64,000 nt of DNA from a virus. The notes below the pieces were generated by a model. That model saw only the letters and a list, made by a program, of their open reading frames with translations, made no database searches and was not told the DNA's origin. Location of the stretch: the IMG/VR virus record IMGVR_UViG_3300010403_000705, positions 1 to 64,000 of that record, one strand, 5' to 3'. Position numbers and translations under genes: made by a program. Position 1 is the stretch's first letter, and each line of letters opens with the position of its first letter. Below, piece after piece: positions 1 to 64,000 of this stretch.

Positions 1-252
1 ACATTTAGAACAGTTCCTGGTGAAATTTCAGAATCTCAGGTAGCTATTATTTATGATAGAATATTTTTATTTGGTGGTAGTGGCAGCAGTGTTATTTTTG
101 CTAATGCCTCAGAATTAAAATATAAGTTTGGATCTGTGGCTGTTGCGAATTATGGAAATATAACTCGTACGCAATACAATAATACGATTAATAAATTAGA
201 TTTGTTCAAAACATTAGGATTTGCGCCATGGAAAACTTCGTACGGTTCTTGA
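1..252 (+). CDS. C-terminal end of an unknown protein (5' truncated by window)
   Basis: Frame 1 is open from the first base to a TGA at 250-252, giving 83 residues without a start, so the gene begins outside the window. The fragment is rich in Gly, Ser and Asn and in short hydrophobic strands (for example FLFGGSGSSVIF), suggesting a beta-rich fold, and ends APWKTSYGS. No family recognised. Confidence 0.6.
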   Translation, partial: TFRTVPGEISESQVAIIYDRIFLFGGSGSSVIFANASELKYKFGSVAVANYGNITRTQYNNTINKLDLFKTLGFAPWKTSYGS

Positions 253-272
253 TATATTAAATGGAGAAGAAA

Positions 273-482
273 ATGAAATATGATCAATATGATGAAATAG
301 AAATTTTTATTCAATTAAAAGAAGTAGATTTATATAAAAATGGAAAACTAGTTGCAATGGGTCTTCCATACATTTCTGATTCAAACCATAACTCTTCTTA
401 CAAAGAATATTACGAGGAATTATGTGGGGCTAAATTTCATGTTACTGTTGATAATCACACGATAAATCTAAAGAAAAAATGA
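273..482 (+). CDS. Small hypothetical protein
   Basis: 69 residues from the ATG at 273, chosen because GGAG lies six bases upstream; an in-frame ATG at 261 has no ribosome-binding site. The protein has an acidic N-terminus and a Lys-rich tail (LKKK). Its TGA overlaps the next ATG (ATGA at 479-482), so the two are probably translationally coupled. Function unknown. Confidence 0.7.
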   Translation: MKYDQYDEIEIFIQLKEVDLYKNGKLVAMGLPYISDSNHNSSYKEYYEELCGAKFHVTVDNHTINLKKK

Positions 483-937
483 TATCAAGAAATTTAATTA
501 TCGAATGGCGTACAAGCATAGAACGTGCTTTAATGGTTAGGTTTCCTCCTAAAAATATGTATCTTGCAGAAGCTGCAGTTGAAATAATAAATGATCTTAA
601 ACAAATAGAAATACTAGGTCTTCAATCAGCCTCTCTACAGAAACAAATTGAAAACTTAAGAACCGCAAGAAATGAAATTTCTTCTCGTTTTCCTTTAGCT
701 TCCAAGGAAGAAAAAGAACTTCTAAAAAAAGAGGTTTATGAATATAAAAATAGAATTCAAACTTTAGAAGAAGAATATACAAAAATTGAGACACAATGCC
801 AACGGCATGAAAGTAGAATACCTAATATACCGGATGAGAATATCCCTTTATGGGAGAATATTTCTGATTTTGATATTAAATGTGTAAGGACTAATTTGAG
901 ATTTGTTAAAAGTCTGATTAACCAATTTAATCATTAA
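479..937 (+). CDS. Hypothetical coiled-coil protein
   Basis: 152 residues. The middle third (about 35-115) has strong heptad character with many Glu, Lys and Leu, so a long coiled coil is likely and the protein is probably oligomeric or a scaffold. No Cys pairs, signal peptide or enzymatic motif is visible. It starts within the stop codon of the preceding gene (ATGA). Family not recognised. Confidence 0.75.
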   Translation: MISRNLIIEWRTSIERALMVRFPPKNMYLAEAAVEIINDLKQIEILGLQSASLQKQIENLRTARNEISSRFPLASKEEKELLKKEVYEYKNRIQTLEEEYTKIETQCQRHESRIPNIPDENIPLWENISDFDIKCVRTNLRFVKSLINQFNH

Positions 938-995
938 GAACTACTCACGTTATCGACATAATTAAAAATACAAATTTTAGCATAAATGAGTTTTT

Positions 996-1757
996 ATGAG
1001 TTCCATTAAAGATAGTTTAGGAGATAGAATTAAATCATACGAGAATTCGTATAGAATTTCTCTGCCAATTAGAATGCCAATCATCGTTCGTGTTGATGGA
1101 AAAAGTTTTCACCAATACACCAAAGGGCTTAATAAACCAGTTGATGAAAGATTAGTAAATTGTATGAATGAAACGGCAAAATTTCTTTGCCAAAATATTC
1201 AAGGTTGTCAAATAGCATATGTACAGTCTGATGAAATTTCATTATTACTGAATAATTTTAAAACTCTAGAAACTCAATCATGGCATAATAACGTACTCCA
1301 AAAAATGGTAAGTGTATCTGCTGCTATGGCGTCTGCTAAATTTACTTCAATATCGAATAGTATTTTTGGCGCCACTAAGTTAGCTATGTTTGATAGTAGA
1401 ATTTTTATTATCCCAAAAGAGGAAGTATGCAATTATTTTATTTGGAGGCAACAAGACGCTACTAGAAATTCCGTACAAATGTTAGCCAGATCTTTATATT
1501 CACATAAAGAATGTATAGATAAAAATAATTCTGATTTGCAAGAACTTTGTTTTCAAAAGGGAATTAATTGGAATAACTGTCCAGTTTCCCAAAAACGTGG
1601 ACGATGTATTATAAAAAAACAAAATGTAAAAAGTGGTTTAAATCCAATTTCAGGTATAACACAAAAGGTTTTTCGTTCTGATTGGGCTGTAGATAATAAT
1701 ATTCCTATTTTTTCTCTAGATAGAAAATATATAGAGCAATATCTTAGTGGTTCTTAA
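996..1757 (+). CDS. Thg1-like tRNA 3'-5' nucleotidyltransferase (copy 1)
   Basis: 253 residues resembling tRNA-His guanylyltransferase / Thg1-like proteins, which add nucleotides in the 3'-5' direction to tRNA 5' ends; bacterial-type members repair 5'-truncated tRNAs. The metal-binding motifs of the palm-like domain are present: RVDGKSF with Asp34 and QSDEIS with Asp79, about the spacing of the two catalytic Asp in eukaryotic Thg1. A second, divergent copy lies at 54250-55029, where the first Asp is Asn. With two RNA ligases and two Pnkp genes in the window, a role in tRNA repair during infection is a reasonable inference; substrate unknown. Confidence 0.88.
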   Translation: MSSIKDSLGDRIKSYENSYRISLPIRMPIIVRVDGKSFHQYTKGLNKPVDERLVNCMNETAKFLCQNIQGCQIAYVQSDEISLLLNNFKTLETQSWHNNVLQKMVSVSAAMASAKFTSISNSIFGATKLAMFDSRIFIIPKEEVCNYFIWRQQDATRNSVQMLARSLYSHKECIDKNNSDLQELCFQKGINWNNCPVSQKRGRCIIKKQNVKSGLNPISGITQKVFRSDWAVDNNIPIFSLDRKYIEQYLSGS

Positions 1758-1768
1758 TATTAATAAAT

Positions 1769-2287
1769 ATGAAAGAATTTTTACTAAACTCATTGGCATT
1801 GGAATATCCAGATTTATGTTTAGATTGGCATCCAAGTAAAAATTTACCATTGACTACAAAAAATGTATCTTTTGGATCAGGTAAAAAAGTATGGTGGAAG
1901 TGTCATATTTGTAGTCATGAGTGGAAGGCTTATATTTCTAATAGAAGGAAACAGTATAAGAACCCAAATCAAAAAGGTACAGCCTGTCCTAATTGTGTAG
2001 GTAAAATATTTAATAAGAATAATTCTTTTGCAACACGTAATCCTGATTTAGTCAAAGAATGGCACCCAATTAAAAATTCTGTATCTCCAAATAATATTAT
2101 TTCATCTGATAAAAATAAATATTGGTGGGTATGTTTTGTGTGCAAAAATGAATGGCAAGCCACCGCGAACAGTAGAGATCATGGTGCCGGCTGTCCTTTA
2201 TGTGCAGAGTTTAAAAATAGAACATTAACTACTGCTAAAAAATGGAAGTCATTAAATCGAAACTTGATACTAAAACCTGATATATGA
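1769..2287 (+). CDS. Protein with two treble-clef zinc-ribbon repeats (DUF4379-like)
   Basis: 172 residues containing two copies of a motif of the type 'P-D-L..EWHP.KN.....N...S...YWWVC..C..EW.A......G.GCP.C', at about 9-70 and 88-146. Each has two CxxC pairs. This matches the DUF4379 probable zinc-ribbon family, often found alone or fused to nuclease domains in large phages and giant viruses. No nuclease domain is attached here. DNA or RNA binding is an inference. Confidence 0.8.
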   Translation: MKEFLLNSLALEYPDLCLDWHPSKNLPLTTKNVSFGSGKKVWWKCHICSHEWKAYISNRRKQYKNPNQKGTACPNCVGKIFNKNNSFATRNPDLVKEWHPIKNSVSPNNIISSDKNKYWWVCFVCKNEWQATANSRDHGAGCPLCAEFKNRTLTTAKKWKSLNRNLILKPDI

Positions 2288-2366
2288 ATAATATGCCAAA
2301 ATGATAGTAAAATTTAAAGATCTTGCATTCATCTAGACATAAATTGTTAAATTATTATAGAAAATT

Positions 2367-2762
2367 ATGACAATAAAATGTAGAAGTTGCAAACTTGCCC
2401 AAGACATATACCCATCATATTATACCGTATCTTGTGAAAAGATATCCATTAATTTTAATTGTTTGATGTGTGATTCAAAAAACAATGTAAGATATCATCC
2501 TCCTGACGATTTCTTTGCAGGAATAACATTTGAATGTGATGAATGTCATAATTATATTCAATATTATAATGATAACGAATCACCTTTGTATAAAGAAGAA
2601 TTTTATATTGAAGATCTACTTATTATAAATGATCGGGACCATGATTGTACGTTTGTTTCTAATTGTACAAAATACATGTCACCTGTTGAAATTCCATTTA
2701 TTGAATTTGTAAATAAAAGTTCTTTTCTTAAAAGAATTAAAAATGTTCTTGTATTTGCGTAA
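2367..2762 (+). CDS. Cys-rich small protein, member of the penultimate-Phe C-terminal family
   Basis: 131 residues. N-terminal zinc-ribbon-like Cys pairs (CRSC at 5-8, CLMC about 32-35), a further CDEC pair near 57, then a beta-rich middle and a terminal helix ending RIKNVLVFA. That ending (hydrophobic residues, then Phe as the last-but-one residue) is shared with 16 other small unknown proteins in the window. Function unknown; probably metal-binding. Confidence 0.75.
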   Translation: MTIKCRSCKLAQDIYPSYYTVSCEKISINFNCLMCDSKNNVRYHPPDDFFAGITFECDECHNYIQYYNDNESPLYKEEFYIEDLLIINDRDHDCTFVSNCTKYMSPVEIPFIEFVNKSSFLKRIKNVLVFA

Positions 2763-2853
2763 TTTATAATAAAATGTTAATAAACAAAATACAATATTAA
2801 AAAAGTTAATATATCTGGTAGTTTAGCATTTATTTAATTTAGGAATCTTAATT

Positions 2854-4749
2854 ATGTCACAACAACGCGTTAAAGAGCTTGAAGATAAAATTATTAAAGC
2901 TCGTCACGATTATTATAATAATCAACCAATAGTTTCAGATAAAATTTATGATGCCTGGGTTGATGAGCTTAAATTATTATCTCCAAATAGTTTAGCAGTA
3001 GTAACAGTGGGTTCACCAGTAATATCTAGTGAATGGAAAAAAGCAAAACATCAAATCCCTATGGGATCTTTAGATAAAGTAAATCTTCCAACTGAATTAG
3101 ATAAATGGGCAAAAGATAATGCGTTAGGAGAAGCTTTATGGGTTGTAGAAAAATTGGATGGACTGAGTATTGAGCTCATTTATGAGCGTGGCAACTTAAT
3201 ACAAGCTATTACAAGAGGAGACGGTATTATTGGTGAAGATATTACTGCAAATGTTATTAAAATGAATGGAGTTTTTAGAGAGTTATATAATTTCTCTACA
3301 AATACTGCAAGTCATTTTAATGGATCTCTTCGTGGTGAAATTATTATGGCAAAGTCTATTCACCGGAAATATTTTGCTGATAAGGCTAATCCACGTAATG
3401 CTGCATCAGGGGTATCTAAAAGGCTTGATGGTATAGGAAGTGAACATCTAAGCATTCTGTTTTACCAAGTATTGGGAGATAAAGATTTTGCGACTGAAGA
3501 AGAGCAATTTTTCTGGTTAACCACACACAAGTTATTAACTCCAAATTTTTGGTTATTTTCTACCTCCGAAGAAGTTAATAAACATTGGAGAACTTATCAG
3601 GATGTTAAACGTAATAATTTGGATTATGATATCGATGGCTTAGTAATTAGAATTAATAATTTAGATGTGCAAGTCGCTTTAGGAGAAAAAGATTTAAGAC
3701 CGAAAGGTGCGATGGCGTTTAAGTTTGATAATGAAGCGAGAGAAACTATTATTCGTGTTATCGAATGGCAAGTTGGAAATAGTGGAAGACTTACACCAGT
3801 AGCTACTATGGATCCAGTTTCTTTAGTTGGGGTATCTGTTAGCAGAGCAAGTTTATATAATTTAGCTTACGTACAATCACTGGCTATAGATGTAGGTGCT
3901 ACAGTTTTAGTTTCGCGTGCTAACGATGTTATTCCTAGGGTGGAAGAGTTAATTAAAGGAACGGGAACAGTTGCAAAGCCGCCCGATAATTGTCCCGCCT
4001 GTAATCATAAGGTAGAAATAATTGGAGAAAATATTCAATGTCCAAATTCTTTGACTTGTCCAACACAAGTGGTAGGTAGAATTAAGAATTGGATTAAAGA
4101 GCTTAATTTATTGGAGTGGGGAGATACTCTTATTGAAAGATTAGTACAATCAGGTAAAGTAACAAAAGTATCTGATTTGTATAAATTATCAATAGATGAT
4201 TTAGCATCTATTGAGAGAATGGGCAAAAAATCTGCTCAAAAATGTTATGATATCTTATGGCAATCTTCTGAGATACCTCTTGAAGTTTTTTTAGGTGCAC
4301 TTAGTATACCTATGATTGGTAGTGCTACAATTAAATTAATTATGCAAGCAGGTTGTGATACACTAGAAAAATTTGGGCAATTACATGATTCTCATTTTGA
4401 ACAAGTGCCTGGAGTTGGACCAATCAAAGCAAAATTTTTGGCGGATGGATTAAAAACCAACCAATCTCTTATTTTAGAATTATTAAACAATGGAGTTAAG
4501 ATTAAGCCTATTGTTATTGGTGCGTTAACTAATAAATCTATTTGTTTTACTGGTTCGATGAATATCAAGAGACCAATCTTGGAGAAAATGGCAATAGATG
4601 CTGGCGCCAGTGTAAAAAATACAGTAGGCAAAGGTCTTACTTATTTAGTTATTGCAGATCCAAATAGCATGAGTACTAAAGCAGTAGTTGCTCGCAAGCT
4701 AGGTACTATTCTTTTATCAGAAAATGATTTTTTACGGATGGTTAAATGA
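2854..4749 (+). CDS. ligA: NAD+-dependent DNA ligase LigA
   Basis: 631 residues, close to the usual length of about 670. It seals DNA nicks using NAD+ as adenylate donor. Visible in order: domain Ia (HDYYN..P.VSDKIYD), the adenylation motif KLDG with catalytic Lys100 and the downstream TRGDG, an OB fold, a four-Cys zinc finger (CPAC and CPNSLTC, about 381-403), helix-hairpin-helix segments, and a C-terminal BRCT domain (FTGSM.., GKGLTYLV). It looks complete and active. The last codons overlap the start of the next gene (ATGA), so the two are co-translated. It is one of several NAD-linked genes in this window. Confidence 0.97.
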   Translation: MSQQRVKELEDKIIKARHDYYNNQPIVSDKIYDAWVDELKLLSPNSLAVVTVGSPVISSEWKKAKHQIPMGSLDKVNLPTELDKWAKDNALGEALWVVEKLDGLSIELIYERGNLIQAITRGDGIIGEDITANVIKMNGVFRELYNFSTNTASHFNGSLRGEIIMAKSIHRKYFADKANPRNAASGVSKRLDGIGSEHLSILFYQVLGDKDFATEEEQFFWLTTHKLLTPNFWLFSTSEEVNKHWRTYQDVKRNNLDYDIDGLVIRINNLDVQVALGEKDLRPKGAMAFKFDNEARETIIRVIEWQVGNSGRLTPVATMDPVSLVGVSVSRASLYNLAYVQSLAIDVGATVLVSRANDVIPRVEELIKGTGTVAKPPDNCPACNHKVEIIGENIQCPNSLTCPTQVVGRIKNWIKELNLLEWGDTLIERLVQSGKVTKVSDLYKLSIDDLASIERMGKKSAQKCYDILWQSSEIPLEVFLGALSIPMIGSATIKLIMQAGCDTLEKFGQLHDSHFEQVPGVGPIKAKFLADGLKTNQSLILELLNNGVKIKPIVIGALTNKSICFTGSMNIKRPILEKMAIDAGASVKNTVGKGLTYLVIADPNSMSTKAVVARKLGTILLSENDFLRMVK

Positions 4750-5603
4750 AATTATCAGTTCTTAATTCACAAATTGATCCTTCTGTTAATTTTGTAGAAC
4801 AACAATTGATAGGGTTTTTAGAGTCACGTTTTGTTAGAAAATGTGATGAATATTTTATTACCTATTTATCATCACAGACTGGATGTAATCGTGGCTGTAC
4901 ATTTTGCCATTTAACTGCTACTAATCAATTATCATTTATTGATTCTAGTCATAATGATTTTATGGCTCAGGCTATTCAAATATTTAAGCATTATCGTAAT
5001 CAGAGAAATCCTGCTAAATATATGCACTATAATTTTATGGCAAGAGGTGAACCTCTTGCAAATAAAATTTTATTAGAATCTGGCGATGATCTTTTGTGTA
5101 AACTGGGACAAATTGCAAAAGATGAAGGATTACCAGCCAAATTTAACATATCGACCATTATGCCAGTATCATTAAAAACATCTTTAATAAAAGTGTTTAA
5201 TTATACTAGTCCTACTATTTATTATTCTTTGTATTCTACAAATACTGAATGGCGTAAAAAATGGATGCCAGCAGCTATGGATGTTAATGATGCTTTATTA
5301 AGATTAAAAGAATATCAAGATTTTTCTAAAAAAATAGTTAAAATACATTTTCCCTTTATTGCTGGTGAAAATGATTCTATTGAAGACATAAATAATATGT
5401 GTGATATGATAGAAAAAACAAATCTTATTTGTGAGTTTAATTTAATAAGGTATAATCCAGCTTCATTAGATCAAGGCATTGAAAGCTCAATAGAAGTCCT
5501 TGAGCGAAATACAGCCATTTTGTCTGAGAGATTTAACACAAAAGTGCAGATTATTCCTCGTGTTGGATTTGATGTAAAAGCATCTTGTGGGATGTTTGTT
5601 TAG
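4746..5603 (+). CDS. Radical SAM protein, RlmN/Cfr-like
   Basis: 285 residues. CNRGCTFC (Cys47, 51, 54) is the CxxxCxxC cluster motif of radical SAM enzymes. FMARGEPL resembles the GMGEPL motif of RlmN, and the C-terminal SCGMF keeps the Cys (281) that in RlmN/Cfr is methylated or forms the protein-RNA adduct. RlmN methylates A2503 of 23S rRNA and A37 of some tRNAs. The protein is shorter than host RlmN (about 370), lacking most of the N-terminal accessory domain. Target unknown; a tRNA or rRNA adenosine is the best guess. It overlaps ligA by 4 bases and stops at TAG with an in-frame TAA two codons later. Confidence 0.85.
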   Translation: MKLSVLNSQIDPSVNFVEQQLIGFLESRFVRKCDEYFITYLSSQTGCNRGCTFCHLTATNQLSFIDSSHNDFMAQAIQIFKHYRNQRNPAKYMHYNFMARGEPLANKILLESGDDLLCKLGQIAKDEGLPAKFNISTIMPVSLKTSLIKVFNYTSPTIYYSLYSTNTEWRKKWMPAAMDVNDALLRLKEYQDFSKKIVKIHFPFIAGENDSIEDINNMCDMIEKTNLICEFNLIRYNPASLDQGIESSIEVLERNTAILSERFNTKVQIIPRVGFDVKASCGMFV

Positions 5604-5635
5604 ATAACATAAACCCAAAATAAGTAGTAGAATTT

Positions 5636-5980
5636 ATGGATATAAGCAATAAAAATTGGAAATGTATTTTTTGTAATACAGAAAATAGCATACAAATGTA
5701 TATCTCTAAATGCGATAACTGTGATGTTGAGTATTTTGTTACGCACATTGAGCCCACATGTGTTGAGTGGGAACTAAGATCTATTACTTATAATTTTTTT
5801 GATTCCAATTATATTCATTTAATTCTGGATATTGTTGGTAACAGAACTATTCTTTGGATTAAAACAAATATTTTTTTGGAAGCATATAAAATAGAAATTC
5901 CTTATGTTTTTCCATTGATGTCTCCGGAGAAAGCAATACTTTTAGCAAAGAAAATAGATGATATGAAAGTATTCTCTTAG
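5636..5980 (+). CDS. Small zinc-ribbon protein, penultimate-Phe family
   Basis: 114 residues with N-terminal Cys pairs CIFC (10-13) and CDNC (about 27-30), a beta-rich middle and a C-terminal helix ending KIDDMKVFS. It belongs by layout and ending to the 17-member set described in the findings. It stops with TAG followed in frame by ATA GGA TAA, a backup stop that would limit readthrough. Function unknown. Confidence 0.75.
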   Translation: MDISNKNWKCIFCNTENSIQMYISKCDNCDVEYFVTHIEPTCVEWELRSITYNFFDSNYIHLILDIVGNRTILWIKTNIFLEAYKIEIPYVFPLMSPEKAILLAKKIDDMKVFS

Positions 5981-6019
5981 ATAGGATAATTTTAATTTCT
6001 CTGTAATTTACATTTATGA

Positions 6020-6283
6020 ATGAATAATATGAATGGTCGTTTTCAATTTGGTTGGATTATTAGGATTCTTTCTAAAGATAAACAAGGTTTTCAGGTTGAA
6101 CTTGCTAATCTTGGAAATGGTAAGCATATGATTGTAGTTACTGATACATTGTTTCCTCCTTCTAAAGATATTTATCGTCAAGCTGGATTTGGTCCATTTA
6201 TTATAAAAGAAGGCGAATCACTTGATAAGACTATTGATATACTTAAAAGCGATCTTCTTAATAGACGACGAAATGTAGATTAG
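6020..6283 (+). CDS. Small hypothetical protein
   Basis: 87 residues, mixed alpha/beta, with no Cys. Starts at ATG 6020; an in-frame ATG nine bases later is possible. The segment GRFQFGWIIRI and the basic tail (NRRRN) are its only notable features. Stop is TAG. Family not recognised. Confidence 0.6.
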   Translation: MNNMNGRFQFGWIIRILSKDKQGFQVELANLGNGKHMIVVTDTLFPPSKDIYRQAGFGPFIIKEGESLDKTIDILKSDLLNRRRNVD

Positions 6284-6309
6284 AAAGTTTTTATAATGGT
6301 ATTATTTTT

Positions 6310-7101
6310 ATGAAGAATAAGTATTTATGGTATACAGATACTCACTTAAATAAGGCAAATCCAATAACAAAGTACAAATTTATTTCTCATATTCGCCGTG
6401 AAAATCCAAAAGGTATTTTTATAACTGGTGATATTTCAAACGGAATTTTTACTCCTTTAGATTTGAGAATCCTAGCTACTTGGATAAAATGCCCAATATA
6501 TTTTATATTAGGCAATCATGATTATCATTTCTCATCCTTTGATAATACGCATCAAAAAATCAGACAAATTTGTAAGGAACATTCAAACCTTGTTTGGTTG
6601 ACTGAATCTGACACTATATCATTAAATGATGAAGTCGCTCTTATTGGAGTTGAAGGTTGGTATGATGCTAGTACTGGTAATACTTCTTACTTAAAGATTA
6701 CTCCAGACTGGATTTTGATTAAAGATCTAAAAAAATTATCTAACATGAATGATAGAATTCAAGCTTTTCAACAGTTAGCTAACAAAAGCTCTCAGTTAAT
6801 TGAAAATAAATTGCAAAGTGCGTTAGATCAAGGATACAAAACTATATATATTCTTACGCATATGCCACCTTGGAAAGAAGCGACACGTGATGTAGGAACT
6901 ATATTAGAAAATTTTTGGATGCCTTATAATGTCAATTTGAGATTGGGTAAGGTTATTGAAAAAATTATGAAAGATAGAAACAACAGAAACGTCATTGTTC
7001 TAGCAGGTCATATTCATGATCAAATAAGTATGAGAATATCTAGAAATATTTTTTGTAATGTTAAAATAAATGGATTATTATCAGAACAAATATATGTATA
7101 A
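6310..7101 (+). CDS. Calcineurin-like metallophosphoesterase (1)
   Basis: 263 residues. The five metallophosphoesterase blocks are visible: TDTHL (DxH), FITGDISNG (GD), ILGNHDYH (GNHD), ILTHMPPW, and LAGHIHDQ (GHxH). These bind two metal ions and hydrolyse phosphomonoesters or diesters; substrates range from cyclic nucleotides to nucleic acid ends and cannot be told from sequence. A second, unrelated-looking phosphoesterase lies at 17253-17939. No signal peptide, so cytoplasmic. Confidence 0.9.
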   Translation: MKNKYLWYTDTHLNKANPITKYKFISHIRRENPKGIFITGDISNGIFTPLDLRILATWIKCPIYFILGNHDYHFSSFDNTHQKIRQICKEHSNLVWLTESDTISLNDEVALIGVEGWYDASTGNTSYLKITPDWILIKDLKKLSNMNDRIQAFQQLANKSSQLIENKLQSALDQGYKTIYILTHMPPWKEATRDVGTILENFWMPYNVNLRLGKVIEKIMKDRNNRNVIVLAGHIHDQISMRISRNIFCNVKINGLLSEQIYV

Positions 7102-7191
7102 AGCTATAGACTAAGGATTTGTGGAATGATGAAACTTTGTCAAGGGGACGAAGGATCTCTTTAACCTTTAGGAAAGTCATTTTGAGTTAAT

Positions 7192-7791
7192 ATGCCTGCT
7201 TATGATGTTAAACTTACAATTAGTGAAGAATTATTGAATAAATGTACACAATTTGCAAAAGATTCAGTTAATACAAGTGCCGATAAATATGCTCGTCGTA
7301 ATCAAAGTAATATATCTAAAATTATAGAAGATATTAGAAATGGTAAAATAGCTGAAGAAGTTGTATGGTCAACATTATCAAAAATATATCCCAATCTATC
7401 CCAACCAGATTTTAATATATATGATAAGAAAAATAAAAATTGGAATCCTGATTTAAGAGATCAATCCATTCCTTTAAAACTAGCAGTAAAATCTCAAGAA
7501 ATAAAATCTGAAATAGCTTATGGCAGATCATGGGTTTTTCAGTATGGTAATGGAAAATTTGATTGTGATACTGGTGTTTTTGGCACAATAGACGATACTC
7601 ATTATGTGTCTTTTGTTTCGTTAAATATTCCTAAACGTACAGCAGAAATACATGCTATTGTAAGAATAAAATGGTTGCATGAAAATAAATTATTCAAACC
7701 TATGAAAATGAAAAATTTACAAAATAATAAATTAGCTGTTTACTACGAAGATTTAATAAAATTGCCAAATCAACTATTATACCATTTATAA
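7192..7791 (+). CDS. Hypothetical protein, possible PD-(D/E)XK nuclease fold
   Basis: 199 residues. A helix with GKIAEEVVW is followed by NPDLRD and, after a short gap, LAVKSQ. This order (Glu in a helix, PD, then hydrophobic-x-K) resembles the active site of PD-(D/E)XK nucleases, but the match is by eye only. It lies just upstream of dam, which would fit a restriction-like or genome-processing role; that is inference. Confidence 0.6.
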   Translation: MPAYDVKLTISEELLNKCTQFAKDSVNTSADKYARRNQSNISKIIEDIRNGKIAEEVVWSTLSKIYPNLSQPDFNIYDKKNKNWNPDLRDQSIPLKLAVKSQEIKSEIAYGRSWVFQYGNGKFDCDTGVFGTIDDTHYVSFVSLNIPKRTAEIHAIVRIKWLHENKLFKPMKMKNLQNNKLAVYYEDLIKLPNQLLYHL

Positions 7792-7901
7792 ATTTTATTA
7801 TATGAAAACTACATAAAATAATTGAATATCATATTTATGAAAAAGATAGTTAAAAAAGAAATTGTAACAATATGTAAGATTGAGAGCTTTTCAATAAAAT
7901 T

Positions 7902-8705
7902 ATGACAATTAGTCCTTTTAGGTATCCTGGAGCTAAAAATAAAATATTACCAATATTAATGGATTACATTGATAACATTTTAATTAATCAAGATCGTTTT
8001 ATTGATTTGTTTGTTGGTGGAGGATCTGTTCTCTTAGAAGTAGCCCGAAAATATCCTAATATTAATCTTTATGCTAATGACAAAGATTATTGGATCTCTT
8101 CTTTTTGGAAAATTGTCGCAGGAGATGATAGTAAGAAGTTATCGGAATTGCTGTCTATGGTTGAGGTTGTGCCTACGCTGGAACAATTTTATAAATTACG
8201 TGAGACAACTTCTATAGATGATGTAGATTGTGCCTACCGTGCGATATTTTTTAACCGCACTACATTCTCTGGAATTTTTTATAGTGGACCAATTGGCGGT
8301 AAAGAGCAAAAAAGTAAATACACCATTGATTGTCGATACAATTCCAAAAAGCTTCAAGAGAAGATTTTGAATTGTCATAAATTATTAAATGGTCGTACTA
8401 AAGTTTCTAACTTAGATTTTTCTCAATATAAACAATTTATTAATACAAATTACCCAATTTATGCTGATCCGCCATATTATATCAAAGGTCATACATTATA
8501 TATTCAATATATGAAAGCAGAAGAACATGAGAATCTTTCAAATCTTTTTAGATTGAAAAATAATTGGGTGTTATCTTATGATGATTGTCCTGAAGTTAGG
8601 AACTTGTATAAGAATAATACAATTATAGATCTATCAGCCCGTTATTGTATTAATGGAAAAAAAGATAATTGGGAATCTAAAAATGAACTAATAATATTAC
8701 CATAA
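7902..8705 (+). CDS. dam: D12-class DNA adenine N6-methyltransferase (Dam-like)
   Basis: 267 residues, typical for the family. The N-terminal PFRYPGAK motif, SAM-binding motif I (DLFVGGGS) and catalytic motif IV (DPPY, followed by YIKG) are all present, as are the NRTTFSG and KYTIDC segments of D12-type enzymes. It probably methylates adenine in a short palindrome such as GATC, protecting phage DNA from host restriction. The target site cannot be read directly. Confidence 0.93.
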   Translation: MTISPFRYPGAKNKILPILMDYIDNILINQDRFIDLFVGGGSVLLEVARKYPNINLYANDKDYWISSFWKIVAGDDSKKLSELLSMVEVVPTLEQFYKLRETTSIDDVDCAYRAIFFNRTTFSGIFYSGPIGGKEQKSKYTIDCRYNSKKLQEKILNCHKLLNGRTKVSNLDFSQYKQFINTNYPIYADPPYYIKGHTLYIQYMKAEEHENLSNLFRLKNNWVLSYDDCPEVRNLYKNNTIIDLSARYCINGKKDNWESKNELIILP

Positions 8706-8727
8706 ACAATTTAGGAGACAAAAAATA

Positions 8728-9042
8728 ATGAATGGAAGTTTTTTTCGACTTGATGATTCATGGATAGGAAAAACAGTTTTATATGGTCATCAAATTACTA
8801 ATAAGCCAGCACATTGCAAAACCTGTAATTGTACGAATTATCAATTAGAATTAATTCCTGCTACTATTATTGGATATCATAAGCCAATGAGTGAGGATTG
8901 GGGAGGTGTATATCAGGCTGATCTTCGTTTATCAAAAGAAATTTTAATTAATGGCTATAAGACAACGGAGTTAAAATATATTACTGAAGCTTGTTGGAAA
9001 TCTAATGCTGCTTATAGTTGGGTTCATCCAGATTGTAAATAG
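8728..9042 (+). CDS. Small hypothetical protein with Cys cluster
   Basis: 104 residues behind a good AGGAG ribosome-binding site. A CKTCNC cluster lies near residue 30 and further Cys near 91 and 103, so metal binding is possible. Aromatic-rich, no membrane segment. Stop is TAG, with an in-frame TGA five codons on. Family not recognised. Confidence 0.7.
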   Translation: MNGSFFRLDDSWIGKTVLYGHQITNKPAHCKTCNCTNYQLELIPATIIGYHKPMSEDWGGVYQADLRLSKEILINGYKTTELKYITEACWKSNAAYSWVHPDCK

Positions 9043-9053
9043 ATAATACTACT

Positions 9054-9446
9054 ATGATTCTAACAAATAAGGATTGGGGAGTACTCTGCAAAGGTAAAAA
9101 GTTAAATGGCTTATATGCCGCTATTACTAATGATAAAAAGATCAAATTTTTTGATACAAGCCATTATGAAGTAGCTGGATCATTTTATAAGCCTCTTTGC
9201 TATCATTATCCTGGAATTTCACATTATCCTGGAGTAAAGTGTAATTGCTGTTGGAAAATGCGTCTGATAGATAATGTAGATAAGTTAAAAACGAAATATG
9301 AAATAAATTGGGAAAATGTCAATTTAGAAAACTTATTTTATTGGGAGGACAATAAAATAAGAGTAAAACGAGCTGCTTATTCTTTATTGGATAAAAGTAT
9401 TATTGATATCCTTAAAAAACTTAAAAAGATGAAAGCATTTTTATAA
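9054..9446 (+). CDS. Small hypothetical protein, penultimate-Phe family
   Basis: 130 residues. Contains a CNCCW cluster around residues 62-66 and paired HYPG motifs (CYHYPGISHYPG), then a helical tail that ends LKKLKKMKAFL. The tail matches the shared C-terminal signature. Function unknown. Confidence 0.72.
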   Translation: MILTNKDWGVLCKGKKLNGLYAAITNDKKIKFFDTSHYEVAGSFYKPLCYHYPGISHYPGVKCNCCWKMRLIDNVDKLKTKYEINWENVNLENLFYWEDNKIRVKRAAYSLLDKSIIDILKKLKKMKAFL

Positions 9447-9477
9447 GAATTCTCACAATAATAAAGAAAGTTAAAAT

Positions 9478-9666
9478 ATGAAGTATTTTTTTACTGAGAT
9501 AAAAAAATTGTTAATAAAGAGTTTTATTATGTACAAATCTTCTAAAAGGTGGGACAAAATGTCAGAAGAAGAAAAAAATTTTACTGAAGCCAAAGATGTA
9601 TATTATGAAGTTGCTGAAGAAGTAAATAATTCATTAAAAATGTTTTGTAATTACAAATATTTATGA
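9478..9666 (+). CDS. Small hypothetical protein
   Basis: 62 residues, largely helical with a Lys-rich first half and an acidic second half. Its TGA overlaps the ATG of the following membrane-protein gene (ATGATAA at 9663), implying coupling. Function unknown. Confidence 0.55.
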   Translation: MKYFFTEIKKLLIKSFIMYKSSKRWDKMSEEEKNFTEAKDVYYEVAEEVNNSLKMFCNYKYL

Positions 9667-9980
9667 TAAATACTATAATATGTATATTTTCAATCTACGG
9701 TTTATCTTTTTTCATTAAAGAAACTGATGGTCCTTGGGGGATTATGAATTATATAAGAAATTTTCTTATAAAAGATGAATTTATAGGTGTTTTCTTTTAT
9801 AAATTATTATCCTGTTATTATTGTGTTGGTTGTCATGCTGGCTATATTATATATTTACTTTATACTCCATATGAAAAATGGACTTTTAGTAATTTTATAT
9901 TATGGACATTGGCGGGTGGCGCCATCAGTTTTATTTTAAATTTAATTGTAGAAAAATTAAGTGGAAATAATGAACAATAG
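9663..9980 (+). CDS. DUF1360-like small membrane protein
   Basis: 105 residues. Hydrophobic segments at about 1-17, 42-67 and 76-95 predict two or three membrane spans. The central motif LSCYYCVGCHAGY matches the conserved C-x2-C region of DUF1360 proteins, found in phages and Gram-positive bacteria. Role unknown; inner-membrane location inferred. Confidence 0.75.
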   Translation: MINTIICIFSIYGLSFFIKETDGPWGIMNYIRNFLIKDEFIGVFFYKLLSCYYCVGCHAGYIIYLLYTPYEKWTFSNFILWTLAGGAISFILNLIVEKLSGNNEQ

Positions 9981-10359
9981 TTGTGCCATACAAATATCCG
10001 ATGATCAGACTTATGAATTTATTGATAGTATTAAATATAATAACAATGGAGTAAAAATTATAGCTTCTCCAGAATCGATGAACTATATTATAGAGACAGA
10101 TAATTGGTATATTTATTGGTATGTTTCTCCCGATGATGAATTGCAAATTTTTAATAGACATGCTGATAGGTTTAAATGCATCTTGAGTTTTAAGAAAAAA
10201 TTTGATATGTCATATTTTGCGGTATTAGATAGCAGCTATTTTAATGCCTTACCGTCACCCATCACAAATGTTTTTAAAAAACAAAATATTATCTATTCCT
10301 CTTCTGAATTAGTTGACAAGCAAGTTAGAAAATTATTAAATCTTAAAATATTCATATGA
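9970..10359 (+). CDS. Small beta-rich protein, penultimate-Phe family
   Basis: 129 residues from ATG 9970 (a GTG at 9961 is in frame). Contains a strand pair DNWYIYWYV...LQIFNRH also seen in the next gene, and ends RKLLNLKIFI. It appears to be a tandem paralogue of 10356-10664, which starts inside its stop codon. Function unknown. Confidence 0.72.
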   Translation: MNNSCAIQISDDQTYEFIDSIKYNNNGVKIIASPESMNYIIETDNWYIYWYVSPDDELQIFNRHADRFKCILSFKKKFDMSYFAVLDSSYFNALPSPITNVFKKQNIIYSSSELVDKQVRKLLNLKIFI

Positions 10360-10664
10360 TCAATATTATGTTGTATAACAATAATGGGGTACAAGTCATT
10401 GTAGATGAAAATTTAGATAATTCAAATTGTATTATAAGAACTGATACTTGGAGTATTTTTTATTTAGATGATGATACAATTCATATTTTCAATAAGAACA
10501 ATGAATTAGTGCTGCAATTTGACATGAAATCTGATTCAGATTTAATAAAATATTTAGACATTAAAAATTTGGTTACTCTTGATAATGATAAGATAGTATA
10601 CGCTTTTGATAAATTAATAAACAATAGGATTGAAAAAATTTTTCATCTTAAAGCATTTATATAA
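10356..10664 (+). CDS. Small beta-rich protein, penultimate-Phe family
   Basis: 102 residues. Shares with its upstream neighbour the YNNNGV..I start, the TDTWSIFY....IHIFNKN strand pair and the tail KIFHLKAFI. This makes the pair the clearest evidence in the window for duplication within the family. The ATG overlaps the preceding TGA. No catalytic motif visible. Confidence 0.72.
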   Translation: MINIMLYNNNGVQVIVDENLDNSNCIIRTDTWSIFYLDDDTIHIFNKNNELVLQFDMKSDSDLIKYLDIKNLVTLDNDKIVYAFDKLINNRIEKIFHLKAFI

Positions 10665-10731
10665 TTATCATACTATTTCCCATCGTAGTACATATTTAAT
10701 AAATCATATAAAAGATAATAGGACATAAATT

Positions 10732-12234
10732 ATGAGTGATAAATTAGTTGCGTATTCTGCTGGGGCAGAGCCTCAGTTTCCTGCTAATTTTGATGTGGTA
10801 AAAAGAACTACGCTTAATTATACGGATATTGTAAATAATTCAAATAAATTTTATAATTTAGAAATTCAAGTTGCACCGAGTGGGGAATCTAGAATTTATA
10901 CTAATTATGGTAGGGTTGGTGGCACGATCGCTAGAGAATATCGTATCTGTAAAAATCAAATTCATGCGGAATCCGAATCCGATAAAATTATTAAGTCCAA
11001 AGTAAAAAAAGGGTACGTAGAGGTTAAGTTAGTTAAAGCGGAGATTGGATCAGAGGTTGGAAAAGCAAAAATCGAGTCTTCAAAAATATCTCTAACTGAT
11101 TTAGAAAAAGCTGGTATTAAAATACAAACTGATCAGAAGGATGAATCTATATTGCACCCAGAAGTTCAAAATTTAGTGAGAACTTGGTTCGGTGTAACTG
11201 CTGAATTCGTAGAATTAAACTTAGATACCAAAAAGTGTCCTTTGGGTCAGTTATCTATTGATCAGATTACAAAAGGTAAAAATATCTTAGAAGAGGCTCG
11301 CCAAATCGTACATTCTAAAAAACCAGATCAAATAGAGTTAAATAAATTAACAAATTTATATTATTCCAATATTCCGCACAATTTTGGATATACTAGGATT
11401 AATGCAGATGCTTTACGATTAGATGCCGATGATAAATTAGATAAAGCATTTGATATTTTGGACATTTTTAATGATGCTAAAAATGTCCAAAATGTTATGT
11501 CAAGGAAAAATTCTGTAGATTCTCAATACGTCACTCTTAATACTGATGTGGAGTGGCTCGATCCTAAATCTCCTACATGGCAATGGCTTGATGTGATGTT
11601 GCATAATACAAGAGCTAGTAACCATTCTTTCCTTGGTAAATTAAAAACTCATAAAATTTTTAAAATCAATCGAAAAGGTGAAGAAGAAAGATTCCTTAAG
11701 GTAGCAGAGAAAATTGCTAAAGAATGTGGTAAGCACAACCCTTCTGATGTGTATGCTAAATTAGTTCGTGAGAGACCAGATGTGTCCAAAGAGCTGCAAG
11801 ACCTATATAAAAATGCTAATGTATGTCCTGGATGGCACGGTACGCGTCGAGCCAATATGATTGGTATCACAACCAAAGGACTATTAATTAGACCATCTGG
11901 TGTTACCCATGCTGGTTCCATGTACGGTGATGGCATCTATTGGGCAACAAATAGCACTAAATCAATCAATTACTGTGATGTCAAAGGTTCTTATTGGGCG
12001 CAAGGTAACAATAGAACTGCTTATTTATTTTTAGGTGATGTAGCATTTGGAAAACAAAAAATAGCTAGTGGTTCGCATTTTTATACCAATAAAAATATAG
12101 AACCTCATCATTCAGTTTTTGCTAAAGCTGGTAGTGCAGTTTATAATGATGAATTAATTACATATCATCCAACTGGTCCAAATCAACAACATTGGTTACG
12201 CTACATAGTAGAATTTGAAACACAAGTGAAATAA
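10732..12234 (+). CDS. Poly(ADP-ribose) polymerase with WGR, regulatory and catalytic domains
   Basis: 500 residues with the same order as eukaryotic PARP1-3. A WGR domain at about 20-105 (NYGRVGG replaces the usual WGRVG). A helical regulatory domain at about 140-270 (CPLGQLSIDQITKG, then NIPHNFG). A catalytic ART domain at about 290-500. The H-Y-E triad is readable: WHGTR (His369), GDGIYWA (Tyr403), YNDELITY (Glu474); the 34-residue His-Tyr spacing equals that of PARP1. It should use NAD+ to add ADP-ribose, probably in chains, to protein or nucleic acid ends, and WGR domains sense broken DNA. A phage enzyme of this complete type is unusual. Targets unknown. Confidence 0.93.
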   Translation: MSDKLVAYSAGAEPQFPANFDVVKRTTLNYTDIVNNSNKFYNLEIQVAPSGESRIYTNYGRVGGTIAREYRICKNQIHAESESDKIIKSKVKKGYVEVKLVKAEIGSEVGKAKIESSKISLTDLEKAGIKIQTDQKDESILHPEVQNLVRTWFGVTAEFVELNLDTKKCPLGQLSIDQITKGKNILEEARQIVHSKKPDQIELNKLTNLYYSNIPHNFGYTRINADALRLDADDKLDKAFDILDIFNDAKNVQNVMSRKNSVDSQYVTLNTDVEWLDPKSPTWQWLDVMLHNTRASNHSFLGKLKTHKIFKINRKGEEERFLKVAEKIAKECGKHNPSDVYAKLVRERPDVSKELQDLYKNANVCPGWHGTRRANMIGITTKGLLIRPSGVTHAGSMYGDGIYWATNSTKSINYCDVKGSYWAQGNNRTAYLFLGDVAFGKQKIASGSHFYTNKNIEPHHSVFAKAGSAVYNDELITYHPTGPNQQHWLRYIVEFETQVK

Positions 12235-12235
12235 T

Positions 12236-12577
12236 TTGGTGAATCCATGGAAAAAAAATATTGTTGGAAAATTAGTTAAAGTACATGTTGTTAAATATAA
12301 AAGTACGGATGAAGTTGCAGGTGTATTCCCCACAAGACAGCAAGCAAATTTTTATTTGAAAGATAATGCAGTTGATAAAGATTTAGAAATTCAATACTAT
12401 GATGCTTTTCAATATGATGGCGATCCAAGGGTTTCACTTTTCGATCCAAAAGCCGTTCATTTTGTTTATCAATTACAAACAGAATATCATTCAGAAGAAA
12501 TACATAGAGAATGGGAAATAAGAAAGATAGCCTTAAATAAATTAACTTCTGAAGAAAGAAGAATTTTAGGTGTATGA
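12236..12577 (+). CDS. Hypothetical protein downstream of PARP
   Basis: 113 residues. An in-frame TGA at 12227 leaves only TTG (12236) or GTG (12239) as plausible starts, directly after the PARP stop, so translation is probably coupled to PARP. Charged, alpha/beta, with FPTRQQANFYLKDN and a helical basic C-terminus. Position suggests a partner or target of PARP, but nothing in the sequence proves it. Confidence 0.65.
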   Translation: MVNPWKKNIVGKLVKVHVVKYKSTDEVAGVFPTRQQANFYLKDNAVDKDLEIQYYDAFQYDGDPRVSLFDPKAVHFVYQLQTEYHSEEIHREWEIRKIALNKLTSEERRILGV

Positions 12578-12581
12578 AACG

Positions 12582-12884
12582 ATGAGAAAACCTATATATC
12601 GAGAAGCTTTACAGTATTTAAAAGAATCGGGCAGTCATTTTGCGAACGGTCCCGATAATGATATGGCTATAGAATTTGTAGAAACTTTGTATGATTTAGG
12701 TGCAAAACAAATAAATGTAGCATTATACGAAGATTTTTATGAAAATGAAGAAATATTTGATGCTGAATTGTTTTTATTTCTACCACCTACTATTTCTATT
12801 GAGGTCATGATGGAAATTGTATGTATGAGACCAGATGAAATATCTCAAGAAGAAGACGGATCAATTAGATTATGGTGGGACTAA
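12582..12884 (+). CDS. Small acidic hypothetical protein
   Basis: 100 residues from ATG 12582; a GTG at 12570 in the same frame is the alternative and would overlap the previous stop. Strongly acidic (YEDFYENEEIFDAE), ending IRLWWD. Part of the run 12236-13254 after PARP. Function unknown. Confidence 0.65.
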   Translation: MRKPIYREALQYLKESGSHFANGPDNDMAIEFVETLYDLGAKQINVALYEDFYENEEIFDAELFLFLPPTISIEVMMEIVCMRPDEISQEEDGSIRLWWD

Positions 12885-12888
12885 TAAA

Positions 12889-13254
12889 ATGATTAAAATG
12901 GATCTTACTGAAGAAGAAAGAGAATTAATTCTCGCAAAAAGAGAAAAAGAAGGTTATTATAAACCAAAAAAGGTAGGTTTTTTAAAAGAAGATTTATGGT
13001 ATCTTCACAAATCTTCTTCTGAATGGGCATTATTGATGAGATCATTTCTTTATTCAACCTCAGAAAAAGAAATGTTGATACAAGATATGAATAAATGTTT
13101 TGAATTTATGTTGCCTGCTGGCACTAAATTTTATTGTTATGTAGATAAAAATATTGAACATTGGCAGGGACCAGGACCAGATGATGTATTTGAGTCAATG
13201 ACTACCAGTTGGGCTGAAAAATATCTAATAGATATAAAATCATATGATGAATGA
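12889..13254 (+). CDS. Hypothetical protein
   Basis: 121 residues from ATG 12889, five bases after the previous stop; the frame is open further upstream but only inside the previous gene. N-terminal LTEEERELILAKREKEGYY is helical and charged; the rest is alpha/beta with several Trp. Not recognised. Confidence 0.7.
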   Translation: MIKMDLTEEERELILAKREKEGYYKPKKVGFLKEDLWYLHKSSSEWALLMRSFLYSTSEKEMLIQDMNKCFEFMLPAGTKFYCYVDKNIEHWQGPGPDDVFESMTTSWAEKYLIDIKSYDE

Positions 13255-13316
13255 TTCAGATATTTTTAGATTATGCTAAATAAAAAAATTTACAATATAA
13301 TTGATATTAGGATTTT

Positions 13317-14231
13317 ATGAGTTTAGGAATTTGTTGTCAATATAAAGAATTAAGCGAAAAAGGTATTGTAAATTTATGTGATGAGAAACACTTACTTTTT
13401 GGACAATTTCAAAACGGTAAATATTCAAACATTAGAATTGAACAAACGTGGGAACATAATAGCATTAGTTTGTTAAATATTATAAAAAGAATTCATAATG
13501 AAAAAGTGAAAGTATTTAGAATTTCATGTGGTATTTTCCCACTGTATGATTGTGTCTCTCATTTACTTTACAATTCTCAATCCATAAAAGATGTATTAAA
13601 AGATATAGGTAGTTTTATAAAAACTTCTGGGATAAGACTGACTACTCATCCAGATCAGTTTGTAGTACTTTCTTCAAATAGACCAGAGGTAATAGCTAAG
13701 TCTAAAAATATATTGCAACATTATGGTTGGGTATTTGACCAGATAGGTTTAAATCAAAATCCTTTTAATCCTATTAATATTCATGGAGGTGTTAGGAACA
13801 ATCATAACATTTTAATAGATTCTATTAAAACTTTACCAATAGAGGTAAAAAGTCGTTTGACATTAGAAAATGATGAGAGTTCTTACAATGTTTTAGATTT
13901 ATATAAAATATATGAAGAAACTGGCGTTCCAATTTGTTGGGATTCCCATCATCATAGTTTTAATAACGCCTCACTATCTAATGAAGAGGCTTTAGATATA
14001 AGTAAAAATACATGGGACATAGTTAAACCAATAACACATTTATCTAATACAGACCCGTCCTTGCAAAAAGGTTCTTTTATAGAAAGGAGAAAACATTGTG
14101 ATTATGTACACTATATTCCAGAGTGTCAGAGATTAGCTAACAATACTGATGAAATAGATATAGAAATGGAATTCAAAATGTCTAACCTAGCGGTGTTCAA
14201 AGCCATGCGCGACTTTGATTTAAAATTGTGA
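13317..14231 (+). CDS. uvsE: UV damage endonuclease (UvdE/UvsE family)
   Basis: 304 residues with the TIM-barrel motifs of the UVDE family: FRISCGIFP, THPDQFVVL, NIHGGV, LENDE and WDSHHH, whose His, Glu and Asp residues bind the metal cluster. The family nicks DNA 5' to UV photoproducts and some other lesions, starting an excision repair independent of UvrABC. Length and motifs look complete. Other direct-reversal DNA repair genes (alkyltransferase, AlkB) lie 7-8 kb downstream. Confidence 0.93.
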   Translation: MSLGICCQYKELSEKGIVNLCDEKHLLFGQFQNGKYSNIRIEQTWEHNSISLLNIIKRIHNEKVKVFRISCGIFPLYDCVSHLLYNSQSIKDVLKDIGSFIKTSGIRLTTHPDQFVVLSSNRPEVIAKSKNILQHYGWVFDQIGLNQNPFNPINIHGGVRNNHNILIDSIKTLPIEVKSRLTLENDESSYNVLDLYKIYEETGVPICWDSHHHSFNNASLSNEEALDISKNTWDIVKPITHLSNTDPSLQKGSFIERRKHCDYVHYIPECQRLANNTDEIDIEMEFKMSNLAVFKAMRDFDLKL

Positions 14232-14270
14232 AATATATCATTAAATTTTCCTTCATGAAAGGATGCTGAA

Positions 14271-14744
14271 ATGATAGAAGTAATTAGTGGGAATATTTTA
14301 GAATGCAAAGAAAGATATATTGCACATCAATGTAACTGTTTAACACAACATTCTGCCGGAACTGCTAAAAATATTTTTGATAAGTATCCTCATGCTAATA
14401 CTTATAAATCAAGAAGCGAACCAAGTAAATTGTCCTCAATAGAGATATTAGGAGATGGTATTGATAACAGATTTATAATTAATATGTATGCCCAATATTA
14501 TCCTGGCAAACCCAAATATCCAGAATCTAAATTAGATGGCACAATTGCGAGACAAAAATATTTTTATCAATGTTTATTACAGATATCTAAAATTCCTAAT
14601 TTGGAAAGTATTGCGTTTCCTTATAAAATTGGTTGTAATTTAGGCGGTGGAGATTGGAATTATTATTATGGTGTATTAAATAATTTTGCTATTTTTGTTT
14701 ATAATAAACATAATACAAAAGTTTTTTTATATAAAACTTTTTGA
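14271..14744 (+). CDS. Macro-domain protein, Poa1/ADP-ribose-phosphatase-like
   Basis: 157 residues, a single macro domain. VISGNILECKERYIAHQCNC at the N-terminus and PYKIGCNLGGGDW are the ADP-ribose-binding loops, and QCNCLTQHSAGTA resembles yeast Poa1p, an ADP-ribose-1''-phosphate phosphatase. The substrate could be Appr-1''-p or ADP-ribose attached to protein or nucleic acid. It lies 2 kb downstream of the PARP gene, so it may reverse or process PARP products, or belong to the RNA-repair set. Which one is not decidable from sequence. Confidence 0.85.
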   Translation: MIEVISGNILECKERYIAHQCNCLTQHSAGTAKNIFDKYPHANTYKSRSEPSKLSSIEILGDGIDNRFIINMYAQYYPGKPKYPESKLDGTIARQKYFYQCLLQISKIPNLESIAFPYKIGCNLGGGDWNYYYGVLNNFAIFVYNKHNTKVFLYKTF

Positions 14745-14751
14745 TTTTTAT

Positions 14752-14988
14752 ATGAGATGTCGAGAAATAAACCCCAAAACATTGGCATCCTGCACATATT
14801 CGTCTTTGTGCAATAAGCGTGATGCTCGTCAACATATTGGAACAGATGGTTTGAGCTGGCGCACAGTTGGCATGGTTCCACATTGCACTTGTAATGGTCA
14901 TGGATATAGTTCATTCGGAACAGGGCAACGTGTTGTGTGTCAATGTCATAGCGCCACAAAGTCCCATCAACCAAGTGCAGTAAAATAG
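14752..14988 (+). CDS. Cys-rich small protein
   Basis: 78 residues from ATG 14752; the open frame extends 22 codons further into the previous gene but a start there is unlikely. Cys at about 3, 15, 21, 46, 48, 63 and 65, with His in HCTCNGHGY and VCQCHS, strongly suggests a zinc-binding fold. Stop TAG. Function unknown. Confidence 0.6.
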   Translation: MRCREINPKTLASCTYSSLCNKRDARQHIGTDGLSWRTVGMVPHCTCNGHGYSSFGTGQRVVCQCHSATKSHQPSAVK

Positions 14989-15008
14989 TTAAAAATGAAA
15001 GTCAATCT

Positions 15009-15365
15009 ATGCGTAAACCCTTAGAAATATTTTTTGATGAGGAAGGTAACCTATTAAATAGAGTTTATAATCCTATTTATCATAATAGTGGCTACCAGTA
15101 TAAAAAAGAAGATAATTCTGTATTTTTTGATAAGTTAGAATATGTTGATTATATGTCTGCTGGTAAAGGCGGAGATTCTAAAATAATATTTAAATCTCTC
15201 AATTCTGGAAGAACATATTATATGTTTATTTCGGATTTTCATGATGTATTGGTCAATAAATTATTTGTTAATAATGTAATAGACAATAGATTCACTTTTT
15301 GTAAGAGGGGATCTTCACAAGGTATTAAAGTAATTAAGGAGAAAAATAATGAAGCAATTAGATGA
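15009..15365 (+). CDS. Hypothetical protein
   Basis: 118 residues, beta-rich with many Tyr and Phe, including DKLEYVDYMSAGKGG and a Thr/Tyr-rich strand region. The C-terminus overlaps the start of the next gene by 17 bases in another frame. No family recognised. Confidence 0.65.
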   Translation: MRKPLEIFFDEEGNLLNRVYNPIYHNSGYQYKKEDNSVFFDKLEYVDYMSAGKGGDSKIIFKSLNSGRTYYMFISDFHDVLVNKLFVNNVIDNRFTFCKRGSSQGIKVIKEKNNEAIR

Positions 15366-15786
15366 GTTAGTATTGGAAACAATTCAAAATTTTGTAGAAA
15401 ATGGTATGTTATTCACGGCTTTAGATGTGAGTAATTGTGTAAAGAACGCTTTACCTTTTGCCCGACATCGCGAAGTAAGAGATCTAGTACGTTCTTTTTT
15501 TCAAACAGAAATAGAACCTGCTGGCTATGCACGTACCCCAATTAATGTAATTTTAAGTGATGGATCTTCAGCTAATGCAATACTTTATCATCCACTAGCT
15601 GACTCATGGGATTTGGATGTCAAATATGACACGCAAAAAAGAACTCAATCTTCCGCTATCCCCACTAAGAATGGTGTGACTACTGTGATTACAACTCCAA
15701 CACCGCCAGTTTCAACCCCACCTTCAAATAGAGATGTCTGGAATAATCTATTTCAATCACAAACATCCTTATTTCCAAACAGATAA
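15349..15786 (+). CDS. Hypothetical protein with winged-helix-like N-terminus and Pro-rich tail
   Basis: 145 residues. The first 60 are helical (LFTALDVSNCVKNALP, then HREVRDLVRSFF), reminiscent of a small winged-helix domain; the last 40 are rich in Pro, Thr and Ser and probably disordered. AGG ribosome-binding site upstream. DNA binding is only a guess. Its 3' end faces the minus-strand gene at 15791 with only 4 bases between them. Confidence 0.65.
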   Translation: MKQLDELVLETIQNFVENGMLFTALDVSNCVKNALPFARHREVRDLVRSFFQTEIEPAGYARTPINVILSDGSSANAILYHPLADSWDLDVKYDTQKRTQSSAIPTKNGVTTVITTPTPPVSTPPSNRDVWNNLFQSQTSLFPNR

Positions 15787-15790
15787 ATTA

Positions 15791-16357
15791 TTATGTTTTT
15801 GTTTTATCCGAGCTGCTAGCCGTTGGCGGGATGTAATCTTCTTTTTCGTTTTGTAATCTATCTTCGATAGATGTCTCTGTTGGGGTGCTAGTTAATAAAA
15901 AGTTATGTGCAGAATTAATTAAGGCTATTAGTTTAGTTAAACTTTCCACACGAGCCTGGGTAAAACCTTTTCTAGGAATAAAATCTACCTCATTTTCTTT
16001 TAAAAATTGCTGTATATTATTATTCAAAGAAGTAATAGTAGATCGGAAAGATTTAGAAAAAACATAATTAACTATACGTTGCAAACTTTCATATGGATAT
16101 TGATCATCAAATCTCTTAAAATAATCTAATAAATTATGGTAAAGAGTACTAAACTCTTTGAGTATGTAAGAATCAATTCCCTTAATTCTAATAGACATAT
16201 ATTCGCCGCTCATTTCATTTAACAAAGCTCGAAAATCTCTCTTAAATTGTTCAAAATACATATTTAATTTTTCTGCTTTCATTATTTGTTCATGATTAAA
16301 CATAACAGTTTTTTTGGCAAACTTGTGTGCTAGTTCTACTATTTTTTTGTGTGACAT
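15791..16357 (-). CDS. Hypothetical helical protein
   Basis: 188 residues, one of only four minus-strand genes here. Mostly alpha-helical, basic in the first half, with a disordered Ser/Thr/Pro-rich C-terminus (PPTASSSDKTKT). An AGAGGT ribosome-binding site precedes the start when read on the minus strand. Opposite orientation suggests separate regulation, perhaps structural or late, but no family is recognised. Confidence 0.7.
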   Translation of the reverse strand: MSHKKIVELAHKFAKKTVMFNHEQIMKAEKLNMYFEQFKRDFRALLNEMSGEYMSIRIKGIDSYILKEFSTLYHNLLDYFKRFDDQYPYESLQRIVNYVFSKSFRSTITSLNNNIQQFLKENEVDFIPRKGFTQARVESLTKLIALINSAHNFLLTSTPTETSIEDRLQNEKEDYIPPTASSSDKTKT

Positions 16358-16388
16358 ATTTATACCTCTTAAAACCTACAAGTTTAAT

Positions 16389-16967
16389 ATGAAAATATTG
16401 AATACAATACAAGAATTATTATATTGTCCTTTATGCCAAAATTGTGGTGAAATATATGAAATTTCATCTGCCACTAAAAATTTTTTTATTAAATCATGGT
16501 ATCAAAACAATAATAATTTAAAGATTTGCCTTGCGTATCGTTATTCAGATAACATACAAAATGATATAGAATTAGAAGTTTATATAAACGGCAAAGATAA
16601 TACATTAAAATTTGATGAAACAAAAATTCAATCTTGTCAGGCATTTTTGGATGATGTTATATTAGATTGCTGCGTGTATTGCAAGAAATGTGATAATAAT
16701 TATATTAATTGTACTATTACCATTAATAGTAAAAATAAAGAAATTATTTATCATTTATATAAAAGAAGAATATGTTTATTTGCAGAAGATAATGTTGAAT
16801 ATAGGATATCTTTACTATATTACCTAAAATCTATATTGATTTTAAGAAATGATGTTTTATCTGGACCGTTGAATAATAAAATCATTCAGCTTCCATTAAT
16901 TGAATTGGATTTTTCTCGACCACGAATTGTAATTAATAAAATTAAAATATTATTATTATTTAGTTAA
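16389..16967 (+). CDS. Zinc-ribbon protein, penultimate-Phe family
   Basis: 192 residues from ATG 16389. Two Cys-pair regions (CPLCQNC about 13-19; CCVYCKKC about 96-103), beta-rich elsewhere, ending NKIKILLLFS. It is among the longest members of the family and probably a duplicated version of the zinc-ribbon plus beta layout. Function unknown. Confidence 0.72.
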   Translation: MKILNTIQELLYCPLCQNCGEIYEISSATKNFFIKSWYQNNNNLKICLAYRYSDNIQNDIELEVYINGKDNTLKFDETKIQSCQAFLDDVILDCCVYCKKCDNNYINCTITINSKNKEIIYHLYKRRICLFAEDNVEYRISLLYYLKSILILRNDVLSGPLNNKIIQLPLIELDFSRPRIVINKIKILLLFS

Positions 16968-16978
16968 TACAGGAATAT

Positions 16979-17182
16979 ATGGCAACGTTTTTCGAAGCAC
17001 ACCAAGTAAGAATGTTACTTAAAATGAAACTTTCTAGTTACTCTTGGTATAATTGGAGCGCAGTAGTTACTGAATATGATGGTTATTCTGTTTTGATAAA
17101 TGTAAAAAAAATCAATAATGCTGTTAAAAAAATTATTGCACCTGTTGTTAATGGTGTAAGTATAAAACTGGAAATAGAATGA
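16979..17182 (+). CDS. Small hypothetical protein
   Basis: 67 residues, alpha/beta, with HQVRMLLKMKLSSYSWYNW and a short beta region near the C-terminus (VVNGVSIKLEI). No Cys or membrane segment. Function unknown. Confidence 0.55.
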   Translation: MATFFEAHQVRMLLKMKLSSYSWYNWSAVVTEYDGYSVLINVKKINNAVKKIIAPVVNGVSIKLEIE

Positions 17183-17252
17183 AATTCCCAATTTATGAAT
17201 AATCTGTCTCAGAAGAATTATTAAATTGGATTAATAAATTAAGAGGTGATTT

Positions 17253-17939
17253 TTGAAAGTTGTAGCTATAAGTGATACTCATGAAAAACAAGACGAAATA
17301 ACAATACCCGAATGTGATATTTTGATCCATAGTGGCGATATTACAAATAAAGGTTCGTTAACTGGTTTATATAAATTTTGTGCTTGGTTTAAAGAACAAC
17401 CGGCTAAGCACAAAATTATTATTTATGGCAATCATGAATTAGGGTTTTCTTTTGGACCTAAGAGAGAAGAAGCGTTAAATACTCCAAAACAATTTGGTAT
17501 TATATATCTTGAAAATAGTCAAGTTGTAATTGATGGATTAAAAATATATGGTTCACCCATTACCCCTTTTTTCTACAACTGGGAATGGAATGTTCATCGA
17601 GGTAAAGAAATAGCCAAGAAATGGGCACTAGTTCCTGATGATACTAATGTGTTAATTACTCATGGACCTCCATATGGGATTTTAGATCTTATAGATACTA
17701 ATCATTATACTACAAGTGAGTCTAAATCATCACTTATCTTAGAGAGAGATTCTCATCAAGGCTGTGAAGAATTAAGGAAAAAAGTTGATCAATTAACTGA
17801 TTTAAAACTTCATGTGTTTGGGCATTTACATTACCAGGGTGGTCAGCAATTAACATTAAATAATAAAATATTTGTCAACGCTGCAATTTGTAATGATAAG
17901 CACCAAGCAATACGTACACCTCAAGTGATTGAGATATAA
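17253..17939 (+). CDS. Calcineurin-like metallophosphoesterase (2)
   Basis: 228 residues. Motifs ISDTHE (DxH), HSGDITN (GD), YGNHELG (GNHE), THGPPYG and FGHLHYQ (GHxH) are present in order. The short form with THGPP resembles the UPF0046/MPPED family. Start TTG at 17253 with AGGTG seven bases upstream. Substrate unknown; activity on nucleotides or RNA ends would fit the neighbourhood but is inference. Confidence 0.9.
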   Translation: MKVVAISDTHEKQDEITIPECDILIHSGDITNKGSLTGLYKFCAWFKEQPAKHKIIIYGNHELGFSFGPKREEALNTPKQFGIIYLENSQVVIDGLKIYGSPITPFFYNWEWNVHRGKEIAKKWALVPDDTNVLITHGPPYGILDLIDTNHYTTSESKSSLILERDSHQGCEELRKKVDQLTDLKLHVFGHLHYQGGQQLTLNNKIFVNAAICNDKHQAIRTPQVIEI

Positions 17940-17944
17940 ATGAC

Positions 17945-18193
17945 ATGGGAGTGGTTGCATACACTGAGTGTATAGGATGTAGTCGTGCCGGACGAGCTTA
18001 CACAGATACTAATTTTATATATGAATGTGATAATTGTAAAATATATCATATAAATAATAAGCTTAAGAAATCTATGCAACAGGTGTGGTGGATAAGATTT
18101 TTATACTGGCTTATTGATAAAAAACCAGTTACTTATAACAAGAATAACTGTGAAATACTTTTCAAAGAATTAAATGAAAATAATGCCGAATAA
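17945..18193 (+). CDS. Small zinc-ribbon protein
   Basis: 82 residues with CIGC (10-13) and CDNC (about 29-32) Cys pairs, then a helical Trp-rich stretch (VWWIRFLYWLI). The CxxC arrangement indicates zinc binding; the hydrophobic helix may associate with a membrane or a partner. Function unknown. Confidence 0.6.
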   Translation: MGVVAYTECIGCSRAGRAYTDTNFIYECDNCKIYHINNKLKKSMQQVWWIRFLYWLIDKKPVTYNKNNCEILFKELNENNAE

Positions 18194-18208
18194 ACAGGAG
18201 AATCACTG

Positions 18209-18553
18209 ATGAACGTTAAACCTAAAGAGATTTTTGTTAATTTGCCAATTGCATTAACATTTAAAGATGATCACGAAATACCTACCTTTGCTGCTACTAT
18301 TAATACTATTATTCATGGTAAAGTAAAAGTAAAATGTGAGACGGTTGGATCTATTAATGGACAATATGTAGGATTATTTTATCTTCAAAGAAATCATGAA
18401 TATCAAGCAATAAGAGAGTCATTTCTTAATTTAATCGAATCTGAAGAAATAAAGTCTCCAACATGTCCACATCCTAATCCAATGACATTAGAGCAGATAG
18501 GAGACAATGACTTATTTTACTATCTTGAAACAGTAGGTAAAACTGATGAATGA
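18209..18553 (+). CDS. Hypothetical protein
   Basis: 114 residues after a CAGGAG ribosome-binding site. Mixed alpha/beta, with SPTCPHPNPMTL near the C-terminus. The gene overlaps the next one by 8 bases. No family recognised. Confidence 0.65.
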   Translation: MNVKPKEIFVNLPIALTFKDDHEIPTFAATINTIIHGKVKVKCETVGSINGQYVGLFYLQRNHEYQAIRESFLNLIESEEIKSPTCPHPNPMTLEQIGDNDLFYYLETVGKTDE

Positions 18554-18839
18554 GAATATAATATATACAATTTTATATTTTTGCTTGTGCTTGTGCTTTT
18601 TATTGTTTTTATTGTTTTACTTGCATTTTAAGGTTAAATCTAAATTGACTAGGTTACAAACATGTTTGAGTTTAATATTTCATGATTGGGATGCCACATT
18701 GGCTATGTGGCATCAGATAAATAAACAACAAGCGCTCTCTCAAGAGAAAGATGTTTCATCTTTATTTGAAGAAGTTTTGCGTAACATTTGTCTAAAAGAC
18801 CGCAATGCAAGGTTGGAAGAAGTTAATAATATTTTATGA
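18546..18839 (+). CDS. Small membrane-anchored protein
   Basis: 97 residues with one strongly hydrophobic N-terminal segment (about 5-28, rich in Leu, Phe and Cys) followed by a basic stop-transfer region and a helical cytoplasmic part. Predicted topology: single-pass membrane protein. It starts before and ends after its neighbours by small overlaps, so belongs to one transcript with them. Function unknown. Confidence 0.6.
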   Translation: MNENIIYTILYFCLCLCFLLFLLFYLHFKVKSKLTRLQTCLSLIFHDWDATLAMWHQINKQQALSQEKDVSSLFEEVLRNICLKDRNARLEEVNNIL

Positions 18840-19141
18840 AATGCAGATTTTGTAATTCTGAAATGAAAACTACCTATTTTCATAGCGAGATAAATTCATG
18901 TAATAATCATAAAACAATAAAAGTCCGTTTTAAAACTAACAAGTATGGGGACAGGTGGATTGTTTCAAATAATAATTATAGGTTAGTTTATTGGAGTGAT
19001 CGCACACTTCTACAAAAATATAATCCTAATGCAGATTCGCCTTTGAATACTTATGAATTAGTTAAGAAATTTGATTTTGAACCAAATTTTTCTCCAGAAG
19101 AATTTAACGAAAAACTTAAAACAATTTTGGTATTTTTATAA
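18836..19141 (+). CDS. Small zinc-ribbon/beta protein, penultimate-Phe family
   Basis: 101 residues: N-terminal CRFC (3-6), a beta region (DRWIVSNNNYRLVYW), and a helix ending KLKTILVFL. This is a compact example of the family layout (Cys pair, Trp-containing strand pair, terminal helix). ATG overlaps the previous TGA. Confidence 0.75.
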   Translation: MKCRFCNSEMKTTYFHSEINSCNNHKTIKVRFKTNKYGDRWIVSNNNYRLVYWSDRTLLQKYNPNADSPLNTYELVKKFDFEPNFSPEEFNEKLKTILVFL

Positions 19142-19147
19142 ATAATT

Positions 19148-19477
19148 ATGATTATTGCTTTCACATTAGGGTCAACTAAAAATTATAACGAATCTTTACT
19201 GGCAGATCGAGAAACCAAGAAATGCGGAAAATCCGAGGATTATGATGGTGGTTGGGTTTGGAAATCTGAGAAAGAAGCTATAGAATTTTTACATTCTAGC
19301 GATTTTCTTAAGGTTGATTGGGGAGATGGTAAAAGTCGCAACCCAAATAATTTTAGTGTATATGGCGTAATTATTAATAATTGGGAAAAAGATACTTATT
19401 GTAGCGACAAAGATAATCAATTTCACTTATTGATTGATGCTAAAATAATAACATTACAAGATAGAAATTCAATATGA
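19148..19477 (+). CDS. Hypothetical protein
   Basis: 109 residues. Starts IIAFTLGSTKNYNESLL and contains GGWVWKSEKEAIEFL, a pattern seen in small phage proteins of unknown role. It overlaps the SLOG-like gene by 4 bases (ATGA), so the two are coupled. Function unknown. Confidence 0.65.
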   Translation: MIIAFTLGSTKNYNESLLADRETKKCGKSEDYDGGWVWKSEKEAIEFLHSSDFLKVDWGDGKSRNPNNFSVYGVIINNWEKDTYCSDKDNQFHLLIDAKIITLQDRNSI

Positions 19478-19968
19478 TTGTAGCATTTACTGGGCACAGA
19501 CCTGATAAATTAGGGGGATATGATTTGCCCAATCCAATTTATATTAAAGTATGTCAAAATATTGCAGAACATCTTAAACTACTAAAGCCAGATAAAACTA
19601 TCTCTGGTATGGCATTAGGAGTAGATCAGTGGGCAGCATATATATCTTACAAACTAAGAATTCCTTTTATCGCTGCCATTCCTTTTGAAGGTCAGCAAAC
19701 TAGATGGCCAAGAAAATCACAAAATACCTATATTAAACTTCTTAATTTAGCTTCTGAAGTTGTAGTGGTGAGTCCTGGCGGATATTCTCCTGATAAAATG
19801 CAAATTCGAAATAAATGGATGGTAGATAATTGTGATAAATTAATTGCAGTTTGGGATGGTTCTGCGGGTGGTACAGGTAATTGTGTAAAATATGCTCAAT
19901 CTAAAAAGAATACAAATGATATTTTATATATTAATCCTAGCTTGACAATTTGCCATGAGAATGTATAG
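19474..19968 (+). CDS. SLOG/YpsA-like nucleotide-binding protein (DUF1273-type)
   Basis: 164 residues. TGHRPDKLGGY, SGMALGVDQ, RNKWMVDNCD and AVWDGSAGGT are the marks of the YpsA-like branch of the SLOG Rossmann superfamily. SLOG proteins bind nucleotide-derived ligands, and several branches are proposed to sense or process NAD/ADP-ribose derivatives. In this window it adds to the ADP-ribose theme (PARP, macro, NADAR). No catalytic role can be assigned. A sigma-70-like promoter sits inside its 3' end. Confidence 0.85.
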   Translation: MIVAFTGHRPDKLGGYDLPNPIYIKVCQNIAEHLKLLKPDKTISGMALGVDQWAAYISYKLRIPFIAAIPFEGQQTRWPRKSQNTYIKLLNLASEVVVVSPGGYSPDKMQIRNKWMVDNCDKLIAVWDGSAGGTGNCVKYAQSKKNTNDILYINPSLTICHENV

Positions 19969-19969
19969 T
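19942..19969 (+). promoter_or_regulatory. Sigma-70-like promoter inside the end of the SLOG gene
   Basis: TTGACA (19942-19947), 16-base spacer, TATAGT (19964-19969). Would drive the small lipoprotein gene at 19989 and the tRNA-Leu at 20182. Read by eye; the near-consensus -35 is rare in this AT-rich sequence. Confidence 0.5.
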
Positions 19970-19988
19970 GTATATACAGGAATTTAAA

Positions 19989-20138
19989 ATGACAAAATTA
20001 ATAACAATATTATTAGTATTAAGCATCATGGGATGTCAATCTAGCAGACGTACCGAACAAAAAATGGAGATTATTGTCAAACTTGTATTAGTAGAAAATG
20101 AATGCGTAATTCCCATGAAATGCGCATTAGAAGAATGA
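19989..20138 (+). CDS. Small predicted lipoprotein
   Basis: 49 residues. A short signal peptide (TKLITILLVLSIMGC) ends in the lipobox IMGC, so Cys16 should be lipid-modified. The mature part has about 34 residues with two more Cys. Such tiny phage lipoproteins include Rz1-type spanins and superinfection-exclusion proteins; neither can be shown here. A promoter lies 20 bases upstream. Confidence 0.65.
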   Translation: MTKLITILLVLSIMGCQSSRRTEQKMEIIVKLVLVENECVIPMKCALEE

Positions 20139-20181
20139 TCTTTGCACAGATCCTATTAATAATAGTATATGATCTGTGAAT

Positions 20182-20267
20182 GGGCGTGTGGCGGAATGGC
20201 AGACGCACCGGCTTCAAACTCCGGCACCTAACTAAGTATGTGGGTTCAAATCCCTCCATGCCCACCA
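20182..20267 (+). tRNA. tRNA-Leu (anticodon CAA)
   Basis: Acceptor GGGCGTG pairs with CATGCCC and CCA is encoded. The D arm (GCGGAATGGCAGACGC) and long variable arm are leucine-type. The anticodon stem CCGGC/TCCGG has a C-T mismatch at 31:39, with loop TTCAAAC giving anticodon CAA for UUG. If the loop were read one base earlier the triplet would be TCA (UGA), but U33 and A37 favour CAA. Confidence 0.88.
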
Positions 20268-20286
20268 TTTTATTATATTGGGTATT

Positions 20287-20742
20287 ATGAATTTGCAAAA
20301 AAATTTGATTATTAGAGTTAAAAATTTTAATAGCATATGTAATGATGTTATTTTGATGAAGAGTTTAAGAAAATTAACTCTTCATCATTTTTCTGGAATG
20401 AACTATGAATTAAATAATTTTGAAAAACTTGCTAAAATTCGAAATGTAAAAGCACAAGTCTTAATGGCTTATTTAAATGACGAATTAGTCGGTTGGTCTC
20501 TTTTGTCCAAAGAGCCTAGTAATTTTTTATTTGGAAAATCTTTGAAGACTTATGATCCATCCTATGGTATGTTATTTCAAATCTATATTGCGCCACTACA
20601 CCGACGAAAAGGTATTGGATCGGAGTTACTAAAGGTCGCGCGACGTAAAGCTAGTCCATATAGATTATGTTTTTGTCCTTGGAATAACGCAAGTACTAAG
20701 TTTTATAGCAATTTTAATTATCATTGGAATATAAGTTTATGA
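20287..20742 (+). CDS. GNAT-family N-acetyltransferase
   Basis: 151 residues from ATG 20287 (TTG 20278 lies at the end of the tRNA leader and is less likely). Motif A of the GNAT fold is clear: FQIYIAPLHRRKGIGSELL, the acetyl-CoA pyrophosphate loop (R-x-x-G-I-G). The C-terminal FYSNFNY matches the end of the fold. Acetyl acceptor unknown. TGA overlaps the NADAR start (ATGA). Confidence 0.85.
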   Translation: MNLQKNLIIRVKNFNSICNDVILMKSLRKLTLHHFSGMNYELNNFEKLAKIRNVKAQVLMAYLNDELVGWSLLSKEPSNFLFGKSLKTYDPSYGMLFQIYIAPLHRRKGIGSELLKVARRKASPYRLCFCPWNNASTKFYSNFNYHWNISL

Positions 20743-21224
20743 TTAAGTTTTATTCAATACATGGTACATATGCGGGATTTTCTAATTTTTCTCATCACCC
20801 AATAACTTTAAAAAATAAGATTTGGAAAACCTCTGAACATTATTTTCAGGCGCAAAAATTTGCGGGAACTTTTTTAGAGTCAGCTGTAAGAAGATGTAAA
20901 GGAGCTAGTGATGCTGCTCGTATGGGTAGAGATAGAAATAATCCTTTGCGACGTGATTGGGAAAATGTAAAAGATAATGTAATGAGGAAAATAGTATTAG
21001 CTAAATTTTCTCAACATGAAGATTTGAAAAAATTATTGCTTTCTACTGGTAACGAACAATTGGTAGAGCATACAGAAAAAGACAAATATTGGGCAGACGG
21101 AGGAAATGGAAGCGGTAAAAATATGTTAGGAATTATTTTAATGGAAGTAAGAAGAGCCTTAAATTCTCCAGCAGAAATGCAAAAATATATAGATAAATTT
21201 AATCTGGAATCAGAATTATATTAA
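20739..21224 (+). CDS. NADAR family protein (YbiA/DUF1768)
   Basis: 161 residues from ATG 20739. Family marks: FSNFSHHPI, W.TSEHYFQAQKF, ARMGRDRNNPLR.DWE..KD..M and YWADGGNGSGKNMLG. NADAR proteins are linked to NAD/ADP-ribose chemistry. Members include the YbiA/RibX N-glycosidases, and some are reported to remove ADP-ribose from guanine in DNA, acting as antitoxins to DarT-type enzymes. In this phage it may counter a host ADP-ribosyltransferase or complement the phage PARP; that is inference. Confidence 0.92.
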   Translation: MIKFYSIHGTYAGFSNFSHHPITLKNKIWKTSEHYFQAQKFAGTFLESAVRRCKGASDAARMGRDRNNPLRRDWENVKDNVMRKIVLAKFSQHEDLKKLLLSTGNEQLVEHTEKDKYWADGGNGSGKNMLGIILMEVRRALNSPAEMQKYIDKFNLESELY

Positions 21225-21260
21225 TATCTTGATATAAGACTATAAATAATAGTCTTATAT

Positions 21261-21348
21261 ACCAATGTGGCGTAAACGGCTAGCCGCGGCAGTCTTAGAA
21301 GCTGTTGGGAGAAATCCCGTGTAGGTTCGAATCCTATCATTGGTACCA
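21261..21348 (+). tRNA. tRNA-Leu (anticodon TAG)
   Basis: Acceptor ACCAATG pairs with CATTGGT, then A and encoded CCA. D arm GCG...CGC, anticodon arm GCAGT-CTTAGAA-GCTGT (anticodon TAG, codon CUA), long class II variable arm TGGGAGAAATCCCG, T loop TTCGAAT. All features fit leucine. Confidence 0.92.
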
Positions 21349-21355
21349 AAGAATC

Positions 21356-21973
21356 ATGAAAGATTTATTAGAATCATTAATTCAAAAATCTGTTAGAGAT
21401 ATTCAAATTCAAGAAGATAGAAGAATTACTCGATTGCTTAATAAGACAATAGGTAATGTAAAAATGGAAGTAAGTATACATCAATGGTCTTTAGGTTATG
21501 TGCTTATTGGATCTGAACATAATGATTTATTTGCGGTAGAACTAGGTAATGATATTAATGAATGTTATAGAAATTTTTATAATAGATGGTCCAAATTACC
21601 AGGTCCCTATGAAATAGAAGAGCGTAAAAATTTTCAAATAGTTGATAAGGTGATTTCATCCATGGAATCTGGAGTTATGAATGCATCTTTAAAAATAAAT
21701 TATAAAAGTCATCCTTTTAGTACACCTATTAGATATTTGGTCTGGGAAACTTTATTAAACACTGCACCTGGTGAAACTATTTCTTATAAAGAAATTGCTA
21801 ATAAAATTGGAAATCCTAAGGCTGTTCGCGCTATAGGTTCAGCATGTCGAGCCAATCCATTTGCTATTATTATTCCCTGTCATAGAGTAATAAAGAGTGA
21901 TGGAACATCTGGTGAATATCGTTGGGGTATAGATCTTAAAAGAAAATTGTTAGATAAGGAAAAGTCAATCTAA
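21356..21973 (+). CDS. ogt: Methylated-DNA-[protein]-cysteine S-methyltransferase (O6-alkylguanine repair)
   Basis: 205 residues from ATG 21356, just after the tRNA. The C-terminal half carries the active site IIPCHRVI, preceded by the helix-turn-helix region (YKEIANKIGNPKAVRAIGSACRANP, read in parts) and followed by GEYRWG. The family transfers O6-alkyl groups from guanine to its own Cys. The N-terminal half is the degenerate Ada/Ogt-type domain. Next to AlkB, it forms an alkylation-repair pair. Confidence 0.95.
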   Translation: MKDLLESLIQKSVRDIQIQEDRRITRLLNKTIGNVKMEVSIHQWSLGYVLIGSEHNDLFAVELGNDINECYRNFYNRWSKLPGPYEIEERKNFQIVDKVISSMESGVMNASLKINYKSHPFSTPIRYLVWETLLNTAPGETISYKEIANKIGNPKAVRAIGSACRANPFAIIIPCHRVIKSDGTSGEYRWGIDLKRKLLDKEKSI

Positions 21974-21976
21974 AAT

Positions 21977-22578
21977 ATGTTAAATAAACAATTAATAGCA
22001 GAAGGCGGTATTGTTGAGTTTGATCCGTCTTTTTTAGTTTTAGATGAAGCAAATGCTCTTCTTTTTTATTTAAAAAATAATGTGAATTGGGAACAAAAAT
22101 ACTACTACAATTATAGAAATAAAAGTAATTATCCGCAACCTAGATTAACTGCTTGGTACGCAGACAGTCCTGATATGCAGTATAGTTATTCTGGTGTTAC
22201 ACAAAAGGTTCAACCATGGGATAATGAATTATTGAATTTAAAAAATAAAATTCAATTAATAACTAAATCGGACTATAATAGCGTCTTGTTAAATTTTTAT
22301 CGCAATGGTAATGATTCGGTAGGTTTACATGCCGATGATGAAAAGGAATTAGGAAATAACGCTAACATTGCATCTGTCTCATTAGGAGCAACACGAAAAT
22401 TTCAGTTAGTTCAGTATAAAGGTAGTTTACCATATGGCAATTACGAATATGTTTGTGTCATGGTTCATTACTAGTGATGAGTGGTACTACACAACATTAT
22501 TGGAAACATTCAGTTCTTAAAGAGCCATCTGTAATAAACGGTAGAATAAACTTAACTTTCAGAAGATTCTTAAAATAA
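21977..22578 (+). CDS. alkB: AlkB-like 2-oxoglutarate/Fe(II) dioxygenase, split by a frameshift
   Basis: AlkB reverses alkylation of DNA or RNA bases oxidatively. The first frame (from 21977) encodes 165 residues with PRLTAWYAD, NFYRNGNDSVG and the iron ligands HAD (His118, Asp120), then stops at TAG 22472-22474. The missing end follows in the -1 frame up to TAA 22578: CHGSLLVMSG, QHYWKHS (third ligand His) and GRINLTFRRF (2-oxoglutarate Arg). One extra T in the TTT run near 22451 would restore a complete protein. This may be a real mutation, a sequencing error or programmed slippage. Confidence 0.85.
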
Positions 22579-22637
22579 ATTGTTAGAGGAGAGTCTGGAT
22601 ATAATACTAATAAAAATAAATAATATAATAAAGTTGA

Positions 22638-22721
22638 GCCAACATGGTGGAATGGCATACACACAGGTCTAAGAAGCCTGCACCGTAAGGTTTGAGGGTT
22701 CAAATCCCTCTGTTGGCACCA
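22638..22721 (+). tRNA. tRNA-Leu (anticodon AAG)
   Basis: Acceptor GCCAACA pairs with TGTTGGC, then A-CCA encoded. D arm GTG...CAC, anticodon arm CAGGT-CTAAGAA-GCCTG gives AAG (codon CUU). Long variable arm, T loop TTCAAAT. A34 is unusual for leucine in bacteria and would read CUU, perhaps with inosine. Confidence 0.9.
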
Positions 22722-22771
22722 GAGAGGTATAATGCTAAAATCAATAGAAAAATTTACATAAAATTTGTTAT

Positions 22772-22846
22772 GGTTCCATCGTCTACTGGCTAGGACATTT
22801 GGTTCTCAACCAAAGAAAGACGGATCGTAACCGTCTGGAATCACCA
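22772..22846 (+). tRNA. tRNA-Glu (anticodon CTC)
   Basis: Acceptor GGTTCCA pairs with TGGAATC, then A-CCA encoded. Anticodon arm TTTGG-TTCTCAA-CCAAA gives CTC (codon GAG). D loop contains GG. The T arm GACGG-ATCGTAA-CCGTC is slightly atypical in its loop. The next gene begins two bases after the CCA. Confidence 0.88.
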
Positions 22847-22847
22847 T

Positions 22848-23267
22848 ATGAAACTAAAGATTATATCTGATGGTACTAATGAAGGAACAAAATTAATTGA
22901 TGAGGATACAGGAGAAATGTTTCACGGTATCAGTAAATTAAATTGGCAAGCAAATACAGATGATACTTTAACAAAAGTTAATGTAGAATTTTTCAATGTT
23001 CCAGTAGAAATAGTTACTCAAGCTAAAATCGAGTTGATGGATTATACAGAGGATTACACAGACTTACAATTGTCGAAAAATTTTGATAAAAATATTAAAA
23101 TAACCTCTAAGAGTCATGACGGGAAAGCCATACCTACAACTTCTGTAAAAGTTTACGATATGGATACTAATGAAATTATTGGGGCTGTTCAAAGTATTAA
23201 ATGGGAAGCTACTCCTAAAAAATGTGAGGCAGAAATTGTTAAAATAAAAATTGATAATAGAAACTAG
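22848..23267 (+). CDS. Hypothetical protein with internal duplication
   Basis: 139 residues. Two similar units are visible: DEDTGEMFHGISKLNWQA followed by a KV.VEF strand (about 18-48), and DMDTNEIIGAVQSIKWEA followed by AEIVKI (about 104-135). Each looks like a small beta domain, so the protein is probably a tandem duplication. Stop is TAG immediately followed by TAA. Function unknown. Confidence 0.7.
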   Translation: MKLKIISDGTNEGTKLIDEDTGEMFHGISKLNWQANTDDTLTKVNVEFFNVPVEIVTQAKIELMDYTEDYTDLQLSKNFDKNIKITSKSHDGKAIPTTSVKVYDMDTNEIIGAVQSIKWEATPKKCEAEIVKIKIDNRN

Positions 23268-23288
23268 TAAATTTGTTAATGTATTAAT

Positions 23289-23370
23289 GCGCCTATAGTC
23301 TAGCGGATAAGGCACTCGACTACGAATCGAGGGATGAAAATCATGGTGGGTTCGACTCCTACTGGGCGTG
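23289..23370 (+). tRNA. tRNA-Arg (anticodon ACG)
   Basis: Acceptor GCGCCTA pairs with TGGGCGT (two wobble pairs), discriminator G, CCA not encoded. Anticodon arm CTCGA-CTACGAA-TCGAG gives ACG, read as ICG by most bacteria. T arm GTGGG-TTCGACT-CCTAC. A palindromic terminator follows directly. Confidence 0.9.
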
Positions 23371-23372
23371 CT

Positions 23373-23408
23373 AAAAAAACTTATATGAATTCATATAAGT
23401 TTTTTTTT
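23373..23408 (+). terminator. Intrinsic terminator after tRNA-Arg
   Basis: Perfect palindrome AAAAAAACTTATATGAAT / ATTCATATAAGTTTTTTT ending in a run of eight T. The symmetrical A/T runs would let it work in both directions. It probably ends the tRNA-containing transcript. Confidence 0.75.
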
Positions 23409-23423
23409 ATTTGGAACAAAATT

Positions 23424-23906
23424 ATGAGTCAACAAGAAAATATAAATAAATTACTCGAGATGCTAAAAGCTAGGCTTAATTCGAAAGGAAAAGCTAAATC
23501 AACTGATTCTTTCGGAAATGTAGTATATGTAGATTGTGATATTTTTTCTGATGATATTTTAGAATGCTTTCTTGACTTATCATTATCAGAATTTAATATG
23601 ATTCCTATATTTTCATCTTTCAATTTTGAAAACGATAGTTTCGTAAAAACTTTTTCTGCAATTTTGGTGAAAGGTGCCACCTTGTATGCCTTAGCTTCTA
23701 AAGCTTTAATAGAAAGAGGCAGAGAATTCTGCTTCACTGATAAAGGTGTGGACTTTAACCAGCCCTCAATATCTGAGCTAATGCAGAGTCAATTTGCTGC
23801 TGAACTTACTGATCATTTTGAAAAACTGAAATTAATCAAATTATCAATTGGAGATTTTAAGTCAGCACAAGAACTAAAAAATATTGCTATATGTTGGGAT
23901 CAATGA
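23424..23906 (+). CDS. Hypothetical protein
   Basis: 160 residues from ATG 23424, behind the terminator; frames extending into the tRNA are not real. Mixed alpha/beta, hydrophobic helix around 90-108 (LVKGATLYALASKALI), no Cys cluster. Its TGA overlaps the next ATG (ATGA). Not recognised. Confidence 0.7.
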   Translation: MSQQENINKLLEMLKARLNSKGKAKSTDSFGNVVYVDCDIFSDDILECFLDLSLSEFNMIPIFSSFNFENDSFVKTFSAILVKGATLYALASKALIERGREFCFTDKGVDFNQPSISELMQSQFAAELTDHFEKLKLIKLSIGDFKSAQELKNIAICWDQ

Positions 23907-24217
23907 GTGTCGCATTCGATAAAAATAAAAAACCTCGTGTCGTTCATTGTAAAAAAGAAAGTTTCGATGTCTATATTGGTCGACCCTCTCGCTTCGGAAA
24001 TCCTTTCTCCCATCTACCCAACACTCTCGCACACTACAAAGTTTCTTCAAGGGAGCAGGCGATTGAGTATTATCGAAATTATATTATGAATACGCCGTGG
24101 TTGATAAAAGCTGCTAAGGAAGAACTAAAAGGTAAAATTCTTGGTTGTTGGTGCCGTCCCGATTTTCCATGTCATGGAGACATATTACTTGAAATAGCAA
24201 ATTCGGAAATTGATTAA
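23903..24217 (+). CDS. DUF4326 protein
   Basis: 104 residues from ATG 23903 (ATGA overlap). PRVVHCKKESFDVYIGRPS, FGNPF, KGKILGCWCRPDFPCHGD match the DUF4326 family, which carries conserved Cys and His suggesting a metal site. The family is common in phages and bacteria; biochemical function unknown. Confidence 0.85.
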   Translation: MSVAFDKNKKPRVVHCKKESFDVYIGRPSRFGNPFSHLPNTLAHYKVSSREQAIEYYRNYIMNTPWLIKAAKEELKGKILGCWCRPDFPCHGDILLEIANSEID

Positions 24218-24261
24218 ACGATCAATTAATTTTAATAAAATTATTATGAGGATAAATATAA

Positions 24262-24570
24262 ATGCCCAAACCAAAATCCATAACTGAGGTGGATATTGAT
24301 CGCTGGTTACAAAATATTAATAAAGATGATTATGTGTCTCCGTTATTGAAAATTTATCCATCTATGAAAGAAGTTTGTTTAGCTGGATTGTGGTTATGCG
24401 AAGAGTTAAAGAAACTTGGATGTCCAAATGTTTTAATTTGTCGAATACAATGGACTGCAGGAAAACTTTCAGTAGGTAAGGATGCTTGGGATGTACACCA
24501 AGATATTCTTGAAGATTACAAAAATAAAAAATTGGTTATTGAAGAAGATAAGAGCGAAATAGAAAATTAA
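24262..24570 (+). CDS. Hypothetical protein
   Basis: 102 residues, AGGA ribosome-binding site upstream. Helical, with YPSMKEVCLAGLWLCEELKKLGCPN in the middle (a hydrophobic, Cys-containing helix pair) and an acidic tail. It precedes the MoxR promoter. Function unknown. Confidence 0.65.
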   Translation: MPKPKSITEVDIDRWLQNINKDDYVSPLLKIYPSMKEVCLAGLWLCEELKKLGCPNVLICRIQWTAGKLSVGKDAWDVHQDILEDYKNKKLVIEEDKSEIEN

Positions 24571-24580
24571 TTAGAAAGTA

Positions 24581-24608
24581 TTGACCTTTTAATATTACTA
24601 TTTATAAT
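24581..24608 (+). promoter_or_regulatory. Sigma-70-like promoter of the MoxR operon
   Basis: TTGACC (24581-24586), 16-base spacer, TATAAT (24603-24608), 32 bases before the moxR ATG. It lies in a true intergenic gap, which supports function. Confidence 0.65.
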
Positions 24609-24640
24609 AAAGGCACTGTACTAAAGTATAAGGAATAATA

Positions 24641-25771
24641 ATGGCTAACACTACAACACAACAAATGGCTGCTTCGGATTTTAATCTTGAAAGATTACAC
24701 ACTAAAGATTTAGCAGATCATGTTGCCGCATCTATTCATATTGGTGGCAACATTGCAATTTTCGGTCGTAGAGGTACTGGTAAGACAGAAATTTCTAAAC
24801 AAGAAATTAAAAAAGCTGGCTTACATGAAGTTTATATAAATCTTTCTGTTTTAGAAAGAGTAGATATGGGGGGTTATCCAAATATCATGGCAGCAGCCGC
24901 TCATAAGAAGTTTGTGGATTTTTTGCTTCCTCAATTCTATCAACCTATGTTAGATGGAAAAAAGAATGTAGTTGCTTTACTTGATGAAGTAGATAAAGCT
25001 GATCCAAGTTTGTGGGCGCCTTTACTTGAGTTTACGCAATTCAGATCAGTTAACGGCAACCCTTTGCCTAATTTACAAGGTATCATTATGACTGGTAACT
25101 TGATCTCTGAAGGTGGCGCTAGACCTAGTTTACCTCTTTTGGATAGAGCTGAAAAATACCTAGTGGAAGCGGACGCAGCTTCTTGGCTAGAATGGGCAGG
25201 TAAATCTGGACACATTCATCCATCTATTACTGCATATATTACAGACCATCCAAAGGATTTATTTGGAGCAATTGATCCTGAAGATAGATACGCTGATCCG
25301 TCTCCACGTGGATGGCATAGAGCTTCAGAAATTCTGCATAAAGGAGAGCAAAAAAGCTGGTCTCCGTCTCTTCTTAATAAAAAGGTTTGTGGTTGTGTGG
25401 GTAAAGATGCTGGTATTAAATATAGTAACTACTATGAACATTATCAGCAATTGTTACCGATGGTAGAAGATATTTATCAAGGCAAAGATGTTTCACATAG
25501 ATACAATGTCTTAGAGCCAACTAAGAAATTGGTAGCATGTATGATTACTTGTGCAAGGTTAGCTACCCAGCTAGATCAGTCCAAAGATAACATTGCGCCT
25601 GATTCGGCAAAAAATGTTGGAAAATTTTTGCAAAAAGTATCATATGAAAATGTTTTAGTGGCTGTAAGAAGTCAAATCCAAATTGACAGATTAGTTAAGT
25701 TTAGTTTAGATGAACATCCTGATTGGGAACAAGTTTTAAGCAAAATCAATAAACAAGTAGATGAAGGTTAA
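24641..25771 (+). CDS. MoxR-type AAA+ ATPase (copy 1)
   Basis: 376 residues. Walker A GRRGTGKT (42-49), Walker B LLDEVDKA (Asp115, Glu116), sensor-1-like MTGNL and an Arg-finger region LPLLDRAEKY. MoxR ATPases act with von Willebrand factor A partners as chaperones that insert metals or remodel complexes. The following gene is such a VWA protein, so the two are likely partners. A paralogue interrupted by an intein lies at 34201. Acts in the cytoplasm; substrate unknown. Confidence 0.92.
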   Translation: MANTTTQQMAASDFNLERLHTKDLADHVAASIHIGGNIAIFGRRGTGKTEISKQEIKKAGLHEVYINLSVLERVDMGGYPNIMAAAAHKKFVDFLLPQFYQPMLDGKKNVVALLDEVDKADPSLWAPLLEFTQFRSVNGNPLPNLQGIIMTGNLISEGGARPSLPLLDRAEKYLVEADAASWLEWAGKSGHIHPSITAYITDHPKDLFGAIDPEDRYADPSPRGWHRASEILHKGEQKSWSPSLLNKKVCGCVGKDAGIKYSNYYEHYQQLLPMVEDIYQGKDVSHRYNVLEPTKKLVACMITCARLATQLDQSKDNIAPDSAKNVGKFLQKVSYENVLVAVRSQIQIDRLVKFSLDEHPDWEQVLSKINKQVDEG

Positions 25772-25815
25772 GCTTATTCTCCTACAGATATATAAAGGTT
25801 ATTGGAGATCATAGC

Positions 25816-27414
25816 ATGAAATTTACCAAGATAATTGGAAAAATTAACGACAAATTAGTAACCCATGCAGAGGATAAACTTTCTCAAGTATTCCTAGAAT
25901 TGGGTACTAGATATAACAATGAGCATATAGGAACGGGTATGGGGGGAGATCCATTAATTTTTGGATTAATGTATCCAGTAGAACATGTGTGTACACTTAA
26001 TATCCCTACTGCTGCTACAGATGGTAAAAGATATTACTGGAATCCAAAATTCATAATCAAGCAATCTAGGATTGGATTACGTATTATTTGCGGACATGAA
26101 GCCTGGCACGCATTATATATGCATCCACAACGTAGGGGGTCTAGACTTCCCAAATTATGGAATATTGCAGTTGATTATATTGTTAATGGTACTGTAATGG
26201 AGGATTTTAGGGCTAGAAAGATGAACCCTTCAGAAATGTTTACTAAACATTTAGGAAAGTTCATGACATTAAAACAATATGCGGAAATGCTTAAAGATCC
26301 ATTTACTACAATGAAAGGATTTGAAGATTTAAATCCTACCGAACAAAATACTTCTGAACCAGAAGTGAAATTACCGGGACCATGTGAAGATCGCGAATTA
26401 ACTCCTGAAGAACAGAAAGCATTAGAGAATAAGGAAAAACTATCTAAATTTTATTATGCTGATCCTGATCTTGAAGAAGAGATGAAAAGTCCAGAAAAAA
26501 TTTACGATTTTCTTTATAATCTTTTGCCTAAATGCCCGAAATGTGGTAGTATTGGTATCTATAAATTACCTAATAAAGATAAACCAAAAGATGGTTCATC
26601 TAAAGAAAAAGATAAATCTGAAAAACATCAACATAATAATGATGGTTCACCTTGTGATTGTCCCAATCCTGAAAATGATTCGGGAGATCAAGGATGTTGT
26701 GGAGGTGGTGTTGATATTTTTGGTTTAGGTGGTACTGTAGACGATCATATGGATACCGAAGAGAGCCAAGAGAAATTAGCCAAGAGAATTTCTGATGCTA
26801 TGGAAGCTGCCAAAAAAATGGCTGGATATGTGCCTGCGGCTTTAGAAGATGAACTTGGTAAATTGACTGCTCCTAAAGTGACTTGGCAGGATATTATCAG
26901 AACTCGTTTATTAAAAGCAAGAGCTGGTAATGGAAGAAATGACTGGACTAAATTTAAAAGCCGACCAATGTTTAGCGGTGTATTAGTTCCTAAAAGAAGA
27001 AATTATTTTGCTCATTTTGGTTGTTTATTAGATACTAGTGGTTCTATGAGTAAAGATGATATGGCATTTGGGTTATCGCAACTATGCGCATTGGATGAGC
27101 GTTCAGAAGGAACAATCGTGCCAGCAGATGCCACGGTTTATTTTGATAAAGCCACTAAAATTAAAAAAGCTAATGCAGAAGAATTAAGTAAGGTAAAAGT
27201 AGTTGGAAGGGGTGGTACGTGTTTTTCATCCTTCTTTGATGATTATGAAAAAAATATAGGACATTGCGATTTTTTAATTATGATTACAGATGGTTATCTT
27301 CTCGATCAAGATATTGCAAATATGAAGAATCCAGGAATAGATGTAATATGGTTAGTAACAGCAGCATCTTCTTTTAAAGCTCCTTTTGGAAGAGTTTTTG
27401 ATCTTAGAGGTTAA
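25816..27414 (+). CDS. VWA-like protein with N-terminal metallopeptidase-like domain (DUF2201-type)
   Basis: 532 residues. N-terminal domain with HEAWH (94-98), an HExxH zinc motif as in DUF2201 putative metallopeptidases. The central charged region (about 240-300) contains CPKC, CDC and CC clusters and is probably partly disordered. The C-terminal VWA domain has the metal-ion site DTSGSMS (from Asp406) and ITDGYL. With the MoxR ATPase upstream this is a classic MoxR-VWA pair. Protease activity is possible but not proven by the motif alone. Confidence 0.88.
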   Translation: MKFTKIIGKINDKLVTHAEDKLSQVFLELGTRYNNEHIGTGMGGDPLIFGLMYPVEHVCTLNIPTAATDGKRYYWNPKFIIKQSRIGLRIICGHEAWHALYMHPQRRGSRLPKLWNIAVDYIVNGTVMEDFRARKMNPSEMFTKHLGKFMTLKQYAEMLKDPFTTMKGFEDLNPTEQNTSEPEVKLPGPCEDRELTPEEQKALENKEKLSKFYYADPDLEEEMKSPEKIYDFLYNLLPKCPKCGSIGIYKLPNKDKPKDGSSKEKDKSEKHQHNNDGSPCDCPNPENDSGDQGCCGGGVDIFGLGGTVDDHMDTEESQEKLAKRISDAMEAAKKMAGYVPAALEDELGKLTAPKVTWQDIIRTRLLKARAGNGRNDWTKFKSRPMFSGVLVPKRRNYFAHFGCLLDTSGSMSKDDMAFGLSQLCALDERSEGTIVPADATVYFDKATKIKKANAEELSKVKVVGRGGTCFSSFFDDYEKNIGHCDFLIMITDGYLLDQDIANMKNPGIDVIWLVTAASSFKAPFGRVFDLRG

Positions 27415-27426
27415 ATATAATGATTG

Positions 27427-27470
27427 CCTACCAATATTTGTATGTTTAGTTGCTTATACTTATTGGTAGG
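27427..27470. repeat. Inverted repeat in the intergenic gap after the VWA gene
   Basis: CCTACCAATA (27427-27436) and TATTGGTAGG (27461-27470) form a perfect 10-base stem with a 24-base loop; flanking A/T bases extend the pairing imperfectly. It may end transcription of the MoxR-VWA unit or protect the mRNA. The gap 27415-27616 holds nothing else I can name. Confidence 0.5.
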
Positions 27471-27616
27471 TAATTATATTTATTACACAACAAAAAAATA
27501 TCTAATAAAATAATTAGATACACAAAATGTGAAGAGATATTTTAAAATCTTTGTATTTAATAGAAATACCAAGAAACGAGAATATCTATTAAAAATGTAT
27601 AAAATATAGAGGAATA

Positions 27617-27961
27617 ATGATTTCATTTGAGTTCGAAACTAATAGTGAGGAAATAAATAATCAATTAATCTATAGTATTGGACCAATATCCAAGTTAGTT
27701 GATAAATTTGGTCAATTATTTGAAACCACAGTAAAAAATAAGATTGATACAATCGATCCACTTTCAAAAATAGAAATGATTTTTTTAGATAAAAATTATT
27801 TAATTATGACTACTGCGACTGTTTTAGCAAAAGAATTGATAATTAATCATCGTTGGGAAGTAATTGATAGGGCAATAGCACTTGCATGTAAAAATTATAA
27901 TTTAAATAAATATGACATTAAAAATGTAAAAATTATTATTCCACAATTAGGTGATTCGTGA
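27617..27961 (+). CDS. Hypothetical protein upstream of rIIA
   Basis: 114 residues behind GAGGAA. Alpha/beta, acidic, with a helix-rich second half. It overlaps the GTG start of the RIIA-like gene (GTGA), so it is probably co-translated with it. Family not recognised. Confidence 0.65.
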   Translation: MISFEFETNSEEINNQLIYSIGPISKLVDKFGQLFETTVKNKIDTIDPLSKIEMIFLDKNYLIMTTATVLAKELIINHRWEVIDRAIALACKNYNLNKYDIKNVKIIIPQLGDS

Positions 27962-30045
27962 AAATTAACGAGATTCGTCCTAATATTGAGAGTTCTGATG
28001 AATTAGATGAACAATTTTTCTCAATCCAAGATCAGGGAATGATTTTTGATATTTTGAGAAATAAAATGTATTCTAATCCCATATTAGCAATTTGTAGGGA
28101 AATAACTTGTAATGCTAGAGATGCTCATCGTGAAAACAAAATTAGCGATACACCTATTCATATTTATCTTCCTAACAATGTGGAACCTTTCTATAAAGTT
28201 AAGGATTTTGGACCTGGTATTAGTCCAGACAGGATGTCTAATATATTTATTAAATATACTGCAAGTACAAAACGTGATGATGATATACAGACAGGCGGAT
28301 TTGGGTTAGGTGCTAAAACTCCCTTTTCTTATAGTGATACATTTACTGTCATTACTATATTTAATGGTATTAAATATAATTATGTTTGTTTTATTGATGA
28401 GACGAAAGTAGGTAAACTAGCTCTTCTATCGGAAGAAAAAACTGACCAATGTAATGGGACAGAAATTGTGATCCCAGTTAAACAAACAGACTTTAGATTA
28501 TTTAGCGAATATACAGAACAAAGTACTCGTCATTGGAGTATTAAGCCGATTATAAAAGGTAACACTTTAAAATGGCAAGAGATTTGTAAAGTTATTGATG
28601 GCGATGATTGGTGTGTAGCAGTAGCCAATAACTGGCATCGTGGTATTAAATTAATAATAGATAGTATTGAATATCCTTTAGAATTAGAGGCATTAAAGAA
28701 ATATGCTGATATTAAATTAATTGATTCAATTAAAGGTAATTTATATTTATATTTCAATATTGGTGAACTGAGTCTTTCAGCCAGCCGTGAACAAGTTTAT
28801 TTGGATAAAATAACACAGGAAAAGATAAAACTTAAACTGACAAAAGTATCTAACGATATCAAACAAAAAATTGATACTAAGATAAATTCATTACCAAATT
28901 TATGGTTAGCCAATATTTATTACAATAAAGAATTGTTACAGTCTTTTAATTCTTTAAACTTTCTAGGTGATTTAAGATGGCAGGGTATATTATTAACTAG
29001 TCGATATATTACAGTAAATTGCCCAATTTTTAGGTTTAATAAAGGTAAATTCTCTAGACTTAATGGTAATGATCCGAACAAATTAACAAGATCATTGGCT
29101 CATTCTTTATCTTTTGAAGAAAATTCAATGTTATTTGTTAACGACTTACCATTAAAAGAACCTACCATACGTCATGTGAAAAAAGCATTTGATGACAATC
29201 CTGCTCTAACATCTGTTCAAGTAGTATGTCCAACACCAACTGTTAGCCTTTCTGAGTTAAATAAAACTTTTCATATAAATCATATGATGCCTGAAGTTTT
29301 ATCTTCTATTACAAAAACATCTGCTAGAAAATATACATCTTCTACTTCGCGACTAATTGTATTTAAACTTGATATAAGTTCTGGCTTTTTTCATCAAGTT
29401 AGTTATGCATCTATTTCAAATGATAATAAAAAGAAAATTTTATGTTTGTTAACAAAAGATACATCTCATCCTCTTGGGCGACAGGTATTACTAAATAATA
29501 AGAAAACTCTTTCATCATCATCTCTAAAAGCGCTCTCTAACAAATTTGATTCATATTCTTTCTATGGCATTGATGAATCTACTTCTTTTGATAGAGTAGA
29601 AGAGGATTTCGTGGATTTCAAAGATGTAAATGAGTTCATTGAAACAAATATTATATCGAATAATTCAATTAATTATCTTGAAATCAAATATGCTAATTCT
29701 TATACGTATCATTTAGACGATAAGTTATTACAGCACTATGATGCATTTAGTAAATTGATCGAGAATCACGATAGTATTTTTATGAGAAGATTAAATTTAC
29801 ATAATAAAATGAAAAATATGTGTAATAGTAATTTAGGATTATTAATGATTTATGAATCTATTCATGGGGAAATTTCAAAAAATGATTTACAAAAATTCAT
29901 TGTGGATAATCCTAATTTAGATTTAAATAAAATAAATAATTTATACGAGAGAAAATATCCTCTCTTATGTCAATTAAATGCTTATAATTATGCACAAATT
30001 ATAACTCCTATAGCGCAGTATGTAAATTTAATAGATAATACTTAA
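27958..30045 (+). CDS. rIIA: RIIA-like protein with GHKL ATPase domain
   Basis: 695 residues, close to T4 rIIA (725). The N-terminal GHKL nucleotide-binding domain shows REITCNARDAHRE (N box, Asn52), VKDFGPGIS (DxGxG) and GGFGLGAKTPF. The rest is poorly conserved, as in other RIIA proteins. In T4, RIIA and RIIB are membrane-associated and block the Rex exclusion system. Start is GTG within the previous stop; rIIB follows 7 bases later. Confidence 0.9.
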   Translation: MKINEIRPNIESSDELDEQFFSIQDQGMIFDILRNKMYSNPILAICREITCNARDAHRENKISDTPIHIYLPNNVEPFYKVKDFGPGISPDRMSNIFIKYTASTKRDDDIQTGGFGLGAKTPFSYSDTFTVITIFNGIKYNYVCFIDETKVGKLALLSEEKTDQCNGTEIVIPVKQTDFRLFSEYTEQSTRHWSIKPIIKGNTLKWQEICKVIDGDDWCVAVANNWHRGIKLIIDSIEYPLELEALKKYADIKLIDSIKGNLYLYFNIGELSLSASREQVYLDKITQEKIKLKLTKVSNDIKQKIDTKINSLPNLWLANIYYNKELLQSFNSLNFLGDLRWQGILLTSRYITVNCPIFRFNKGKFSRLNGNDPNKLTRSLAHSLSFEENSMLFVNDLPLKEPTIRHVKKAFDDNPALTSVQVVCPTPTVSLSELNKTFHINHMMPEVLSSITKTSARKYTSSTSRLIVFKLDISSGFFHQVSYASISNDNKKKILCLLTKDTSHPLGRQVLLNNKKTLSSSSLKALSNKFDSYSFYGIDESTSFDRVEEDFVDFKDVNEFIETNIISNNSINYLEIKYANSYTYHLDDKLLQHYDAFSKLIENHDSIFMRRLNLHNKMKNMCNSNLGLLMIYESIHGEISKNDLQKFIVDNPNLDLNKINNLYERKYPLLCQLNAYNYAQIITPIAQYVNLIDNT

Positions 30046-30052
30046 GGAAATC

Positions 30053-30913
30053 ATGTTAAAGAAAGTAAATTGGTTAATTACAGATTATAATATTACAGTT
30101 AATTACGAAGGACAGACACATATAGTTAATAGGCAAGATACACTGGCAGATCGTTTAATAGATGCTATTAAAAATGGAAAATTTGATGATATTCCATACT
30201 TAGTGTCAACGTCTAAAAGAATAAAAGATTTTTCATGTGGTAAATTTCAGGTTCTGGATGGTGAGATTTTTATAGAAGATTTTCGTGCCCCATCAGCATT
30301 GGGTCATAAAATATTACAGTTTGCTAATGAAGGACTTCCTTATGAACCTTTAATTAAATTTACAAAAAATTTACAGAATAATCCTTCGTTTAGAGCTGTT
30401 AATGAATTATATCAATTTTTGGAAAAAAATGATCATCCTATTACAGAAAATGGATGTTTCATTGCTTATAAAAGAGTGAACAAAAATTTTAAAGATATTT
30501 ATACAAGAACATTTGATAATTCAATTGGTAAAACTGTCAGTATGCCAAGAAATCAGGTGAACGAAGATCCAAATGTAACTTGCAGCTATGGCTTACATGT
30601 AGCAAATTGGGATTATGCGCACAATAGATATAGTCACGCTTCAGATGATATCATGTTAGAAGTAGAAGTTAACCCAGCCAATGTAGTGGCTGTACCTACA
30701 GATTATAATCAATCTAAAATAAGAGTTTCTGAATATAAAGTATTGGCTGTAGTTGATCAAGAGCATTCTTCAAATGTAGTTTTACGAATGGTCAATCATT
30801 CAAATACAAGTAATTTACCAGGTGATTTGGACACATGTGTTTGGTGTGAAGATGCTGAATGTTTTGGCGAATGCTTATGTGATGAATATCCTTGGGAGGA
30901 TGAGTTAGTATGA
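30053..30913 (+). CDS. rIIB: RIIB-like protein
   Basis: 286 residues, partner of RIIA by position and sequence. The N-terminal DTLADRLIDAIKNG, the central GHKILQFANEGLP and RAVNELYQFLEKND, then CFIAYKRVNKNFKDIY and SYGLHVANWDYA are typical of RIIB-like proteins of large phages. The C-terminus is acidic and Cys-rich (CVWCEDAECFGECLCDEYPW), an extra probable metal site. Overlaps purA by 4 bases. Confidence 0.88.
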   Translation: MLKKVNWLITDYNITVNYEGQTHIVNRQDTLADRLIDAIKNGKFDDIPYLVSTSKRIKDFSCGKFQVLDGEIFIEDFRAPSALGHKILQFANEGLPYEPLIKFTKNLQNNPSFRAVNELYQFLEKNDHPITENGCFIAYKRVNKNFKDIYTRTFDNSIGKTVSMPRNQVNEDPNVTCSYGLHVANWDYAHNRYSHASDDIMLEVEVNPANVVAVPTDYNQSKIRVSEYKVLAVVDQEHSSNVVLRMVNHSNTSNLPGDLDTCVWCEDAECFGECLCDEYPWEDELV

Positions 30914-32043
30914 ATATAGCAATTCTGGGTGCGGCATGGGGCGACGAAGGTAAGGGTCATATTACTCATAATTTTTCTAAAAATTATGATTGGGTAGTAC
31001 GATTTAATGGAGGCGCTAATGCTGGTCACACTATTTATCGAGATGATATCAAATATGTGCATAATTTACTACCATCATTTGATTGGCGATATTCACGACC
31101 TAAAGCATATCTGGGAAGTGGAATGGTAATTGATTTACAGCAATTAGTAATAGAAATATCTTTATTGTCTAAGTCCTCATCTCTATTTCCTCAAAGAGTA
31201 TACGTTGATCATGATGCTTTTGTGGTGTTACCTGAATATAAAGAAGAAGACAAATTATCCAATTCTCATATTGGATCAACCAATAAAGGAATTGGTCCAG
31301 CTTATAAATCAAAGATTGGTAGAACTGGTGTAAGAATTATAGATATTATTAATTCAAGTACTTCCAGTAAATATGCTTCTCAATTTAAGGCTCTAAACGA
31401 TCTACGTGATTTTGGTATCAATTTCGTCTCTCTTCTATCCATGAAATCACAATTAATAAATTCAGATATTTTATATGAAGGCGCTCAAGGTGTGATGTTA
31501 GATATTAACCATGGTATTTATCCTTATGTTAGCTGTAGTGAATCTACTGTGGCTGGAATTTATTCGGCTGGTTTTTATTTCGCCCCACCAAAAAAAGTAT
31601 ATGGTGTTGCTAAAACATACACTACTAAAGTAGGCGAAGGTCCATTTCCTACTGAAATATTTGGTGATGCTGCCGAAGACTTACGTAAGAGAGGTAATGA
31701 GTATGGTGCGGTAACTGGTAGACCAAGAAAAGTTGGTTGGATTGATTTGCCTGCTTTAAATTACGCATGCCAAAAAGGTGGTATCGATAGCTTAATATTA
31801 ACTAAATTTGATATTTTAGATGGTATGGATCGAATTAATATGTGTATAGCCTACGACAAACCTCCCATGTCTCCTATTGATTTTTTTGGTACAAAACCAC
31901 AATATATTTCAGTACCAGGATGGAAAAATACCAAGGACAAAAGTTATTTAGCTGAATTTATTAATATAGTTAAAAAATCTACAAATTGTCCGGTAGAATT
32001 TATTTCTTGTGGGACAAAGGAATCAGATATAATTAGATACTAA
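30910..32043 (+). CDS. purA: Adenylosuccinate synthetase
   Basis: 377 residues, shorter than the bacterial enzyme (about 430). GAAWGDEGKG with Asp12 and NAGHTI with His40 are the two catalytic residues; IGPAYKSKIGRTGVR, EGAQGVMLD, TKVGEGPFPTE and GAVTGRPRKVGW are family blocks. It converts IMP, aspartate and GTP to adenylosuccinate, raising the adenine supply. The intact Asp argues against the PurZ type that makes 2-aminoadenine. The AT-rich genome could explain a need for dATP. Confidence 0.93.
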   Translation: MNIAILGAAWGDEGKGHITHNFSKNYDWVVRFNGGANAGHTIYRDDIKYVHNLLPSFDWRYSRPKAYLGSGMVIDLQQLVIEISLLSKSSSLFPQRVYVDHDAFVVLPEYKEEDKLSNSHIGSTNKGIGPAYKSKIGRTGVRIIDIINSSTSSKYASQFKALNDLRDFGINFVSLLSMKSQLINSDILYEGAQGVMLDINHGIYPYVSCSESTVAGIYSAGFYFAPPKKVYGVAKTYTTKVGEGPFPTEIFGDAAEDLRKRGNEYGAVTGRPRKVGWIDLPALNYACQKGGIDSLILTKFDILDGMDRINMCIAYDKPPMSPIDFFGTKPQYISVPGWKNTKDKSYLAEFINIVKKSTNCPVEFISCGTKESDIIRY

Positions 32044-32119
32044 TATGATCACTAATTTTTTCTTTATCATTAGATATGTAAATTTACTTCGCTAAAAATA
32101 TTATAAGAGATTAAAAATT

Positions 32120-33271
32120 ATGAGACACCATGTTCTCGATACTATTGTGAAAAATAGTCCGCATATGAAATGGATTTCAGATCGAACCGTATTATTGGTG
32201 CGTCATGGATCGCATGCATATGGCACTAATACTATTTCTAGCGATGAAGATTTTAAAGGTATCGCCATTCCTACTAAAGAATACTTTTTTGGAACTACAA
32301 AACACTTTGAACAAGCAGAGCTAAAAGCTCCAGACCCAGATGCTGTAATCTATGATATAAGAAAATTCTTCTCATTAGCCTCAGAGTGTAATCCAAATAT
32401 CATTGAAGTGCTGCACACAGATGCTAGTGATCATTTTATTGTAGATCCTATAGGACAAGTAATTTTAGAACATAAGAATGATTTTTTGTCTAAAAAAATC
32501 AAATATACATTCTTGGGGTATTCGGTTGCTCAATTAAAAAGAATCAAAACCCATAGGAAATGGATTATATCACCACCAACTGTTATGCCTACTCGTGTTG
32601 CATTAGGATTACCAGAGCAGACTTTGATCCCACAAGATCAATTGATGGCGGCACAAGCCGAAATCCAAAAAGAATTGGACAGGTTTCAGTTTGATTTTTT
32701 GGATGATTTATCAGAATCGTCAAAGATAGAAATTCGTTCTATTATGGCAGAAATGCTGTCAGAATTAAAAATTACCACACAAGACCATTGGATGGCAGCA
32801 GCCAGAAAAATTGGATTGAGTGATAATTTTATACAAATTATGCAGAAAGAACGTGCTTATAGTTCTGCTAAAAAAGAATGGGATCAGTATCAAAATTGGA
32901 AGAAAACTCGCAATCCAGCCAGAGCTATTTTAGAAGAAAAATTCGGATACGATACTAAACATGCTTATCATTTAGTAAGATTAATTCGTATGTGCAGAGA
33001 AATTTTAACCACTGGAAAAGTTATCGTAAAAAGACCAGATTGGGAAGAGTTATTAGAAATACGCAATGGGGCTTGGACTTGTGATCAAGTAATAGAATTT
33101 GCTGAACAAGAAAAAAATTTACTTAATATATTATATATTCAATCTAATATTTTGCCTAAGTCTCCAGATAAAGATAAATTAGATCAATTGTGTATTCAAT
33201 TGGTAGACAAGTCTTTATCAAAATATTCTTGGTATAATGTGAAAAAGTATATTAACCGCTTAAACAGTTAA
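32120..33271 (+). CDS. RlaP-type nucleotidyltransferase (DNA polymerase beta superfamily)
   Basis: 383 residues. GSHAYGTNTISSDEDFKG is the nucleotidyltransferase motif GS.....SD.D, followed by IYDIRKFFSLASECNPNIIEVL, typical of the RNA-repair pathway polymerase-beta family (RlaP). Family members are often encoded near RNA ligases and end-healing enzymes. The C-terminal helical part matches the usual length. Probably adds nucleotides to RNA ends; fits the RNA-repair set at 37-45 kb. Confidence 0.88.
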   Translation: MRHHVLDTIVKNSPHMKWISDRTVLLVRHGSHAYGTNTISSDEDFKGIAIPTKEYFFGTTKHFEQAELKAPDPDAVIYDIRKFFSLASECNPNIIEVLHTDASDHFIVDPIGQVILEHKNDFLSKKIKYTFLGYSVAQLKRIKTHRKWIISPPTVMPTRVALGLPEQTLIPQDQLMAAQAEIQKELDRFQFDFLDDLSESSKIEIRSIMAEMLSELKITTQDHWMAAARKIGLSDNFIQIMQKERAYSSAKKEWDQYQNWKKTRNPARAILEEKFGYDTKHAYHLVRLIRMCREILTTGKVIVKRPDWEELLEIRNGAWTCDQVIEFAEQEKNLLNILYIQSNILPKSPDKDKLDQLCIQLVDKSLSKYSWYNVKKYINRLNS

Positions 33272-33284
33272 GAAAGATAAACAT

Positions 33285-33848
33285 ATGTCAAAACCATTTG
33301 ATTCTAAAGTATTAGTCATTGATGTAGAAAGTACATGCTGGGAACCACCTGAGTATCAACCACGAGATCAAATTTCAGAAATAATTGAAATTGGTATTGC
33401 AGTTGTAGATATTAAAACATTAGAAATATCAGATAATACTTCAATTTTAGTAAGACCTCAAAACTCTAAAATAAGCGACTTTTGTACCAAATTAACAACT
33501 CTTACTCAAGAACAAGTAGATCGGGGCGTTACTTTTCAAGAAGCTTGTTCAATATTAAGAAAAGATTATCATTCCGCTGATAGAACTTTTATTAGTTGGG
33601 GTGATTATGATAGGAAAATGTTTGAGAAGAATTGTAGAGACTACAATATTAAATATTTATTTGGTCCTAGACATCATAATTTAAAAAATGCATTTACTTT
33701 ACTACATGGGCTGGATCGTGAATTAGGTATGGATGTAGCACTTAAATTTTTGAACTTTAAGTTGGAAGGAACACATCATCGAGGTATAGATGATGCTAAA
33801 AATATTGCTGCTATATTTATTAGTACGTTAAAACAATTTAGAAGTTAA
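33285..33848 (+). CDS. DEDDh 3'-5' exonuclease, ERI1/Kapd-like
   Basis: 187 residues. ExoI motif VIDVESTCW, Exo II EIIEIGIAVVD and SWGDYDRKMF, Exo III HHRGIDDAKNIA give the D-E-D-D plus His set. The ESTCW form and the IIEIG sequence are those of ERI1-like RNA exonucleases, so RNA trimming is more likely than proofreading. It sits between RlaP and the second MoxR. Confidence 0.9.
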   Translation: MSKPFDSKVLVIDVESTCWEPPEYQPRDQISEIIEIGIAVVDIKTLEISDNTSILVRPQNSKISDFCTKLTTLTQEQVDRGVTFQEACSILRKDYHSADRTFISWGDYDRKMFEKNCRDYNIKYLFGPRHHNLKNAFTLLHGLDRELGMDVALKFLNFKLEGTHHRGIDDAKNIAAIFISTLKQFRS

Positions 33849-33918
33849 AACGGTATGTGTTATTACGAAACTTCTAAGTATGGTTGTGAGGCTAGTTTTT
33901 ATTTAAATAAAGGATTAT

Positions 33919-34143
33919 ATGGTTCATGGCGTTTATGTAAAAAGCAGACCTAAAGGTAAGTGGCACTTAGTAATACTTACTATGTCTCCAGAAGTAGCTT
34001 CAACCAATAAGAATGCAATTATGAGTCAGGCTAAGATAGAAGAAAATGATAAAATACAAGCATGTATCCAATCATTCGAGTCTTCTTTTTATATTCCAGA
34101 AGTACTATCTGAAGTAACAGAACAGAAACTAATGTATAATTAA
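33919..34143 (+). CDS. Small hypothetical protein
   Basis: 74 residues after AAAGGA. Basic N-terminus (VKSRPKGKWH) and acidic C-terminus; no Cys or membrane span. Precedes the intein-bearing MoxR gene. Function unknown. Confidence 0.6.
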   Translation: MVHGVYVKSRPKGKWHLVILTMSPEVASTNKNAIMSQAKIEENDKIQACIQSFESSFYIPEVLSEVTEQKLMYN

Positions 34144-34200
34144 AATTGCTTTTCCTGTAAATTTTATGTTATATAGTTTTATGTATATATTAAGGACCAG

Positions 34201-36357
34201 ATGACAAACTCATTAAATTTACAGGAAATTGATCAAGAACAAGCACTTAATCTAAGCAAGTTTTTTATTAGGTCGCAACAAAACATTTTTCTTTTTGGTC
34301 GACGTGGAGTCGGAAAACAGTTATGTTTAGAAACAGAGATACCAACTCCCACAGGTTTTATTAAATTAAAAGATCTTAAAGAAGGAGATCAATTATTTGA
34401 TGAAAAAGGTAATATATGTAATATAACAAAATTACATCCTATTAATTTATCTCCAGAAAGTTATAGAATAACATTTGATGATGGAACTATAGTGGACGCT
34501 TGTGCCGATCATTTATGGTTAACATGGGATAAGCGAGCCAGAAAAAATAAAAATTCTATACCGTATGTTAGAAGCACTAAAGAGATTCTTAATTCTTTAA
34601 GAATTAATAAAAACAAAAAGGCGAATCATTCCATACCTTGCTGTGAACCAATAAAATATTATTATTCTAGTTTACCAATAAATCCTTATGTGCTAGGGTG
34701 TTGGTTGGGTGATGGACAATCAAATACTGGCTCTATTGAATGTGCTGATTTGCAAATTTTAGAAGAAATTATAAAAGCTGGTTATTCAGTACATAAAACA
34801 AAACACAATCAAAGTAATAAGTCAAAGTCATTTAATTATAGAATAGGCGAGTTAATAAAAACAAAAAATTCAAAAATTGGTTTATTAAAAAAACAATTAC
34901 AAGAATTGCATTTGTTAAAAAATAAACATATACCTGACAAATATATGACCGCCTCATATGAACAAAGATTATCTTTACTTCAAGGATTACTTGACACCAA
35001 GGGTTGTTGTTTAAAAAATGGTCGTATTGAATATTCATCATCTTTACCTAAATTAGCTTATCAAGTTAAAGATTTAATATCTAGTTTAGGTATTAAATGT
35101 TCATTCTATTGCAATGAAAGTTGGTTAAATGGCAAAAAATGCAAAAATAGATATACAATATCTTTTATCACAAAAAAACCAATATTTAAATTACAAAAAA
35201 AACTGATAAATCTCAAGAAAAGTAAATATCAAGATAAAAGAAATACGCATAGATATATCATAAATATTGAAAGTATTAATCCTATCCCTATGAGATGTAT
35301 CACTGTTGATAGCTCATCTCGTTTATTTTTAATAACGAGAAGTTATATACCAACTCATAATACACATATCGCAATACAAGCTGCTCAAGAGTGTAATTAT
35401 AAAGTAAATTATATTAACTTGAGTGTTATTGAAAGACCAGATTTGGCGGGATATCCTGATATTAATTCGCCCGGTGATGTAATAAATTTTAAATCACCTT
35501 TTTTTTTACCACAATTAAATAGTAATTCTGTTTCAGATAGTATCATATTATTTGATGAAGTAGATAAAGCTCCACCAGAAGTAACAGCACCATTGTTAGA
35601 GATTTTACAGTTTAAAAAAATAAATGGGAAATCTATAAATGTAGTTGCATGTATTTTAACTGGTAACCTTGTTAATGAAAAAGCATATTCTAATTCTATA
35701 AATACTGCTCTCTTAGATAGAGGTGCTAAATATATACTATCGTTTAATTTCGAAAAATGGATTGATTGGGCGAAGAACAATAATGTTCATGATTTAATCT
35801 TAGGTTTCTTGAGAAGTAATCCTGAATTTGCTTGTGGAAATATTGAAGATTCTTGCTATGCTTCTCCATCTCCTAGAGGATGGACATTAGCATCGGATGC
35901 TTTGATTAAAGCAAAAGATCTAAAAATTGTCGATATCGATACTGTCACACAAATTATTTCTGGATTTATAGGTAACGAAGGTGGGCTGAGATTTAGAATT
36001 TGGTACGAACATTATCGTAAATTTGAGCCGATAGTACATTCTTTAATAGATTCTGGAACTCTTACTATAGATTTTGCATCCTTATCTCCAACAGAAAAAG
36101 TAGTATTTGTAATTACTGCCTGTTATTATGCAAAACAAAAAATGTTTTTAGAATCAATAAAAGGTAAGAATAAATTTTTACCACTGGAAAACCTTTGTAA
36201 ATTCTTAATTAACAGCAAAGTAGATTATGAAGTTCAGGTAATGGGACTATATAATTCTTTTGATTTTGCTATTATAGCAAAAAATAAATTATATGAGTGT
36301 AAGCAATTTTTTGAATTATTCACTAAAATAAGTGAAAACATTACTATCAAAAAATAA
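34201..36357 (+). CDS. MoxR-type AAA+ ATPase (copy 2) interrupted by an intein
   Basis: 718 residues: extein 1-39, intein 40-387, extein 388-718. Spliced, the host protein would be 370 residues, matching the 376-residue paralogue at 24641. The intein splits the Walker A motif exactly between Lys39 and Thr388 (GRRGVGK|THIAI). Walker B (LFDEVDKAPPE), TGNL and LLDRGAKY remain in the C-extein. The unspliced ATPase should be inactive, so splicing controls activity. No VWA gene follows this copy, which may share the VWA partner of copy 1. Confidence 0.92.
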   Translation: MTNSLNLQEIDQEQALNLSKFFIRSQQNIFLFGRRGVGKQLCLETEIPTPTGFIKLKDLKEGDQLFDEKGNICNITKLHPINLSPESYRITFDDGTIVDACADHLWLTWDKRARKNKNSIPYVRSTKEILNSLRINKNKKANHSIPCCEPIKYYYSSLPINPYVLGCWLGDGQSNTGSIECADLQILEEIIKAGYSVHKTKHNQSNKSKSFNYRIGELIKTKNSKIGLLKKQLQELHLLKNKHIPDKYMTASYEQRLSLLQGLLDTKGCCLKNGRIEYSSSLPKLAYQVKDLISSLGIKCSFYCNESWLNGKKCKNRYTISFITKKPIFKLQKKLINLKKSKYQDKRNTHRYIINIESINPIPMRCITVDSSSRLFLITRSYIPTHNTHIAIQAAQECNYKVNYINLSVIERPDLAGYPDINSPGDVINFKSPFFLPQLNSNSVSDSIILFDEVDKAPPEVTAPLLEILQFKKINGKSINVVACILTGNLVNEKAYSNSINTALLDRGAKYILSFNFEKWIDWAKNNNVHDLILGFLRSNPEFACGNIEDSCYASPSPRGWTLASDALIKAKDLKIVDIDTVTQIISGFIGNEGGLRFRIWYEHYRKFEPIVHSLIDSGTLTIDFASLSPTEKVVFVITACYYAKQKMFLESIKGKNKFLPLENLCKFLINSKVDYEVQVMGLYNSFDFAIIAKNKLYECKQFFELFTKISENITIKK
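34318..35361 (+). other. Class 3-type intein with LAGLIDADG homing endonuclease
   Basis: 348 residues beginning with Gln (QLCLETEIPTPTG), not Cys or Ser, and ending IPTHN before Thr. The three marks of class 3 inteins are visible: Trp two residues after the block B His (DHLW), Cys at block F position 4 (MRCITVD) and Thr before the final His-Asn (THN). Class 3 inteins splice through that internal Cys. The central part has LGCWLGDGQ and LLQGLLDTKG, degenerate LAGLIDADG motifs of a DOD homing endonuclease. Boundaries were set by alignment with the paralogous MoxR. Confidence 0.85.
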
Positions 36358-36368
36358 ATTGAGAATGT

Positions 36369-36761
36369 ATGAAAAAACTAATATTAATAATGATTTCTTT
36401 ATTATCTTATGGTTGTATGAAAAGTGATTGGGATAATGGTACCGATCAAAATGGTTTATGTCAAATACCCAATACATGGCATTATTGTAGTTATACTCTT
36501 ATTTCTAATTGTGGATGTGGTGAGTGGAGAGGTGCTAGTTATTTATGTGCACCAAATGTACAGGCAGCTATAGTTCTGCTTGGAAATGAATCTTCACTAA
36601 TGGGTGAGGGTTTTGGTACTTCGCCATTAAATATAAATTGTACAAATACAGGATATATCGGTCATCAACCTAAATATAAACCTCAAAATGAAGGGGATCA
36701 AAATCCGTACCCTGATCCCTTACCAGATTTTAACCCATCTAACACATGTCAGTGTGAATGA
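36369..36761 (+). CDS. Predicted lipoprotein
   Basis: 130 residues. Signal peptide with hydrophobic core and lipobox LSYGC (Cys16). The mature part has many Cys (CGCGEW and others) and a Pro/Asn-rich C-terminus (YPDPLPDFNPSN), suggesting disulfide bonds in an extracytoplasmic place. Role unknown; possible envelope or superinfection function. Confidence 0.7.
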   Translation: MKKLILIMISLLSYGCMKSDWDNGTDQNGLCQIPNTWHYCSYTLISNCGCGEWRGASYLCAPNVQAAIVLLGNESSLMGEGFGTSPLNINCTNTGYIGHQPKYKPQNEGDQNPYPDPLPDFNPSNTCQCE

Positions 36762-36762
36762 A

Positions 36763-37014
36763 ATGTCTAAAATAAAAGAAATAGAAGAATTTTTAAATAG
36801 AGAAAGTTCTATTTTGGAGCGTGGGAAAAGATATAAAGAAGATGTAGGTATTTTATTAGGCATGATTAATTATTTAAAAGTTCATATCAGTTATATGAAA
36901 CCTATTCCTACTTCCTCAGTTTCTACAGAAATTTCCTTAAAACTACTTCAAGAAATTAGAGCTTTAATTCATGAATATGATAAACTACCAATGGTATGTG
37001 AAAAAGGAAAGTAA
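36763..37014 (+). CDS. Small helical hypothetical protein
   Basis: 83 residues from ATG 36763, one base after the previous stop; the frame is open earlier inside the lipoprotein gene but those starts are unlikely. Charged, helical (IEEFLNRESSILERGKRYKE). Precedes the first Pnkp. Function unknown. Confidence 0.6.
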   Translation: MSKIKEIEEFLNRESSILERGKRYKEDVGILLGMINYLKVHISYMKPIPTSSVSTEISLKLLQEIRALIHEYDKLPMVCEKGK

Positions 37015-37023
37015 AATTTAAAT

Positions 37024-37956
37024 ATGTCTGTTACAATGGTTTGTGGGTATCCAGCTTCTGGTAAAAGCACGGTAACAAAAAGTTTGGCACATAATGGTGC
37101 CATTGTTCTAAATAGAGATACAGAAGGAGGTACAATTGCTGATTTACTTCCTAAATTAGAAGAGCATCTTAAAAATAAGAAAGATATAGTATTAGATAAT
37201 CTATTCCCAACAATAGAAAAGAGAAAACCTTTTATTGATTTGTGTAAAAAGTATAATACAGGTATTATATGTGAATTTGTAGATACTTCTATTGAAGATG
37301 CTCAATTTAATTTCATTCAAAGAATGATTTCAATTTCTGGAAAATTTCTTTCTCCAGAAGAAATTAAGAAAAGTAAACATCCTAATATTTTTCCGCCAAC
37401 AGTTTTTTTTAAATATAAAAAAGAATTTCAAAAACCTACCCTAGAAGAAGGTTTTGATAAAATTGATATAATAAAATTCACTCGTGTAGATGATACATCT
37501 TTTAATAACAAAGCTCTAATACTTGATTATGATGGTACTCTTCGTGAATGCGTTGGCGGTAATGATAAATTTCCGATTGACGTTTCTCACATTAAAATTA
37601 AAGATAAATGCAAAGATATTTTATTATCTTACAGAGATAATGGATATATTTTACTTGGTGTTAGTAATCAAAGTGGTGTACATAAAGGCGAGCTAACACA
37701 CGATAAATGTATACAATTATTCGACCATACCAATCAACAATTAGGATTAAATATTGAGTATAAATTTTGTCCTCATCAATCTACACCCATTTCTTGCTAT
37801 TGCAGAAAACCTATGATTGGCTTGGGTGTTGAATTTATAGTAAAATATAAATTGGATAGAAAAAAATGTATTATGGTTGGTGATATGACAACTGATGAAA
37901 CATTTGCTACGCGATGTGGATTTCAGTATGTAGATCAAGCTGATTTTTTTAAGTAA
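37024..37956 (+). CDS. Polynucleotide kinase/phosphatase-like protein (1), kinase plus HisB-like HAD
   Basis: 310 residues. N-terminal P-loop kinase: GYPASGKS (8-15) and DNLFPTIEKRKPF (lid/acceptor region). C-terminal HAD phosphatase with LDYDGTL (Asp168, Asp170), VSNQSGVHKG and MVGDMTTD, in the PNKP/HisB-like subfamily, including Cys and His residues (CPHQ....CYCRKP) that bind zinc in HisB phosphatases. Expected role: 5' phosphorylation and 3' dephosphorylation of nucleic acid ends before ligation. A T4-type enzyme follows at 38426. Confidence 0.88.
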   Translation: MSVTMVCGYPASGKSTVTKSLAHNGAIVLNRDTEGGTIADLLPKLEEHLKNKKDIVLDNLFPTIEKRKPFIDLCKKYNTGIICEFVDTSIEDAQFNFIQRMISISGKFLSPEEIKKSKHPNIFPPTVFFKYKKEFQKPTLEEGFDKIDIIKFTRVDDTSFNNKALILDYDGTLRECVGGNDKFPIDVSHIKIKDKCKDILLSYRDNGYILLGVSNQSGVHKGELTHDKCIQLFDHTNQQLGLNIEYKFCPHQSTPISCYCRKPMIGLGVEFIVKYKLDRKKCIMVGDMTTDETFATRCGFQYVDQADFFK

Positions 37957-37965
37957 GGATAAATT

Positions 37966-38349
37966 ATGGATAATTTTAAGAAATCTTATAGCTATAAAGA
38001 AAGTGATGAGTCGTTGGAGCCTGCTAGATTAGACTTAACAAAAGAATATGGCTTGCTAAGCTATTACGACAATAAATTCTATGGTCACAAAAATGGAGCA
38101 ACCAATATATATTCTTTTATATCTAGTGCTTTAGATAGTGGACAATGGGCGCTTCTTGACTTAGAATATACTCAAAAATTGATTAATGAACATTTTAAAT
38201 ATCTTTTCCTAAAAAAGAGATACTCGGAAGTTTTAATAGAATCTAAAAATGCTCTTCTTTATGATCATGAAGGGTTTTATCTAGGCGAGTTTAAATTCGA
38301 ATCATTAAGTGAAGTGAAAAGAGCTTTAGCAAATAAATCTTTTATTTAA
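37966..38349 (+). CDS. Hypothetical protein, penultimate-Phe C-terminus
   Basis: 127 residues between two Pnkp genes. No N-terminal Cys pair; alpha/beta with YGLLSYYDNKFYGHKNG. The tail KRALANKSFI has Phe as last-but-one residue, so it is placed, with less certainty, in the shared C-terminal family. Function unknown. Confidence 0.68.
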   Translation: MDNFKKSYSYKESDESLEPARLDLTKEYGLLSYYDNKFYGHKNGATNIYSFISSALDSGQWALLDLEYTQKLINEHFKYLFLKKRYSEVLIESKNALLYDHEGFYLGEFKFESLSEVKRALANKSFI

Positions 38350-38425
38350 TCAGTGTTTAGATATCTAGAATAGATTTGTTAAATTACATTTATTAGAAGA
38401 AATAATACTGTAAATAGGTTATGTG

Positions 38426-39385
38426 ATGTTAAAAGTTATTCTAACAGTTGGAATTCCTGGTTCTGGTAAATCAACATGGGCTAAATCTGAAATAGCAAAA
38501 GATCCTGCTAATTGGGTTAGGATTAATAATGATGATTTACGAGCTATGATGAATGGTTCTGTCTGGTCTTCTGATTATGAAAAAATAATTACTGATGTAC
38601 GCACTTATTTAATTCGTGATGCCTTGAAAAGAAATAAGAATGTTATTATTGATAATCTTAATCTCAATAAGCGACATTTTAATGACGTTTGTAACATTGC
38701 TAAATCTCTTAACAAGAATATTCAAATTTTTGAAAAAGAATTTTATATTGAACTTGAAGAAGCAATTACCAGAGACTCTAAAAGACAGGATAAAGCTTGT
38801 GTAGGAGCAGATGTCATTAAGAAATGGTGGAAAGATTCAGGCGGAAAGCAATTTAAATTCTTTAAGCCACGCGTACAAATTTTCACACAAGGATCATTAA
38901 CACAATCATTACATATTACTAGTCCAGTCTTTGACTCAAAGCTGCCAACAGCCATATTATGTGATTTGGATGGCACTTTAGCTCTTCTTAATGGTAGAAA
39001 TCCTTATGATGCTTCTGATTGTGATCTGAAGGATTTACCTAATATACCAGTTATAGAAACAGTATTAGCTCATTATAAAGCTGGCAAAAAAATAATTTTT
39101 TGTTCTGGTCGTGAAGATAAATATAGTGAAGAAACTATTAGATTTATCGAAAAATACTTACAAGATATAGATATAGATGGTAAAATTTGCAAACCAGAAT
39201 ACCAACTTTTTATGCGAAAAACTGGCGATTTCAGAAAAGATGCTCTTATTAAAGAAGAGATTTATGAATCTGAAATTAAGAATAAATACAATGTATTGTT
39301 GGTTTTGGATGATCGTACAAGTGTTGTAAATCTGTGGCGCAACCTAGGATTAGTTTGTTTTCAAGTAGCACCAGGTGATTTTTAA
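38426..39385 (+). CDS. pseT: T4 PseT-type polynucleotide kinase/3'-phosphatase (2)
   Basis: 319 residues from ATG 38426 (GTG 38423 also possible), near T4 Pnkp (301). Kinase: GIPGSGKST (9-17), DNLNLNKRH. Phosphatase: CDLDGTLALLNGR (Asp180, Asp182), IFCSGREDKY and LVLDDRTSVVNLWRNLGL, all as in T4 PseT. It heals cleaved tRNA ends (2',3'-cyclic phosphate and 5'-OH) for sealing by RNA ligase, the T4 answer to the PrrC anticodon nuclease. An RNA ligase 1 homologue lies 1.4 kb downstream. Confidence 0.95.
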   Translation: MLKVILTVGIPGSGKSTWAKSEIAKDPANWVRINNDDLRAMMNGSVWSSDYEKIITDVRTYLIRDALKRNKNVIIDNLNLNKRHFNDVCNIAKSLNKNIQIFEKEFYIELEEAITRDSKRQDKACVGADVIKKWWKDSGGKQFKFFKPRVQIFTQGSLTQSLHITSPVFDSKLPTAILCDLDGTLALLNGRNPYDASDCDLKDLPNIPVIETVLAHYKAGKKIIFCSGREDKYSEETIRFIEKYLQDIDIDGKICKPEYQLFMRKTGDFRKDALIKEEIYESEIKNKYNVLLVLDDRTSVVNLWRNLGLVCFQVAPGDF

Positions 39386-39402
39386 AATCCTATCAATAAT
39401 TT

Positions 39403-39440
39403 GTCATGGATGACATAATAAGAAGGTTATCATCCATGAC
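39403..39440 (+). promoter_or_regulatory. Hairpin enclosing the HNH ribosome-binding site
   Basis: GTCATGGATGA (39403-39413) is perfectly complementary to TCATCCATGAC (39430-39440). The loop holds AAGAAGG, and the right arm contains the ATG at 39436. Folding would hide the start codon and limit translation of the HNH gene, as known for some phage homing endonucleases. Confidence 0.7.
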
Positions 39441-40106
39441 AAATGAACTAGAAAAAACATTTTGCTGTTACATGCTACAGGAATAAAAAATAGAGAAATT
39501 GCACGTCAACTTAATGTTCATCATAATACCGTATCTTATTGGTTAAACAAGAATAGTCTACGAGCAAATTATTTTGGTCAATCAATTGATATTATTGATG
39601 ATGAATTTGCTCGTTGCAGAAAATGTTTTTTAATAAAATCATTAAAAGAATTTCAATTTGGGCGCAAAGGAAAAAAATACGAATATAGATTTTCATATTG
39701 TAATGAATGTCGCAAAAAACAGGTGTATTTAAATCTTAATGGAAATATAGAAAAATTTCTTATTGATCGATTTAATAGACTTAAACAAAGGGCAAAAAAA
39801 TTAAATATTCAGTGTGCTATTTCACAAAATGAGTTTGTTAAGCAGTACCATAATCAAAACGATCTATGTTTTTTTACTAATATTAAACTTATTTGTGAAG
39901 TAGGATCTAGATTACATCGTGATTCTTTATCAATTGATAAATTAATTCCAGAAAATGGATATTGTACTGGTAATGTAGTGTTTACGACCCATAGAATAAA
40001 TACATGCAAATGTGATCTCTCGTTAGAAGAAATCAAGCAATGGATGCCTACATGGTATAAAAAGATTTTTTCCTTTTTAGAAAAGAATAAAATGGATAAA
40101 TTATAA
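39436..40106 (+). CDS. HNH-type endonuclease with helix-turn-helix, apparent -1 frameshift near its start
   Basis: The open frame reaches 40106. HTH at the N-terminus (GIKNREIARQLNVHHNTVSYW), Cys pairs CRKC and CNEC, then an endonuclease-VII/HNH-like end (HRDSLSIDKLIPENGY, GNVVFTTHRIN). The frame has no good start: the only ribosome-binding site serves ATG 39436, which reads MTNELEK in another frame. One extra A in the run at 39452-39457 would join them into one protein. Otherwise translation could start at TTG 39462. Likely a free-standing homing endonuclease. Confidence 0.75.
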
Positions 40107-40241
40107 ATAATTGAAGTAAATGAATCTGCGGCAACTATAATTTTTATCCTTGCATTTATTGATATTATTTCTACTATAAAATGGTTATGTAAAAATAAAC
40201 CACCCGATATTTAAACTGAGGAAAAATAAATAAGAAATTGC

Positions 40242-40364
40242 ATGTATGTATTTGTAAAGGTAGAACCTAAGACACGTAATCATCATCTTTTAATTTGCCC
40301 ATTAAGTCCGTGGTCAGTGCGTAGAAGATATAGAAAGAGTAAAAATGAGTTGGACAGGTACTAA
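40242..40364 (+). CDS. Possible very small basic protein
   Basis: 40 codons (MYVFVKVEPKTRNHH...RRRYRKSKNELDRY, partly given) in the gap between the HNH gene and 40345, which it overlaps by 20 bases. GAGG lies 19 bases upstream, too far for a normal site. The sequence looks protein-like but may be chance. Confidence 0.3.
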   Translation: MYVFVKVEPKTRNHHLLICPLSPWSVRRRYRKSKNELDRY

Positions 40365-40803
40365 ATTTTATTGTATAAGATGCGGCTCCCATCTTGAAGA
40401 GGAACCGCTTCCAAACGAGCCTTTTTACAAGTGGGATTTTGATAATGAACAAGAATTCCAAAGCTATCTGTCTTCTGAAGATTATAGGTATAGTACTTGG
40501 TATCACCATAATTTTGGAGAATCAAATACTTATCATTGTACCAATAATGAATGTCCATGTAAAGAATATAATTCAATAGTATTGTTTCATCCTATAGGCA
40601 ATATTGGTACTCGGGCGGGCGAATCTTTGGCTTTTGGCATTCAGTCTAAAGTTGTAGATAATATTTTTTGCTTTATGTGCGGTAGCATTATCAATAAGGA
40701 CAAAATGTGTTGTATGGGCAAGAAATGTTGTTATACTTTTGATCATTGTTTAAATATTATTACTGTTCCAAAAATAGCTTTCGGAATAGGATTCATTAAA
40801 TGA
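40345..40803 (+). CDS. Protein with two zinc ribbons
   Basis: 152 residues. Cys pairs CIRC (about 11-14) and later CFMC with CCMGKKC (about 111-127), plus CTNNECPC in the middle, indicate two or more zinc sites. The rest is acidic and aromatic. It does not end in the penultimate-Phe signature. Precedes the RNA ligase gene; function unknown. Confidence 0.68.
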   Translation: MSWTGTKFYCIRCGSHLEEEPLPNEPFYKWDFDNEQEFQSYLSSEDYRYSTWYHHNFGESNTYHCTNNECPCKEYNSIVLFHPIGNIGTRAGESLAFGIQSKVVDNIFCFMCGSIINKDKMCCMGKKCCYTFDHCLNIITVPKIAFGIGFIK

Positions 40804-40817
40804 AAGCGTGTATTTAG

Positions 40818-42059
40818 ATGTTATTAGTTCAAGAATATTTACTAAATCATAGTTTTGGAGAGCTTGCAAAAAATTTTGGAGTATATGCATCCTTTTCTGC
40901 CTCCGGTCATAAATGGTCACTCAATTATGATCAGCTAGAATCTAAAGAAACAGATCCTTTAGCTCAAGAATGCCGTGGATTGATTTTATCAACTATCAAT
41001 GCCACTAATTTAATACTACATGCTACTATTAAAAATGATAAAGTATGTTATGATGATATTATCCCTGGTGAAACGGTTGTATTAGCTTGTCCGTTTTTTA
41101 GGTTTTTCAATTTTGGAATGGCATCGGCAGCTAATATTGATTTTATGGATAGTGAAACTGTTATCCAAACAAAATATGATGGTTCTTTAATTATTGTTTA
41201 TTTTGATCCATTTAAAAATTCTTGGTGTATTGCTACTAGAAGCTCGCCAGATGCTGACATATTAATGGATAATGGAATTTACACTTTTAGAACTTTATTC
41301 GAAAAAGCTGTTTTGGATAAATTCGAATGTTCATTTTCTGACATCACAGGTAGTTTTAATAAAAATAAAACGTATTGTTTTGAATTAATGACTCCTTATA
41401 ATAGAATTGTCGTAGATTATAAAAATAATGATGTAATTTTATTAGGAGTGAGGGATAATTCTTCTTTACAAGAAGAAGAGCCTTGGCGACATCTTTCAAA
41501 TGAAGATGATTTTCATATTGTTGCAAAAGAATACAAATTTAATAAATTAGAAGATATTATTAATTATATTAATTCTCAAGATCCCTCTGAGATGGAAGGG
41601 GTCGTAGTAAGAGATAAATATTTTAATAGAGTCAAAATTAAAAGTGCAGCTTATGTTTTGGCTCATAAAATGAAAGACCATATCTCATCTTCTCCTAGAA
41701 ATTGTTTAGAAGCTATTTTATTAGAGACTGATGATGATATGGTAGCACTATTACCTAATGAGGTGGCTAATAATTTATTAGAAATGAAAGAAAAAGTCAA
41801 AAAATTAATTATCGACTATGATAATTATTACCAAATTTTGCTAAATTGTGCTAATGCTATTAATAAAGGAGATAAGAAGACGTTTGCGTTAATGTTAGTA
41901 AAAAATAGTACATTTTTATGGACTGCTCCATTTTTCCAAATGTTTGATGGTAAAGCGTTCTCTATGAAGGATTTCATTTCTAAAAATAAGAAAAACGGAA
42001 CTTGGTCAAACTCTTTTTTAGATAAAATATTAGAAATTTTAAAATCTCAAAAAACTTGA
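40818..42059 (+). CDS. rnlA: T4 RNA ligase 1-like RNA ligase
   Basis: 413 residues (T4 Rnl1 is 374). Motif I TKYDGS with the adenylated Lys119, upstream ECRGLILS, downstream ELMTPYNRIV, EGVVVRD and VKIKSAAYV (motifs IIIa, IV, V). Rnl1 enzymes seal the anticodon loop of cleaved tRNA after PseT healing. The C-terminal helical domain is present. With the PseT homologue 1.4 kb upstream it forms the T4-type tRNA repair pair. Confidence 0.93.
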   Translation: MLLVQEYLLNHSFGELAKNFGVYASFSASGHKWSLNYDQLESKETDPLAQECRGLILSTINATNLILHATIKNDKVCYDDIIPGETVVLACPFFRFFNFGMASAANIDFMDSETVIQTKYDGSLIIVYFDPFKNSWCIATRSSPDADILMDNGIYTFRTLFEKAVLDKFECSFSDITGSFNKNKTYCFELMTPYNRIVVDYKNNDVILLGVRDNSSLQEEEPWRHLSNEDDFHIVAKEYKFNKLEDIINYINSQDPSEMEGVVVRDKYFNRVKIKSAAYVLAHKMKDHISSSPRNCLEAILLETDDDMVALLPNEVANNLLEMKEKVKKLIIDYDNYYQILLNCANAINKGDKKTFALMLVKNSTFLWTAPFFQMFDGKAFSMKDFISKNKKNGTWSNSFLDKILEILKSQKT

Positions 42060-42110
42060 TATAAAATATGTCAAGGTGACATATAATTTAAAACAATTAT
42101 GGAGGATCAT

Positions 42111-42494
42111 ATGTTATCATTATGGAAACAATTTGACTTTAATCAATTAGTAAATGATTTATTCAAAGAACCATTTTTTGACTCTTACTTACAGCCTGGT
42201 ATAGATCATCGAAAATCTGATGATGGTACGTTTATTTCAACAATAGATTTGCCTGGAGTATCAGAAGAAGATGTATCAGTAGAAGTGGCTGAGGGATGCG
42301 TTAGAATTAAAGGTACAAAAAAAACTAAAAACTCTTCATATTGTGTCTTGAAGTCTTTTTCGTTGCCTCAAGAATGCGATACAGATAAACTACAGGCGCA
42401 TCTTAAAGATGGTCTATTAACTTTAACTATGCCTAGCAAAGCATTGCCACCAGCTAGCGAGGTTAAAAGAATTCCTATCAATACTAGTAAGTAA
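42111..42494 (+). CDS. Small heat shock protein Hsp20
   Basis: 127 residues from ATG 42111, five bases after GGAGG (the upstream ATG 42099 overlaps that site). Alpha-crystallin domain: DLPGVSEEDVSVEV, VRIKGTKK, FSLPQECD, LKDGLLTLTMP; C-terminal I-P-I anchor motif (RIPINT). Hsp20 genes occur in several T4-like phages and may protect virion proteins during assembly. A terminator follows. Confidence 0.93.
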   Translation: MLSLWKQFDFNQLVNDLFKEPFFDSYLQPGIDHRKSDDGTFISTIDLPGVSEEDVSVEVAEGCVRIKGTKKTKNSSYCVLKSFSLPQECDTDKLQAHLKDGLLTLTMPSKALPPASEVKRIPINTSK

Positions 42495-42507
42495 TTATAA
42501 AAAGGTT

Positions 42508-42543
42508 AAATAAGCCGGATACATTAATGTATCCGGCTTATTT
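42508..42543 (+). terminator. Intrinsic terminator after hsp20
   Basis: Perfect 18-base arms: AAATAAGCCGGATACATT and AATGTATCCGGCTTATTT, with a GC-rich core and T-rich tail. Strongest hairpin in the window; ends the hsp20 transcript. Confidence 0.8.
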
Positions 42544-42599
42544 ATTTAAAGTATTTTCAAAAAGTGCTATAAATTAATATATCTAGTATCGATATATAA

Positions 42600-43331
42600 A
42601 TGAGTATGAACAAATACTTATTTGAAAATGATTATAGCACGGATTCTTTAAGATGGATAAAAAGATGCGAAGAGAAGAAAATAAAATTTTCTCACTTGAT
42701 TTCCAATCTAAATGAATTAGAAAATTTTCAGAATGAAATAATTGCCGAGAGCGATTCTGCATTAGCTTATTTTTTTGCATTAGAATTTCCATATAAAATA
42801 TACAAAATGCAAAAAATTATACTAGATAATAAGGATCCTAAGTATGCGCTGCTGTTCGCACAGAATATAAATGGATGCGATGTAAAAGCGCTACAACAAC
42901 TGGTGATTGAATCTAAAAAAACTAAATATATTTGTAAATTTGCCTGTTTTGTTAAACTAGCAGATAAAAAGGTTTTAGAATCTATCATCGTGAAATCTAA
43001 GAATGTTCAATATGCTCATATGTGGTTGAAACATGTTAGAAACCCCAATGTAAATAAATTTAAAAGTATTATCATTGCTTCTAAAAAACCTAGGTACTTA
43101 TTTGAGCTAGCAAAACATTTAAAAAATCCGAATGAAGTTGCATTGATTGAGAATTTAATTATAGAATCTAAGTCGTTTACATATATGAAGTTATTTGCTG
43201 AAAAAATAAAATTATCTGATATTGACAAGTTAGAACAGGCTGTATTAAATTTTGGCACTGTTGAACAAATAAAAAAGTTTGCTAGCAGTGTAAAAAATTC
43301 AAAAATGAGACAATTTTTGTTAGTATCGTAA
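42600..43331 (+). CDS. Tandem helical-repeat protein
   Basis: 243 residues made of about six units of 28-32 residues with the pattern 'L..LII.SK...Y...FA..V.......LE', for example LIIESKSFTYMKLFAEKIK and IIIASKKPRYLFELAKHLK. Each unit looks like a helix pair, giving a solenoid suited to protein binding. Similar repeats occur in giant phages. No enzymatic motif. Confidence 0.78.
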   Translation: MSMNKYLFENDYSTDSLRWIKRCEEKKIKFSHLISNLNELENFQNEIIAESDSALAYFFALEFPYKIYKMQKIILDNKDPKYALLFAQNINGCDVKALQQLVIESKKTKYICKFACFVKLADKKVLESIIVKSKNVQYAHMWLKHVRNPNVNKFKSIIIASKKPRYLFELAKHLKNPNEVALIENLIIESKSFTYMKLFAEKIKLSDIDKLEQAVLNFGTVEQIKKFASSVKNSKMRQFLLVS

Positions 43332-43338
43332 GGATTGC

Positions 43339-43887
43339 ATGAATAAAAAAGTTCTAGATTATAGATTTTGTGCCTTAGAAAAAGAGATAGAAAAACAATC
43401 CAATTTGTTACAGGAAATGCTGATAGTGCTGCAAAAATATCCAGATGCGGAATTGGCATTTGCAAATTATGCACCAGAGGGCACTCCTGGGGTCTTCTCA
43501 GCATCCTCTATAAAAAACGAAGATAATTTATTCTTAAAATTTTGGGGAAATTGGTATGAATTACAGTTTCAGTTTTATACAGAGATTGTTTGTAACTCTT
43601 CAAATATAACAGTATATGGTAAACCTATTAATTTAAATTTATGGCAAGTACCTCACTCTATATACATAATAAAAAACCCATGTATTGTTTGGAATAATAT
43701 CGATAAAATTTTACAAGATTTAGAATATGATGAAAAATACTTGAAAGTCATCTATGCTGAATTAATTCTTTCAATGTCAAAAAAAGCGGAGATAAGAAAT
43801 CCTTTCATTAATGATAAGTTAAATATAACAATTTCCAATAAAGAAGACTTACCTAAATATATAATTAATTATTTACCATTTATTTAA
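43339..43887 (+). CDS. Hypothetical protein, penultimate-Phe family (subgroup B)
   Basis: 182 residues. No Cys pair; begins with a helix (LEKEIEKQSNLLQEMLIVLQKYPDAELAF), then beta-rich, ending YIINYLPFI. The helix followed by 'L..FPDA' or 'KYPDA' also opens the neighbours 43896, 47143 and 47892, so these form a subgroup sharing an N-terminal helix, a long middle and the same tail. Function unknown. Confidence 0.72.
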   Translation: MNKKVLDYRFCALEKEIEKQSNLLQEMLIVLQKYPDAELAFANYAPEGTPGVFSASSIKNEDNLFLKFWGNWYELQFQFYTEIVCNSSNITVYGKPINLNLWQVPHSIYIIKNPCIVWNNIDKILQDLEYDEKYLKVIYAELILSMSKKAEIRNPFINDKLNITISNKEDLPKYIINYLPFI

Positions 43888-43895
43888 TATCAGCT

Positions 43896-44396
43896 ATGAA
43901 GAAAACCAATATTACCGATTACATTAATGGCTATACAGACATATTAAATACTTTGAGTTTTTGCCAGAAATTATTTCCAGATGCAGAAGCCACAATTGAT
44001 AAAAGTAAAATTACTATATATTCTAAACAAGTAAACTTAACTACTAGTAATCTTCATTTTGAGAAAAGAGAATTATTGGGTACGTATTCAAGCGGTGTTG
44101 AGTGTAAATTTATACACGAAGCGTCTCCTTTTGAATCTTTTATTTTAGAAGAAAAAAATGTGATTGTTTACGGCACGCCTCTTATACCATTATTTATACA
44201 TTCAGAAGAATGCCAACACTTATATTTCTTAAATTATCTAGATATAATTAGTAAGTATTATACGAATAATAAAATTCTTATTAACAAATGTAATTCTTAT
44301 ATTATTGAATTTATTAGTAAAATTATATACGAAAATAAATCGATTAATACAACATATTTACCAGAACATCTTAGAAAATTACTTATTTTCATGTGA
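43896..44396 (+). CDS. Hypothetical protein, penultimate-Phe family (subgroup B)
   Basis: 166 residues. N-terminal helix with FCQKLFPDAEATI, beta-rich centre, and a last third with 'C..YIIEFI' before HLRKLLIFM. It follows its paralogue at 43339 by 8 bases, a tandem duplication. Function unknown. Confidence 0.72.
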   Translation: MKKTNITDYINGYTDILNTLSFCQKLFPDAEATIDKSKITIYSKQVNLTTSNLHFEKRELLGTYSSGVECKFIHEASPFESFILEEKNVIVYGTPLIPLFIHSEECQHLYFLNYLDIISKYYTNNKILINKCNSYIIEFISKIIYENKSINTTYLPEHLRKLLIFM

Positions 44397-44405
44397 GATT
44401 TAATT

Positions 44406-45062
44406 ATGGATTCGGTTAAATACAATAGAACTTTTCATTTGCCATGGAGCAAAGGTGCAACCAACGATGATAAAATATCTACAAATATTTTTAAATTAAT
44501 TGGGGTACCAATTATAATTACAGAAAAAATGGACGGTAGCAATACTTCATTAGAAAAAGAAGGATGTTTTGCGCGCACTCATTCTGGTTCTCCCTCTCAT
44601 CCTTCCTTCGATGGATTAAAATCACTGCATGCATCTTTAAGTTGGAAAATTCCAAACGGAATTCAATTATTTGGAGAATGGTGCTTTGCGGTACACTCCA
44701 TTAAATACGAAAAATTGCCGAACTATTTTTTGTTATTTAATGTACGAGATTTAGTTACCATGAAATGGTTAAGTTGGGATGAAGTAGAATTATGGGCAGA
44801 AGAAATTGGCGTATTCACTGTACCTGTTTTATTTGCGGGAATTGTTTCGTCAGAGAAAGAATTGAAAGAAATTATTGAATTATTAATGATAGAACCGTCT
44901 ATTTATGGAGATATAAGAGAAGGTGTAGTTGTTAGAGTTCAAGATTCTTTTGATGACAAAGATTTTTCTTCTAATGTTATGAAATTTGTACGAGCAAATC
45001 ACGTACAAACCACAGAGCATTGGAAAAATCAAGCAATCGTCAAGAACCAATTGTCTAAATAA
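44406..45062 (+). CDS. RNA ligase, Rnl2/DRB0094-like small form
   Basis: 218 residues. Motif I TEKMDGSN with Lys41; FARTHSG (motif Ia), FGEWCFAVHS (motif III), LFNVRD (IIIa), REGVVVRV (IV), VMKFVRANH (V). The minimal length without extra domains fits the small RNA ligase group that seals nicks or 3'-OH/5'-phosphate RNA ends. It is the second RNA ligase in 4 kb, probably with a different substrate from the Rnl1 type. Confidence 0.92.
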   Translation: MDSVKYNRTFHLPWSKGATNDDKISTNIFKLIGVPIIITEKMDGSNTSLEKEGCFARTHSGSPSHPSFDGLKSLHASLSWKIPNGIQLFGEWCFAVHSIKYEKLPNYFLLFNVRDLVTMKWLSWDEVELWAEEIGVFTVPVLFAGIVSSEKELKEIIELLMIEPSIYGDIREGVVVRVQDSFDDKDFSSNVMKFVRANHVQTTEHWKNQAIVKNQLSK

Positions 45063-45138
45063 GTTAGATTATTGGTACCCCTGAATATCTGTGAATATCA
45101 AGATATTGAATAACGAGGGGAATAACGAAGGATGTTAT

Positions 45139-45375
45139 ATGAGTATGCGTAGATTTCACTTCGAAAGATTGGAAGATGCGTCGGGTATAAGTGGTTGCGG
45201 TAAAGTAGCAGAAGGTGTTATATTTTCCAATGGCAAGGTTGTTTTAGAATGGTTAAGTAATCATGCCAGCACTAACCTGTATGATAGTATTGATGACGTT
45301 GAATATATTCATGGGCATCAAGGAAGAACTAAAATTGTTTTTGACGACCCGGAAGATAAGAAAGGTGGCAATTGA
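45139..45375 (+). CDS. Conserved phage hypothetical protein
   Basis: 78 residues from ATG 45139 with AAGGA upstream; a GTG at 45091 would add 16 low-complexity residues. The text RRFHFERLEDASGISG, VAEGVIFSNGKVVLEWL and VEYIHGHQGRT is a known widespread pattern in small phage and bacterial proteins of unknown function. Overlaps the next start by 4 bases. Confidence 0.75.
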   Translation: MSMRRFHFERLEDASGISGCGKVAEGVIFSNGKVVLEWLSNHASTNLYDSIDDVEYIHGHQGRTKIVFDDPEDKKGGN

Positions 45376-45719
45376 TTTATACTAACATACAATTAACTCA
45401 GTTGGTTCATAATTCTCCAAAAGAACTATATAAAATATTAATTAACCCCAATACCGATGTAAAAATATTGGTAATTGGGGTTGAACTTTTATGTGGAGAA
45501 ATTTCGGACGAATCATTAGTATTACCTATATTAAGAATATTACTAAAACACGTCAATGCATTAGTGCGCGAAAGTGCTATGATTGGTGTGACAGATTTTT
45601 ATAAAAACAAAAAACCACCGTATGACCTTTTTGAAAGGTTAAAATTTATATCAACTACTGATCCATCGCCAAATTTGAGATTTTATGCTAAAGACATATT
45701 AGAGAATATGATGTCTTAA
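45372..45719 (+). CDS. Small HEAT-like helical protein
   Basis: 115 residues. Start TTG overlapping the previous TGA (TTGA), with AAAGGTGG upstream. Alternating helices with ALVRESAMIGVTDFY and DPSPNLRFYAKDILE are typical of HEAT-repeat units. Probably a small protein-binding helical solenoid; function unknown. Confidence 0.65.
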   Translation: MIYTNIQLTQLVHNSPKELYKILINPNTDVKILVIGVELLCGEISDESLVLPILRILLKHVNALVRESAMIGVTDFYKNKKPPYDLFERLKFISTTDPSPNLRFYAKDILENMMS

Positions 45720-45825
45720 CATATATAATCTGTGAAAAATTGTTCGATTTTTATCTATCTCGCTATATTAATAATTTAATCAGGTATTCCAGTGTTGTTA
45801 TAATATATTTATGAGAAGGTAAGAT

Positions 45826-46119
45826 ATGAGAATATTTGGTAATCAGTCTGCAATTATTGAAATTTTAAGATTGTTAGACAAAAATTTCAATAACCCATGG
45901 GGATGCCATAAATGCAAAAATTTATCATTTGAGGATCAAGAGAATGAAAATGATTGTAATAGTATGATTTGCGATCGTTTTAATAAAAAATTGGAAAAAA
46001 TTTGTGGTACATATAATTACTTGTTAGAAATAGAATATGATGGTGAAAATATAAAATACACTAAAATTCTTTATAAAGATTATCCTAATAGTAATATCTT
46101 AAGTGGCACTGTAAGATGA
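45826..46119 (+). CDS. Small Cys-containing hypothetical protein
   Basis: 97 residues after GAAGGT. CHKC (about 27-30), then further Cys near 44 and 49, suggest one zinc site. Acidic in the centre. Its TGA overlaps the next ATG (ATGA). Function unknown. Confidence 0.65.
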   Translation: MRIFGNQSAIIEILRLLDKNFNNPWGCHKCKNLSFEDQENENDCNSMICDRFNKKLEKICGTYNYLLEIEYDGENIKYTKILYKDYPNSNILSGTVR

Positions 46120-46982
46120 TTAATATTTCTTTTGATATGGAAACCGCCGATCCAGATGATGTGTTCACTTTATGTATACTATCAAATCATCCGAAGGTTA
46201 GTTTAAAATCAGTTACTGTAACTCCTGGATCTATGTACCAAATTGGTTTAGTTAAGTATATACTTAAAAAACTTGGTAAAAATGTACCTGTAGGTTCGAA
46301 AAACATAAATCATAATAAACAATGTGTATCTGAATTTCACTATAATTGGCTAGGAAACATTGGTCCAACTGATTCAGATGGTAAAGGCGATGAAATATTA
46401 TATGATGTTATATGTAAATATCCAGATGTAACTATTGTATGTGGAGCATCTTTAGGTAACATTGCTCAACTTCTAGATAAAAATGTTATTATAAATAAAT
46501 TGGTTGTACAAGGTGGTTTTGCGGGTGATAATGTTATGCCTCCCGAATTAGTTTTAGAAAAGTTTAAAGGCAGACTTACATGCCCTACATTCAACCTTAA
46601 TGGGGATGTTAAAGCGGCGCTTAAAATACTAGCTTCAGATAAAATCAAAGAAAAACTTTTTGTATCTAAAAATGTGTGTAATGCTGTTATTTATGATCAA
46701 GCAATGCATGAATTTATGCAACCATATAAAAACAATAATATAGGACTTACTATGTTAGTTGATGGTATGTCTTTTTATCTTGATAAGAAACCAAATGGTA
46801 AAGTTTTCCACGATCCATTAGCAGCTTGTGTCGCAATAGATAAGAATATTTGTAAGTTTGAAACTGTAGAATTATATAGAGAAAAGGGAGAGTGGGGATC
46901 AAGATACTCTAGTAATTCTAATGCTTCCATATATATTCAAGTGGATATGGATAGATTCAAAAAAACTATAATAGGGCAATAA
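46116..46982 (+). CDS. Inosine/uridine-type nucleoside hydrolase
   Basis: 288 residues, a little shorter than the usual 310. The N-terminal DMETADPDDVFTL replaces the classical DxDxGxDD calcium-binding motif, with Asp14 and Asp15 kept; VCGASLGNIAQLL matches the GPLTN region and FHDPLAACVA the C-terminal His-Asp. The family splits nucleosides into base and ribose, and some members accept nicotinamide riboside. Substrate unknown; purine salvage or NAD metabolism are possible. Confidence 0.82.
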   Translation: MINISFDMETADPDDVFTLCILSNHPKVSLKSVTVTPGSMYQIGLVKYILKKLGKNVPVGSKNINHNKQCVSEFHYNWLGNIGPTDSDGKGDEILYDVICKYPDVTIVCGASLGNIAQLLDKNVIINKLVVQGGFAGDNVMPPELVLEKFKGRLTCPTFNLNGDVKAALKILASDKIKEKLFVSKNVCNAVIYDQAMHEFMQPYKNNNIGLTMLVDGMSFYLDKKPNGKVFHDPLAACVAIDKNICKFETVELYREKGEWGSRYSSNSNASIYIQVDMDRFKKTIIGQ

Positions 46983-47150
46983 ATGAAATTACTAAAATGT
47001 AAATTTTGTGCTGGAGAAATAGATATCATTGGCAACGAAAAAGCTATAAGTAAAAAAATCAAATGTCGTAAGTGTGGATTTACTAATATGGATGAACAAA
47101 AATTTCCAGAAATACTAGTAATTAGGAAAAGGAAATTTGATAATGCCTAA
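46983..47150 (+). CDS. Very small zinc-ribbon protein
   Basis: 55 residues. CKFC (6-9) and CRKC (28-31) make one four-Cys zinc ribbon, similar to the Com-like family of phage zinc fingers. The C-terminus is basic. Its end overlaps the next gene by 8 bases. Function unknown, possibly RNA binding. Confidence 0.65.
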   Translation: MKLLKCKFCAGEIDIIGNEKAISKKIKCRKCGFTNMDEQKFPEILVIRKRKFDNA

Positions 47151-47667
47151 AATCTCACATTCTATTGTAGAGTCATTAGATATTTTTAATAAAAAAATAG
47201 AAGATATAGAATATAATATTGCTAAATGTCTATTTATACAATCTAAATTTCCTGATGCTAAAGTTTCTTTAATTAAAAATGCTAAGAATGAAGATATTTT
47301 GAAATTTTCGTCTAAACTTGTCAATAATGATTATTCAAAATATGAATTTAAAAAATCTAGTTACTCTTTAACTATTAAAGTATATACAGAATTAGAATTT
47401 TTACATAATAACAAAAATGAAGTTATAAGGATTAATTCATCACCCGAAACTTGCAGATTAGCTCGTACTGGTTGGTCTCATAAAACACGCAAGGGCATTA
47501 TTAAATTTTCTAGATTCTCTTTTAATATGAAAAAAAATAATTTTAAAGACGATATATTTAATAATTGTCGTTCACAAATAATGCAATTTATCCAGGCACA
47601 TGCTGGATATGATTTAGATACCAGACATTTAGAGCCAAGATTAAAAAAACTTTTGTTGTTTACATAA
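47143..47667 (+). CDS. Hypothetical protein, penultimate-Phe family (subgroup B)
   Basis: 174 residues from ATG 47143, with GGAAA upstream. N-terminal helix then SKFPDAKVSLI, beta-rich centre with INSSPETCRL, final part 'CRSQIMQFIQAH' and tail HLEPRLKKLLLFT. Resembles 47892 in the 'SPETC/STPKSC' segment. Function unknown. Confidence 0.74.
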   Translation: MPKISHSIVESLDIFNKKIEDIEYNIAKCLFIQSKFPDAKVSLIKNAKNEDILKFSSKLVNNDYSKYEFKKSSYSLTIKVYTELEFLHNNKNEVIRINSSPETCRLARTGWSHKTRKGIIKFSRFSFNMKKNNFKDDIFNNCRSQIMQFIQAHAGYDLDTRHLEPRLKKLLLFT

Positions 47668-47676
47668 CATAGATTT

Positions 47677-47883
47677 ATGATTGCTGATTTGTTAAAATAT
47701 AACATAGAATTAAGACCAACAGTTTTGACAATTGATATAGCAGTAAATTTATACTATAAAAATATATTTGTAGGTACTTATTGGTACTATAGTAAAGATA
47801 TTTGTACCAATATCACTGGTATACAACAAAATGTATCTATAAATGATTTTATTAAAATAATAAAACTTAAAGCTTTTTGTTGA
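47677..47883 (+). CDS. Short member of the penultimate-Phe family
   Basis: 68 residues, beta-rich with a short helix ending FIKIIKLKAFC. It looks like a truncated member keeping only the beta part and tail. Lies between two subgroup B genes. Function unknown. Confidence 0.65.
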   Translation: MIADLLKYNIELRPTVLTIDIAVNLYYKNIFVGTYWYYSKDICTNITGIQQNVSINDFIKIIKLKAFC

Positions 47884-47891
47884 GTTAGCAA

Positions 47892-48398
47892 ATGCCCAAA
47901 ATATTAAATAGAGATAATGAAATTAAAAAACTAGAAAATAATCTTACTTTGGTTAAATTAGTAAAAGAACATTTTTCTAACTATCAATTAAAATTACATA
48001 ATGAAAATTATGTGTTTGTAGACAAATCAGTCAACAAATTATTTAATTCGTTTTCCATATTGGAAACTTCTTTTAATATTTTACCACCTAGACTAAGATT
48101 AGAAGTAACATATAATATTCCTTTAGCAAACTCCACTAAATTTATTAAAGTAGAGAGTACTCCCAAATCTTGTAAATTATTAGATGTATTGACAAAAAAT
48201 AATAATCCTTTATTGTCTCCTGATATAATACTACGATATCATAAACCAATATTTAAATCAACAGACAAAGAATTGCAACATACTTTAATGACTAGTTGCA
48301 ATTTACAAATTATCAAAATAATAAAAAACTATCCGCACGCAAAATTAGATTTATCATCTTTTCCTAATACTATTAAAAAATTATTGGCATTTATATGA
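47892..48398 (+). CDS. Hypothetical protein, penultimate-Phe family (subgroup B)
   Basis: 168 residues. Helix plus VKEHFSNYQLKL, beta centre with VESTPKSCKLL, then 'CNLQIIKIIKNYPHAKLD' and tail TIKKLLAFI. Closest relative in the window is 47143-47667. Function unknown. Confidence 0.74.
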   Translation: MPKILNRDNEIKKLENNLTLVKLVKEHFSNYQLKLHNENYVFVDKSVNKLFNSFSILETSFNILPPRLRLEVTYNIPLANSTKFIKVESTPKSCKLLDVLTKNNNPLLSPDIILRYHKPIFKSTDKELQHTLMTSCNLQIIKIIKNYPHAKLDLSSFPNTIKKLLAFI

Positions 48399-48456
48399 TG
48401 TATATATTAAAATAATGTGGTATATCATTATAGTAATAGATTTTTTGGAGTAAATT

Positions 48457-49242
48457 ATGCACTATTTATCTAGTTGTTCGATCGTAAAAGATGAGTTTCC
48501 GTATATTTTAGAATTCTACAAAATACATAAACATTTAGGAGTAGAGTTTTTTTTATTTTTTGATCGTTCTACTGAGGGACCACCATTACAAAATTTGTTT
48601 AAAAACTTTGTAGATGTAGAGGTAATTAATTTTCCCGAGCCCAATCGTCATGCTCATGCCTGGAGAGACGGGGTTAAATATTTTAAAGGCAAATCACGTT
48701 GGGTACAATTTATTGATATTGATCAAGTAACTGTTCCATTAAAAACTAATGATATAAAAATTATGTTACAAAATTATGAACCATTTTCAGCTTTAGGATT
48801 AAATTGGCATAGTTTTGGTTCTAATAATAGAGAAGTTGAACCACAAAATACTGTTTCGACATATGAAGTTTATACAAAAAGAGCTATAGGAGATACTCCC
48901 ATAAATTCTCACATACAGTCTATTGTACAGGTAGAAATGGCTGAATCAGAAATTTGGAGAGATCCACATCATCCTATATTAAAATCTGGTAATCACCAAG
49001 TAAATGAACATAAACAAACTTTTTTTGGACCATTCAATAAACCAATTACTCAAGACGTTGGTTTTATAGCTCATTATTATACGCGCAGTAGAGAATATTG
49101 GTCTAAAAAAATCTCGAAAATGAGAGCTGATACTGGGACATCTGGAGGTTCATTGTTAGATTTTGACCATCATCAATCCTATATGAATACGGTAGAAGAT
49201 TTAACAGTAAAAAATATCTGGGAATCTTGTACAGATAAATGA
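48457..49242 (+). CDS. Glycosyltransferase, GT92/GT2_4-like
   Basis: 261 residues behind TTGGAG. IVKDEFPYILEFYKIHKHLGVEFFLFFDR is typical of this family's start, WVQFIDIDQ replaces the usual DxD-type DIDE, and NWHSFGSNN and the late HYYTRS segment fit. It probably transfers a sugar from a nucleotide donor. First gene of the carbohydrate cluster 48457-53324. Acceptor unknown (virion protein, DNA base or host envelope). Confidence 0.82.
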   Translation: MHYLSSCSIVKDEFPYILEFYKIHKHLGVEFFLFFDRSTEGPPLQNLFKNFVDVEVINFPEPNRHAHAWRDGVKYFKGKSRWVQFIDIDQVTVPLKTNDIKIMLQNYEPFSALGLNWHSFGSNNREVEPQNTVSTYEVYTKRAIGDTPINSHIQSIVQVEMAESEIWRDPHHPILKSGNHQVNEHKQTFFGPFNKPITQDVGFIAHYYTRSREYWSKKISKMRADTGTSGGSLLDFDHHQSYMNTVEDLTVKNIWESCTDK

Positions 49243-49703
49243 TATTTATAGCACATAGAGGAAATACTGCGGGTCCTAGTACTCAAGAAAACAATCCATC
49301 ATATATTTTAACAGCCTTAGCTATGGGTTTTAATGTAGAAATTGATGTATGGTTTGTTGATGGTAAATTTGTCTTGGGACATGATAGCCCTCAATATGAA
49401 ATACAAAAATCATTTTTAGTAAATCCATATTTCTGGCATCATGCTAAAAATATAGATGCTCTTTTTCAATTAAATAGATTACATCCCAATTATTTAATAA
49501 ATTGTTTTTTTCATGATTCCGACGAATGCGTGATAACTTCTGGTGGATGGCTTTGGACTTATCCTGGTAAACAATTAACTACTGACTCTATAGCGGTGAT
49601 GCCAGAAAGAATAAAAGAACAATATAATTTATCTCAGGCATATGGAATATGTTCTGATTACGTAATAGAATATTCTAATAATTTAAACTTTAAATTATCA
49701 TAG
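49239..49703 (+). CDS. Glycerophosphodiester phosphodiesterase-like protein
   Basis: 154 residues. AHRGN, the ENNPSYILTALAMGFNVEIDVWFVDG block and LGHD match the catalytic front half of GDPD-type TIM barrels (HR, E-D, GH). The usual full length is about 240, so this is a short form. Coupled by ATGA to the glycosyltransferase. Stop is TAG, 3 bases before the promoter of the next unit. Confidence 0.78.
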   Translation: MIFIAHRGNTAGPSTQENNPSYILTALAMGFNVEIDVWFVDGKFVLGHDSPQYEIQKSFLVNPYFWHHAKNIDALFQLNRLHPNYLINCFFHDSDECVITSGGWLWTYPGKQLTTDSIAVMPERIKEQYNLSQAYGICSDYVIEYSNNLNFKLS

Positions 49704-49706
49704 TTT

Positions 49707-49735
49707 TTGACTAGGCATATAGTGGTCTTTATACT
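49707..49735 (+). promoter_or_regulatory. Sigma-70-like promoter before the HAD-nucleotidyltransferase gene
   Basis: TTGACT (49707-49712), 17-base spacer, TATACT (49730-49735), in an intergenic gap 29 bases before the ATG at 49764. Good spacing and location. Confidence 0.65.
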
Positions 49736-49763
49736 AGAACTCCGTATAATATAGGACAGCGAG

Positions 49764-51128
49764 ATGATAAAATTAATAGTATTTGATTATGATGGTGTTA
49801 TTGCAGATTGTAAAGAAATACATTATGAATCTTTAAATAAAGCTTTAGCTCTAATAAGTACAGAATTTATTATTTCAAAAGAAGATCACATTTCAATTTA
49901 TGATGGCTTATCAACTAAGAAAAAGCTTAGCCTATTAATTAATAATAAAAATTTATCCGCAGATTCTGCCCATACAGTGTATAAAAACAAACAAAATTTC
50001 ACCCTAGAAATGATAGAAAAATATCTATCATATGACGGTAGATTAGTAGAATTGTTGTCAAGACTAAAAAAAGAAAATTTCCTAATTTACGTAGCCTCTA
50101 ATGCCATTAAAGAAACTGTTAATCTAGGATTATCTAGATTGGGAGTTTTGGAATTATTTGATAAAATATATTCTAATCAGGATGTAAAAAACCAAAAACC
50201 TCATCCTGAAATATATTTAAAATGCATGATAGAGGCAGGTGTAAAGCCAAGCGAAACTCTAGTTGTAGAAGATTCCAAGCATGGAAGAGAGGCGGCTATT
50301 GAAGCTGGAGCTTACGTATGTGGTGTTGATAATCCATTAGATGTAACCTATGAGAAAATAAAAAAATCTGTTGATAACATAAAACCATCTCAAATTAAGT
50401 GGGCTGGAAGAGACACAACAATACTTGTGCCAATGGCTGGGCAAGGATCTAGGTTTCAAAAAGAAGGATATAAGTTACCTAAACCATTAATAGATGTGGG
50501 TGGCAAGCCGATGATCCAAAGAGTGGTAGAAAATCTTAATATTGATGGTAATTATATTTTTGTTGTGCAAAAAGAACATTATGAATTATATAATTTAGGA
50601 ATCCTTCTATCTTTAATTGCACCGAATTGTAAAATTATTCAATCTCAGAATTTAACAGAAGGGGCAGCTTGTACTACTCTGTTAGCCAAAGAATTCATTA
50701 ATAATAATGATCATCTATTAATAGCCAATTCAGATCAATTTGTAGAATGGGATTCTAATGATTTTATGTATTATATGCTAGCTAATCAATTAGATGGTGG
50801 AATTTTATCATTTAAAGCCTATGATAGTAAGTGGAGTTTTGTTAAAAAAAATGATTTGGGTTTCGTTACACAAGTAGCCGAAAAACAAATTATTAGTGAT
50901 ACTGCCACTGTGGGTATTTATTATTTTAATCGTGGTCAAGAGTATGTACAGTATGCTGAGCAAATGATTTCTCAAGATATTAGAGTTAATAATGAATTCT
51001 ATGTATGCCCTGTATATAATGAATATATAAGAGCTGGAAAAAAAATTAAAACTCAAGATTGTAAATCTATGTGGGGTTTGGGAACCCCCAATGATTTAAA
51101 GTATTTTTTGAGTAACTATAAAGGTTGA
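49764..51128 (+). CDS. Fusion of HAD phosphatase and sugar-phosphate nucleotidyltransferase
   Basis: 454 residues. Domain 1 (about 1-210) is a beta-phosphoglucomutase-like HAD: FDYDGVIADC (Asp8, Asp10), SNAIKETV and VEDSKHGREAA. Domain 2 (about 215-454) is a nucleotidyltransferase: LVPMAGQGSRFQKEGYKLPKPLIDVGGKPMI (read in parts), NSDQFVEW. Together they could isomerise or dephosphorylate a sugar phosphate and activate it as a nucleotide sugar for the neighbouring glycosyltransferases. The fusion is notable. Confidence 0.9.
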   Translation: MIKLIVFDYDGVIADCKEIHYESLNKALALISTEFIISKEDHISIYDGLSTKKKLSLLINNKNLSADSAHTVYKNKQNFTLEMIEKYLSYDGRLVELLSRLKKENFLIYVASNAIKETVNLGLSRLGVLELFDKIYSNQDVKNQKPHPEIYLKCMIEAGVKPSETLVVEDSKHGREAAIEAGAYVCGVDNPLDVTYEKIKKSVDNIKPSQIKWAGRDTTILVPMAGQGSRFQKEGYKLPKPLIDVGGKPMIQRVVENLNIDGNYIFVVQKEHYELYNLGILLSLIAPNCKIIQSQNLTEGAACTTLLAKEFINNNDHLLIANSDQFVEWDSNDFMYYMLANQLDGGILSFKAYDSKWSFVKKNDLGFVTQVAEKQIISDTATVGIYYFNRGQEYVQYAEQMISQDIRVNNEFYVCPVYNEYIRAGKKIKTQDCKSMWGLGTPNDLKYFLSNYKG

Positions 51129-51129
51129 A

Positions 51130-52641
51130 ATGTTTGATGGAAGATATTTAGATTGGAATCAAAAACGTATCAAAGGAATCTTAGATTTCTATGGTCATAA
51201 ATTTATGTATTCCAAAAAGATTTTGGACTTAGGGTGTGGTCATGCAGACATTAGTGGAGTGTTTTATAGATTGGGCGCTGATATTACAGCCGTAGATGCT
51301 CGTCAAGAACATCTAAAGATAGCGAGTAAAAAATATCCTGGCATTAAAACAGTCAAAGCTGATTTAGATAGAGGTTGGCCATTTCACGGTAAGTCATTTG
51401 ATTTAATTTTAGATCTAGATTTATTATGTCATTTGTCTGATTATGAAACTCATCTAAGAAATGTTTGCCATAGTACTAATTATTTAATATTAGAAACATC
51501 AGTCTGTGATTCTAGCGATCCAAATAAAGTAGTTATTATAAATGAAAATAAATCTATCTATGATTTGTCTGTAAACGGAGTAAGTTGTCGACCTAGTGCT
51601 GTGGCTATAGAAAGGGTTTTAACAGAATGTGGTATGACTTTCAAAAGGCAAGATAACGCTAGATTCAATTGTAATTCTTATGTATATGATTGGGAAGAAA
51701 AAAATAACCAAGACTGTAATATCAATAAAAGAAGAATATGGTTTGCTACAAAAAACAATATCCCAATACGTTTTTCGACACCACTAAAATTTGAACCACC
51801 ACCATTTGTTAGTAGCGGTGGAATACCAGTATTACAAGATACACAAATCCCAGTAGTACCGCCTTCACCTATACCTTTAATAGGTCAATTAAATTATGTC
51901 AGTGGTCCAAAAATAAAAACTGCCTTATGTGTTTCTGGTCATTTAAGAACTTTTGAAGAAAATTTCAACAGTGTAAAAGAAAATATACTTTCTAGATTAG
52001 ATTGTGATATTTTTATTCATACATGGGACACAGTAGGTCTTAATTATAGACCAACAGATTTTCCTTTAAAGAATCTTCAAATAGACAAAGCTTTAGAAAA
52101 AATCATACAATTATATAATCCAAAAAAAATTATTGTGGAGCCTACTAAGATATTTAACACAACTCAAATAATGCACAAAAAACTCATAGATCACAGGGAT
52201 ATTCCTGGTATATTATCTATGTTTTATAAAATTGAAGCATGTAATGAGTTAAAAAAACAATACGAAATTGAAAATGATTTTATGTATGATTGTGTTATTA
52301 GATTTCGATCAGATTTAAATATGGAATCTCATTTGCCAATTGATAAAAACACTAACCTAAACTATTTATATTTTCCTACGTATGGTAATTTTGGTGGTCT
52401 ATGTGATCAAATTGCATATAGTAATTCAAAGAATATGGATTTATATTCATCGTTATATTCGCATATTAATAAATATATGGAAGAGGGTGTCCCAATGCAT
52501 CCAGAAAGACTTCTCAAATATCATATTGATAGCCAAGGACTTCCACATTCAAAAGTTCACATGAAATATACAATTAGAAGATCAAATGGACTAATTCAAA
52601 ATAATCAACTTCTAGAAAGAGCCTTAGGATTTATCAGATGA
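51130..52641 (+). CDS. Fusion of SAM methyltransferase and glycosyltransferase-like domain
   Basis: 503 residues. N-terminal class I methyltransferase (about 1-215): LDLGCGHADISG, AVDAR, DLILDLDLLCHL. A Pro-rich linker at about 218-255. C-terminal domain (about 260-503): LCVSGHLRTFEENF, CDIFIHTWDT, MFYKIEACNELK, RFRSDLNME and DQIAYSNSKNMDLYS. This second domain is the same family as the next gene, whose pattern 'SGHLR.FE' and 'FIHTWD' fits uncharacterised glycosyltransferase-like proteins. Overlaps the next start by 4 bases. Confidence 0.82.
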   Translation: MFDGRYLDWNQKRIKGILDFYGHKFMYSKKILDLGCGHADISGVFYRLGADITAVDARQEHLKIASKKYPGIKTVKADLDRGWPFHGKSFDLILDLDLLCHLSDYETHLRNVCHSTNYLILETSVCDSSDPNKVVIINENKSIYDLSVNGVSCRPSAVAIERVLTECGMTFKRQDNARFNCNSYVYDWEEKNNQDCNINKRRIWFATKNNIPIRFSTPLKFEPPPFVSSGGIPVLQDTQIPVVPPSPIPLIGQLNYVSGPKIKTALCVSGHLRTFEENFNSVKENILSRLDCDIFIHTWDTVGLNYRPTDFPLKNLQIDKALEKIIQLYNPKKIIVEPTKIFNTTQIMHKKLIDHRDIPGILSMFYKIEACNELKKQYEIENDFMYDCVIRFRSDLNMESHLPIDKNTNLNYLYFPTYGNFGGLCDQIAYSNSKNMDLYSSLYSHINKYMEEGVPMHPERLLKYHIDSQGLPHSKVHMKYTIRRSNGLIQNNQLLERALGFIR

Positions 52642-53324
52642 AAATTGCTATATGTATCTCAGGACATCTTAGAAAATTCGAAGAAACATATCCATCATTA
52701 TATTTTTATTTGTTGAAAAATTATAATTGCGATATTTTTATTCATACCTGGGATGCATTGGGTTATGCTTGTCAATATAAAAGTGATTCTACCTTAGAAG
52801 TAACTGATAATAAGATTAGTCAAATAAACAATTTATATAAGCCAAAAAAAATAATTGTTGAATCATCCTATTTTATAGAAGAATTAAAAAAAGAAGCGGA
52901 TATTTATGCGCCTCATTTAAAAGATTGTCCAAAACATGCAGGTCATATGGCAAGTATGTTTTATAAAATATATGCCTGTAACGAATTGAGAAAAAGTTTT
53001 GAAAGAGAAAATGGTATAAAATATGATTTAGTAGTTAGATGTAGATCTGATTTACTATTTAATAATAGCATAGTAATGCCAACATATAATATACAAAATA
53101 AAATATTAATGCCTAGCTCACTATCTAATGATCATTGGTATACTGATCAATTTGCTGTTGCAAATTCAGATAGTATGGATTTATATGCTGGAGCATATTT
53201 TGATTTGCCAAATTATTTTTCATTTGGCTTGGAATACTATCCAGAAAAATTTTTAAAATGGTCTTTGGATAAAAAAAAATTACAAATAGAATGGTGTCAG
53301 GCTAGTTTCACTATTTTGAGGTAA
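52638..53324 (+). CDS. Glycosyltransferase-like protein, paralogue of the previous C-terminal domain
   Basis: 228 residues. CISGHLRKFEETY, CDIFIHTWDALG, SMFYKIYACNELRKSFE, VVRCRSDLLF, TDQFAVANSDSMDLYAG line up with residues 265-503 of the preceding protein, showing a tandem duplication with one copy fused to a methyltransferase. Probably modifies the same glycan. Acceptor unknown. Confidence 0.78.
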   Translation: MKIAICISGHLRKFEETYPSLYFYLLKNYNCDIFIHTWDALGYACQYKSDSTLEVTDNKISQINNLYKPKKIIVESSYFIEELKKEADIYAPHLKDCPKHAGHMASMFYKIYACNELRKSFERENGIKYDLVVRCRSDLLFNNSIVMPTYNIQNKILMPSSLSNDHWYTDQFAVANSDSMDLYAGAYFDLPNYFSFGLEYYPEKFLKWSLDKKKLQIEWCQASFTILR

Positions 53325-53410
53325 AAATTCATTGTAGTCTATTAGTGGAACTACTATAAAGTCAATTATTGCTGATTTTCGTAAAAAACAAATGAAAGAC
53401 AAATAATTTT

Positions 53411-53689
53411 ATGGATTGTTTAATTTGTAAATCAGAAAATTTCGTTATAGAATATAAAAATATACATAAAATTAGAATGGCATATGACGAATATCATTTT
53501 CTCTATAAAAACGATTGGTATGTTTTAGAAAAAAATGCTAAATTAACTCTCTTTAAAAGAAGAAAAAATATCCAACCTGGCGAGCCTATATATTCATTTA
53601 TTGCTCAAATTAAACATATACCGATATTATCTAATGATGATGCCTGTCAAATAATTCATAAACTTATGAATCTAGTAATTTTTTCGTAA
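53411..53689 (+). CDS. Small zinc-ribbon/beta protein, penultimate-Phe family
   Basis: 92 residues, the most compact full example: CLIC (3-6), strand pair NDWYVLEKNAKLTLFKRR, then a helix ending IIHKLMNLVIFS. Strongly similar in layout to 18836-19141. Function unknown. Confidence 0.74.
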   Translation: MDCLICKSENFVIEYKNIHKIRMAYDEYHFLYKNDWYVLEKNAKLTLFKRRKNIQPGEPIYSFIAQIKHIPILSNDDACQIIHKLMNLVIFS

Positions 53690-53697
53690 TTAACTAT

Positions 53698-54231
53698 ATG
53701 GTTAATAAATTAAGATTGCGCATCTTTGAAAAATTAGCTCAAGCCAACCCTCCAGAAAATTTACCTACTACCCAAACTGCACAAACAAAAACAGTGAGCG
53801 GCTCACCTCCTTCTTTCATGGCGACAGATTATTATCCAATTACTTTAGCATTTTCACCTAGAAACACACCTATCATTAATGTTTTAAGTAATTTATTGAA
53901 TCAAGCTTTATATTATTCTAGTGATGGTAAAATTCATTTACCTTGGATGCGTTCGGTGAATTTTAATTTTGATACATCGAATATCCCATCAGTTGATTTA
54001 AAAAATTTAATGGAGTTTTCCAAACAAATATACAATCAAATTTATACATCTAATGGTAAATTTGATAATAGGCAATTAACTGCTCAAGAAATATTTAATA
54101 GAATAAATCCATTAAAATATAGCCAATACATTAATAATTTATCTTCTACTAATCCAGCCGGTCAATTAGCATCTAAAATTGGCGGCAATATTAAAAATTT
54201 TATTAATAATTATCTTTTACAGATAAAATAA
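53698..54231 (+). CDS. Hypothetical protein
   Basis: 177 residues. A Pro/Thr-rich, probably disordered segment at 17-40, then helices. PITLAFSPRNTPIINVLSNLLNQAL and a C-terminal amphipathic helix with IGGNIKNFINNYLLQI. May be structural; no family recognised. Confidence 0.65.
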   Translation: MVNKLRLRIFEKLAQANPPENLPTTQTAQTKTVSGSPPSFMATDYYPITLAFSPRNTPIINVLSNLLNQALYYSSDGKIHLPWMRSVNFNFDTSNIPSVDLKNLMEFSKQIYNQIYTSNGKFDNRQLTAQEIFNRINPLKYSQYINNLSSTNPAGQLASKIGGNIKNFINNYLLQIK

Positions 54232-54249
54232 TTAAGATATATCAAAGAC

Positions 54250-55029
54250 ATGTCATATACAAAACTCAAAGATCGTATTGAATCGTATCATAAAGTAAGT
54301 GACTATCATCTATTAAATCGTGTACCTATTATCATTTGTATTAATGGTCGCGGATTCTCCAAGCTAACATCTTTGTTAGATAAACCTTTTTGTGAAAAAT
54401 TTTCTGCCAGCATGCTATCTACTATGCTAAAACTTTGCTCAGAAATTGAAGGATCTTTATTTGGTTATCACTTTAACGATGAGATTATAATTGTTTCTCG
54501 TAATGATCAGAATGTAGATACAGCACCATGGTATGATAATAAATTACAGAAAATATGCTCTATTACTGCCTCTATCGCTACATTACATTTTAATAATGTG
54601 TCATCTGGTTTAAATTTAATGGGAGATGGAGTATTTACTTCACAAGTGTTTGTAGTACCTACATTGGCAGAAGCAATAAATACACTTATACATAAGCAGC
54701 AACAAAATTTTCATATTTCTATTCATTCCGCTTGTTTTTACGAACTAATAAAAACTCACAATAAAAATTCTATTAAAGAAATGTTAAGTGGTTTAAGTAT
54801 AGATGAAAAAATAGATCTTCTGCAACAAGAATGTAATATAGATTTTAATGGATATCCCATCTCTTTTCGCCGCGGTGCGGCTGGGTATAAAATTCCAAAA
54901 GTTATTGGAGATATTATGAAAAATAAATGGACTATCAATGATGAGCTTCCAATTTTTGCCAAAGATCAATCATTTTTATCAAATATATTTAAAAATGGGG
55001 CAGATATTTTTAGAAAAGATAGTTTTTAA
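54250..55029 (+). CDS. Thg1-like protein (copy 2), first catalytic Asp replaced by Asn
   Basis: 259 residues homologous to copy 1 at 996 and to Thg1. The first metal motif reads CINGRGF, with Asn32 where Asp is expected; the second, FNDEIII, keeps Asp77. Loss of the first metal ligand should weaken or abolish polymerase activity, so this copy may bind tRNA without extending it, or regulate copy 1. It lies directly before three tRNA-Thr genes and tmRNA, suggesting a link to those RNAs. Confidence 0.85.
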   Translation: MSYTKLKDRIESYHKVSDYHLLNRVPIIICINGRGFSKLTSLLDKPFCEKFSASMLSTMLKLCSEIEGSLFGYHFNDEIIIVSRNDQNVDTAPWYDNKLQKICSITASIATLHFNNVSSGLNLMGDGVFTSQVFVVPTLAEAINTLIHKQQQNFHISIHSACFYELIKTHNKNSIKEMLSGLSIDEKIDLLQQECNIDFNGYPISFRRGAAGYKIPKVIGDIMKNKWTINDELPIFAKDQSFLSNIFKNGADIFRKDSF

Positions 55030-55155
55030 TACAAATTTAATGGATAGCAATTTCGCTCCCATCCGTCACGAATCCTTGTTTTAAGATATATAATGTAAAG
55101 AAGCAGAAAGATATAAAGAAGGAAAAAGTTATTAATAAATATGTATATATGTTAT

Positions 55156-55233
55156 GCCGAATTCGTATAGTGGCAATACCCAGCCCTTGTAACGCTGTGA
55201 CGCATTAGGGTTCGATCCCCGCATTCGGCTCCA
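55156..55233 (+). tRNA. tRNA-Thr (anticodon TGT)
   Basis: Acceptor GCCGAAT pairs with ATTCGGC, T discriminator, CCA encoded. D stem GTAT/ATAC with GG in the loop, anticodon arm CAGCC-CTTGTAA-CGCTG gives TGT (codon ACA). The variable/T-stem region is about 3 bases longer than standard and T-stem pairing is imperfect. First of three consecutive threonine tRNAs. Confidence 0.82.
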
Positions 55234-55238
55234 TACAT

Positions 55239-55312
55239 GCTCTTTTAGTATAGTGGTATTACATCATCTTGGTACGATGATAACTCGGGTTCAATCCCCG
55301 GAAAGAGCTCCA
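55239..55312 (+). tRNA. tRNA-Thr (anticodon GGT)
   Basis: Acceptor GCTCTTT pairs with AAAGAGC, T discriminator, CCA encoded. Anticodon arm TCATC-TTGGTAC-GATGA gives GGT (codon ACC/ACU). T arm TCGGG-TTCAATC-CCCGG. Canonical in all arms. Confidence 0.93.
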
Positions 55313-55317
55313 CAATT

Positions 55318-55392
55318 GCTGATTTAGTTTAATTATAAAAACATCTCTCTCGTAAAGAGAAAACATCGGGGAAGTACCGATATTCAGCTCCA
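55318..55392 (+). tRNA. tRNA-Thr (anticodon CGT), degenerate elbow
   Basis: Acceptor GCTGATT pairs with ATTCAGC (one T-T mismatch), T discriminator, CCA encoded. Anticodon arm TCTCT-CTCGTAA-AGAGA gives CGT (codon ACG). The D loop (AATTATAA) lacks GG and the T loop (GGAAGTA) lacks TTC, so the usual D-loop/T-loop contact is missing. May be a decayed or specialised tRNA. Confidence 0.75.
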
Positions 55393-55412
55393 ATTATTAA
55401 GGTAAACATATT

Positions 55413-55640
55413 ATGAATAATAAAATTGTGGATGTTTTAAATAAAAGTAAAGTTTTAGCATCAAAATTTGATTTATCCAAAGTTAATCTTCCTGATTTAG
55501 ATAAAGAAGAAATAATTACTTGTCTGAATAGAGTATTAGATCATATGCTTGCTAATTCATCTGTGATAGAAATGGAAGTAACACAAGATATAGAAGACGC
55601 TATACAAACAATAAATGAATTGTATGAAAAATTAAATTAA
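55413..55640 (+). CDS. Small acidic helical protein
   Basis: 75 residues between the tRNA-Thr array and tmRNA, with TTAAGG upstream. Helical, with repeated 'KVLASKFDLSKVNLPDLDKEEI' character (leucine-rich, acidic). It ends five bases before the tmRNA. Function unknown. Confidence 0.65.
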   Translation: MNNKIVDVLNKSKVLASKFDLSKVNLPDLDKEEIITCLNRVLDHMLANSSVIEMEVTQDIEDAIQTINELYEKLN

Positions 55641-55644
55641 GTAT

Positions 55645-55997
55645 GGGCTGCTCCCGGTTTCGACGGGGTATCAGAAAGATTAGAATGCAGGTCAAGAATG
55701 ATTGTTTCTTGTAAAAAATCAATCAACGTATAAATGCAAACGATAACGCATTTGTTCCAATGGCACAAGCTGCTTAATTGGATGTCTTGAGATGAGATAG
55801 TTTTGGTAATCAAAAAGGCATTATTTACAAAAGCTAGTTTATATTTTGGTCGCGGAATTATGAATAAAATAAACAGCGAATAGTTCGTGGAACGATATCT
55901 ACAATTGTTGTTGGTTACAATCTTAATCAAACAAACCTGTAACGAGTTTTAATAGTTCATGCCGCGGAAAAGGGTTCGACTCCCTTGCGGTCCACCA
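55645..55997 (+). ncRNA. ssrA: tmRNA (ssrA)
   Basis: 353 nucleotides. 5' GGGCTGC pairs with 3' GCGGTCC, then A-CCA, forming the tRNA-like end; the T arm is AAGGG-TTCGACT-CCCTT and the 5' GGTTTCGACGGGG is conserved in tmRNAs. The tag frame starts at GCA 55736 and reads ANDNAFVPMAQAA before TAA 55775-55777, a typical proteolysis tag ending in Ala-Ala. tmRNA rescues ribosomes stalled on broken mRNA. Phage-encoded copies are rare. Confidence 0.96.
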
Positions 55998-56055
55998 TAA
56001 AATCCGATGCGATTCACAAGATTAAAAAGATAGTGAACATTAATGAATTATAATT

Positions 56056-56346
56056 ATGCCTGTAATATATAAACATGTATTTGATAATTCTGACGACTGT
56101 ATTAAGGCATCTTGTAGTTATGCAAATAAAAATAAGGAAAAATGTGAATTTATTATTAATAGTAAAGAATGGCGAGATTATTTGTTTAAAATAGTATTCA
56201 AGCCATCTAATACCTCTTTTGTATTTAAACAACGTTTTTTACATAAAAATGATGGTCTTGGTCCGCTTTACTTTCTAATTATTGAAAACTATAAATCTAT
56301 TGACGAATTTGTAAATAATCATTCTAAATTAGTAACTTTCTTATAA
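56056..56346 (+). CDS. Small hypothetical protein, penultimate-Phe family
   Basis: 96 residues. No Cys pair at the N-terminus; mid part WRDYLFKIVFKPSNTSFVFKQR is a strand pair like other members; tail NNHSKLVTFL. Ends inside the terminator hairpin that follows. Function unknown. Confidence 0.68.
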   Translation: MPVIYKHVFDNSDDCIKASCSYANKNKEKCEFIINSKEWRDYLFKIVFKPSNTSFVFKQRFLHKNDGLGPLYFLIIENYKSIDEFVNNHSKLVTFL

Positions 56347-56383
56347 GAAAAGGATAGTATAACCCTATCCTTTTCTTATAAGA
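56339..56383. terminator. Bidirectional terminator between convergent genes
   Basis: Perfect 19-base stem: TCTTATAAGAAAAGGATAG (56339-56357) and CTATCCTTTTCTTATAAGA (56365-56383), 7-base loop. Located between the + gene ending at 56346 and the minus gene ending at 56388, so it can serve both. Confidence 0.8.
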
Positions 56384-56387
56384 TTTA

Positions 56388-56600
56388 TTAAGTATCTGGA
56401 TCCGAAATTATTAATTCTTTTCTAATTTCATTGAGCGTACTTCTGTCTTTAAGGTAAGAAATAGATATTATTCCTTGACTAATCATATCTGATAGATCTT
56501 CTAATAGTAAGTATCTTTTATCTTCTATTAATTTTATTCTTTTTTCTACAAAAGTTTCAAAAACTAATGCTTTCATTCCGTCTTTTTCTTGAAAATCCAT
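56388..56600 (-). CDS. Small helical hypothetical protein
   Basis: 70 residues on the minus strand with GGAGG six bases before the start at 56600, which decides it over an in-frame ATG at 56576. Charged helices (FVEKRIKLIEDKRYLLLEDL). Overlaps the end of the upstream peptidoglycan hydrolase-like gene, so the two are one operon; a role with lysis or virion entry is possible. Not recognised. Confidence 0.65.
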   Translation of the reverse strand: MDFQEKDGMKALVFETFVEKRIKLIEDKRYLLLEDLSDMISQGIISISYLKDRSTLNEIRKELIISDPDT

Positions 56601-57298
56601 GGTATACCTCCAAGTAATTTTTGTAGTATATTACATCCAGAATTATCCGTAGTTTGAATTTGATCATTCTTAGACTCATCTGTGGCATGAACTACCACTG
56701 CTGGAATTTCTTTTTCTACTGTTAACACGGATTCTTTTTCAGCAATAACTAAACTTTCCATTACTTTCTCAAAAGTGTCATCTTTCATAAAATTGTTAAA
56801 ATAACTAGCAAGCGCTTTTGCATAGTCTATTTCGGAAGCGGTATAGTAATTAGATAATTTTAATAAATGAGCGAAGTCAATTGGACTTCCTGCCTCTACA
56901 GCTACCCAAGCTTTTTTATATCTCTTGTTCTTTAAAAAATCTAAATGAAAAGATACGCCATCAGCTAGTGTCGGAAATGACCTAAACCATGTAGCTTTAT
57001 GGGGTGGTTGGAAAATAACTTTCTTACCTTCTAATATTTCCCAAACATTTGATAGCATCATATATTGAATGTTTTCATTTTCTAAAACATTGGTATTTTG
57101 AATGTATTTAACATTACCAATATTATTATTCCACATAGAAGTAGTTGATCCAGTTTCGAGAGCGTTTTGTGACCACAAAACGGCTATAGATTTTTTACGA
57201 GGCATTGTTCCAAATTGTTTTTGCCAGCCCTGTATAAATCCTTTAATAATTTCAAATTTTGTGTAAGAAGTTCTAACTGTTGGTACTAATTGAGCCAT
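56573..57298 (-). CDS. Glucosaminidase-type (GH73-like) peptidoglycan hydrolase
   Basis: 241 residues from the ATG at 57298, seven bases after AGGAGG on the minus strand. SQNALETGSTTSMWNNNIGNVKY contains the catalytic-type Glu (NALETG) and the N-x-GN segment of GH73/lysozyme-like folds; WFRSFPTLADGVSFHLDFL.NKRYKKAW and later YYTASEIDYAKAL are also typical. The C-terminal 70 residues are a disordered, charged tail. Probably an endolysin or virion-associated wall enzyme; no signal peptide is visible. Confidence 0.78.
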   Translation of the reverse strand: MAQLVPTVRTSYTKFEIIKGFIQGWQKQFGTMPRKKSIAVLWSQNALETGSTTSMWNNNIGNVKYIQNTNVLENENIQYMMLSNVWEILEGKKVIFQPPHKATWFRSFPTLADGVSFHLDFLKNKRYKKAWVAVEAGSPIDFAHLLKLSNYYTASEIDYAKALASYFNNFMKDDTFEKVMESLVIAEKESVLTVEKEIPAVVVHATDESKNDQIQTTDNSGCNILQKLLGGIPWIFKKKTE

Positions 57299-57360
57299 AA
57301 CGTGACCTCCTGCAAGATATAGATGATAATGCATACGTTATTTAACAAAGAGAGTAATTT

Positions 57361-57969
57361 ATGAGATCATTATTCTTTACTTGTATTAAAAAATATATAA
57401 ATTATATTCCAAGATGTTTAATATGTAATAAAGAAATGCAATTATACATCCAGGGAACTGAAAGAAAAACTTTTTGGAGATTTGATTGTGTTTACATCAA
57501 AACCTGTATATCTGATAATTTATTAATTTCTAAAAGCAAAAAATATCCTTTAATAATAGATATTAATGATAACCGGATATTAACAGGTAATGAAATTATT
57601 TCGGCTATTGATATTAAAGAGTATAGCGTAGTCTATTTAAATAAAACATGCAGTACTTGTAAATTCATAATAGAAGCGTCATATGTTCATCCGCCGCTTA
57701 ATATAACTAATTCTATTAATGAATCTTCACCTCCTCTGTGTAGAGAAGATGGTTATTTTCCAACAGTATTCTTGGATCAAGAAGAATTATGTTATACCAG
57801 AAATCGTGGCAAAAATATTTCTATTAAAAGACAGCATTATTCACAACTAGCTAGGACTTCTCTTACTGTTGACGGTAAGAGTGTAAAATGTTTCGATTTG
57901 GACTTATCAAAATTTAATAATTTAAATCATCTAAATTCTAGAATTTCTACACTATTAACATTTCAATAG
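57361..57969 (+). CDS. Zinc-ribbon protein, penultimate-Phe family
   Basis: 202 residues. CLIC (about 19-22) and further Cys (CVYIKTC; CSTC) suggest zinc sites; beta-rich centre, tail SRISTLLTFQ. Longest member. Stop is TAG; readthrough would add 15 residues before TAA. Function unknown. Confidence 0.7.
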   Translation: MRSLFFTCIKKYINYIPRCLICNKEMQLYIQGTERKTFWRFDCVYIKTCISDNLLISKSKKYPLIIDINDNRILTGNEIISAIDIKEYSVVYLNKTCSTCKFIIEASYVHPPLNITNSINESSPPLCREDGYFPTVFLDQEELCYTRNRGKNISIKRQHYSQLARTSLTVDGKSVKCFDLDLSKFNNLNHLNSRISTLLTFQ

Positions 57970-57997
57970 TTTGATATAGTAAGACTAGGAGAAAATT

Positions 57998-58342
57998 ATG
58001 TCATAGATTAAATATGGTGATAAATTGTATATCGTTACGCGTGCTGATATAATACCTGGATATCAAGCCGTGCAAGGAATTCATGCGGCAATTCAATTTG
58101 CTACCGAATATCCCGAAATTAATAAAGAATGGTTTGAGAAATCTAACTATCTTGGCTTTCTATCAGTGAATAACGAGCTTGAACTTTTCAAATTAATTGA
58201 AAATGCTTCCAAACAGAATATTAAATTCTCCATTTTTAGAGAACCAGATATAAATAATCAAATTACAGCTATTGCTTTAGCTCCAGGTTCTAGTACAAAA
58301 AAACTTTGTAATAAAATTCCTTTAGCTTTAAAATTAGGATAA
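57998..58342 (+). CDS. pth2: Peptidyl-tRNA hydrolase Pth2-like, with in-frame TAG at codon 3
   Basis: 115 codons from ATG 57998, seven bases after AGGAG. Codon 3 (58004-58006) is TAG; the rest is open. With Gln there, the start is MSQIKYGDKLYIVTRADI. Pth2 marks: VQGIHAAIQF with the conserved His, and AIALAPGSSTKKL. Pth2 frees tRNAs trapped as peptidyl-tRNA. The nearest alternative start is TTG 58025 without a ribosome-binding site and would cut the first strand. Suppression by the CUA-anticodon tRNA at 58637 is the likely expression route. Confidence 0.85.
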
Positions 58343-58344
58343 AT

Positions 58345-58629
58345 ATGAATTTTAGCTCTTCACCATTAAAAATTAGATTAGCAGATTAGCGTGAATGGGA
58401 TATTGCGGCTTATGAGTTGGGCGTATGCTTAGGATTATGGATGGATTTTGGAGCCCCTCACGGAGAAGATCCATGGCATGGTTTAAAGCATATTTTTTGA
58501 ACTGATAATTCAGTAGGCAATTCTCTTCATAATATATTGATCCACTTAGTAGATTGTGGTATTTTACAAGAAAAAGACGATAAGGAATATTTTAGATGGA
58601 ATTCAAATTTTGATCCAGATAAAATATAA
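58345..58629 (+). CDS. Small protein gene with in-frame TAG and TGA codons
   Basis: 94 codons plus TAA from ATG 58345, two bases after the Pth2 stop. TAG at codon 15 (58387-58389) and TGA at codon 52 (58498-58500). Read as Gln and Trp, the frame gives LADQREWDIAAYELGVCLG and KHIFWTDNSVGNSLHNIL, a smooth protein with no other stops. It may need suppression for expression or be a recent pseudogene. Ends 7 bases before the suppressor tRNA. Family not named. Confidence 0.7.
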
Positions 58630-58636
58630 ATCTAAT

Positions 58637-58709
58637 TCTCCTGTAGCTCAGCGGTTAGAGTATCCGTCCCTAAAACGGTAATGCGTGGGTTCGAATCCCT
58701 CCAGGGGAG
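58637..58709 (+). tRNA. Amber suppressor tRNA (anticodon CTA)
   Basis: Acceptor TCTCCTG pairs with CAGGGGA, discriminator G, CCA not encoded. D stem GCTC/GAGT with GG in the loop; anticodon arm TCCGT-CCCTAAA-ACGGT with four of five pairs gives anticodon CTA, reading UAG. T loop TTCGAAT. Position 33 is C instead of the usual T. The weak T1-A72 pair, G73 and the central T of the anticodon match identity elements of bacterial tRNA-Gln. Confidence 0.88.
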
Positions 58710-58743
58710 CTAATTATTTTATATCTAAAATGGGGAATTTAAA

Positions 58744-59709
58744 TTGAAACATTTACACTTATATGATAGAGATTACATAAATTCTTCTTTAGATCTAGAA
58801 GAAGAAATTATTAAATTAAAAAAAGAACGCAATGCTGTTATTTTAGCACATTATTATCAAGATTCTGAAATTCAAGATATTGCAGATTTTATCGGAGACT
58901 CATTACAATTATCACAAGAAGCTGTAAAAACTCAAGCTGATATAATTTGTTTTGCTGGAGTTCATTTTATGGCTGAAACAGCAAAAATTCTCAATTCTAA
59001 CAAAATTGTTGTTCTTCCTGATTTAGAAGCTGGCTGCTCATTAGCTGATGGTTGTCCTGCCGATAAGTTTGCGGCATGGAAAAGTTTATATCCTAATTCA
59101 ATTGTCATTAGCTATATAAATTGTTCTGCAGAAGTAAAATCTTTGTCTGATTACATTTGTACTTCATCAAATGCAGAAAAAATTGTCAGATCAATTCCGG
59201 CGGATAAAACGATTTTATTTGCCCCTGATAAAAATCTTGGTGCATTTATTCAAAAACGGCTGGATAGACCTATGATTTTGTGGCAAGGAAGTTGCATTGT
59301 TCATGAAACTTTTAGTGAAAGAAAATTAATTTCTCTTAAAGAGCGTTACCCTCAGGCATTAATTTTGGCACATCCGGAATGCGAAGAAGCTATTTTAAGA
59401 ATGGCAGATTACGTCGGATCTACTACTGGTATTCTTAATTTTGCCATTAACCATAATAATACAGAATTTATTATTGCAACTGAATCTGGTATTTTGCATC
59501 AAATGCAAAAAGCAGCTCCTCATAAAATATTTATTCCGGCACCACCAGAAACTAACTGTGCGTGTAATGAATGTCCTTTTATGAAGAAAAATACTTTGGA
59601 AAAAGTTTACTTATCATTGAAAAATTTACAACCACAGATACACTTGTCAACTGAATTAATGGATAAAGCTCGAGTTTCAATTAATAGAATGCTAGATTTA
59701 AGTAAGTAA
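58744..59709 (+). CDS. nadA: Quinolinate synthase
   Basis: 321 residues, normal for the family. It makes quinolinate from iminoaspartate and dihydroxyacetone phosphate in de novo NAD synthesis, using a 4Fe-4S cluster. ILAHYYQDSEIQDIADFIGDS, DLEAGCSLADGCP, VTY-type loop SYINCSAEVK, HPEC and ETNCACNECPFM contain the cluster Cys and substrate residues. Start TTG 58744 after GGGGAA. No nadB or nadC is in the window, so the host must supply the other steps. Confidence 0.96.
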   Translation: MKHLHLYDRDYINSSLDLEEEIIKLKKERNAVILAHYYQDSEIQDIADFIGDSLQLSQEAVKTQADIICFAGVHFMAETAKILNSNKIVVLPDLEAGCSLADGCPADKFAAWKSLYPNSIVISYINCSAEVKSLSDYICTSSNAEKIVRSIPADKTILFAPDKNLGAFIQKRLDRPMILWQGSCIVHETFSERKLISLKERYPQALILAHPECEEAILRMADYVGSTTGILNFAINHNNTEFIIATESGILHQMQKAAPHKIFIPAPPETNCACNECPFMKKNTLEKVYLSLKNLQPQIHLSTELMDKARVSINRMLDLSK

Positions 59710-59736
59710 ATAAATTAACAGATATATAGTTTGTAT

Positions 59737-59907
59737 ATGACAAGACTAGAAATACAAACCAAAATAAAAATGCTGCGTGAAGAACTAGAATCCAGACACA
59801 GATATGGATCAATAAAAATTGCTAATGAGGATGGCACACCAGTTTCTGTGGAAAAAATTCAAAATGAATTATATCGACTTATTTATAAATTGAGTAAATT
59901 TGAATAA
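59737..59907 (+). CDS. Small helical hypothetical protein
   Basis: 56 residues, a charged helical hairpin (LEIQTKIKMLREELESRH, then VEKIQNELYRLIYKL). The stop overlaps the TTG start of the HNH gene. Function unknown. Confidence 0.55.
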   Translation: MTRLEIQTKIKMLREELESRHRYGSIKIANEDGTPVSVEKIQNELYRLIYKLSKFE

Positions 59908-60355
59908 AATAATTTTATCGATAGAATTAGTACCCTCTAGTTCATGGCTTAATAATGTAAGAAATATTTTATCCCAAACACAATGGGATATTATAAAAAA
60001 TATTGTTTACTCAAAAGCCTATTACATTTGTGAAATTTGTGGAGGAGTGGGTCCCAAGCATCCAGTTGAGTGTCATGAAATATGGAAATATAATGATAAG
60101 AAATTAACTCAACACCTTGAAGGAATGGTTGCTTTATGTCCCAATTGTCATATGGTAAAACATATAGGTTTGGCTCGCATTCGAGGCGATGAGGATAAGG
60201 CGATAGCTCATTTAATGAAAGTGAATAATTGGACGTATAAAAAAAGTATTAAATATATTCAAAAATGTTTTGATATTTGGCGCAAACGCTCTAGTAAAAA
60301 GTGGAAGTTAAGTATTTCTCATTTAAAAGAATACGGAATAGACATAGAAAAATAA
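59900..60355 (+). CDS. HNH-like zinc protein
   Basis: 151 residues. CEICGG (46-51 region) and CPNC with ECHEIWKYN and CHMVKH give the Cys and His positions of an HNH/McrA-type zinc-stabilised nuclease fold. Start TTG 59900 overlaps the previous gene. Could be a homing or DNA-processing nuclease; the usual catalytic N is uncertain. Confidence 0.78.
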   Translation: MNKIILSIELVPSSSWLNNVRNILSQTQWDIIKNIVYSKAYYICEICGGVGPKHPVECHEIWKYNDKKLTQHLEGMVALCPNCHMVKHIGLARIRGDEDKAIAHLMKVNNWTYKKSIKYIQKCFDIWRKRSSKKWKLSISHLKEYGIDIEK

Positions 60356-60571
60356 ATGCCTAATAACACAGAAAATTTTATTATTTTTGTTTGTGATAAA
60401 TTGCCTAATTATTCTTTTGAAGAAATTAGAGAGTTAATGTTAAAACATTTTATCATTACAGAAGAAGAAATATATTTGAGTATACATGCTGCAATTCTTC
60501 TTCTTAAAGAAAGAGTAGAATCTAATCTACGATTAAAAAATAAAAAGCCTCCGTTTGGAAGAAATAATTAA
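60356..60571 (+). CDS. Small hypothetical protein
   Basis: 71 residues directly after the HNH stop. Helical with an acidic centre (YSFEEIRELMLKHFIITEEEI) and basic, Pro-containing tail. Function unknown. Confidence 0.58.
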   Translation: MPNNTENFIIFVCDKLPNYSFEEIRELMLKHFIITEEEIYLSIHAAILLLKERVESNLRLKNKKPPFGRNN

Positions 60572-60573
60572 AT

Positions 60574-60981
60574 ATGAATTGCCCTGCCTGTTTATCTATT
60601 ATGTATAATAAAGATGAAATACATAAAATTTCACCTACTAAAAATAGAATGAATCTTCATTGTTGGAACTATAAAAATTGTTCATCAAGAAGTCATAATG
60701 AAAACGATTATTATGGTCCATACATGCAAGTCATCACAAATGATCCAGATCCTTGGGAATGTGTTAAGTATGGTTTTATCATTATAAAAAATAATAGGCG
60801 CATACTACTTGAAGGTGATTTTGGATATAATTTTACAGTGTCCAAAATTTTTGATAAAGAAACCAAAAATTGGAAAGAAATAAAAAAAATTAGATTCGTT
60901 CAATTGTCTACAGGTAATGATATGCATATTCAAGCAATTAATTTATCTAATAAGTTGACAAAGCTTATTCCTTTTATATAA
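60574..60981 (+). CDS. Small zinc-ribbon protein, penultimate-Phe family
   Basis: 135 residues. CPAC (3-6), a second pair involving CWNYKNC (about 29-35), beta-rich centre with FIIIKNNRRILLEGDF, and a helix ending NKLTKLIPFI. Ends three bases before tRNA-Arg. Function unknown. Confidence 0.74.
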   Translation: MNCPACLSIMYNKDEIHKISPTKNRMNLHCWNYKNCSSRSHNENDYYGPYMQVITNDPDPWECVKYGFIIIKNNRRILLEGDFGYNFTVSKIFDKETKNWKEIKKIRFVQLSTGNDMHIQAINLSNKLTKLIPFI

Positions 60982-60984
60982 AAT

Positions 60985-61056
60985 CTCCTTGTAGTTCAGA
61001 GGAAGAACGCAAAACTCCTAAGTTTGATGTCGTAGGTTCGATTCCTACCAAGGAGG
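60985..61056 (+). tRNA. tRNA-Arg (anticodon CCT)
   Basis: Acceptor CTCCTTG pairs with CAAGGAG, discriminator G, CCA not encoded. D stem GTTC/GAAC, anticodon arm CAAAA-CTCCTAA-GTTTG (one mismatch) gives CCT (codon AGG). T arm GTAGG-TTCGATT-CCTAC. Confidence 0.9.
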
Positions 61057-61080
61057 CAAATAGATGTTATATTGATAGTT

Positions 61081-61812
61081 ATGAAAATAACATCGGGTAT
61101 TATTCTGGCAGGAGGAACGGGATCTAGATTAGCGCCATTGAATACGTTGTTCAATAAACATTTAGTTCCTGTTTACAATAAGTTTATTATAGATTATCCA
61201 TTACAGACACTTAAACAGTTAGGAGTTAAAAATCTTACCGTAGTATTAGGTGGTTCGCATTTTAGTCAAATAGTGTCACATATTAAAGATGGTTATCACT
61301 TAAATATGACAATAAATTATGTTTATCAAGATAAACCTGTAGGTATAGCTCAAGCTATTAACTTATGTGAAAGATTTGTTTCTCAAGATAAAAGATTTGT
61401 CACACTTCTTGGCGATAATATTTTTGAAAATCCAATACAATTAGTCAACAATAGCTATCCATCACAAATTATTTTACATAAACACCCAAATTTGAATAGA
61501 TTTGGGGTAGCCTCAATAGAAAATAATAAAATCACAAAAATAGAAGAAAAGCCATTGGCGCTAGATGCTAGGTTGGATAACTACGCTATCACCGGATGTT
61601 ATATATTTGATAGGCAATTTTTTAAATTCTTTGAGAACATTGTGCCTAGCGCCAGAGGTGAATATGAGATAACAGATATTATAAGATTGTATAATCAAAA
61701 TAATGATTTGGGTTTCTCAGTTACTAATGGCATGTGGAGTGATGCTGGAACACATGAATCCATAAATTTCGTTAATAACTTTTTCTACCAAAAATACCAC
61801 CATAATAGTTAA
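61081..61812 (+). CDS. Sugar-1-phosphate nucleotidyltransferase, RmlA-like
   Basis: 243 residues from ATG 61081 (TTG 61072 also in frame). LAGGTGSRLAPLN is the nucleotide-binding signature; FNKHLVPVYNKFIIDYPL, LLGDNIFE and the EEKP motif (IEEKPLALDARL) match RmlA. Shorter than RmlA (about 290). It makes an NDP-sugar, likely for the glycosyltransferases at 48-53 kb or for the next enzyme. Confidence 0.92.
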   Translation: MKITSGIILAGGTGSRLAPLNTLFNKHLVPVYNKFIIDYPLQTLKQLGVKNLTVVLGGSHFSQIVSHIKDGYHLNMTINYVYQDKPVGIAQAINLCERFVSQDKRFVTLLGDNIFENPIQLVNNSYPSQIILHKHPNLNRFGVASIENNKITKIEEKPLALDARLDNYAITGCYIFDRQFFKFFENIVPSARGEYEITDIIRLYNQNNDLGFSVTNGMWSDAGTHESINFVNNFFYQKYHHNS

Positions 61813-61875
61813 ATTATTTAAAATCATGATATAATAGTGCTGTTATCAAACACTTTATATTGGTGATTTAATTTT

Positions 61876-62730
61876 ATGAAAATTTTAACTATTGGTAATG
61901 GATTTATTGCTCATCATTTACCTTATCCTATTTTAGAAGTAAAAATACAATACAATGATTATAGTATTGATCGTTTGTTTGAAGTATATAAACCAGATGT
62001 ATTAATTAATTGTATTGGTAAAACTGGCGTACCCAATGTAGATTGGTGTGAATCTAATAAAGAAATTACTGCTACCACTAATACTGCACTTCCAATCTTA
62101 TTGGCTGAAAAATGCAGCAAAAAATCAGTACATCTAATAAATATAGGTTCTGGATGTATTTATTTCGGAAAATCCTCTAATATTTATCTTGGTTCGAGTC
62201 GAATAGAACATTCAGCTTCTGATATTGGTTGGAAAGAGAATGATTTTGCTAATCCAAAATCATTCTATTCTAGAACCAAATACGCTTGTGATTTAGTTTT
62301 AGAGGATATGCCTCATGTAACTACTTTAAGAATTCGAATGCCTATATCAGAAAAAAATCATCCTAGAAATCTAATTAATAAATTAATAGGATATAAACAA
62401 ATTATTGATATCCCTAATTCAGTTACTTTTATCAAAGATTTACAGAACTGCGTACAATGGTGTATTGAAAATAATAAAAGCGGTATTTTTCATGTTACTA
62501 ATCCACAACCTTTAAGTGCAGTTCAAATTATGATGGAGTACAAAAAGTATGTTCCAGAACATACTTTTGAAGTTATTACCGAGCAACAATTAGATAATTT
62601 AACTATTGCAAAAAGATCTAATTGTATATTAAATACGGATAAGTTAAGAGAAGCTGGGTTCGAAATGACACCATCACATGATGCACTTTCCTATTGTATG
62701 GCTAAATATATTTTAAATAAAAATTTTTAA
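61876..62730 (+). CDS. NAD(P)-dependent sugar reductase/epimerase, RmlD-like SDR
   Basis: 284 residues. Truncated N-terminal dinucleotide motif GNGFIAHHL, NCIGKTGVPNVDWCE, NIGSGCIYFG, and the catalytic YSRTKYA (YxxxK). RIRMPI and VTNPQPLSA match the RmlD/epimerase fold. Likely completes the sugar from the previous gene. Product sugar unknown. Confidence 0.85.
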   Translation: MKILTIGNGFIAHHLPYPILEVKIQYNDYSIDRLFEVYKPDVLINCIGKTGVPNVDWCESNKEITATTNTALPILLAEKCSKKSVHLINIGSGCIYFGKSSNIYLGSSRIEHSASDIGWKENDFANPKSFYSRTKYACDLVLEDMPHVTTLRIRMPISEKNHPRNLINKLIGYKQIIDIPNSVTFIKDLQNCVQWCIENNKSGIFHVTNPQPLSAVQIMMEYKKYVPEHTFEVITEQQLDNLTIAKRSNCILNTDKLREAGFEMTPSHDALSYCMAKYILNKNF

Positions 62731-62744
62731 TTTGGAGAATAATT

Positions 62745-62939
62745 ATGTCTAATAAAAATGTTACTATCGATTTGAAATCTAGAAAAGATGTTGACGGTCA
62801 AGTCTTTTATGTTGGTAAAATTAAAGCTCCTGTTTTAATTGATTGTTCAATGGGCGCTGTATTTTTGGTTTTTGTGGCTGATAAAGGTGAAGAACAATTA
62901 CAAATTGCTTTAATGGATAATAAAGAATTAGATGAATAA
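62745..62939 (+). CDS. Small hypothetical protein
   Basis: 64 residues behind TTGGAG. Beta-rich (GQVFYVGKIKAPVLIDCSMGAVFLVFV), acidic C-terminus. Overlaps the next ATG by one base (TAATG). Similar short proteins occur in phages, but function is unknown. Confidence 0.68.
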   Translation: MSNKNVTIDLKSRKDVDGQVFYVGKIKAPVLIDCSMGAVFLVFVADKGEEQLQIALMDNKELDE

Positions 62940-63220
62940 TGTCTTTTCATTTTGAAGATCTGTGGGAGCTGTGCGAAAAGTTACACCCAACCTCTTATCA
63001 TACAACTTCAGTTCAATCAACTATAGATGAATTATTAATAAAAATTAATTTATACAAGGCAGTTGATCAAAAATTAGAATTAAGTGAAGATGAGAGAGGG
63101 AAAATAAAATCTCGATTATATGGTGAAATTTTATTTTCCCTCACTAATTTGTCAGTAATAGACAATATTAATGTTTTTGAGTGTTTAGTGAATTCTTATA
63201 ATTATCGTATAGATAAATAA
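62939..63220 (+). CDS. Small helical hypothetical protein
   Basis: 93 residues, helical, starting within the previous stop (TAATG). Contains TIDELLIKINLYKAVDQK and acidic LSEDERGKIKSRL. Converges with the minus-strand gene at 63228 with 7 bases between. Function unknown. Confidence 0.65.
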   Translation: MSFHFEDLWELCEKLHPTSYHTTSVQSTIDELLIKINLYKAVDQKLELSEDERGKIKSRLYGEILFSLTNLSVIDNINVFECLVNSYNYRIDK

Positions 63221-63227
63221 AAACAAT

Positions 63228-63587
63228 TTAAACTGGAACTTCTACTACATTATAAGCGATGCCAGGTAATACATTTTGTTGTTGTAATGTAGTTACTACT
63301 TTTTGTATAGTTCTAAATGCATAATCGCTACTTTTACCAGGAACAAACTGTACCTTAACAGTATTTGAACTAGTACCAGGCGCTACTTCTAACCTTCTCA
63401 CTAAACTTTTAACTTGTTGTGGAAGGGCATTGCTGATAGCTTCTGCTTCTTTTTTTGTAGTAATTTGTGGGTTTAAAGAAGCGGGTGGTAAAGCATCGCC
63501 TAACGATTGAGCGATTTTTGTGATTATTTGTTGTTGTTGCGCAACTACTTTAACCAATTTGCTGATAATTTCTTTATCTTTTGACAT
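63228..63587 (-). CDS. Hypothetical protein
   Basis: 119 residues on the minus strand. N-terminal helix rich in Gln (VVAQQQQIITKIAQSL), a hinge with PPASLNPQ, then a small alpha/beta domain. AAGGGA ribosome-binding site precedes the start on the minus strand. May be a structural protein; not recognised. Confidence 0.65.
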   Translation of the reverse strand: MSKDKEIISKLVKVVAQQQQIITKIAQSLGDALPPASLNPQITTKKEAEAISNALPQQVKSLVRRLEVAPGTSSNTVKVQFVPGKSSDYAFRTIQKVVTTLQQQNVLPGIAYNVVEVPV

Positions 63588-63828
63588 TTGTTATCCCTTT
63601 TAATATAGTGCCGTTACATTTATCCATGAATAAATATCTAATAAATTCAAAAATATATGTTTTTATTAGTATTGCTATAAATAAAATTTTAGTGTAAATG
63701 TATATACCGCTCTTTAATTTTTTTATGATATTTTGTGTATTTATATAAAATACTGAAAGTAACTCTCGACAAAAAGTTGGGGACTATATAATAGGGGAAG
63801 TAGTTATATTAGAGTACGTAGGTATGTT
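63588..63828. promoter_or_regulatory. Divergent intergenic region with possible promoter
   Basis: 241 bases between genes that point away from each other, so promoters for both should lie here. For the + gene, TCGACA (about 63766) and TATAAT (about 63787) have a 15-base spacer, short but usable. No tRNA, repeat or credible gene is seen. Confidence 0.4.
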
Positions 63829-64000
63829 ATGAAAAAAGCAAAAATAGTGAATAATTATAAGTTTAAAAACATGTCTTATAGTGATATGGTGATGTTTTTA
63901 AATAAAGAATTACCTATTAATATTAAATATAATGAAGAATTGATTAATAGAATTCATTGTAAATATCCTATACTAAGTAAGTCACAAATTAGTATGATAG
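63829..64000 (+). CDS. N-terminal part of an unknown protein (cut by window end)
   Basis: 57 residues from ATG 63829, still open at 64000. Basic start (MKKAKIVNNYKFKN) and a helical second half (ELINRIHCKYPILSKSQIS) that resembles the beginning of a small DNA-binding domain. No family recognised. Confidence 0.6.
   Translation, partial: MKKAKIVNNYKFKNMSYSDMVMFLNKELPINIKYNEELINRIHCKYPILSKSQISMI

What the first reader, a model, noticed from the sequence alone, without database searches (positions are those of the whole stretch)
57998..58709. Amber-suppressor tRNA next to two genes that contain in-frame TAG codons
The tRNA at 58637-58709 has anticodon CTA. The two genes just upstream each carry one in-frame TAG: codon 3 of the Pth2-like gene (58004) and codon 15 of the next gene (58387). 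Both genes have good start signals and otherwise read as sensible proteins. Most genes in the window use no in-frame TAG, so the recoding looks local, with the tRNA controlling a small set of genes, including one (Pth2) that itself recycles tRNA. That would be a phage-encoded translational switch.
Basis: partly seen in the sequence, partly recalled or inferred. Interest (0 to 1): 0.92.

Follow-up and report, generated by a model that had tools for sequence, protein, structure and literature searches.

The report
Suppressor tRNA gates phage Pth2 gene
Many very large phages place a stop signal a few codons into a gene for a tRNA-recycling enzyme and carry, usually close by, a special tRNA whose anticodon matches that stop, so the enzyme can apparently be made only when the phage's own tRNA is working; this gives a likely job to phage 'suppressor' tRNAs whose targets authors had looked for and not found.

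Summary
The tRNA (CTA anticodon) and the TAG at codon 3 of the Pth2-like gene are real; the second gene is not a good example.

The Pth2 half holds far beyond this window. Of 147 viral Pth2 loci (104 clusters at 85% identity), 81 clusters have a start codon, 0-4 sense codons, a stop, then Pth2. Usually no other start codon precedes the Pth2 core. Stop and tRNA change together: 61 TAG clusters have a nearby CTA tRNA, 2 TAA clusters a TTA tRNA, 2 TGA clusters a TCA tRNA, and none mismatches. In one TGA phage an HD-domain gene has the same early stop as Pth2. The same stops are ordinary terminators elsewhere in the genomes examined. The pattern occurs in cultured phages: mycobacteriophages I3 and Myrna, Serratia BF, XacN1.

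Best explanation: a standard-code genome uses a dedicated suppressor tRNA to gate translation of Pth2 and a few partners. I found no report of it in the open-access library. Readthrough is inferred from comparison, not shown, and the gate's purpose is unknown. Interest 0.92.

The parts
57987..57991 (+). Shine-Dalgarno-like AGGAG, 6 bases before ATG 57998
   Evidence: Sequence; spacing fits the ATG before the TAG, not the codons after it
57998..58342 (+). Pth2 gene read through TAG: M-S-[TAG]-IKYGDKLYIVTR..., ends TAA
   Evidence: PF01981 E 5.6e-8, PHROG 1866 E 9e-14; profile matches solved Pth2 2zv3
58004..58006 (+). Early in-frame TAG (codon 3), the proposed gate; followed by A
   Evidence: start-(0-4 codons)-stop conserved in 81/104 clusters, purine after the stop in 79 of the 80 scored
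58637..58709 (+). Suppressor tRNA, anticodon CTA, loop CCCUAAA (C33), no encoded CCA
   Evidence: ARAGORN, Rfam RF00005, fold
58345..58629 (+). Small gene with TAG (58387) and TGA (58498); probably recently broken, not part of the gate
   Evidence: Relatives L027/L028 66% identical with TGG at both positions

Best explanation
This is a suppressor-tRNA-gated gene in a genome that otherwise uses the standard code. Ribosomes start at the ATG and meet a stop codon within a few codons. With little suppressor tRNA they terminate and release a peptide of 1-5 residues. Once the phage's own charged tRNA with the matching anticodon is abundant it competes with the release factor, and full-length Pth2 (in relatives also an HD-domain protein, sometimes fused to Pth2) is made. 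SHOWN by sequence comparison: the early stop, its conservation, its match to the tRNA across all three stop codons, the usual absence of another start, and ordinary use of the same stops elsewhere in the genomes examined. INFERRED: that readthrough occurs, which amino acid is inserted, the timing in infection, and why a tRNA-salvage enzyme is tied to the tRNA. A plausible reason is that Pth2 recycles peptidyl-tRNAs, including those of the suppressor, dropped early in translation, so that the enzyme is made in proportion to phage tRNA activity.
For: (1) 81 of 104 Pth2 clusters have start-(0-4 codons)-stop-Pth2: 77 TAG, 2 TAA, 2 TGA (L036 added by hand). (2) Stop and anticodon match without exception where a suppressor tRNA is found within about 10 kb: TAG-CTA 61, TAA-TTA 2, TGA-TCA 2 at ARAGORN default; permutation p below 5e-6 on the relaxed set. 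(3) The TAA and TGA cases lie in different parts of the tree, three of the four inside well supported groups of TAG phages; L276 (TGA/TCA) is 72% identical to TAG/CTA relatives. (4) In the phage of L276/L349 both Pth2 (ATG GAA TCG TGA) and HD (ATG ACA TGG TCG TGA) carry TGA, with two TCA tRNAs. (5) 38 HD-family loci carry an early TAG in both the HD gene and a separate pth2 gene. (6) 72 of 77 have no ATG/GTG/TTG between stop and core. (7) Purine after the stop 79/80, against 53% after TAG terminators. (8) Standard code: TAG ends 18 of 230 long frames in this genome; TGA ends 17 of 38 in L276, TAA 11 of 17 in L099; only 6 early-stop clusters have another in-frame stop in the first 90 codons of the core, against 414 CAA/CAG codons.
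Against: No expression data of any kind. 23 clusters have no early stop, and 17 of them still have a suppressor tRNA near by, so the tRNA-Pth2 link is not only about the stop. In 16 TAG clusters no CTA tRNA was found in the locus at default settings; some turned up on closer search, others did not (record G007). In mycobacteriophages the SD also fits the GTG just after the TAG, which is the annotated start. The window's tRNA has C33 instead of the usual U33. Rows are related, so significance tests overstate independence.
Confidence: 0.88

Rival explanations
1. The phages use a recoded genome (code 15 or similar), so TAG at codon 3 is just a Gln codon that fell there.
For: Some relatives have a further TAG inside Pth2 (L030, L053 and a few more), and Lak phages are recoded.
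Against: The window genome and the relatives examined end genes with the same stop; TAG is fixed at this place while 414 Gln codons in the cores are CAA/CAG; the type switches to TAA or TGA together with the tRNA.
Confidence: 0.04
2. Pth2 starts downstream of the stop at a weak or non-AUG codon (TTG 58025, ATT, GTG), and ATG-X-stop is a tiny leader that controls re-initiation; no readthrough is needed.
For: Mycobacteriophage SD spacing suits the GTG after TAG; TTG 58025 exists here; a two-codon minigene regulates a downstream gene in another system (PMC8708949).
Against: 72 of 77 clusters have no ATG/GTG/TTG between stop and core, and core codon 2 is TTG in only 3 of 55; it does not explain why the anticodon follows the stop type, including a double switch in one phage.
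Confidence: 0.06
3. The in-frame stops are nonsense mutations of decaying genes or sequencing errors.
For: Fits the second gene (58345-58629): TAG and TGA where the relative has TGG.
Against: For Pth2 the stop is shared by 81 of 104 clusters while the protein body stays open and conserved; a 30-base stretch spanning ATG-TAG-GTG is identical in 87 phage records.
Confidence: 0.01
4. The CTA tRNA inserts pyrrolysine (ARAGORN labels it tRNA-Pyl).
For: Anticodon only.
Against: Relatives use TAA/TTA and TGA/TCA in the same place, and the tRNAs are diverse, some with long variable arms. PylS was not searched for.
Confidence: 0.01

Closest known systems
Stop-codon recoding in phages (code 15: crAss-like, Lak)
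   Same: Phage suppressor tRNA reads an in-frame stop; proposed elsewhere to regulate lytic genes
   Different: There TAG is reassigned in many genes; here the code is standard and the stop sits once, near the start of one to three genes, and can be any of the three stops
Synthetic suppressor-tRNA feed-forward 'leak dampener' (PMC7969014)
   Same: A suppressor tRNA must be present for a gene with a silent nonsense codon to be expressed; works with opal stops too
   Different: Engineered; here a natural, conserved pairing
Programmed readthrough / RF2 (prfB) in-frame UGA (own knowledge)
   Same: In-frame stop controls a translation factor gene
   Different: Frameshift or near-cognate reading there; apparently a dedicated cognate phage tRNA here
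lambda bar-type minigenes and Pth (PMC8708949, PMC10192219)
   Same: Start-X-stop ORFs of this size can release peptidyl-tRNA, the substrate of Pth
   Different: The minigene here is the first codons of the Pth2 gene itself; a drop-off role is untested

Membership tests
Pth2 (PF01981) | Sequence match over the domain above the curated cut-off | tested here: met
   33.4 bits against cut-off 23, residues 9-100; profile match to PDB 2zv3
Pth2 (PF01981) | Peptidyl-tRNA hydrolysis | not testable with these tools
   H21, D76 and T82 (core numbering) invariant in A1; activity not known
Recoded (code 15) phage genome | TAG in-frame in many genes and not used as a terminator | tested here: not met
   G000: TAG ends 18/230 long frames; stops between long open frames not notably enriched for TAG (7 of 60)
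Suppressor-gated gene | Early in-frame stop conserved and matched by anticodon in relatives | tested here: met
   65/65 matches at default settings
Suppressor-gated gene | Expression depends on the tRNA | not testable with these tools
   Needs reporter or proteomics
Pyrrolysine system | PylT-type tRNA with PylS | not tested
   PylS not searched; the tRNA matches the general tRNA family

The most novel reading that the evidence does not exclude
A self-coupled tRNA-activity switch: the suppressor tRNA allows synthesis of Pth2 (and the HD protein), which then restore tRNAs, including the suppressor itself, from dropped peptidyl-tRNA or damage, giving a feedback circuit by which the phage senses and secures its own tRNA supply in a host that keeps the standard code.
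Probability: 0.3. Interest if true: 0.96.

Novelty: new variant of a known kind. Interest (0 to 1): 0.92.

Why it matters
Authors of phages XacN1 (PMC5852040) and Summit (PMC9022506) looked for targets of their suppressor tRNAs and found none. XacN1 has ATG-AAG-TAG opening its HD-Pth2 gene, a ready candidate (Summit has no Pth2). The pattern also makes gene finders miss or shorten these genes: Pth2 is unannotated in Serratia BF and starts after the TAG in the Myrna annotation. It offers a natural example of expression control by a dedicated suppressor tRNA, testable with Mycobacterium smegmatis laboratory phages.

Tried and rejected
Whole-genome recoding (coarse frame counts). Gene 2 as second target. 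Atu_ph07, with a TCA suppressor (PMC6102473), was checked for an early TGA: none at the two Pth2 copies inspected, which match archaeal-type Pth2 better; a third copy was not inspected. Summit has no Pth2 match. Bacterial/archaeal genomes: only two relatives, both on contigs with several tRNAs and a CTA tRNA next door, no early stop. Avoidance of TAG readthrough: no clear excess of tandem stops after TAG terminators in this genome (17/30 against 112/212 for TAA). Early-stop genes near the exceptions: nothing convincing. L336 and L341 have an early TGA in HD but a normal-looking Pth2 start, and no TCA tRNA was shown. Rfam elements other than tRNA and tmRNA at the locus: none above threshold in 54-63 kb. 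Structure prediction was not run.

Full report
OBSERVATION. The CTA tRNA (58637-58709) and the in-frame TAG at codon 3 of a Pth2-like gene (ATG 57998, TAG 58004) are as described, with AGGAG six bases before the ATG. The frame matches Pth2. The next gene (58345-58629) has the reported TAG but also a TGA at 58498. Its only relative found (L027/L028, near-identical records) is 66% identical and has TGG at both places; the rest of the gene shows purifying selection (dN/dS about 0.14), so the two stops look recent. I treat it as a probably broken gene, not a target.

RELATIVES. The first six viral relatives all had start-1 to 3 codons-stop-Pth2, five with TAG and CTA tRNAs, one with TAA and a TTA tRNA. 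Larger scans, with phage records and two genome contigs added, gave 147 loci in 104 clusters at 85% identity. In 81 clusters a start codon is followed by 0-4 sense codons, a stop, then Pth2: 77 TAG, 2 TAA, 2 TGA (the script's 80 plus L036, which a filter had dropped). 72 of 77 non-fused cases have no ATG/GTG/TTG between the stop and the core. The base after the stop is a purine in 79 of 80, against 53% after TAG terminators in the first set of loci.

STOP AND ANTICODON CHANGE TOGETHER. With ARAGORN's default setting, 61 TAG clusters have a CTA tRNA within about 10 kb, both TAA clusters have TTA, both TGA clusters have TCA, and no early-stop cluster has a mismatched one; 16 TAG clusters have none in the locus. 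In 49 of the 82 clusters with a suppressor tRNA it lies within 1 kb of the pth2 core start. On the tree the four unusual cases are separate; L276, L099 and L111 sit in supported groups of TAG phages, L265 less securely. The tree has few columns and many unresolved forks.

MORE TARGETS. An HD-domain family (weak Pfam HD match, E 0.0005, below the curated cut-off; PHROG 14850) is fused to Pth2 on either side in some phages, with one early TAG at the front of the fusion (XacN1, CM1, L102), or is separate with its own early TAG. Of 80 HD loci, 38 have an early TAG in both separate genes. Twelve of these carry an ATG after the HD stop; many look like an internal Met, but I did not check them case by case, and the 80 loci were not clustered. 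In the record holding L276 and L349 both genes carry TGA and two TCA tRNAs are present. An 82-codon gene beside pth2 has ATG-X-TAG-AT(T/A) in L059, L089, L093 and L097, while its homologues elsewhere start normally.

CODE. The window's genome ends 18 of 230 long frames with TAG; L276 ends 17 of 38 with TGA, L099 11 of 17 with TAA. Mycobacteriophages use TAG freely as terminator. So the stops are still stops there. These are open-frame counts, not curated genes.

CULTURED PHAGES. I3 and Cane17: ATG-TAG-GTG; Myrna, Phabba, ScoobyDoobyDoo: GTG-TAG-GTG, each with a CTA tRNA 0.5-0.7 kb downstream. Serratia BF and XbC2: ATG-X-CAC-TAG with a CTA tRNA 3.5-3.8 kb away. XacN1: ATG-AAG-TAG; its paper reports two CUA tRNAs with no identified target (PMC5852040).

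MECHANISM. The simplest reading is a gate: the phage tRNA must be present and charged for full-length Pth2. The link of stop and anticodon is strong evidence that the tRNA reads this stop; that this regulates infection is inference. The early position keeps the terminated product to a few residues. tRNA sequences and variable arms differ widely, which suggests that the inserted amino acid is not what is conserved, though charging identity was not determined. Minigenes of this length release peptidyl-tRNA (PMC8708949, PMC10192219), so a feedback through Pth is possible but untested.

LIMITS. 23 clusters lack the early stop, yet 17 have a suppressor tRNA near by at default settings, so the association is broader than the gate. 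Mycobacteriophage SD spacing also allows a start at the GTG after the TAG. C33 in the window's tRNA is unusual. Literature was searched only in an open-access library; the main paper on recoding and lytic genes (10.1038/s41564-022-01127-4) was not held, so priority is not certain.

Noticed in passing
L031:6466-6537 and L031:5980: In the Myrna record the CTA tRNA is annotated tRNA-Ser and pth2 (gp84) is annotated from the GTG after the TAG.
   Followed up: partly
L123:3977-4312: The Pth2 gene of Serratia phage BF has no annotated feature; the Erwinia pEa_SNUABM records listed also show none under the match.
   Followed up: partly
L033:5362-5434, L035:5252-5324: Lak phages have a TTA-anticodon tRNA 0.6-0.75 kb upstream of Pth2 but no evident start-stop pattern; the Pth2 start in L035 is unclear.
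   Followed up: partly
L112, L114, L115, L242, L243: Pth2 genes with a normal-looking start and a CTA tRNA 0.3-0.6 kb downstream of the core start: tRNA linkage without the early stop.
   Followed up: partly
L091, about 10318: Pth2 ends at a TAG that appears to lie inside a tRNA-like sequence with a CTCTAAA loop; not called by ARAGORN.
   Followed up: no
window 55318-55389: Rfam finds a tRNA (45 bits) that ARAGORN did not list, beside two tRNA-Thr genes and the tmRNA.
   Followed up: no
L235 (Atu_ph07): A homologue of the 82-codon gene lies on the locus fetched around a Pth2 gene of another type.
   Followed up: no
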